Shown one piece after another: positions 1 through 23,216 of a stretch of DNA of 23,216 bases (positions within the stretch are counted from its first letter, which is position 1; every line of letters begins with the position of its first letter). The notes under the pieces are model-generated. The model saw only the letters and a list, made by a program, of their open reading frames with translations. It was not told the origin of the DNA and did no database searches. The position numbers and the translations under genes were made by a program. The DNA is from a virus. The stretch is taken from IMG/VR virus record IMGVR_UViG_3300025012_000288, positions 1-23,216 of that record. The stretch is one strand, 5' to 3'.

Positions 1-76
1 CCAAGCCAATGGTGTCACCTCCAGGCCAAATCTCGAAAGACGGCTCCCTGTAGGTTTGTTTAGCTGCGAGTTCCAT
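1..76 (-). CDS. Partial gene downstream of capsid (N-terminus only)
   Basis: ATG at 76-74 is preceded by AGGAG four bases upstream. The reading frame stays open to the window edge and gives 25 residues beginning MELAAKQTYREPSF. Its position just after the major capsid gene on the same strand is where HK97-type phages usually carry a head-tail connector or head-closure protein, but 25 residues are too few to recognise a family. A terminator-like hairpin (101-128) lies between capsid and this gene, so its expression may depend on readthrough. Confidence 0.6.
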   Translation of the reverse strand, partial: MELAAKQTYREPSFEIWPGGDTIGL

Positions 77-100
77 AAATCTCCTATATCCCTATGAGAA

Positions 101-128
101 AGGGCGGGGGAGCTAAGGCCCCCGCCCT
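101..128 (-). terminator. Hairpin after the capsid gene
   Basis: A perfect 10-bp GC-rich stem (AGGGCGGGGG, 101-110, with 119-128) encloses an 8-nt loop. Read on the minus strand it follows the capsid stop and is followed by TTCTCAT, a weak T tract. It may be a partial terminator setting capsid-to-downstream ratios, since head genes continue beyond it. Confidence 0.6.
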
Positions 129-142
129 ATTCACATCTGAAT
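129..142. promoter_or_regulatory. Class A palindrome between capsid stop and hairpin
   Basis: ATTCACATCTGAAT, a perfect copy of the ATTCA-N4-TGAAT element. It sits between the capsid stop codon (148-150) and the terminator-like hairpin, with no promoter visible, so it resembles a stoperator rather than a promoter operator. Confidence 0.6.
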
Positions 143-147
143 AGATT

Positions 148-1500
148 TTAGTAGTTGATGCCTACCGCGCAGGTCGGGGAGGTAGCGGACAGGACTTTCT
201 GGAAGTCGAGGCGCTGCGAACCGATCAGGCTCAGGGTCTGGTTGTACGGGTTGCGGAAGGTCTCCAGGCTGAACTCTTTGCGATCACCCCACATGTAGGC
301 GTTTTTGTTGACCAGCACGCAGGTGGTCTTGGTGTTGTTGCCTGCGGTGGTGTAGTCGTGCTGACCGGAAGCGTTCAGGCCCCCGAGTGCATCCGACAGG
401 TCAGCGGTGGAAGCTGCGTTAGCCAGCGGGACCAGTTCGGAGACAATGATCGGGATGTTGTCGAAGCGGCCCATTTCACCTTTCAGGAGGGTAGCACCCG
501 CGCCGTAGGAGTAGAGCATCTGGAATGCCCCGCTGTTCCAGGCGGTCGCCAGCATCTTGTTGTAGTCAGCCATGCTCACTATGATTGCGAGGTCAGACGG
601 GGTTTTGCCATACTTGCCCATCGCGGTACGGAGGGAACGCAGGTTATCCGCTGTGAACCCGCCAGAGGCGAACGAAACAGCGGCGTTACCTGCGGCTGCG
701 TTGGTGGCGTCGGCACGGATACCTGCGACCAGCTTACGGCAGTCAGTGGCGCCGTAAGCACCGTTGGCAAGCAGATCGCCGTTGATATCGCCGTTCAGGG
801 ACATGGTTTCCTGCGCGAGCGCGAAGCCGTCGATGAGCTGCTTGCGGATGAACGGAAGCACGGCGACGATGGAGTCCTGCTCGAACTCGTCGGTGAACTC
901 AATGTTGCTCATGATCTTCTGTGCGTCGAAGGTGATCTTTGCGGTTTTCGCTTTGACCTTGGTGGGCTCACCAGACTCCGCAACACCCTGGGCGATGGTA
1001 CGGCCCGGCGAGAACGGCAGCACGTAGTTCGGAGAAGGCATATTCATGCGCCCGAACAAGTCGGCAATTTCCAGCTTCAGGAAGATCTCTTCCTGCAGGG
1101 TGCTGGAGAAGGCGGTGGGAATAAACTCAGCGCCGTTGGTAGCAGCCCCGGTGGTCATGGGATCTGCGGTGAAGCCAGCAGCTTTAAGCGCATCACGATA
1201 CTCCGGGGTGGCGACAAGCCTACCGTAGGCATCGGTGAGGTGGCCCGACTTGGTACGCATAAGGGTGGACGCGATCAGAAGCTCATCCATCTTGCGCTCT
1301 ACCGCTACGTCCTTCTCCTTGACTACGTGCTGGTCAACAGCGAACTGGTGACGCTTCTCGGACACCTGAGCCTGGAGAGCGGTCAGCTTATCGCTAAGCT
1401 CTTTGACTTCTGCGGCCTGGCCTGCGTTGACTTTATCAGCCAGAGATTTGGTGATGTTGGCGACTTCGCCCTGGAGCTGCTCAAGAATTTCTTTACTCAT
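148..1500 (-). CDS. Major capsid protein, HK97 fold
   Basis: Protein of 450 residues forming the phage head shell. The start at 1500 (MSKEILEQLQGEVANITKSL) is chosen because AGGAG lies 10 nt before it; the frame extends further upstream but without a ribosome site. Residues 1 to about 95 are charged and helical (coiled-coil-like), matching the delta/scaffolding domain cleaved during maturation in HK97-type capsids. The rest resembles phage major capsid proteins, for example around GAEFIPTAFSSTLQEEIF, and the C-terminus with QRLDFQKV. It follows the protease/scaffold gene by about 30 bp, the standard order portal-protease-capsid. The family assignment comes from recognised sequence character and order, not from a search. 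Confidence 0.92.
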   Translation of the reverse strand: MSKEILEQLQGEVANITKSLADKVNAGQAAEVKELSDKLTALQAQVSEKRHQFAVDQHVVKEKDVAVERKMDELLIASTLMRTKSGHLTDAYGRLVATPEYRDALKAAGFTADPMTTGAATNGAEFIPTAFSSTLQEEIFLKLEIADLFGRMNMPSPNYVLPFSPGRTIAQGVAESGEPTKVKAKTAKITFDAQKIMSNIEFTDEFEQDSIVAVLPFIRKQLIDGFALAQETMSLNGDINGDLLANGAYGATDCRKLVAGIRADATNAAAGNAAVSFASGGFTADNLRSLRTAMGKYGKTPSDLAIIVSMADYNKMLATAWNSGAFQMLYSYGAGATLLKGEMGRFDNIPIIVSELVPLANAASTADLSDALGGLNASGQHDYTTAGNNTKTTCVLVNKNAYMWGDRKEFSLETFRNPYNQTLSLIGSQRLDFQKVLSATSPTCAVGINY

Positions 1501-1531
1501 GTGTTTGAATCTCCTGTGTGGTTTTGTGCTC

Positions 1532-1912
1532 TTAGTCGAGCGCCTTTTTGATTTCTGCGAGCTGCTCAAGCAGTCCTTTGATGGTAGTCACGTCTTCCTC
1601 GCTGAGTTCATCTTCAGCAGGTGCCTCTTTTTCCTCGGTCTCTTCAGCGGGAGCTTCTTTTTCCTCTTCAGTAGCTTCCGCAGGTTCCTCCACAGGAACC
1701 TCTTTGAGTTGGTCCTGAAGCTTGGCTATTTCTTCCTGAAGGGCCTTCATTGCATCGGTGAATTCGGCGGTTGCTCTGGAGACAATCTCACCGATGTATG
1801 CTTTGGCATCGACCTCGATTTCCTCCTCAAGCTTTGCGCCCATCCCGAGGGCCTCCAGGCGTTTGACCTCTGCCTCGGGCAGGGTGTCTCTGAGTGTAGA
1901 AACGAATTTCAT
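1532..1912 (-). CDS. Nested in-frame scaffold protein (internal start)
   Basis: Inside the protease gene, the ATG at 1912-1910 is preceded by AAAAAGGAG with 5 nt spacing, one of the best ribosome sites in the window. Initiation here would give a 126-residue protein (MKFVSTLRDTLPEAEVKRLE...), containing only the acidic coiled-coil scaffold region and sharing the stop of the full-length protein. This arrangement is known in lambda (Nu3 within C). Whether both products are made is inference from the ribosome site. Confidence 0.65.
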   Translation of the reverse strand: MKFVSTLRDTLPEAEVKRLEALGMGAKLEEEIEVDAKAYIGEIVSRATAEFTDAMKALQEEIAKLQDQLKEVPVEEPAEATEEEKEAPAEETEEKEAPAEDELSEEDVTTIKGLLEQLAEIKKALD

Positions 1913-2530
1913 TGCTACTCCTTTTTGTTCTTGAATTTCATTTTCAATGGTGGGACAAATTTTTCCTGTTAGTTCACCTGCGTAAAAACCTCCATCGTCG
2001 GGGAGGGATTTGATGATTTGGAAGGATGCGTCGGAGCAACAGGGGATTCCAACGGCGGATACCTCCAAAAGGAGGCACTTAGTGATGAAGTAAACCTGGC
2101 GATCCCCAACCTTCTTGAATTCACCCGCCATCGTGCGAAAGCCAACAGAGAAGTAGGAGATCAACCCAGACTTGATCCGGTAGAAGTCTTCGTCCTCCAT
2201 CGCGCCCTTATGGATTTCGGCTTCGATGTAAAGACCGTCCTTCTTCTTGACTACGGAGATACCTCGACCAATAGTGCAGTGCCTATCGTGCTGCCAGAGG
2301 ATCTGAGGGTTTTTCTTCCAGACAGACACGTCTATCCCTGAGGGGACGATCACGTCGCCGGAGAGGTCTACCATCGGGGCACCTTCTTCTACAGCCCCTG
2401 CAAAGTTTGCGTAGCCAGCAATTTTGATTACTTCGGAATCTCCAGTGTCTACGGAATTGGGATCGTGAGGAGGGGATGTCGATGCTTTGACCTCAAATTT
2501 GGTCAAGAGGTTGAACGTTTTATTTTCCAT
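1532..2530 (-). CDS. Prohead maturation protease with C-terminal scaffold domain
   Basis: Protein of 332 residues of the HK97-type prohead serine protease family (peptidase U35-like). Candidate catalytic residues are His81 in LWQHD, a serine in GLISYFSVGF (125 or 128) and Glu156 in LLEVSAVGIP. Residues about 1-175 form the protease; about 207-332 are highly acidic, coiled-coil-like and rich in EEKEAPAEE repeats, typical of scaffolding. AAGGAG precedes the ATG at 2530 by four bases. An in-frame internal start at 1912 could release the scaffold part alone (listed separately). It lies between portal and capsid, whose assembly it would shape and whose delta domain it would cut. Confidence 0.9.
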   Translation of the reverse strand: MENKTFNLLTKFEVKASTSPPHDPNSVDTGDSEVIKIAGYANFAGAVEEGAPMVDLSGDVIVPSGIDVSVWKKNPQILWQHDRHCTIGRGISVVKKKDGLYIEAEIHKGAMEDEDFYRIKSGLISYFSVGFRTMAGEFKKVGDRQVYFITKCLLLEVSAVGIPCCSDASFQIIKSLPDDGGFYAGELTGKICPTIENEIQEQKGVAMKFVSTLRDTLPEAEVKRLEALGMGAKLEEEIEVDAKAYIGEIVSRATAEFTDAMKALQEEIAKLQDQLKEVPVEEPAEATEEEKEAPAEETEEKEAPAEDELSEEDVTTIKGLLEQLAEIKKALD

Positions 2531-2567
2531 AATTCTCCTTATGCTTCATTATGGGTATTGGGTCGAT

Positions 2568-2595
2568 TTCATACGATAATTCTCAACAATGTTAA
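2568..2595 (-). promoter_or_regulatory. Possible promoter before protease/capsid
   Basis: On the minus strand TTAACA (2595-2590), a 16-nt spacer and TATGAA (2573-2568) lie 40-65 bp before the protease gene. A class A palindrome sits six bases upstream of the -35. The match is moderate; it would give the protease-capsid pair its own transcript. Confidence 0.35.
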
Positions 2596-2601
2596 ATTTT
2601 T

Positions 2602-2615
2602 ATTCACACGTGAAT
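2602..2615. promoter_or_regulatory. Class A palindrome between portal and protease
   Basis: ATTCACACGTGAAT, with perfect ATTCA/TGAAT arms and a variant centre. It lies just past the portal stop (2619-2621), upstream of the weak promoter at 2568-2595. Confidence 0.6.
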
Positions 2616-2618
2616 ACT

Positions 2619-3998
2619 TTAAGCCGTAGGTTTAGCCTTTGGCTTCTCTCCGTTCACCGGTTTCGTCCCTCCAGGTTTTGCTCCAGGCTTCTTGTCGTTG
2701 GAGCCTGCGCCTTGATTTCCTACGTCTCCAACCGGCATCAGGGCGTTCCCGAATTGGCTGTTGTTGACCATGAGGACATCTGCGGTGGGGTCTTTGCTTA
2801 ACGGGAGTCCGATGACTGCACGAGCTTCGTTGGCGGTCATGATGGAGCTACCAACCAGAGTCTGAAGGTATTTGCTTAATGATTCCCTGTCATCCTGCAA
2901 AGCTACGACATCTTTCAAATTAAATTCAAAGACGAACGTGCCCTGTCCGAACATCTCAATCTGGAGCCCGCGATTCAGGCCGCTTTCGATCCTTCTCAAT
3001 CTAGGTATAATGCACTGGCGCCAGAAGGCGACCACAGCGTCCTTGCCTTCTTTGGCGCCGGTACCTTCCTGGCTACCTAGAATGGACTCAGGCACTTTAA
3101 AGATTGCCAGAATATCTTCTCGGGACATCTTCTTGAGCCCAGGGAAATCTAAATCCTTGATGGGGGAGGTGATCGGCTTGTACTTCAACCCGCCCTGAAG
3201 AATCCCTACCTTATGCGCATTCGATACTCCTTGGTGAATCCCGCTCCATTCTTTCCTGAGCTTCTTCAGGAGAGTCTCACCGAGAACCTGCTCGGTCTCA
3301 AGGACCCCGACTGGAATCGCGCCATTGATAAAGTACTGATTGGCAAACGCGATGCGGTTTTTCTCAAAAGTGATCACGTCTACTGCGGTCGCCAGAGGAG
3401 GCATCCCGTAGTACGGATCGTCCACGTCGTTGTACTTGATGTGGATTACAGACTCAGGCGGGAAATCCATCGACTGCCCGTTGATGTAGTAGCGGTAGCC
3501 TTTGACCTTGATGGTAGGGTCGGGGAGGATCGCGACATACTTCGGATTGAGGATGTAAAGCTCGACCCCGTTTGGCCCAGGCTCCTTCAGGATGTAGACG
3601 TTCCCGCAAGTATCCAAGCCCTGCTCAAGTTCTTCGAGGAACTCGAACGATCCTTGATAGGGATTGGGGTTCGAGAATACCTTGTAGAAGGGGTGGTCCA
3701 TCGCCTCGGTTCGTTGACCCCCTTTAAGCTGGTAGACCTTGACGTTCAACCCGGCGATAGCATCGGAGATCGCAGAGATGACGGAGTAGACAACAGGGTA
3801 CGACCTGACTGCCGTAATCGGGTTGTCGAAGATGGAAGGCGGAAGTCCTGAAGCGTACTTCGTTTGGCCGATGCCGGTGTACGTGATTTTATCTGCGGGG
3901 TTTTCCTTGCCTGAATAATCAATCGGCGGGCGAGGAGGGGTTGAATATACAGCTAGGCTAGGCTGCGATGCAGCTTTCTCTTTGAAGAACCATCCCAT
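2619..3998 (-). CDS. Portal protein, HK97 family
   Basis: Protein of 459 residues forming the dodecameric portal vertex through which DNA enters and leaves the head. The sequence shows the family's characteristic stretches: YPVVYSVISAISDAIAGL near residue 70, the HPFYKVFSNPNPYQ region, and MSREDILAIFKVPESILG near residue 290 followed by the helical stem (RQCIIPRLRRIESGLNR). The C-terminal 50 residues are low-complexity and rich in Pro, Lys and Gly. AAAGGA lies 9 nt before the ATG. It follows the large terminase by 17 bp, in the standard packaging-gene order. Confidence 0.95.
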   Translation of the reverse strand: MGWFFKEKAASQPSLAVYSTPPRPPIDYSGKENPADKITYTGIGQTKYASGLPPSIFDNPITAVRSYPVVYSVISAISDAIAGLNVKVYQLKGGQRTEAMDHPFYKVFSNPNPYQGSFEFLEELEQGLDTCGNVYILKEPGPNGVELYILNPKYVAILPDPTIKVKGYRYYINGQSMDFPPESVIHIKYNDVDDPYYGMPPLATAVDVITFEKNRIAFANQYFINGAIPVGVLETEQVLGETLLKKLRKEWSGIHQGVSNAHKVGILQGGLKYKPITSPIKDLDFPGLKKMSREDILAIFKVPESILGSQEGTGAKEGKDAVVAFWRQCIIPRLRRIESGLNRGLQIEMFGQGTFVFEFNLKDVVALQDDRESLSKYLQTLVGSSIMTANEARAVIGLPLSKDPTADVLMVNNSQFGNALMPVGDVGNQGAGSNDKKPGAKPGGTKPVNGEKPKAKPTA

Positions 3999-4015
3999 TT
4001 GGTGTCCTTTTGGGT

Positions 4016-5611
4016 TTAAACGGCGTCACTCATCCGGAACCAGCCCTGGGAGTACAGCATCTCGTCGAATTCATCTTCAGAGGCGTCCCGTTGAGTCCCG
4101 GTCTCGGTTGTAATGATCGTTGCATCAACCCTAGTATTTTTGATGAATGAAAAGAGGCCATAACGAAAGGCGTCGAAGAGGTCCCAGTCAGTTTTGTTGC
4201 CACCTCCAACAGGACCTTCCTTGTCCGGGATGAAAGGCTTGATTCCCTGAGCCGACTGCTCTTTGGTCTGCTCATCTTCTTTGCCAGTCTTCCAGATGAC
4301 CGAGGAAAGCTGCCGGATTAGTTCGGGGCACTCAGTGCTTACTAAGAGCCTTGGTTTCCCTGTGATCTCGCTGGTCTGGAAGAAAAGCGTGTTGAGATTA
4401 TTGATGGTTTCCCTTAATACTTTCGCAGCCTTGTTGAAGTAGAGGTCATACTCCGTGAAGTCCGCCAACTGTTGACTGGCGGCTGGGTCGGCAAACCGGA
4501 TGTCAACCTGGAGATCATTCTCGGCCTCGAACTCGTTGATGTAGCGTGCGTGCTCGGAAGTCAAGGTCTTATTCTTGGCATACTCAGCGAAGGCGAAGTA
4601 GGTGTCCAGTTCCTCTACGTACATGACCCAGACCGACGCAAAATAGTGCGAGTATCCTGAGTCGATCATGTTGATGATGACGTTCCCGGAATGGAGCCAC
4701 TCGTAGAGGAATGGGTACTCCTCTGGTTTATACGTGTTCCTCTCTTTGGTGAACTCGCGGCAAACCAACCCGGCATTGGAGGTGAAGAGACCAAGGACCT
4801 CTTGTTCGTAAAGGTCCCTGGGAAGCTCCTTTTCCATCTGCGCGAGTTCTTCCTTTGGAATTGTTGGGTTGGTATGTGTAGGGAGATTGATCGACCAGTG
4901 TTTGGGGAAGTCCGGGTTAGCGCCCTTGAGGTAGGCAGATTCAAACCAACCTGCCCTCGGAGATGAAATCAGCACCGACCTACTGAACGGCGCGTAATCA
5001 AACAACATGGGCTTGAGGACCTGGGAGTGCATTTTCTCTGAAAAGAGGACAGCTTCATCAATGATCAACAAACTTACGGCCTTACCAAGTCGGGTCTGGA
5101 CGTTGTCGTTTGATGCGACCCTAAGTTCCGACCCATTCTTCAGGATCAACTCCATCGCCTGCTGTCTATCAGCTACAATCTCGTCCTGGCCCAACAGCGC
5201 CACCAAGAGCTTACGCACGTAGTCATAAATGACCTCGCAGTTGGAAAGGGCGTAGGAAACAATCAAGACGCGGGCATTAGGCACCAACATCTCCTGCGCC
5301 CCGAAGAGACTGGCAACCACGCTCTTGCCCCATCTCCGGCCCGCCGCAACCACAAGGGTTCTATAGGCGTACTCAAAATCCAGAGTTATGCCATTTTCTG
5401 CTGCCATCTGAAGGACCGCCTCCGAAGGAGGGACCCGCTCTTCGTAGGCGTCTATAACTTGCCACTGGCCCTCATGCGGGAACAACTCTATGCCCGAATT
5501 TGCCAATATCTCGACAAATGCAGGGACGCTGAGGCGTCCCTTAAACTTCATGTATTCGACTACTTCAGGCTTCTTTCTGGTGAGCTTTCTACCTTTTGTT
5601 CTGGCATCCAT
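4016..5611 (-). CDS. terL: Terminase large subunit
   Basis: Protein of 531 residues; the ATPase-nuclease motor that pumps DNA into proheads and cuts it. The Walker A motif GRRWGKS is at residues 91-97, Walker B LLIIDEA at 181-187, and a coupling motif SSPRAG near 217-221. The C-terminal RNase H-like nuclease has acidic candidates D317 (INMIDSGYSH), D375 (RFADPAAS) and the WDLFDAFRYGLF segment near 485. AGGAGG lies 7 nt before the ATG, and the start overlaps the HNH stop by one base (TAATG), suggesting translational coupling. Confidence 0.96.
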   Translation of the reverse strand: MDARTKGRKLTRKKPEVVEYMKFKGRLSVPAFVEILANSGIELFPHEGQWQVIDAYEERVPPSEAVLQMAAENGITLDFEYAYRTLVVAAGRRWGKSVVASLFGAQEMLVPNARVLIVSYALSNCEVIYDYVRKLLVALLGQDEIVADRQQAMELILKNGSELRVASNDNVQTRLGKAVSLLIIDEAVLFSEKMHSQVLKPMLFDYAPFSRSVLISSPRAGWFESAYLKGANPDFPKHWSINLPTHTNPTIPKEELAQMEKELPRDLYEQEVLGLFTSNAGLVCREFTKERNTYKPEEYPFLYEWLHSGNVIINMIDSGYSHYFASVWVMYVEELDTYFAFAEYAKNKTLTSEHARYINEFEAENDLQVDIRFADPAASQQLADFTEYDLYFNKAAKVLRETINNLNTLFFQTSEITGKPRLLVSTECPELIRQLSSVIWKTGKEDEQTKEQSAQGIKPFIPDKEGPVGGGNKTDWDLFDAFRYGLFSFIKNTRVDATIITTETGTQRDASEDEFDEMLYSQGWFRMSDAV

Positions 5612-6246
5612 TACGCAGCCTCCTGATTGTCAAACACCGGGAGGCCTACAATCCTGCGGTACTCCAAATATTCCTCGTGGCTCTTCTTGCCCTTACTCAC
5701 GTTACAAAAAGGGCAGAGCAACTGGCGATTGGAGGGCCAATGGGTACATCCCTCAACTACAACAGGGATGATGTGGTCCACATGAAAATCGCCAAGTTTT
5801 TCCTGACAATAGGTACAGCGTCCTCCCTGCTTAGCATACAAAGCATCAACGTCTTTGTCGGTGCAGACACCTGGGATCTCAGCCTTCCTCTGCCTGCGCT
5901 TCTTTTCGTGCTTATACTTACGTACTCCATTCTCTATCCGCCAGTTTTTATCATTCTCTTTTTTTCTTTCTGCATTAGCATCCCTCCACTTCTTATCCGC
6001 TTGCTTCTTCTGCTCTGGGTGGGCTGCATGGTACTCTTTAGATTTACGTCTAATCTCGTCACCGTTTTCTGCGTAGTACTCGCTCCTATCCTCTTTGATC
6101 TTCTCTTGATTATCTGCTCTCCACCCTTTTGAGTAGGTCCTGTTGTAATCACTCTGGCACGGCTTGCACCAATTCTGGTTCTTAACGAAATCTACTTCTG
6201 TTGACATACAACCACACGTTCTGCATTTTCTTATTTTCTCAATCAT
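5611..6246 (-). CDS. HNH endonuclease next to terminase
   Basis: Protein of 211 residues. The N-terminus carries a zinc ribbon (CRTCGC...CKPC). The middle, about residues 40-125, is very rich in Lys, Glu and Arg and probably helical, with repeats of the kind K-x-W-R-x-x-N. The C-terminal HNH domain shows CTYCQEKL, HVDHIIPVV, NRQLLCPFCN and a trailing K-rich patch. HNH nucleases beside terminase genes occur in many tailed phages, where some are needed for packaging and cos cleavage. The ATG at 6246 overlaps the previous stop (TGATG); a TTG one codon earlier is an alternative start. Confidence 0.88.
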   Translation of the reverse strand: MIEKIRKCRTCGCMSTEVDFVKNQNWCKPCQSDYNRTYSKGWRADNQEKIKEDRSEYYAENGDEIRRKSKEYHAAHPEQKKQADKKWRDANAERKKENDKNWRIENGVRKYKHEKKRRQRKAEIPGVCTDKDVDALYAKQGGRCTYCQEKLGDFHVDHIIPVVVEGCTHWPSNRQLLCPFCNVSKGKKSHEEYLEYRRIVGLPVFDNQEAA

Positions 6247-6485
6247 CAATTAAACCCCATCTTCGATAAAAAAATCGTCACTAGGGCGCCCAACACAGTA
6301 GTCAGAATCAAGGTGATGAGCCAATTCAGCTTCGACTCCACCTTGCCTATGTCCTCCTTCAAGCTCGTCTTCATCAAAGCCAGAGTTCCTTCTTCCGGCT
6401 GTGAGCACCTTGATTCGTGCTCCTCCAATTTCTCTACTCGATCTACGAGTTGCTCAATTTTGTAATTAAGGATTTCTTCGCTCAT
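6246..6485 (-). CDS. Small coiled-coil/single-TM protein, XhlA-like
   Basis: Protein of 79 residues: a coiled-coil N-terminal half (ILNYKIEQLVDRVEKLEEHE) followed by LNWLITLILTTVLGALVTIFL, one membrane segment with a short C-terminal end. This layout matches the haemolysin XhlA type of phage protein that acts with a holin in lysis. The start at 6485 is chosen because GGAGG lies 8 nt upstream. It overlaps the preceding gene by 20 bp. No endolysin is visible in the window, so a lysis role is inferred from architecture only. Confidence 0.6.
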   Translation of the reverse strand: MSEEILNYKIEQLVDRVEKLEEHESRCSQPEEGTLALMKTSLKEDIGKVESKLNWLITLILTTVLGALVTIFLSKMGFN

Positions 6486-6867
6486 AGATAAGGCCTCCAA
6501 TCATGAAAATAGCGGCGGTTACGGAAAGAACGCTACCTGCGATGATCGGAGGCTTGCGGGTCAAATAGTCGTAGCTGAGGGCGACGAAGGCGAGGACTGC
6601 GGCTGATTCACTGATCAGTGTGCCTAGCGGCCAGTTCACGTACTTGCTTCTAAAAGCCAAACTGCAGGCGCCTAGCGATGAGAACACGCCGAGCCAGAAG
6701 GAGATATCGAGCACCATGTTGAAGGGACCCAGGTAGAAATCATTCGTAGCCGCCATATCAACTGAGGCGAAACTTAGGAGTGAAAACTGAAAAAGCACCG
6801 CTGCCATGTACAGCCTGAAAATTACCCCAGGCCTGTTGCCGAATATCTTGGCTAAAAAAGCATTCAT
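6466..6867 (-). CDS. Four-helix membrane protein
   Basis: Protein of 133 residues with four hydrophobic segments at about 15-37, 49-72, 84-102 and 107-127. There is no signal-peptide cleavage pattern. GGGGTCC before the ATG is a moderate ribosome site. It is co-transcribed with the XhlA-like gene it overlaps, so a holin or other membrane accessory is possible, but four membrane segments and no recognisable family leave the function open. Confidence 0.6.
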   Translation of the reverse strand: MNAFLAKIFGNRPGVIFRLYMAAVLFQFSLLSFASVDMAATNDFYLGPFNMVLDISFWLGVFSSLGACSLAFRSKYVNWPLGTLISESAAVLAFVALSYDYLTRKPPIIAGSVLSVTAAIFMIGGLIYERRNP

Positions 6868-6938
6868 TTAAGGACCCCATAAAAGATATTGAATTTTGTT
6901 CTCAATACCTTTCTGGACGTAAAAAAAGCCCTTTTTTA

Positions 6939-7448
6939 TTAACTGCTCACAATTGTTTTTGGTTGGTGGGTCAATTCCACCATTTTCTCCAGGATCTGAA
7001 CATACTTCGACTCCTTCTTCTCCTCGTCCTCAACCGTCTCTTTCCGGATCGCGTTGATGATGTCCACCGTGTCGGCTTTGGAGAGGCGGGCATAGTCGTC
7101 GGTTTTTTCCGCTTCATCAATTCTGGCGTTCAGGATTTTGGTCAGGATCTGCAGGCGGGTGGCCTTCATGAGATTTGCTGATTCGAGGACCAACTGGTTT
7201 ACATAGTCACGGAACTCCTGGCTTTCCTGCCACTTCTTGATGGCTCCCAGGGGAACCTTTGTTTCTCGGCTGATCTGGGCTTTAGATAATCCAGATAAAG
7301 CCAGCAACTGAGCTACTTTGTGCTTCTCGATGCTCCACAAGACATTTGGTACTGCTGAGGTTGAGAGCGGTGTTTCAAAATCCGCTAATTCGAAAGCGTC
7401 GGTGTCCTTCGGTACGATTGATTTGGTGCCAATTATTGGATCTTCCAT
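6939..7448 (-). CDS. Probable terminase small subunit
   Basis: Protein of 169 residues. A helix-turn-helix is visible at about residues 46-75 (AQLLALSGLSKAQISRETKV followed by PLGAIKKWQESQEFRDYV), the pattern of small terminase subunits of the phBC6A51-like type that recognise the packaging site. The C-terminal half is helical and charged. AAGGAGG lies four bases before the ATG, which overlaps the regulator's stop by one base. Three genes separate it from the large subunit, an unusual spacing but the same operon. Confidence 0.65.
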   Translation of the reverse strand: MEDPIIGTKSIVPKDTDAFELADFETPLSTSAVPNVLWSIEKHKVAQLLALSGLSKAQISRETKVPLGAIKKWQESQEFRDYVNQLVLESANLMKATRLQILTKILNARIDEAEKTDDYARLSKADTVDIINAIRKETVEDEEKKESKYVQILEKMVELTHQPKTIVSS

Positions 7449-7879
7449 TATTCCTCCTTGAAATAATCTTCGAGCAAATTCTTGATTTTACGTACTTTGC
7501 TGTAAACGGTTTGTAGTGGTAACTCCAGGTCCTCTGCTATGATCTTTATAGAAACATCATTAATTACCATGTCCAGCACCTTCCGGTTACTCTCAGATAG
7601 GGTTAAACAGAACCTTTCCAGATCAATTTGGAACGCTATGTCTTTAAAAGGGGCTACTGTTCCGTAGTTGATTACGGCGTAGTAATTCATTAAGCTCCCT
7701 ACCTCGTCGTAATCAGGGATTTTTCCATTCACCTTCCTTAGTTCCTTTTTGAGATAGCCCAGCCCCTCAATCTGTCCTATGTTGCTGTTATTTTTCCTGA
7801 GCCTTTCTATCCCCAATCCTTTCTTGCCCTCTTCCATTTCTTCCATTTCTTCCATTTCTTCAGCCAGCTCGATTTCCAT
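7448..7879 (-). CDS. Sigma-70 region 4-like regulator, first gene of late operon
   Basis: Protein of 143 residues. The C-terminal 55 residues (LTLSESNRKVLDMVINDVSI then IIAEDLELPLQTVYSKVRKI) are a helix-turn-helix of the sigma-70 region 4 type, as in ArpU/RinA-like late regulators that commonly sit just before the small terminase. The N-terminus holds an acidic EEMEEMEE run coded by imperfect 9-bp repeats. The start at 7879 is chosen because GGGAGAAG precedes it and a promoter (7930-7957) and a palindrome occupy the upstream extension of the frame. Confidence 0.65.
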   Translation of the reverse strand: MEIELAEEMEEMEEMEEGKKGLGIERLRKNNSNIGQIEGLGYLKKELRKVNGKIPDYDEVGSLMNYYAVINYGTVAPFKDIAFQIDLERFCLTLSESNRKVLDMVINDVSIKIIAEDLELPLQTVYSKVRKIKNLLEDYFKEE

Positions 7880-7888
7880 ACTTCTCCC

Positions 7889-7902
7889 ATTCACATCTGA
7901 AT
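7889..7902. promoter_or_regulatory. Class A palindrome in the late leader, next to the RBS
   Basis: A perfect ATTCACATCTGAAT lies downstream of the late promoter. On the minus strand it is followed immediately by GGGAG, the ribosome site of the regulator gene. It could roadblock transcription or mask translation. Confidence 0.65.
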
Positions 7903-7929
7903 TGTTGAGGGTACACTCCCTCATTAAAA

Positions 7930-7957
7930 ATTGTATCACACTTTCGGCATTTGTCAA
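7930..7957 (-). promoter_or_regulatory. Late-operon promoter
   Basis: Minus-strand TTGACA (7957-7952), a 16-nt spacer and TACAAT (7935-7930) give a strong sigma-70 match. The predicted transcript starts near 7923 and reads into the regulator and head genes. Class A palindromes lie both upstream (7968-7981) and downstream (7889-7902). Confidence 0.75.
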
Positions 7958-7967
7958 GTGAATTTTT

Positions 7968-7981
7968 ATTCAGATGTGAAT
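7968..7981. promoter_or_regulatory. Class A palindrome between divergent promoters
   Basis: ATTCAGATGTGAAT lies 10 bp from the -35 of the leftward promoter and 7 bp from the -35 of the rightward one, so one bound protein could affect both. Confidence 0.7.
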
Positions 7982-7988
7982 TATTTTC

Positions 7989-8017
7989 TTGACACCGAGC
8001 CCGAACTGCGATAACAT
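7989..8017 (+). promoter_or_regulatory. Rightward promoter of the divergent pair
   Basis: TTGACA (7989-7994), a 17-nt spacer and TAACAT (8012-8017). It drives the zinc-ribbon/YopX gene cluster. The leader holds an imperfect hairpin around 8028-8064 followed by a class A palindrome. Confidence 0.6.
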
Positions 8018-8070
8018 CCTCGTCAAAGGTGAAAAGGGGCTTTAGCGGGGCCTTTCGTTTTACCCAATCA

Positions 8071-8084
8071 ATTCATATCCGAAT
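8071..8084. promoter_or_regulatory. Class A palindrome next to the RBS of the FmdB-like gene
   Basis: ATTCATATCCGAAT, with one arm mismatch, is followed directly by AGGAG, the ribosome site of the gene at 8099. It mirrors the arrangement in the divergent late leader. Confidence 0.55.
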
Positions 8085-8098
8085 AGGAGATTTTCTAA

Positions 8099-8281
8099 AT
8101 GCCTCTGTACGAGTACAAATGTAGCAAATGTGAAAAATCAAGGGAGGTCCGGGAGGCCTTCGGTTCATCAGGGATTCAACTCTGCTCCTGCGGTCATCCG
8201 ATGCACCGAACCGTAGCTTCTCCTTCGTTTGTCCTGAAGGGCGCTGGGTGGGCTAAGGATCTGTATGGGGGTTCCAATTGA
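8099..8281 (+). CDS. FmdB-like zinc-ribbon protein
   Basis: Protein of 60 residues. It begins MPLYEYKCSKC, has a second cysteine cluster (LCSCGHPM) and ends with SPSFVLKGAGWAKDLYGG, matching the FmdB/CxxC-CxxC regulatory zinc-ribbon family, whose usual end is F-K-G-x-G-W. The second knuckle is CSC rather than the usual CPxC. AGGAG lies 9 nt before the ATG. Members are small and often of unknown function; the family name was assigned from a putative regulator of formamidase. It is the first gene of the rightward transcript. Confidence 0.75.
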   Translation: MPLYEYKCSKCEKSREVREAFGSSGIQLCSCGHPMHRTVASPSFVLKGAGWAKDLYGGSN

Positions 8282-8451
8282 TAGCCTCCTGCAAATCCAC
8301 CTGCTGTCCCTACGACCCATTCCACGAGAACCATACCTGCTGCCACTTCTGCAGGTCGCAGTCTGAGTGTGTCACGGAGACCCCGGATCAAACCTGCAGC
8401 AAGAACCCAAAAAGGTGCTTCCAACTTGTTACCTACGAAGGAGGAGAATAG
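8278..8451 (+). CDS. Cysteine-rich small protein (57 aa, TTG start)
   Basis: An open frame of 57 codons begins with TTG overlapping the FmdB-like stop (TTGA) and ends just before the YopX-like gene, whose ribosome site lies in its last codons. The product has nine cysteines (5, 9, 10, 21, 22, 25, 31, 40, 47), including CCPYDPFHENHTCCHFC, so it probably binds zinc or iron-sulphur. The tight packing between two convincing genes supports it being real. The TTG start is the weakest point. No family recognised. Confidence 0.6.
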   Translation: MIASCKSTCCPYDPFHENHTCCHFCRSQSECVTETPDQTCSKNPKRCFQLVTYEGGE

Positions 8452-8452
8452 A

Positions 8453-8779
8453 ATGAGCAGAGAATTCAAATTTAGGGCGTGGGACAAGAAAGCAAAGAAG
8501 ATGATCTCCTGGAACGACCTTCATCACCGAGACGGCCTCGACATCTTCCAGAACCCAGACCTTGAGGTGATGCAGTTCACTGGGCTGTATGACAGGGAAG
8601 GTAATGAGATCTACGAGGACGACATAGTGGAGAGTCCTGATTACTACCCGAGCCTCGTAAATTTCACTGATGGCACCTTTTGGGCGGGCGACACATTTCT
8701 ACATGATGTTGACTACGATGCTCCTTGTGAGATTTTAGGTAATCTCCACAAGAACCCTGATCTTCTGCCAGAGGACTAG
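8453..8779 (+). CDS. YopX-domain protein
   Basis: Protein of 108 residues. SREFKFRAWDKKAKKMI at the start and MQFTGLYDREGNEIYEDDIV near residue 45 are diagnostic of the YopX family, common in phages. YopX proteins form all-beta oligomers of unknown function. GGAGGAG lies 6-8 nt before the ATG; the alternative upstream start would overlap the preceding gene and lacks a ribosome site. Confidence 0.88.
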   Translation: MSREFKFRAWDKKAKKMISWNDLHHRDGLDIFQNPDLEVMQFTGLYDREGNEIYEDDIVESPDYYPSLVNFTDGTFWAGDTFLHDVDYDAPCEILGNLHKNPDLLPED

Positions 8780-8782
8780 AAA

Positions 8783-8935
8783 ATGACCTGCGCCTGGTGC
8801 CACGACAATTTCAGCCACAAGGGGATCTACTCCAAGAAGTACGGCCTGCACTTTTGCTGCCGGTCGCACTTCGCCTCGTGGAAGTTTTTCAGGGAGAACT
8901 ACTCGACCCCGATATTCAAGTGGCCTTGGAAGTAG
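8783..8935 (+). CDS. Small zinc-finger-like protein (50 aa)
   Basis: ATG at 8783 follows GAGGA with 8 nt spacing, four bases after the YopX-like stop. The product starts MTCAWCHDNFSHKG and has a second cluster HFCCRSHFASWKFF, giving a CxxC...CCxxH set that could hold one zinc. The C-terminus is aromatic (FKWPWK). No family recognised. Confidence 0.6.
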   Translation: MTCAWCHDNFSHKGIYSKKYGLHFCCRSHFASWKFFRENYSTPIFKWPWK

Positions 8936-8959
8936 GCAGAATCATTTAGGAATCCAGTT

Positions 8960-8980
8960 CAATAATTGCAAGACTATTGC
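8960..8980 (+). repeat. ATTGC site pair 1 (candidate Int/Xis arm sites)
   Basis: CAATAATTGC (8960-8969) and AGACTATTGC (8971-8980) are repeated 11 bp apart in the same orientation. Two further pairs with the same spacing flank the tRNA-Gln fragment. This pair lies just before the ribosome site of the excisionase-like gene. Confidence 0.5.
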
Positions 8981-8996
8981 AGGAGGGCGTTTCCCA

Positions 8997-9350
8997 GTGC
9001 AGACCCAAGCCATTTCTACAGACCCAGCAGCATTACTCGGGCTTCTCCAGGCCCAAGCCGAAGTCCATGCAGCGACATTAAAAATTCTCCAAGCGGCCAT
9101 CGAAGCACTGAGTCCTAATAAGACAGAGCCTCTCCTGATCGGCCTGAAGCAAGCCTCTTTGAAAATCAACAAGTCCGACAGGTGGCTGAAGGGAAAGCTG
9201 GAACTTGGCGAACTTACAGGCTGGAAGAGTGGGCCGAAGGGCAGGTGGCAGATCGACCCCTCCATCCTCCTAGACGAAATCAAGGCGCTTCATCAGCAAT
9301 CCAGACAAGATCCGCAGCCGAAAAAAAGACGAAAAAGAATGTTGACTTGA
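8997..9350 (+). CDS. Excisionase-like DNA-binding protein
   Basis: Protein of 117 residues with a GTG start, AGGAGG 10 nt upstream. The C-terminal half, GLKQASLKINKSDRWLKGKL followed by GWKSGPKGRWQIDP, looks like a winged helix-turn-helix of the MerR/excisionase type; the tail is basic (PKKRRKR). Residues 1-45 are Ala/Gln/Leu-rich and helical, perhaps for dimerisation. Position next to the candidate attP and upstream of the integrase supports an Xis role; a repressor is the alternative. Confidence 0.55.
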   Translation: MQTQAISTDPAALLGLLQAQAEVHAATLKILQAAIEALSPNKTEPLLIGLKQASLKINKSDRWLKGKLELGELTGWKSGPKGRWQIDPSILLDEIKALHQQSRQDPQPKKRRKRMLT

Positions 9351-9421
9351 ATTTCAAAATGACCTATCTTGCGGTCCACCTGACGCGAGACAGGGCATTT
9401 TCTTTAGCAGCACTCCGGATT

Positions 9422-9442
9422 CAAAAATTGACAGACTATTGC
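9422..9442 (+). repeat. ATTGC site pair 2
   Basis: CAAAAATTGA (9422-9431) and AGACTATTGC (9433-9442) are 11 bp apart, repeating pair 1. The second half is identical to the one at 8971-8980. The pair overlaps the -35 of the promoter before the tRNA fragment. Confidence 0.5.
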
Positions 9443-9457
9443 TAAGGAAAATAAAAT
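9428..9457 (+). promoter_or_regulatory. Promoter in front of the tRNA-Gln half
   Basis: TTGACA (9428-9433), an 18-nt spacer and TAAAAT (9452-9457) predict a start near 9464, about 12 nt before the first base of the tRNA-Gln fragment. It would supply expression to the tRNA rebuilt after integration. Confidence 0.6.
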
Positions 9458-9475
9458 CGCGTAAGTAGTTGAAAT

Positions 9476-9514
9476 TGGGGTGTCGCCAAGCGGTAAGGCA
9501 ACGGACTCTGACTC
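9476..9514 (+). other. Candidate attP core: 5' half of tRNA-Gln(CTG)
   Basis: Bases 9476-9514 read as tRNA-Gln from position 1 to about 40: acceptor 5' strand TGGGGTG, D-arm GCCAAGCGGTAAGGC and anticodon loop CTCTGAC with anticodon CTG. After 9514 the anticodon stem is not completed (ACA where CGT is needed), and no T-arm or CACCCCA acceptor strand follows. A half tRNA beside a tyrosine integrase is the usual signature of an attachment site, with crossover near the anticodon loop. Phage genes lie on both sides, so it looks like attP rather than a chromosomal junction. Confidence 0.75.
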
Positions 9515-9524
9515 ACAAGTGAAT
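9511..9524. promoter_or_regulatory. Weak class A palindrome at the tRNA breakpoint
   Basis: ACTCACAAGTGAAT matches nine of ten arm bases of the class A element and overlaps the point where tRNA identity ends. Confidence 0.3.
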
Positions 9525-9571
9525 TATTTGTTTGGGTCGAATTATACAATAGAATCGGCTAGTTAGTAAGA

Positions 9572-9600
9572 GGCTCTCCAATTCAGGGAGGGCCTTTCCT
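9572..9600 (+). terminator. Terminator-like hairpin after attP core
   Basis: GGCTCTCC (9572-9579) pairs with GGAGGGCC (9587-9594) with one wobble, loop of seven bases, extended by A/T pairs and followed by TTTCCT. It would stop transcription entering from the tRNA promoter before the integrase. Confidence 0.55.
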
Positions 9601-9614
9601 ATATCCAGACAAAA

Positions 9615-9765
9615 GCCTCAAATCACGCAACTACCTAATCCATAAAGACTTCCTTAACTCATATCCTACATTTAAAATCACGTCTGAATTCGTAACTCAC
9701 TAATACATAATATAAATTTACCTAAATCACTTACTTAGCCTCAATCGGGAAGAGTCGGGAAATTT
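9615..9765. other. AT-rich P-arm segment without a gene
   Basis: No open frame with a ribosome site is seen. The stretch holds loosely repeated ACT-NAC-TAA-type words (9629-9638, 9694-9704, 9728-9738) and one weak class A palindrome (AATCACGTCTGAAT, 9676-9689). Its place between the attP core and the integrase suits integrase or host-factor binding, which remains inference. Confidence 0.35.
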
Positions 9766-9786
9766 CAATTATTGCTCAAATATTGC
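9766..9786 (+). repeat. ATTGC site pair 3
   Basis: CAATTATTGC (9766-9775) and CAAATATTGC (9777-9786), again 11 bp apart, sit 11 bp before the -35 of the integrase promoter. Confidence 0.5.
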
Positions 9787-9796
9787 AGCGAAGGGC

Positions 9797-9825
9797 TTGA
9801 CTTCCATTCACGTCTGAATTATATT
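9797..9825 (+). promoter_or_regulatory. Integrase promoter with operator in its spacer
   Basis: TTGACT (9797-9802), a 17-nt spacer and TATATT (9820-9825). The last 14 bases of the spacer are the class A palindrome ATTCACGTCTGAAT (9806-9819), abutting the -10. A protein bound there would block RNA polymerase directly. Confidence 0.8.
9806..9819. promoter_or_regulatory. Class A operator in the integrase promoter
   Basis: ATTCACGTCTGAAT occupies exactly the 3' 14 bp of the 17-nt promoter spacer, the same geometry as in the radical SAM operon promoter. Confidence 0.75.
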
Positions 9826-9845
9826 TCAGCCAAGGAGGAAAGCTC

Positions 9846-11084
9846 ATGCGAGAAAAAGGTTCGATTTTCAAGGTGGTCCGCTGCTACGAGTGTGGGGCCA
9901 GGAAGCGATTCACTGATCCTCCCAAGAAGCTCCCTCCGTGCAAGAAGTGCGGGAGCGCCACAAACGAGGCGGATAAATTCTGGAGCATCTCCTACTCCTT
10001 CGAGGGGAAGCAGATAGCGGAACAGATCAGCATCCACAAGAAACAAGCCGAGGACCGGCTGAACCAAGTCCTGGGTCAGATCGTAGACGACCGCTTCAAG
10101 CTGAACCAGAAGAAGGAGCGGCTGACCTGGGATCGAGCTGCAGAGCTTTACAAGACCTACCTCGAAGGCCTCTCCAACTCCGACACGCGAGCCTTCTACA
10201 TCCAACGCCTCGACTCCAACCTGACTCCCTTCTTCCGAGAGTTCTCCTGGAAAACGGGCACACCATTACCACGCCAGTTATCAGACCGGCTCCCAGTTTT
10301 CATCCAGGACCTCCTCCCTCAGCACCTCCAAGCCTACATGGTCTACTGCCGGGACGATCTGGGTCACTCAAACTCTACTGTGAACCGAGCCAGGACGACC
10401 CTCATCAACATGATCAACTGCTTCGTGAAATCCAAGATCGTAGCTCCTGATAATACTCGGTACCTCGAATATAATCAGCTTCAGGTGGTCCCTGCTTGGC
10501 CCGAGAACGATTCCAGGGAGGATAAATTTTATACGGTGGGGGAATTGAATCGACTATTCGAGGCTGCGGAGCTGGTGGACAAGAGGGCTTCGCTGATAAT
10601 TGGCTTCGGCGCGTTCGGTGGGCTCAGGAGGAAAACCATCTGCTCATTAAAAAAGGAGTACCTGAACCTCCAGGAAAATCTCGTATCCATCCCAGCATCC
10701 AAGAGGAAGCAGGGTGATTACACGCATTATCTGGACATGATCCCGAAGCTTAGGAGCCTGTTGGATTCCTATCTAGAGGGGCTGACTCCTAAAGAGCAGG
10801 AAAGCCTTTGGCTCTTCTGCGGCGAGACTCCGGAAGTGCCCATCTCCAGATCCTATTGGGACAACATTTTCCAGAAGGTCAAAAAGGAAGCTGGGCTGAA
10901 AGACAAGCGCTTCCACGACACCAAGCACTCAGCCGGAACCTTCTACTATCAAGCTACGCAGGACATTAGGAAGACCGCAGATTTCCTCGACCACAGCGAC
11001 ATCAACATGTCGAGGAAATATGCGTTCGTAGATAGGGAGCAAAAGAGGAAGGATGCTGATAAATTTGGGGAGCAATTTGAATAA
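9846..11084 (+). CDS. int: Tyrosine-family phage integrase
   Basis: Protein of 412 residues. An N-terminal zinc ribbon (C13, C16, C32, C35) precedes a SAM-like core-binding domain (about 95-200) and the catalytic domain (about 225-405). Visible active-site residues are R261 (GGLRRKT), K286/K288, H357, H383 (FLDHSDI) and nucleophile Y392 (RKYAFVD). The box II arginine (HxxR) is replaced by K360 in FHDTKHSAGT. It would recombine the adjacent attP with a host tRNA-Gln gene. AAGGAGG lies 7 nt before the ATG, and a class A operator sits in its promoter. Confidence 0.94.
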   Translation: MREKGSIFKVVRCYECGARKRFTDPPKKLPPCKKCGSATNEADKFWSISYSFEGKQIAEQISIHKKQAEDRLNQVLGQIVDDRFKLNQKKERLTWDRAAELYKTYLEGLSNSDTRAFYIQRLDSNLTPFFREFSWKTGTPLPRQLSDRLPVFIQDLLPQHLQAYMVYCRDDLGHSNSTVNRARTTLINMINCFVKSKIVAPDNTRYLEYNQLQVVPAWPENDSREDKFYTVGELNRLFEAAELVDKRASLIIGFGAFGGLRRKTICSLKKEYLNLQENLVSIPASKRKQGDYTHYLDMIPKLRSLLDSYLEGLTPKEQESLWLFCGETPEVPISRSYWDNIFQKVKKEAGLKDKRFHDTKHSAGTFYYQATQDIRKTADFLDHSDINMSRKYAFVDREQKRKDADKFGEQFE

Positions 11085-11088
11085 ACGA

Positions 11089-11117
11089 AAAGCCCTTGGG
11101 AAGGCCCCAAGGGCTTT
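11089..11117. terminator. Bidirectional terminator between convergent operons
   Basis: A perfect 12-bp stem (AAAGCCCTTGGG, 11089-11100, with 11106-11117) and five-base loop sit between the integrase and the leftward accessory operon. The stem starts with A's and ends with T's, so it can work in both directions. Confidence 0.85.
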
Positions 11118-11120
11118 GAT

Positions 11121-11573
11121 TTAAAACGCACCAACTCCAACCTCAGCCGCTTCTTCCTCGACCTCAGATGTCCATGCCTTCCTCGGAACAAACTTCTTGC
11201 TCAACAAGTAAGCGCTGTTCCGGGTCCGAATAATCTTCCCCTCTTTCCGGTCCTTCGCTGGTGAAGCCACCGTTGAAGTGTGGATCTCAGTGCCATCCCT
11301 GAAACGCTTCAGCTTGTCGTCGTAGATCTGACCCCAGATCACACCATTCATGTAAAGCCAGCCCTCTAGCCTCCCTGTAGGCACCGAATCCCACGCAGCG
11401 ATTTCTTCTTCACTAAGCTGAAGGAAATTCTTAGGCTCGCCTACGCCCCTCTGATAATCATCCCCACCATCCAAGCTGATCGCGCCACAGTTGCAGGTAA
11501 TAAAATGGTGGCGGAAGGTGGACTCGATGATGTCTTGGCAGAGGGCACATTTTGCGATGTTACGCGACTTCAT
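11121..11573 (-). CDS. Zinc-ribbon phage protein, DUF7695-like N-terminus
   Basis: Protein of 150 residues. The first 45 residues show CALCQDIIES, then HHFITCNCGAISLDGGDDYQ, a pattern I associate with the DUF7695 zinc-binding domain. The rest (LYMNGVIWGQIYDDKLKRF, then DGTEIHTSTV) is not a family I can name and may be a separate domain. The tail is acidic. The start overlaps the upstream gene by 14 bp with GGGGG as ribosome site. It is the last gene of the accessory operon. Confidence 0.75.
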   Translation of the reverse strand: MKSRNIAKCALCQDIIESTFRHHFITCNCGAISLDGGDDYQRGVGEPKNFLQLSEEEIAAWDSVPTGRLEGWLYMNGVIWGQIYDDKLKRFRDGTEIHTSTVASPAKDRKEGKIIRTRNSAYLLSKKFVPRKAWTSEVEEEAAEVGVGAF

Positions 11574-11994
11574 TGAGCCCCCACCCTTCTACGTTCGAGA
11601 AGGTAAACCCCTCAGGCACACCTGAGACGATTATCCTCACCGGGAATGTGTTAATATGGCTATCATCACTAACGCTGCGTACTGCCATATCCAAGGCCGC
11701 GCGGAAATACGGCTGCATGTTCCCATACAAATTCACCCAACCCTCAAACGTCCTCTCGACCAACCTCACCGGCTTCTCGGGCGCCTTGATTTCGATCTCG
11801 TCCCAGAAGAGGGTGGGGTTGCGAACCCACGCGTGGGGCCTTCCGTCGAGCAGGTAGATCCCATCAACCGAATCACCATCGAGATCTGGCTCAGCAAACT
11901 GCACATCGAAGTCATCAGCACCAACCTCTTCCACCACACCCCACCCGCACTGCACGTCCCAAACTCTATCTCCAACTTTCACATCTCTAAACAT
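11560..11994 (-). CDS. Phage protein with SH3-like 'DRVWD...GWG' domain
   Basis: Protein of 144 residues. VGDRVWDVQCGWGVVEEV, DDFDVQF, YLLDGR and NPTLFWDEIEIKAPEKP follow a pattern I recognise from many phage proteins of unknown function: a small beta-barrel (SH3/KOW-like) with a consensus of V-x-F strands, a Y-x-x-D-G turn and a PTLF strand. The C-terminal half (GWVNLYGNMQPYFRAALDMA) is a separate unrecognised region. AAAAGGAG precedes the ATG. Confidence 0.75.
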   Translation of the reverse strand: MFRDVKVGDRVWDVQCGWGVVEEVGADDFDVQFAEPDLDGDSVDGIYLLDGRPHAWVRNPTLFWDEIEIKAPEKPVRLVERTFEGWVNLYGNMQPYFRAALDMAVRSVSDDSHINTFPVRIIVSGVPEGFTFSNVEGWGLNEVA

Positions 11995-12170
11995 TTTTCT
12001 GCTCCTTTTGTTTGAATTGTTCTCCGCGCTAAAACGCGGTAGCTCTCTGCTGATGCCTTGGCCTGCCGAAGCAACTCCTCAAGCTCGGACTCTCGTTTAT
12101 GAGCCAGCTCTAGTTGGGCATGTAAGCGGGAGATGGTGAAGTCACAGTTGCAAAATCTGTCTCCGCTCAT
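11979..12170 (-). CDS. Small coiled-coil protein (63 aa)
   Basis: Begins MSGDRFCNCDFTISRLHAQL and continues as a single heptad-patterned helix (LELAHKRESELEELLRQAKA). GGGAGG lies 5 nt before the ATG, which overlaps the previous stop (ATGA); the longer frame lacks a ribosome site. Short proteins with a CxC and a coiled coil are common in phage early operons. Function unknown. Confidence 0.6.
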   Translation of the reverse strand: MSGDRFCNCDFTISRLHAQLELAHKRESELEELLRQAKASAESYRVLARRTIQTKGAEKCLEM

Positions 12171-12376
12171 CAAACCCTCCCGTTCCACTTCTCTACGGCT
12201 TCTTCCACTGATACGTCCTCGGAGGCGGTCGTGTAGTAGATCCAGTGAGCGAGGCATCCATTGTCCGAGCAACCTAAGTTAAAGTATTCGCCGTGGTGGT
12301 CTTCCAGCACCTCCAGGTCTGCGGCACTACCGCAGAAGGGGCATGGGAGGAGGTTAAAATGGGATGTCGATGTCAT
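12170..12376 (-). CDS. Lar-like zinc-ribbon protein
   Basis: Protein of 68 residues. LLPCPFCGSAADLEV, NLGCSDNGCLAHW and SVEEAVEKWNGRV match the Lar restriction-alleviation family: CPFCG, a second C-x4-C, and a terminal E-A-x-x-x-W-N-x-R. In the Rac prophage Lar relieves type I restriction; most phage relatives are untested. GGAGG lies 6 nt before the ATG. It overlaps the last 23 bp of the upstream gene. Confidence 0.8.
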   Translation of the reverse strand: MTSTSHFNLLPCPFCGSAADLEVLEDHHGEYFNLGCSDNGCLAHWIYYTTASEDVSVEEAVEKWNGRV

Positions 12377-12830
12377 CGTCTGCCTCCGTAAATGCCGGTG
12401 CCTCTGGCGCTTCTTCGGGGTACCCATACCAACCTTCAGGTTCGACCTCAGCAACTTCAGCCTTCTCCTCCGGATGCCCTGCGGCATGAACCAGTACAAG
12501 ATCTTGCTCTCTAGCGAACATCAAAGCGCCATCGTGGGCCAGCCTCGAAACTTGGTAGTTCCACGCACGGTCATCCTTGAGCCCAACCACCAAGCACCTC
12601 TCGCCAGTATGGGATAGCACCAGGTCGCCCACCTTGAATGGATTCTGGTTGACATACTCGTAATGAGGCCGGAACAGGACCGTGATTTTATGCTCTTCTG
12701 CATAAACAGGAGCGCCCCCTTCGCAGCCGATTTGGTAGTAGGAGTCTCGACTAGGGAGCCTGAAAACAATCCCCTCCTTCTCCCCGAAGTAATCCTTCAC
12801 CAGGACCTTATCCCCAATTTCAGGTTTCAT
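12354..12830 (-). CDS. Two-barrel SH3-like protein with SSB-type acidic tail
   Basis: Protein of 158 residues. Two short beta-barrel-like repeats begin IGDKVLVKDYFGEKEGIVF (about 5) and KVGDLVLSHTGERCLVVGL (about 66), each with a G-D-x-V start. Residues about 118-150 are Glu/Pro/Ala-rich, and the last residues are ADDDIDIPF, very close to the DDDIPF tip by which bacterial single-strand-binding proteins recruit partners. No OB-fold is evident. GGAGG precedes the ATG, directly after the upstream stop. Confidence 0.75.
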   Translation of the reverse strand: MKPEIGDKVLVKDYFGEKEGIVFRLPSRDSYYQIGCEGGAPVYAEEHKITVLFRPHYEYVNQNPFKVGDLVLSHTGERCLVVGLKDDRAWNYQVSRLAHDGALMFAREQDLVLVHAAGHPEEKAEVAEVEPEGWYGYPEEAPEAPAFTEADDDIDIPF

Positions 12831-13217
12831 CTAAACCACCTCCCCATAATCAGGGCGGGAGATAAAGGTCGTTTTAGAAGCCGAGCACCAACTGTCGCTT
12901 CCCATCCCAAAAATACCTACAAAGTATTCAGGGCTGTCGCCGAAGTCTACCACCAGCACAACCCCCTTGCCCTCAGGCGTGCTCACGAAATCACCAACCC
13001 GCAGAGTCTCTACCTGCGGAGCCTCATACTTCGCACCCTGAACCAGTTCCAACACCTCCCCACTCACCCATCCGCTAACCTCGTGTCCTTCGCTGAACAC
13101 CCTGTAGGGGCACTCCACATCCTCCTCAGCAACCGCAACTACAATTGCCGGGAGACCGTCCCACTTCACCTTGTCGCCTTCGTTAAGTGAAAGGCCTTGC
13201 TTCGTAAAACTTGACAT
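12831..13217 (-). CDS. Two-barrel SH3-like protein
   Basis: Protein of 128 residues with the same plan as its downstream neighbour: barrel one around LNEGDKVKWDGLPAIVVAVA, barrel two around LRVGDFVSTPEGKGVVLVVD then YFVGIFG. The two genes are probably diverged duplicates. AGGAGC precedes the ATG; just upstream of that is a class A palindrome. Function unknown; such barrels in phages often bind nucleic acid or protein. Confidence 0.72.
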   Translation of the reverse strand: MSSFTKQGLSLNEGDKVKWDGLPAIVVAVAEEDVECPYRVFSEGHEVSGWVSGEVLELVQGAKYEAPQVETLRVGDFVSTPEGKGVVLVVDFGDSPEYFVGIFGMGSDSWCSASKTTFISRPDYGEVV

Positions 13218-13221
13218 TTTT

Positions 13222-13581
13222 CTAGCTCCTATTCACATCTGAATTTGTTTGGGTGCCAAGAAACTTCGCAGCCCTCTTTTCCCCGGAAGTTGCCTCGTCG
13301 TAGTTGCTGCAAGCGGACCAAGAAAGCGGAGCAGCCTCGCTGATCAACTCGATCAGGTCCTCAATCATCTGGTCCTTCCTGATTTGTTCGCAGGCGCCGG
13401 TTGAGGATTGCAGCCTAGCAACTTGATTTCCTAGAAGCCTGTTCTCCTCCGCGAGCCTTGAGATCTCCCTATCCTGAAAAGCGGAGTACTCGCCCATCCT
13501 GTTGATCTCGCACATGAGGCACTCGGAATAGGTGTCGCTGTGGTCCAGGTTCTCCTCGCAAGCACAGTCAGTCCAACTCAT
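13222..13581 (-). CDS. Cysteine-rich coiled-coil protein
   Basis: Protein of 119 residues. The N-terminus has CAC and CLMCE, a possible zinc site, followed by a heptad-rich helix (REISRLAEENRLLGNQVARL). The C-terminal residues NSDVN are encoded by the class A palindrome at 13231-13244. GGAGG/AGGAG lie before the ATG. It overlaps the upstream gene by 14 bp. No family recognised. Confidence 0.65.
   Translation of the reverse strand: MSWTDCACEENLDHSDTYSECLMCEINRMGEYSAFQDREISRLAEENRLLGNQVARLQSSTGACEQIRKDQMIEDLIELISEAAPLSWSACSNYDEATSGEKRAAKFLGTQTNSDVNRS
13231..13244. promoter_or_regulatory. Class A palindrome inside the operon, before an RBS
   Basis: A perfect ATTCACATCTGAAT overlaps the 3' end of one gene. 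On the minus strand it is followed immediately by AGGAG, the ribosome site of the gene at 13217. No -35 or -10 surrounds it. Confidence 0.6.
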
Positions 13582-13780
13582 CTCCTACCTCCTCACCACA
13601 AAATTCAATCACCTCGTACTTCTCTCCCGCCTCTGCCTCAGCCGCTTCTCTGTTGTCGAAAACAGGCATTATCCCAACCATGCCGTCGCGCCATGAGATA
13701 GGCACTGAAGACTCTACGCCCAGAGTAGTAACGAGCACCAACTTGTGGAGAGCACTTACGGCGAAATAAGTTTTGGTCAT
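13568..13780 (-). CDS. Small hypothetical protein (70 aa)
   Basis: Starts MTKTYFAVSALHKLVLVTTL; GGAGG lies 4 nt before the ATG, which overlaps the upstream stop (ATGA). The middle, MPVFDNREAAEAEAGEKYEV, reads like a short beta-alpha unit seen in small phage proteins that end E-A-x-x-x-A. No metal-binding residues or membrane segment. Function unknown. Confidence 0.6.
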   Translation of the reverse strand: MTKTYFAVSALHKLVLVTTLGVESSVPISWRDGMVGIMPVFDNREAAEAEAGEKYEVIEFCGEEVGDELD

Positions 13781-14067
13781 CTCGCCTCCAGTAAAGCCAC
13801 CAGCGCTTCCATGATCAGAATTTGGTTCATCCGCGTGTCGTAGATTTGGGCGCTTTTGATTCCTGTAATCTGGTCCTTGAGCCTGACCAGAAGATCATCT
13901 AGGTCCTTTTTGGTGGCGACGGGGATGCACTGGACAAGTTCGTTTATCTCGCTGCAGCGCTCTATCCCGCAAATCCAAGTATCTCCTTGGTTGCGGGAGT
14001 GGGGCAGTTCATGAGGACACCCCGAACAACCTGGGTGTGTGCCAGCGTGATCACAAATCACTTCCAT
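13777..14067 (-). CDS. Cysteine/histidine-rich hypothetical protein (96 aa)
   Basis: The first 45 residues carry CDHAGTHPGCSGCPHELPH and CGIERC, enough ligands for one or two zincs; the remainder is helical (DLDDLLVRLKDQITGIKSAQ). AGGAGG lies 7 nt before the ATG. It sits between two small genes with 4-bp and 2-bp junctions, so translational coupling is likely. Function unknown. Confidence 0.62.
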   Translation of the reverse strand: MEVICDHAGTHPGCSGCPHELPHSRNQGDTWICGIERCSEINELVQCIPVATKKDLDDLLVRLKDQITGIKSAQIYDTRMNQILIMEALVALLEAR

Positions 14068-14069
14068 TT

Positions 14070-14249
14070 TTAAACCTCCTGTCGAGTTAATTTATCTCGC
14101 ATTTTCTTGTAGTCCGGTCGCTCGTCTGCATCGCAGCCATTCCGGACGCACCAATCGGTGAACGGGTTCCTGAGCCTTACGAGCCCGCATTTGCTACAAA
14201 CCAGCCAAGGGATGGAGCGATAGAGCTTGACAAAATTGTGGGGTTCCAT
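14070..14249 (-). CDS. Small zinc-finger protein (59 aa)
   Basis: The ATG at 14249 overlaps the upstream stop (TAATG). The product begins MEPHNFVKLYRSIPWLVCSK and has CSKCGLVRLRNPF followed by WCVRNGCD, a C-x2-C and C-x4-C set separated by 12 residues. This W-x-V-C-x-x-C-G-L-V-x-L-R-N pattern is familiar from small phage zinc proteins of unknown role. GAGG before the start is weak, but coupling can compensate. It fills the gap between two other genes exactly. Confidence 0.7.
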   Translation of the reverse strand: MEPHNFVKLYRSIPWLVCSKCGLVRLRNPFTDWCVRNGCDADERPDYKKMRDKLTRQEV

Positions 14250-14395
14250 TAGTTGGCCTCATCATTCGTCCACTCTGCTATTCCGTGCGCGTGCAAGCCC
14301 ATAAGCATCAACGCACAAAGAACATGGTGCCACTCAGACGAGTTACCCAGAACCAGAGCACCAATTGTGAAGCCTGTATAGAAAAGCCAACCCAT
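14249..14395 (-). CDS. Small membrane protein (48 aa)
   Basis: Begins MGWLFYTGFTIGALVLGNSS; AAGGAGG lies 5-6 nt before the ATG, which overlaps the upstream stop (ATGA). Two hydrophobic stretches (2-17 and 25-39) are joined by a short polar turn, with His residues (WHH, HAH). One of four small membrane proteins in this operon. Function unknown. Confidence 0.6.
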   Translation of the reverse strand: MGWLFYTGFTIGALVLGNSSEWHHVLCALMLMGLHAHGIAEWTNDEAN

Positions 14396-14595
14396 CAAAT
14401 CCTCCTTGCCGCTTCCGCAGCCCCGCCTTGAGCTTTCACCCAAGATGACAAAATTCTCTTGGCATCCAAAGAATCCAAATCCCCTTCCAACTTCAAGTGG
14501 TGCTCGTCGCACAGACAGGCCCACTCCTTGCCATCTTTAGAAAACTGCGGGTTGATTCCCTGTTCCAGGCAATCGACCCAGGTGCATTTGGTCAC
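14395..14595 (-). CDS. Small zinc-binding protein (66 aa, GTG start)
   Basis: The GTG at 14595 overlaps the upstream stop (GTGA) and has GGGAGG 8 nt before it. The product has CTWVDCLEQG and WACLCDEHHLKLEG, a C-x4-C plus C-x-C-x2-HH ligand set that looks like a single zinc knuckle for DNA or protein binding. A longer upstream frame would encode a run of six tryptophans from a GGT repeat and is not credible. Function unknown. Confidence 0.62.
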   Translation of the reverse strand: MTKCTWVDCLEQGINPQFSKDGKEWACLCDEHHLKLEGDLDSLDAKRILSSWVKAQGGAAEAARRI

Positions 14596-14852
14596 TCCGA
14601 CACCCTCCCACCACCACCACCACCAGCTCCTTGCCATTGCGCTTCCCAGTCCTTTCTGAGTTTGGCGACGAAGTTTTCGCGCTCTAAAATATTGGTGTTG
14701 CTTGCAACACAAGCAGCGTTTACTACGAGACAGAAAAGCATCAGCAAGGCAAAGCCATATTTTCCGACGAGAAGATCCTCACAAAGCACCACAGCACCCA
14801 TAGCAAACCCAGCGTAAGACACAGCCAACATAAATCTTATAAACCAGATCAC
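14592..14852 (-). CDS. Two-TM membrane protein with poly-glycine tail
   Basis: Protein of 86 residues with hydrophobic segments at about 5-24 and 32-50, then a polar helix (NILERENFVAKLRKDWEAQW) and a glycine run coded by GGT repeats (14613-14630). The start overlaps the upstream stop (ATGA). The terminal repeat could vary in length between isolates. Function unknown. Confidence 0.6.
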   Translation of the reverse strand: MIWFIRFMLAVSYAGFAMGAVVLCEDLLVGKYGFALLMLFCLVVNAACVASNTNILERENFVAKLRKDWEAQWQGAGGGGGGRVSE

Positions 14853-15226
14853 TTCGCAGCCTCCTTCACCGGGTCGATCTCCGCGATGTACTGCTCCAGT
14901 TTCAGCCTGAGTAACTTAGCAGCGTCCGTAGGAATCTTCGACGCCTCGGAAGCGAACTCAGACTTTGCCAACTTCGGCAGCAGGTAGATCGCGGCTGCTT
15001 CCTTTTGAGTTGGGATTGCTAGGGCTCCAGTGAGGAAGAAGAGGGCGGCTCCTAATGAAGCGAAATACGCTTTCTTGACTGACAGCGTGAAATCACCTTC
15101 AGCAATAATAAGCGGAAGTATCGCCGTAATAATTACCACGCAGATACCTAAGAAAATAGCCGTGATTCCGAAAAAGGTGTTCAGGCCATCCAACCTCGTG
15201 AACAAATAAACGTGATACCATTCCAT
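14849..15226 (-). CDS. Two-TM phage membrane protein
   Basis: Protein of 125 residues. Membrane segments at about 18-44 and 53-72, followed by a cytoplasmic or periplasmic helical region (KEAAAIYLLPKLAKSEFASE) ending in a long amphipathic helix. AAGGAG lies 6-7 nt before the ATG. The KEAA-IY-LLPK stretch is familiar from phage membrane proteins of unknown function. No lysis enzyme nearby. Confidence 0.68.
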   Translation of the reverse strand: MEWYHVYLFTRLDGLNTFFGITAIFLGICVVIITAILPLIIAEGDFTLSVKKAYFASLGAALFFLTGALAIPTQKEAAAIYLLPKLAKSEFASEASKIPTDAAKLLRLKLEQYIAEIDPVKEAAK

Positions 15227-15228
15227 TT

Positions 15229-15410
15229 TTAATCTCCTTTAGTCTTAAACTTCGCCGCAGCCTCTCTGAAATACCTCGAAGCCAAAATGGGCACCTAAAA
15301 GGTTATCATCCGCAGCTCCACTGGCTTCCTAGCAATCTCGTCATCGTCCTGGGTCATCGGCGTGATGCCTCCGTTTGGTAGTGGAGCATCACGAAGTAGT
15401 GCTTTAGCAT
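15229..15410 (-). other. Run of coupled micro-ORFs
   Basis: Between two genes lie three very short frames, each joined to the next: 15354-15410 (18 aa, MLKHYFVMLHYQTEASRR, after GAGGAG), 15295-15357 (20 aa, MTQDDDEIARKPVELRMITF, overlapping by ATGA, after GGAGG) and 15229-15294 (21 aa, GTG start right after a TAG). The joins and ribosome sites are gene-like, but the products are too short to recognise. They may be decayed genes. Confidence 0.35.
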
Positions 15411-15424
15411 TGGGACTCCTCGTA

Positions 15425-15613
15425 CTAGAATTTTTTGAACGCTGCGTCGTCAGCCTGTTCGTAGCTGCAGGCCATCGCGTGGATGAAATCAACCAGAGCG
15501 TCATACCTGGCTATCAGGTAATCAGCCTCGGCTCTCTCAACTGAGGTCACCACATCACGATTTATACCAGCCACGTCAACTGTCGTGCCATCGCGACTCT
15601 CACCAAATACCAT
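15425..15613 (-). CDS. Small hypothetical protein, start uncertain (62 aa)
   Basis: The frame reads MVFGESRDGTTVDVAGINRD followed by a helical ADYLIARYDALVDFIHAMAC. The ATG at 15613 has no ribosome site. A good one (AGGAG) lies about 45 bp upstream before a GTG, but that frame reaches a stop after 16 codons (MRKICRRAFPAFHGIW), out of phase with the main frame. Either translation starts weakly at 15613 or a frameshift has separated a start from its gene. The same AGGAGTCCCAATG start cassette occurs again at 15408-15420. Confidence 0.5.
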   Translation of the reverse strand: MVFGESRDGTTVDVAGINRDVVTSVERAEADYLIARYDALVDFIHAMACSYEQADDAAFKKF

Positions 15614-15660
15614 GAAACGCGGGAAACGCTCTTCTACATATTTTTCTCACATTGGGACTC

Positions 15661-15789
15661 CTATCTGTAGTTGCTGCCTGACTTGCAGGCCGTTGCTAGG
15701 AGCCCAGCAGCAATGCCTAGCTTCCAGTTGGTCTCAAAACCCACGATTAGGGCTCCAGTTGTTATAAAGAAAAGATCCGCCAGAAACAT
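15661..15789 (-). CDS. Small membrane protein (42 aa)
   Basis: ATG at 15789, overlapping the upstream stop (TGATG), with GGGAGG 6-7 nt before it. The product begins MFLADLFFITTGALIVGFET and is hydrophobic in two stretches (1-17 and 23-34), ending with a basic tail (CKSGSNYR). Similar in size and style to the 48-residue membrane protein at 14249-14395. Function unknown. Confidence 0.6.
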   Translation of the reverse strand: MFLADLFFITTGALIVGFETNWKLGIAAGLLATACKSGSNYR

Positions 15790-15971
15790 CACTCACCTCC
15801 CTTAATCACGTAGCCCCAAAGCATCTTACCAAAATCCACAACCTCTTCCCGATCCTCCCAAGCAGCCTGAACCGCGAACACTATCACCCAGACCGGTAAA
15901 GTCAGCATAAAGCCAAACGCGACGAACCGCAGTTGAACCGGGTGCTTGACCCAGTAGGGCTTAAGGCTCAT
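15789..15971 (-). CDS. Single-TM small protein (60 aa)
   Basis: Begins MSLKPYWVKHPVQLRFVAFG with one membrane segment at about 15-36 (FVAFGFMLTLPVWVIVFAV) and a polar C-terminal tail. GGAGG lies 6 nt before the ATG. The positive N-terminus suggests N-in orientation. It overlaps the upstream zinc-ribbon gene by 11 bp. Function unknown. Confidence 0.65.
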   Translation of the reverse strand: MSLKPYWVKHPVQLRFVAFGFMLTLPVWVIVFAVQAAWEDREEVVDFGKMLWGYVIKGGE

Positions 15972-16122
15972 CGGACACCTCCAACAATTCCAGCGGAATA
16001 TCCTCGCAGGCGCAGACCAGCCGGTAGTGGGCTACGGCACAGCCAACGCGCCCCTCAGGACAAGGAATCGAAATCTGCTTGGTCATCTCGGCACCACATC
16101 GTTTGCAGGTTCTAGGGCTCAT
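15961..16122 (-). CDS. Small zinc-ribbon protein (53 aa)
   Basis: Begins MSPRTCKRCGAEMTKQISIP and has C6-x2-C9, C21, C28 and a CAC at 37-39, consistent with a zinc ribbon. AAGGAGG lies 5 nt before the ATG, which overlaps the previous stop (TGATG). The acidic C-terminus (LELLEVSDEP) overlaps the start of the next gene. No family recognised. Confidence 0.65.
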   Translation of the reverse strand: MSPRTCKRCGAEMTKQISIPCPEGRVGCAVAHYRLVCACEDIPLELLEVSDEP

Positions 16123-16592
16123 CACACCTCCTTCTCCACCACAACCTCGTTCTTCAGCAAATCAACTGTGTTCCGGAAGGCTCGCTCCAGTAATTCCGGA
16201 GGCAACTCCAAATCATAAACACTCCCGCTCCGAGCCATCCCTGCCATGACACAATCGACGATGAATTCCAGTACGTCGATCAGATCAACGTCTTCAGGAA
16301 TACCATCTTCAGTCAGAAGGTGGTGCCTGGAGCACTTCTTGTGAGCATCCCACCAACTATGCTCACTAAAACCAGTCTGGAAGTCGGAGTGGAATTGGTC
16401 GAGGCAAGTAAGCTTGTCGAAGTCGTGCCACTTTGTGGCCTCGCCTAAGGCTCCCTGAATAAACTCGATGCCCTTCCCTACGTCCTCGATGTGCTGCACT
16501 GTGGAAGCGACCAAGATTTCCTTGGTCACCGTAGTCGGATCTCCGCAGGTCCGGGAATCTGCTGTCTTACTTTCTTTGATCATGATCGTCAA
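16122..16592 (-). CDS. HD-like phage protein
   Basis: Protein of 156 residues. VQHIEDVGKGIEF, TKWHDFDKL, SWWDAHKKCSRHHLL and DLIDVLEFIVDCVMAGMARS form a His/Asp-rich helical pattern that resembles small HD-domain phage proteins (DUF5662-like) of unknown activity; a metal-dependent phosphohydrolase is a fair guess. The start is taken as TTG at 16592 because AAGGAG is 6 nt upstream and it overlaps the previous stop (TTGA); ATG three codons later is the alternative. A class A palindrome lies just before the ribosome site. Confidence 0.68.
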   Translation of the reverse strand: MTIMIKESKTADSRTCGDPTTVTKEILVASTVQHIEDVGKGIEFIQGALGEATKWHDFDKLTCLDQFHSDFQTGFSEHSWWDAHKKCSRHHLLTEDGIPEDVDLIDVLEFIVDCVMAGMARSGSVYDLELPPELLERAFRNTVDLLKNEVVVEKEV

Positions 16593-17578
16593 AATGGTCT
16601 CCTTAATTCAGATGTGAATTTGTGTGGCAAAGTTCCAGACAAAATAGCGTTCCCACAGGTAATCCTCCTGGCGTCCTCATCATGACTCGCGATGAACGTC
16701 AGCACGTCGAAGCCAACCTTCTTCAGCTCCTCGGCGTGATGCTGGTACAGGTAAGGCGTGGTGTAGTCACCCAAGGTCTCGATCCCGTTCTCTAGAGCAA
16801 CCGCTGTCTTGTGCATCGGGGTCAGCTTGCAGATGAACCTGCGCGTATCGAAGAGGTCCCTCAGTTTCACCGCGTCGATCTCGTAATCCGCTACGGCGAA
16901 ATTCAGGGTGATCTTGCGGCCCTTGGGGAAGTCCAGCGCTGCTCCAAACTCGGCAACCTGCTCCAGCGACAAAGCATTTCCACCAAACATCTTCGCTCGC
17001 TCCTCGTTGCAAGTAGAGTTCGCCGAAATCTGGAGCCCCGCATCACCACGGAAATCGTAGTTCTTGATCTCCATCCACTCAGCCAGGAAGTGGGAAAGCT
17101 CTCGGTTGTGCCTAGGCATCATCGTGGAGATCACCGGGTGGACCAGAGATCTCCCAACAAAAGGCCTGACTTCCAAGCGGATGTTCCGGGCAAAATCCAA
17201 GACGTTCGAATTCCTATTAGGCTCGCCCATCCGAGCGAAGTGGACGTTCAAGCGCTTGGTAGCGTTGACCTCCAGGTGCAAGGCTAGTCCACCAAGAACC
17301 TGATCCCGGAGATCCTCGTAGGTGCAGTTTACTCCCGGACCAACCTTCGGTACGTCGCAGAATGTACAGCCCATCGAGCAGCCATACTGAGTCGAGATTG
17401 TAATGACCCACTTCTCGGACAGTGGTAGGAGCGGGGTTTCATCAGCAACTGCCTTGTTCTGATTCAGGTTCACGTCCTTGCCGTAATCAGCAATGGACAG
17501 AAATTCAAGCGGACCTTTGGACCCTTCACCCACCAAAATATTACCAGTGGGCACCCGCAGGTTCTGCGTTAGCTTCAT
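16589..17578 (-). CDS. RlmN/Cfr-like radical SAM protein
   Basis: Protein of 329 residues. The iron-sulphur motif is C67-x3-C71-x2-C74 (QYGCSMGCTFCDVPKVG). RlmN-type landmarks follow: FARMGEPNRNSNV, HPVISTMMPR, LQISANSTCNEERAKMF, ICKLTPMHKT and C308 in RRITCGNAI, equivalent to the methyl-carrying Cys355 of RlmN. The position of RlmN Cys118, seven before the first cluster cysteine, is T60. RlmN and Cfr methylate adenine carbons in RNA; the target of this phage form is unknown. It heads the accessory operon, with GAGGAGG before its ATG. Confidence 0.85.
   Translation of the reverse strand: MKLTQNLRVPTGNILVGEGSKGPLEFLSIADYGKDVNLNQNKAVADETPLLPLSEKWVITISTQYGCSMGCTFCDVPKVGPGVNCTYEDLRDQVLGGLALHLEVNATKRLNVHFARMGEPNRNSNVLDFARNIRLEVRPFVGRSLVHPVISTMMPRHNRELSHFLAEWMEIKNYDFRGDAGLQISANSTCNEERAKMFGGNALSLEQVAEFGAALDFPKGRKITLNFAVADYEIDAVKLRDLFDTRRFICKLTPMHKTAVALENGIETLGDYTTPYLYQHHAEELKKVGFDVLTFIASHDEDARRITCGNAILSGTLPHKFTSELRRPF
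16606..16619. promoter_or_regulatory. Class A palindrome inside the operon, before an RBS
   Basis: ATTCAGATGTGAAT lies in the 3' end of the radical SAM gene, immediately followed on the minus strand by AAGGAG, the ribosome site of the HD-like gene. No promoter elements are visible around it. Confidence 0.6.
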
Positions 17579-17645
17579 CGAGCCTCCTCTTCAAAAATTT
17601 TGAGGCCTCTCCCGTTAGCGGCGGGCAGACCTCTTGTTGAACTGC

Positions 17646-17674
17646 ATCGTAATTCACATCTGAATATTTGTCAA
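17646..17674 (-). promoter_or_regulatory. Accessory-operon promoter with operator in its spacer
   Basis: Minus-strand TTGACA (17674-17669), a 17-nt spacer and TACGAT (17651-17646). The spacer is 3 nt plus the 14-bp class A palindrome, abutting the -10 just as at the integrase promoter. It drives the radical SAM gene and, with no terminator seen before 11117, probably the whole leftward operon. Confidence 0.78.
17652..17665. promoter_or_regulatory. Class A operator in the operon promoter
   Basis: A perfect ATTCACATCTGAAT between the -35 and -10 of the accessory-operon promoter. Confidence 0.75.
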
Positions 17675-17681
17675 GAGAAAA

Positions 17682-17695
17682 ATTCAGATGTGAAT
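17682..17695. promoter_or_regulatory. Second class A operator upstream of the same promoter
   Basis: ATTCAGATGTGAAT lies 7 bp upstream of the -35. Centres of this and the spacer operator are 30 bp apart, about three helical turns, so cooperative binding on one face is possible. Confidence 0.68.
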
Positions 17696-17786
17696 GCACT
17701 TCGCTTCGCTGCGTGAATTTAAAGCGGGCTGGCGTAACGTAAAATTTACATTTCAGGCGGATTTTGTAAAGGTTGCTTATCGTTAC

Positions 17787-17851
17787 TGGAACCACAGTCC
17801 GCCTCAATTTCTCCTGCTCCGCAGTAAAACCTGAGGAAACCTGTGGTTCCA
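17787..17851. repeat. Hairpin repeat 1 with 13-bp core
   Basis: Perfect 11-bp arms (TGGAACCACAG and its complement, 17787-17797 and 17841-17851) with inner CCTCA/TGAGG pairing. The loop contains CTCCTGCTCCGCA (17811-17823), a core found in four hairpins of this window. An open minus-strand frame across it is judged spurious. Confidence 0.6.
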
Positions 17852-18000
17852 AGAAGCAAGCCTGTGGCCCTGAAAATCCACAAATTTGTAAATCATTAGT
17901 TGACATTTCTGCATTTCCTTAAAGTATATCCCTTTCACCAAAACTTTTATAAAATTTCAGCAAAACCAAATCCCACCTCCAATCTAAATCCCACATCCCA

Positions 18001-18065
18001 TAATGTATCGTATATGGCACGTTAAGCCGGTTTCGGGGTCTTACTGTACCAGATACGAAGCATTA
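18001..18065. repeat. Imperfect 17-bp inverted repeat
   Basis: TAATGTATCGTATATGG (18001-18017) and CCAGATACGAAGCATTA (18049-18065) match at 14 of 17 positions as an inverted repeat with a 31-bp spacer. It sits at the stop of the metalloprotein gene. There is no T tract; it could be a protein-binding or recombination site, or a long RNA hairpin. Confidence 0.4.
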
Positions 18066-18560
18066 CCCCAGGAGGGGGAGGGGAAGTCCTGCGGAGAAAC
18101 AAGTGTTCACATTTAGGCTTTGTTCAGGTTTTGTGAACGGGGGTCTGTGTGATGAACAGCGGGGCTCCTCAAGCCGCTTTCTTCGTCCTAACGTGCTCCC
18201 CTCTATCTCACGGAGGAAAGCAACAACCTCCTTCTTCCCAAATAGGTCGGCCTCTTTGCAGCAAGCAGCGCGCTCCTGGTCATATTGGAGCGCGTGGCAG
18301 TACTCGTGGGCAATGGTATGCAGTAGGCCCGAAAGAGGCCTCCTCTCCTTACGGGTACCGAGAGCCACCTCTATGTAGATGGTGCCCATCACAGGCCAGT
18401 GGAAAGCCCGCCCGTGGGCGTGCGTGCCTGTGGAATTGGTCGAGAGAAATTCTATTATTAATTGCCGCTGGTTATCCAGTGGGAACTTTTTTGTTAAATG
18501 TTGGGTGAACTCTAGGGCTTCCTGAGGAGTAGCTTTGTGGGCTTTTATTTTCTGGATCAT
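18063..18560 (-). CDS. HExxH zinc metalloprotein (possible anti-repressor protease)
   Basis: Protein of 165 residues. LLHTIAHEYCHALQYDQ holds the zincin motif H85-E86-x2-H89; E103 in KEADLFGKKEVVAFL is a plausible third ligand, a spacing like that of ImmA/IrrE-type and other small phage gluzincins. Residues 1-45 are helical; the C-terminal 40 residues are basic and low in structure. GGAGG lies 5 nt before the ATG. ImmA-type enzymes cut phage repressors to trigger induction; that role here is inference, since no repressor gene is seen nearby. Confidence 0.72.
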   Translation of the reverse strand: MIQKIKAHKATPQEALEFTQHLTKKFPLDNQRQLIIEFLSTNSTGTHAHGRAFHWPVMGTIYIEVALGTRKERRPLSGLLHTIAHEYCHALQYDQERAACCKEADLFGKKEVVAFLREIEGSTLGRRKRLEEPRCSSHRPPFTKPEQSLNVNTCFSAGLPLPLLG

Positions 18561-18639
18561 TTTATCCTCCGTATGGGTTGTGGGTTAGAGATCTGTATGG
18601 GTTACGGTTGAGTTGGGCCACGGGGTTGCCTACAAAGCC

Positions 18640-18691
18640 CACAGGTTTCCTCCGGAGCAGTGCGGAGCAGGAGGGCTTGAGGAGGCTTGTG
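18640..18691. repeat. Hairpin repeat 2 with 13-bp core
   Basis: CACAGGTTTCCTC (18640-18652) pairs with GAGGAGGCTTGTG (18679-18691) using three G-U wobbles. The loop contains TGCGGAGCAGGAG (18661-18673), the reverse complement of the core in hairpin 1. The wobble pairs suggest selection on the RNA form. Confidence 0.5.
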
Positions 18692-18704
18692 ATTGGCTTT
18701 AGTT

Positions 18705-18743
18705 GAACCCCTGTAACAGTGCGGAGCAGGAGAGCTAGGGTTC
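18705..18743. repeat. Hairpin repeat 3 with 13-bp core
   Basis: GAACCC (18705-18710) pairs with GGGTTC (18738-18743); TGCGGAGCAGGAG (18720-18732) lies in the loop. It abuts the stop of the next minus-strand gene and may serve as its 3' end. Confidence 0.45.
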
Positions 18744-19068
18744 AGGATTGAGCCTTCCTCCGCTCCCACCTTTGTTTGGCACCATGACTTATCTTAGCCC
18801 TCGTCTCTTCAGTCTGGGTGAACCCCTTTGCTCTCGGAGCAGGCCTTTGTTTCCTGAGTTCGGACAGGAGCTTTCTGGTTTCCTCGGAGAACACCTTCTG
18901 GCACCCACAGCTATGGGTGCGATCATTCAGTAGGGAGTACTGCTGGATATCCTTCTGAGTCCCGCAGGCGCATTGACAGGTCCAGTACTTGAGACCTTTG
19001 CCCTTCATGGTGGGGCCTCCGATGACTGTCCAGGCGTGAAATGTGTCTCCTAATTTAACTCGTTCCAT
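18742..19068 (-). CDS. Zinc-finger protein with NUMOD-like tail
   Basis: Protein of 108 residues. YWTCQCACGT...SLLNDRTHSCGC is the CxCG...SCGC knuckle seen at the N-terminus of AP2/HNH homing-type nucleases. The tail has two copies of an E-E-T-R-x-K/L-x-S motif (FSEETRKLLSELRKQ and TQTEETRAKISHGAKQRWER), the NUMOD3-like DNA-binding module. The nuclease domain itself is absent, so this may be a stripped homing endonuclease now used as a regulator. AAGGAG precedes the ATG. Confidence 0.7.
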   Translation of the reverse strand: MERVKLGDTFHAWTVIGGPTMKGKGLKYWTCQCACGTQKDIQQYSLLNDRTHSCGCQKVFSEETRKLLSELRKQRPAPRAKGFTQTEETRAKISHGAKQRWERRKAQS

Positions 19069-19098
19069 TTTTATTTCTCCTTTGTTTTGCTTGGATTC

Positions 19099-19127
19099 AC
19101 CTTAACACTTTACTCGCTACGTGTCAA
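19099..19127 (-). promoter_or_regulatory. Promoter of the zinc-finger/NUMOD gene
   Basis: Minus-strand TTGACA (19127-19122), 17-nt spacer, TAAGGT (19104-19099). The -35 is perfect, the -10 modest. A weak class A palindrome (19137-19150) lies 9 bp upstream. Confidence 0.5.
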
Positions 19128-19136
19128 GATAAAAGT

Positions 19137-19150
19137 ATTGACATCTGAAT
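19137..19150. promoter_or_regulatory. Weak class A palindrome
   Basis: ATTGACATCTGAAT, one arm mismatch, upstream of the promoter at 19099-19127. Confidence 0.4.
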
Positions 19151-19227
19151 TTTAACTCGCGGCGTGTGTGTGAATGGGTAAGGGCGCTGGGCTCTCATTA
19201 AAACTTTCACCCCGCCCCCACCCAGTA

Positions 19228-19365
19228 ACCGAGGGGAGCACGTAGGGATCGACCGAGGGGAGCACGTAGGGATCGACCGAGGGGAGCACGTAGGGATCGA
19301 CCGAGGGGAGCACGTAGGGATCGACCGAGGGGAGCACGTAGGGATCGACCGAGGGGAGCACGTAG
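19228..19365 (+). repeat. Six 24-bp direct repeats (iteron-like)
   Basis: Five identical 24-bp units and a sixth of 18 bp, beginning ACCGAGGGGAGCACGTAG, run without spacers from 19228 to 19365. A T/A-rich stretch follows (19378-19436). Direct repeats of about 20 bp beside an AT-rich segment are the plan of iteron-type replication origins. No replication initiator is seen in the window, so origin function is only suggested; multiple binding sites for a regulator are the alternative. Confidence 0.7.
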
Positions 19366-19436
19366 CAAACAATATCAAGCTAAGTATCTGGTTTTACACA
19401 ACAATAATTATTTTAAAATAAATGTGAAAAATAGTA

Positions 19437-19465
19437 TTGACTTGAAACAAGGTAGATGTTATAAC
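19437..19465 (+). promoter_or_regulatory. Strong promoter of the 144-aa gene
   Basis: TTGACT (19437-19442), a 17-nt spacer and TATAAC (19460-19465). Predicted start near 19472, leaving a leader of about 78 nt that contains a repeated GGCCAAA word just before the ribosome site. Confidence 0.75.
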
Positions 19466-19549
19466 TGTATTCAAGTTGAGCGAACGGCTACCTGGGAAGC
19501 ATACACGGTGCCTAGCACCATAACAGGCCAAAGGCCAAAGGGGTATATC

Positions 19550-19984
19550 ATGAAAAAGCAAGCTGAAGCAATGGGAACTAAGGTACGCGCCGAAATTCTG
19601 AAAACCGTTGACGCTGAAGCAAAAGTATTCGAGTCACAGCAAGCGCGCCTCATGGCAGTTATCGCCATGGTAGAGAAACATTTCGGCGTGCCGGAAAAAG
19701 CTACCGGCTACGTCCACACGGTGCACGATGCCATGCTGCAGGCTGGTCGTGACGTTCCTGAGAAGTACACCGATGCTATTCAGGACAAAGGCGAGTGTGG
19801 CCGTTTCCTCAAGCGCCTGTATGACTTCATTCGTAACAGCGGGGACAACGGCAACGGCACCAAGGAGTTCTGCGTTGACAGCTACGTGAAAGCCGTCATG
19901 ACGAAATGCGCCGGGAATGCCGCACTCTTCGCGGCTCTCGAAAAGGCCATAAAAGCAGCGAAAAAGGCCACTCCGGTCGTCTAG
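19550..19984 (+). CDS. Unknown 144-aa protein, monocistronic
   Basis: Begins MKKQAEAMGTKVRAEILKTV; AAAGGGG lies 6-7 nt before the ATG, and an upstream in-frame extension is rejected because it crosses the promoter. The protein is mostly helical, with a charged N-terminal helix (KTVDAEAKVFESQQARLMAV) and a lysine-rich end (ALEKAIKAAKKATPVV). Its own strong promoter and terminator mark it as independently and probably highly expressed, unlike the crowded operons around it. No family recognised; a DNA-binding or RNA-binding role is possible from its charge but not shown. Confidence 0.75.
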   Translation: MKKQAEAMGTKVRAEILKTVDAEAKVFESQQARLMAVIAMVEKHFGVPEKATGYVHTVHDAMLQAGRDVPEKYTDAIQDKGECGRFLKRLYDFIRNSGDNGNGTKEFCVDSYVKAVMTKCAGNAALFAALEKAIKAAKKATPVV

Positions 19985-19989
19985 CATCA

Positions 19990-20025
19990 AAAGCCCCTTG
20001 CCTGTTATGGCAAGGGGCTTTCGTT
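19990..20025 (+). terminator. Terminator of the 144-aa gene
   Basis: AAAGCCCCTTGCC (19990-20002) pairs perfectly with 20009-20021 around a six-base loop, then CGTT. Its 3' strand can instead pair with 20051-20070 (see the inverted repeat). Confidence 0.85.
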
Positions 20026-20070
20026 GTAGCCTCCAGCTCCGATCCTAGAAGCTACAACGAAAGCCCCTTG
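20011..20070. repeat. 20-bp perfect inverted repeat overlapping the terminator
   Basis: 20011-20030 (starting CAAGGGGCTTTCG) is the exact complement of 20051-20070, with a 20-nt loop. Since 20011-20021 is also the 3' strand of the terminator, two hairpins compete for it. Confidence 0.65.
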
Positions 20071-20103
20071 TATCACTTCCCCGCTCATTGAGATTATTGA
20101 GGC

Positions 20104-20133
20104 GTGACACCTGATAGACTAGCACTCTATTAT
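20104..20133 (+). promoter_or_regulatory. Candidate promoter of the non-coding RNA
   Basis: GTGACA (20104-20109), 18-nt spacer, TATTAT (20128-20133). Moderate match, correctly placed before the structured region. Confidence 0.4.
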
Positions 20134-20490
20134 GTGGCGCAAGTAGTGCCGCGCTGTATGGCACGAAACATTAGACCCTACTACCTATCGCCGGTAGGCT
20201 CAACACAAGATTTAGCGCGTTCGTTCCCTGACGTGTACCAATTCAAAGGATAGTAGACAAGAGGCCCCACAAAGGAGAGTCTACCTGACGGTACGCGGTA
20301 ACAGAACGGAAAGGCGGGATACCCTTTTAATGCTGCGAAGCATGAAAGCTAGGGGAGTGACCACCATACCACTCAGAAGGACCGTTTAACCACCAGATAC
20401 AGCCGCTTGTTAATAGTTGTGTCGCTGATAAGAAAGGCGAGGCATGAGGCAAACGGCGATACTGGCAATTAGTAGATTAATGAAAACAAA

Positions 20491-20503
20491 TGTGAACTTC
20501 ACA
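20491..20503. promoter_or_regulatory. Class B palindrome near the RNA 3' end
   Basis: TGTGAACTTCACA, a perfect 13-bp palindrome around a central C, related to the TGTGA-N4-TCACA family but one base shorter. Confidence 0.4.
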
Positions 20504-20518
20504 GTTTTGCAGCAAAGC

Positions 20519-20553
20519 GGGGAAGGTCCGGGGCAATGGACCTTCCCCTTCTG
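20519..20553 (+). terminator. Strong terminator of the RNA region
   Basis: GGGGAAGGTCC (20519-20529) pairs perfectly with GGACCTTCCCC (20538-20548), loop of eight, tail TTCTGATTT. Confidence 0.85.
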
Positions 20554-20555
20554 AT

Positions 20556-20636
20556 TTAGAAAATATGAAATCTCACATTTACCCTAGGATGTGTTACAAA
20601 ATGGAACAAATAAAAGTGAGATTCCACATTTTCTAA
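20556..20636. repeat. Inverted pair of class B palindromes
   Basis: Two class B sites, TATGAAATCTCACA (20564-20577) and AGTGAGATTCCACA (20615-20628), are embedded in a longer imperfect inverted repeat with AGAAAAT flanks at both ends. The 20554-20855 stretch holds no gene, only this pair, the site at 20732, and a 12-bp direct repeat (AACCCAGGACCG at 20703 and 20770). Confidence 0.5.
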
Positions 20637-20731
20637 ACTCTGCAAACGGATGTTCGCAGTATTTAGATGGAGTAAAATGGCCCCAGTGGTAGCTTGACGC
20701 GCAACCCAGGACCGATCCCTAAGAGACAAAA

Positions 20732-20745
20732 TGTGGAATTTCACA
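20732..20745. promoter_or_regulatory. Class B palindrome upstream of the 61-aa gene
   Basis: TGTGGAATTTCACA matches TGTGA-N4-TCACA with one arm change. It lies between the two copies of AACCCAGGACCG. Confidence 0.5.
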
Positions 20746-20855
20746 TTGCGCCTAAATGAAGCGAACCAAAACCCAGGACCGGCGCGTATATACTTTTTGA
20801 TCTAGGAAGGGAAACGCGTTGGAACGTGGGGAAACGACCAAAAAGGAGAAATAAA

Positions 20856-21041
20856 ATGATTATCTATGAACTCAACATAATTGAGGAATCCACGGAGCCT
20901 TACTCGGATGATCGCTGGGTTAACTCCGTGCTCTACTACACATCCGAGAAGGCTCATGATGCAGGTCGTAAGTGGTTGGCCGAGGATTACCCCGCTGGAG
21001 CGGATCGGGAGTATATCGTGGTTGAGAAGGACCTCCTCTAG
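20856..21041 (+). CDS. Small hypothetical protein (61 aa)
   Basis: Begins MIIYELNIIEESTEPYSDDR; AAAAAGGAG lies 7 nt before the ATG. The acidic, single-domain protein has a predicted strand-helix-strand plan (YELNII, SEKAHDAGRKWLAEDY, EYIVVEK). No cysteine or membrane segment. The style of leader (A-rich with GGAG) is shared with the next plus-strand genes, so they probably form a related group. Function unknown. Confidence 0.65.
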   Translation: MIIYELNIIEESTEPYSDDRWVNSVLYYTSEKAHDAGRKWLAEDYPAGADREYIVVEKDLL

Positions 21042-21083
21042 TAGACCACAGGTTCTCCCGCTTCGCGCTGTTCCTGTGGTCTA
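21042..21083 (+). terminator. Hairpin after the 61-aa gene
   Basis: TAGACCACAGG (21042-21052) pairs perfectly with CCTGTGGTCTA (21073-21083), starting in the stop codon. There is no T tract, so it may stabilise the mRNA end rather than terminate. Confidence 0.5.
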
Positions 21084-21091
21084 ACCAATCA

Positions 21092-21149
21092 AACCGCAGG
21101 TTTCCTCAGTGTCTCCTGCTCCGCACCATAATTGAGGAAACCTGCGGTT
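21092..21149. repeat. Hairpin repeat 4 with 13-bp core
   Basis: Perfect 17-bp arms, AACCGCAGGTTTCCTCA (21092-21108) with its complement (21133-21149). The loop holds CTCCTGCTCCGCA (21113-21125), the same core as in hairpins 1-3. A partial arm copy (CCACAGGTTTCCTCAGG) follows at 21165-21181. The rest of the gap to 21310 shows nothing recognisable. Confidence 0.65.
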
Positions 21150-21310
21150 CTACTTATTCCTAACCCACAGGTTTCCTCAGGTTAAAACGCTCCACAGGAA
21201 AATTGACCGATCCTGTAGAAACTGTAGATTATTCTACACTTAAACCTAGCCACACCAATTTTTATGCAGAAATGCATAATTCAACATTCGCCCCACATTC
21301 AATACCAAAA

Positions 21311-21324
21311 AGTGAAGTTTCACA
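21311..21324. promoter_or_regulatory. Class B palindrome upstream of promoter
   Basis: AGTGAAGTTTCACA lies 34 bp before the -35 of the promoter at 21358. Confidence 0.5.
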
Positions 21325-21335
21325 TTCTAAAAGAA

Positions 21336-21349
21336 ATGCACATGTGAAT
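21336..21349. promoter_or_regulatory. Weak class A palindrome upstream of promoter
   Basis: ATGCACATGTGAAT, one arm mismatch from class A, 8 bp before the -35; the only place where both families adjoin one promoter. Confidence 0.4.
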
Positions 21350-21357
21350 TAAAATGC

Positions 21358-21386
21358 TTGACTGCTCAAGCCAAATGCCTTATAAA
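21358..21386 (+). promoter_or_regulatory. Promoter of the right-hand gene group
   Basis: TTGACT (21358-21363), 17-nt spacer, TATAAA (21381-21386), about 88 bp before the next ATG. Confidence 0.7.
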
Positions 21387-21473
21387 CGCCAAGACAAAGG
21401 ATTCCAAAAGCTCTTACCCATCAACCACTAAGCGAAACAAAAGAAATCGCCCATAAAATTAAAGGAGGATAAA

Positions 21474-21857
21474 ATGATGCGCAAAGGGTTCACCCAACAA
21501 AAATACCCAGTCACTCAGGTAACAGGGCCAAATATGACCCACAGTTTCGAGGGGTTCCACATCAGTTATGCTCGGAATCTGGCGCATTATGGCTGTGACA
21601 CCACGGCTTTGGTCTTGGACGGTCGAGTGTTCTTCATTTTGAATGGAGATCATGCAGATGACCTAAGCGAGGCCGCAAGCATATTCGGGGTTGAAGGCTG
21701 CGTTAATCTTTTCATCGACCGGATAGCCCGGGCGAACCAACTAAGCGAGCATCTCATGGCTGTTGGCCTCAAAGCAGATCCTTTCGGACTATACCCGACC
21801 ACGCTGGAAATCATAGGGCTGGAAAATATTGAAAAGATAGCGAGAGCGGAAAATTGA
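21474..21857 (+). CDS. Hypothetical protein (127 aa)
   Basis: Begins MMRKGFTQQKYPVTQVTGPN; AAAGGAGG lies 5 nt before the first ATG (the second ATG is adjacent). The middle has alternating strands (TTALVLDGRVFFILNGDH) followed by helices (SEAASIFGVEGCVNLFIDRI), an alpha/beta fold with no catalytic motif I can name. Transcribed from the promoter at 21358 with the following genes. Function unknown. Confidence 0.65.
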   Translation: MMRKGFTQQKYPVTQVTGPNMTHSFEGFHISYARNLAHYGCDTTALVLDGRVFFILNGDHADDLSEAASIFGVEGCVNLFIDRIARANQLSEHLMAVGLKADPFGLYPTTLEIIGLENIEKIARAEN

Positions 21858-21900
21858 GGGAACCTGCGGTCCAACTTAGTCAAACAAAAGGAGCCAAAAA

Positions 21901-22197
21901 ATGATCAAAATAATAAACGACCAAGGAATGATCTGGCTCGTCCGGATCGTACAAAAGGGCGATAAATACGGACGCAATTTCTGCCTAGGGCACGACAAAA
22001 ATGATCCGATGGTGGAATTCTATGACTGCCGTTTTGAATTCTCGGAATACGGCCAGTTCGTTTCGAGGTACTACCTGAGCACTTTGATGGAAGGTGAGCA
22101 GGAAAGGGGCCTTTATTTAGACGACGGGGTTCCTTGCTGGCAGATTAGCAGCGAGGGGATGCTTAGGGTTAGGGAATGGCTTAAAGGCAAAAAGTGA
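21901..22197 (+). CDS. Hypothetical protein (98 aa)
   Basis: Begins MIKIINDQGMIWLVRIVQKG; AAAAGGAG lies 7 nt before the ATG. Strand-rich with aromatic residues (MVEFYDCRFEFSEYGQFVSR) and a basic helix at the end (MLRVREWLKGKK). The stop codon TGA overlaps a class B palindrome (22193-22206). No family recognised. Confidence 0.65.
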   Translation: MIKIINDQGMIWLVRIVQKGDKYGRNFCLGHDKNDPMVEFYDCRFEFSEYGQFVSRYYLSTLMEGEQERGLYLDDGVPCWQISSEGMLRVREWLKGKK

Positions 22198-22206
22198 GAT
22201 TTCACA
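22193..22206. promoter_or_regulatory. Class B palindrome at a stop codon
   Basis: AGTGAGATTTCACA spans the TGA stop of the 98-aa gene and lies about 10 bp before the ribosome site of the next gene. No promoter is visible. Confidence 0.55.
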
Positions 22207-22228
22207 TTTTCCAAAAAGGAGACACAAA

Positions 22229-22615
22229 ATGAAACATCCAGAACTTTTCAAGTATGGCAAGCAGTTTGTCAAGTCGATGCAGGAACTTATTCTGCGCTAC
22301 CAGAAGGCTATGGAGTTGGGGATTAGTAAAGCGGATTATGAGGTTAAGGAGGACATGGTCTGCCTTCTGTGCAACCCGATCGGGGTTAAGGCGAGCCAAA
22401 ACAATTTATCCACCTGGCGCGACCACAGAATAGGGTGCGAGAAACTCGGCTGCCCTTGGATCGTCATTTTGGGCATGACCTGCGACGAGTTTTCGATTGA
22501 AAATGAGGACCTGGTTGAAATGATCTACCAAACGGACGATCCTGTAGCGATGCAGGCTCGCGTGAACCAGCTTTTTGAGTGGATCGAGATTTACCGCAAT
22601 CACTTGAAAAAGTGA
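22229..22615 (+). CDS. Hypothetical protein (128 aa)
   Basis: Begins MKHPELFKYGKQFVKSMQEL; AAAAAGGAG lies 7-8 nt before the ATG. Four cysteines sit in the middle (MVCLLC, GCEKLGCPW), with WRDHRIGCEKLGC suggesting a metal or disulphide site; the C-terminus is helical (MQARVNQLFEWIEIYRNHLK). The TGA stop overlaps a class B palindrome, as in the gene before it. Function unknown. Confidence 0.68.
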   Translation: MKHPELFKYGKQFVKSMQELILRYQKAMELGISKADYEVKEDMVCLLCNPIGVKASQNNLSTWRDHRIGCEKLGCPWIVILGMTCDEFSIENEDLVEMIYQTDDPVAMQARVNQLFEWIEIYRNHLKK

Positions 22616-22624
22616 AATCTCACA
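22611..22624. promoter_or_regulatory. Class B palindrome at a second stop codon
   Basis: AGTGAAATCTCACA spans the TGA of the 128-aa gene and lies about 11 bp before the next AAGGAG, repeating the arrangement at 22193. Confidence 0.55.
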
Positions 22625-22650
22625 TAAAACCAAAAAAGGAGAAAGTAAAA

Positions 22651-23216
22651 ATGTGCGAATTCTTTAGTTGTATCTCGAACGGCCAAGGCAGTATCTGGTA
22701 CTTTAACTGGGAACTCAGAAAAAAGTGCCTTTCGGGTGAGCTTGACTATTCCCCGGACTCCCACTCGTCCATAGCCGATTACTTCGGCTTCGAGGGAGAC
22801 AAAGAAGATCGGATGAACAAATACGAATTCAACCCTCTGACTGGAAAATTCACCATCGACCAGATCAATGGAAAGGACGATTCCGAAGTTGTGGAGAGAA
22901 AACTCCGGAAGCTCGATTTTATGACGATTGTGCCTTCTTTGAGGATTAAGGAGATTTATCATCCGTTTAGGCAGGTTCCTGTCGCTCCCGAAGTGACGCC
23001 GGAGATGATTGAATTGCTCCAAAGGTGGGCCTCGGTGTGGGCCTCGGTGCGGGCCTCGGTGCGGGCCTCGGTGCGGGACTCGGTGCGGGCCTCGGTGCGG
23101 GACTCGGTGCGGGACTCGGTGTGGGACTCGGTGTGGGCTTACACAGCCTCGTTTTTCCCTGAAATAACCGAATGGAAATACGTGGAAAAACTAGGTCCTA
23201 ACCCCTGGGAGCCCTG
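22651..23216 (+). CDS. Partial gene with (R/W)(A/D)SV tetrapeptide repeats
   Basis: ATG at 22651 has AAGGAG upstream and the frame stays open to the window end (188 codons). Residues 1-125 start MCEFFSCISNGQGSIWYFNW and look like a compact N-terminal domain with no recognised family. From residue 126 nine consecutive tetrapeptides follow (WASV, RASV, RDSV, WDSV types), coded by a 12-bp tandem repeat, and then a normal sequence (AYTASFFPEITEWKYVEKL). Similar SV-tetrapeptide runs occur in other phage proteins of unknown role. The 3' end is cut by the window. Confidence 0.78.
   Translation, partial: MCEFFSCISNGQGSIWYFNWELRKKCLSGELDYSPDSHSSIADYFGFEGDKEDRMNKYEFNPLTGKFTIDQINGKDDSEVVERKLRKLDFMTIVPSLRIKEIYHPFRQVPVAPEVTPEMIELLQRWASVWASVRASVRASVRDSVRASVRDSVRDSVWDSVWAYTASFFPEITEWKYVEKLGPNPWEP
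23026..23133 (+). repeat. 12-bp tandem coding repeat, nine copies
   Basis: Nine in-frame units of the form (T/C)GG-G(C/A)C-TCG-GTG. Variation is limited to the first base of the unit and the A/D codon, so the repeat is young or homogenised and could change copy number by slippage without shifting frame. Confidence 0.85.

Follow-up and report, generated by a model that had tools for sequence, protein, structure and literature searches.

A probable phage attachment site carrying the 5′ half of tRNA-Gln(CTG) behind candidate phage promoters and across an operator-like palindrome

The DNA analysed here (the window) is the linear IMG/VR record IMGVR_UViG_3300025012_000288, 23,216 nucleotides long. 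The region of interest is intergenic and bordered by phage genes: to the left are genes for capsid, protease, portal, terminase and HNH proteins, and to the right is an integrase gene (int) followed by phage genes without known function. The product of int is a tyrosine integrase of 412 aa (9846–11084, plus strand; PF00589, E 6.6e-20; phrog_1, E 2.6e-34). Its N-terminal domain carries a zinc-ribbon-like CxxC...CxxC insertion (residues 13–35), and HDTK replaces the usual HxxR motif, as it does in a 49%-identical protein from the genome G181 (see below). The last ORF before the intergenic region (8997–9350, plus strand) encodes 117 aa without a family match and is a possible candidate for an excisionase or regulator. 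Further right, at 16589–17578, is a radical-SAM-like phage protein of unknown function (phrog_24834, E 4.5e-106).

Within the intergenic region, on the plus strand at 9476–9514, lies the sequence TGGGGTGTCGCCAAGCGGTAAGGCAACGGACTCTGACTC, identical at 39 of 39 nt to tRNA-Gln(CTG) in several Geobacter-type genomes. A preliminary description of this DNA had recognised the segment as the 5′ half of that tRNA, approximately positions 1–40, and the match bears this out: it comprises the 5′ strand of the acceptor stem, the D arm, the 5′ strand of the anticodon stem, the loop CTCTGAC and two further nucleotides. Identity to the host tRNA-Gln ends at 9515, that is, two bases beyond the anticodon loop, and the integrase gene follows 331 bp downstream. 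No complete tRNA was detected in the window by ARAGORN or Rfam, as expected given that only half is carried. The core was also searched against host tRNA-Gln genes: a 38-nt pattern allowing both loop variants (see below) matched 34 of the 277 Desulfuromonadia genomes, once in each, and had no match when read in reverse, which excludes chance. Each matching genome has its tRNA-Gln(CTG) gene in single copy. Because the pattern is also present in Clostridia and other groups, the sequence by itself cannot identify the host. At one other locus (L162 1300–1700; G150 C140) the first 47 nt of tRNA-Gln(CTG), together with its promoter, are joined directly to tRNA-Glu; a deletion, an assembly error and the relic of an excised element are suggested alternatives for this fusion.

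Five related viral records encode integrases 90–96% identical to that of the window and all five contain the same region, each with one copy of the tRNA half and none with a complete tRNA-Gln. Both ends of one of them, the 102.7-kb relative G003, match the window (near 19.3 and 23.0 kb); since these positions are only 3.7 kb apart, the genome closes around the intact region, to a size that we put at about 106 kb. One end of G003 falls inside a ∼12-nt tandem repeat (gcctcggtgcgg) at 23027–23140 and is probably an assembly break. That a relative closes to ∼106 kb, and that phage genes lie on either side of a tRNA half present in all relatives, identifies the region as attP, in agreement with the preliminary description; the flanking phage genes rule out the alternative that the window is the end of a prophage. 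The region also has the anatomy of the anticodon-loop class of tRNA attachment sites, with a terminal tRNA fragment that ends at the loop and a tyrosine integrase gene adjacent to it, and the polarity is 5′-restoring: the element carries the tRNA from position 1 to the anticodon loop. Neither an alignment-based search nor a separate search with the G181 integrase returned further close viral relatives, and in a phage collection the integrase had only distant matches (<30% identity).

Between the two phage lineages 36 of the 39 positions of the tRNA half are invariant. The three changes (T1 to A, C32 to T and C38 to T) are all known from host tRNA-Gln genes: A1 occurs with U72 in L073, L175 and L177, and the loop TTCTGAT occurs in L161. 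Among the host genes compared, none had A1 and TTCTGAT in exact combination.

The target of the integrase is suggested by its one full-length relative, the 49%-identical protein of G181, a member of the Desulfuromonadia; no other was found in the Geobacter-type genomes searched (integrases and junctions were sought in 13 genomes chosen by locus, in 13 from the family, in 277 from the class and in 395 drawn from the phylum). In G181 a complete tRNA-Gln(CTG) immediately precedes the integrase gene, and ∼4.3 kb further on is a displaced 44-nt copy of the 3′ part of the tRNA, beginning with the first anticodon-loop base. The preliminary description had named tRNA-Gln(CTG) as the target, and here a relative of the phage integrase has indeed integrated into that gene, and at the corresponding loop. 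Given that the G181 repeat starts, and the phage identity block ends, around CTCTGAC (9506–9512, plus strand), this loop is likely to be the 7-bp overlap within which the strands cross over. Phage and G181 element also agree in the orientation of the tRNA relative to int. They differ in polarity: integration of the G181 element leaves the tRNA with a restored 3′ half, as is usual, whereas the phage carries the 5′ half, so that both polarities occur within one integrase family. Together these comparisons support the anticodon loop of tRNA-Gln(CTG) as the predicted target of the phage. Desulfuromonadia are the probable host, an assignment short of proof because, of the Desulfuromonadia searched, G181 alone has such an integrase. 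The 4.3-kb element itself (G181 C2; L137 9018–13373) has two ORFs in addition to the integrase gene: one, of 388 aa, is coiled-coil-like, and the other, of 376 aa, resembles by eye a TIR-like or nucleotide-binding domain in its C-terminal half. Judged in the same way, the element is possibly a defence island.

An integrated copy of the window phage was not among the genomes searched: attL and attR junctions were absent from the Desulfuromonadia and phylum genome sets and from the viral records, and an exact search of viral contigs with the phage leader and the adjoining tRNA half as query returned only attP forms. This could be taken to mean that the fragment is no attachment site but a relic, or else a tRNA half expressed as a decoy or for some other role. 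However, the fragment ends at the classical anticodon-loop crossover, every relative retains it, with variants of host type, and the relative of the neighbouring integrase integrates at precisely the same loop of tRNA-Gln. We regard a relic or decoy as highly improbable.

If the segment is the attachment site, recombination within CTCTGAC would yield two products. In the first, phage promoter, phage 5′ half and host 3′ half would form a complete tRNA-Gln; in the second, host promoter and host 5′ half would be followed by phage sequence leading toward int. The expected attR would thus read GTTGAAAT[T/A]GGGGTG...GACTC joined to CCGTC, and the expected attL would be the host tRNA-Gln 5′ half joined to ACAA[G/A]TGAATTATTTG. 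Joined in silico, every combination tested of phage 5′ half and host 3′ half was called tRNA-Gln(ctg) by ARAGORN, and the reciprocal joints of host 5′ half and phage right side gave no tRNA-Gln call. The proposal that integration cuts the tRNA from its own promoter and rebuilds it behind phage sequence therefore follows from the anatomy of the site, although no junction was found.

What would then drive the rebuilt tRNA? Two promoter candidates precede it on the plus strand. The first, P2, is the TTGACA-N18-TAAAAT of the preliminary description and is present exactly as described (9428–9457): TTGACA at 9428–9433, an 18-nt spacer and TAAAAT at 9452–9457, matching the consensus at 11 of 12 positions. 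The distance to the tRNA had been given as 12 nt; in fact 18 nt (9458–9475) separate the −10 box from base 1, and 12 nt is approximately the distance that separates an expected start site from base 1. Scored with sigma-70 hexamer frequencies, P2 reaches 14.0 in the window and in the relative L122, above the maximum (10.6) of 30 Desulfuromonadia tRNA-Gln upstream regions; when the 60 nt upstream were shuffled with dinucleotides preserved, one of 1000 trials attained the score of the promoter. P2 is weaker in L125 (9.4), and in L124 its score of 5.6 is poor and does not exceed that of shuffled sequence. The second candidate, P1 (TTGACT-N17-TATCTT, 9342–9370), is invariant at 27 of 29 positions in four phages; as TTGAC[T/A]-N17-TATCTT it scores 10.5–12.3 in all four, and the only feature downstream of it is the tRNA half. 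Its −10 box is overlapped by a terminator-like hairpin with a T-rich tail (9356–9402, plus strand) that follows the 117-aa ORF (z −3.8; z −4.7 in L124). This overlap and the low P2 score in L124 both count against transcription of the tRNA from the phage.

The −35 box of P2 also lies inside a 23-nt repeat. Repeat comparison located three plus-strand copies, kept in all relatives: 8958–8980, just before the ribosome-binding site of the 117-aa ORF; 9420–9442 (TTCAAttATTGCaaGACTATTGC), which includes the P2 −35 box; and 9764–9786, upstream of the int promoter. These repeats are probably arm-type integrase sites or regulator sites. They give weight to an alternative in which attP and its polarity are as described but the phage promoter is unimportant, there being weak read-through or none, with tRNA-Gln(TTG) reading CAG by wobble and TTGACA being simply part of the repeat. 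Consistent with this, the P2 −35 box reads TTGCAA in L124, and G181 has a second tRNA-Gln-like gene, 85% identical to the first. Against it stand the 11 of 12 consensus match of P2 and its score above all host tRNA-Gln promoters compared, the conservation of P1 in four of four phages with the tRNA half as its sole downstream feature, and the tRNA half itself, which has no damaging changes, its three variable positions being of host type. We consider an unimportant promoter unlikely, if by no means negligible, and a phage promoter, whether P1, P2 or both, the likely driver of the tRNA. Prophage control over the expression of a host tRNA, as proposed in the preliminary description, is accordingly to be read as a prediction from a promoter candidate whose −35 box is repeat sequence and which is altered in one lineage.

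The other side of the core holds a feature of a different kind. An operator-like palindrome, ACTCACAAGTGAAT, spans the end of the tRNA half (9511–9524), being made up of its last four bases and the next ten. The palindrome is one of a family: ATTCAnnnnTGAAT has nine exact copies in the window where 0.04 are expected, and a second count gave 12 sites of the palindrome where 0.08 are expected. Perfect copies of ATTCACATGTGAAT begin at 129, 2602, 7889, 7968, 9806, 13231, 16606, 17652 and 17682, and copies with one mismatch at 8071, 9676, 19137 and 21336. An 83-kb relative has 26 copies and a 103-kb relative 32, compared with two to five per whole 4–5 Mb host-type genome; over whole phage records the 14-mers are spaced ∼3 kb apart. 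They occur around other TTGACA boxes, next to ribosome-binding sites and, at 9806–9819, in the spacer of the int promoter (TTGACT-N17-TATATT, 9797–9825, plus strand), which is invariant at 29 of 29 positions. With copy numbers that by far exceed both the chance expectation and the density in host genomes, the palindrome has every mark of a dispersed phage operator of repressor type, to which a phage protein is predicted to bind. A repressor gene was not recognisable in two operator-cluster regions of the relatives, which contain replication genes instead. Many short regulator sites spread over a temperate phage genome are also known from the stoperators of mycobacteriophage cluster A (PMC9262239) and from phage P1 (PMC8546580), but their motifs are asymmetric; the phage studied here has a palindrome instead, with one copy spanning the core of attP. 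Membership of the cluster A stoperators was rejected on this ground; the asymmetric centre of the motif occurs in both orientations.

At the core the palindrome is perfect (ATTCACAAATGAAT) in L124 and L125, whereas in the window and L122 it has a mismatch in one arm, imposed by C38 of the tRNA. This mismatch, which counts against an operator at the core, and the position of the palindrome adjoining the crossover would suit a symmetric core element of the integrase in place of a repressor operator. Against such an element stands the 14-mer family itself, which is present genome-wide, in the int promoter spacer and beside ribosome-binding sites; the exact CAAA and CAAG variants of the palindrome also recur elsewhere in the relatives. 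We therefore think an integrase core element distinctly improbable and retain the operator as the preferred reading. After integration the host would supply the identical four bases, so that the palindrome would stay on the int side and be lost from the rebuilt tRNA. There, together with a terminator-like hairpin between core and int (9569–9597, plus strand; stem kept in relatives, sequence changed), it would separate the displaced host promoter from int, and we infer that the two may insulate int from that promoter in the lysogen; the short T run of the hairpin is a point against this. The palindrome at the core, the conserved P1 and this hairpin had all escaped the preliminary description.

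How do these arrangements compare with known systems? Restoration of the 5′ half of a tRNA is already known but rare. The preliminary description was right to call the polarity unusual, yet there are precedents and the phage is not unique: in Islander, 159 of 3919 mapped islands carry a 5′ tRNA fragment (PMC4383910). Those 5′-restoring islands share with the phage a tyrosine integrase, a tDNA target and a displaced 5′ fragment, and an anticodon-centred crossover is one of the site classes of Islander; the phage differs in that its attP is intact, has a promoter close to consensus and is overlapped at its core by an operator-like site. According to a review of archaeal elements, bacterial tRNAs keep their original promoter after integration with very few exceptions, and pTN3-type elements are such exceptions (PMC8371274). 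In the latter, attP and the 5′ half of tRNA-Leu have 41 bp in common, the anticodon among them, and the rebuilt tRNA is likewise parted from its own promoter (PMC8371274, PMC5495485). These elements are archaeal, however, with attP inside the integrase gene and a tRNA that is reportedly read from the integrase promoter, whereas here attP is intergenic, the promoter candidates are separate and the element is a bacterial tailed phage. Elements at the 5′ ends of dusA and prfC (PMC8409611) also supply a new promoter and the 5′ part of the host gene, but their targets are protein-coding. In the G181 element, which shares the tRNA-Gln(CTG) loop and the integrase family, the tRNA keeps its host promoter, unlike what is predicted for the phage. 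What is new here is the overlap of an attP core with a dispersed operator-like palindrome; a narrow literature search found no described case of a regulator site across an attP core.

Taken together, it is very likely that the region is the attP of a ∼106-kb temperate tailed phage whose integrase targets the anticodon loop of tRNA-Gln(CTG) and would rebuild the tRNA behind a phage promoter; integration itself, transcription from P2 and/or P1 and repressor binding are what we infer from the arrangement of the DNA. More tentatively, and with the balance somewhat against it, integration may amount to an exchange of promoter and operator, in which the site of strand exchange doubles as a switch between the integrated and the free state. 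The free phage would have the repressor site following its tRNA promoter; in the lysogen tRNA-Gln would be freed of the repressor, and the host promoter would be blocked from driving int.

Elements that target tRNAs mostly leave the tRNA under the host promoter, whereas this phage appears to take over the transcription of tRNA-Gln(CTG). With the phage and the G181 element as a pair, the evolutionary flip of the restored side, and its cost, become testable. Finally, an operator distributed over the whole phage genome overlaps the site of crossover, which suggests that integration and transcriptional control are directly linked.
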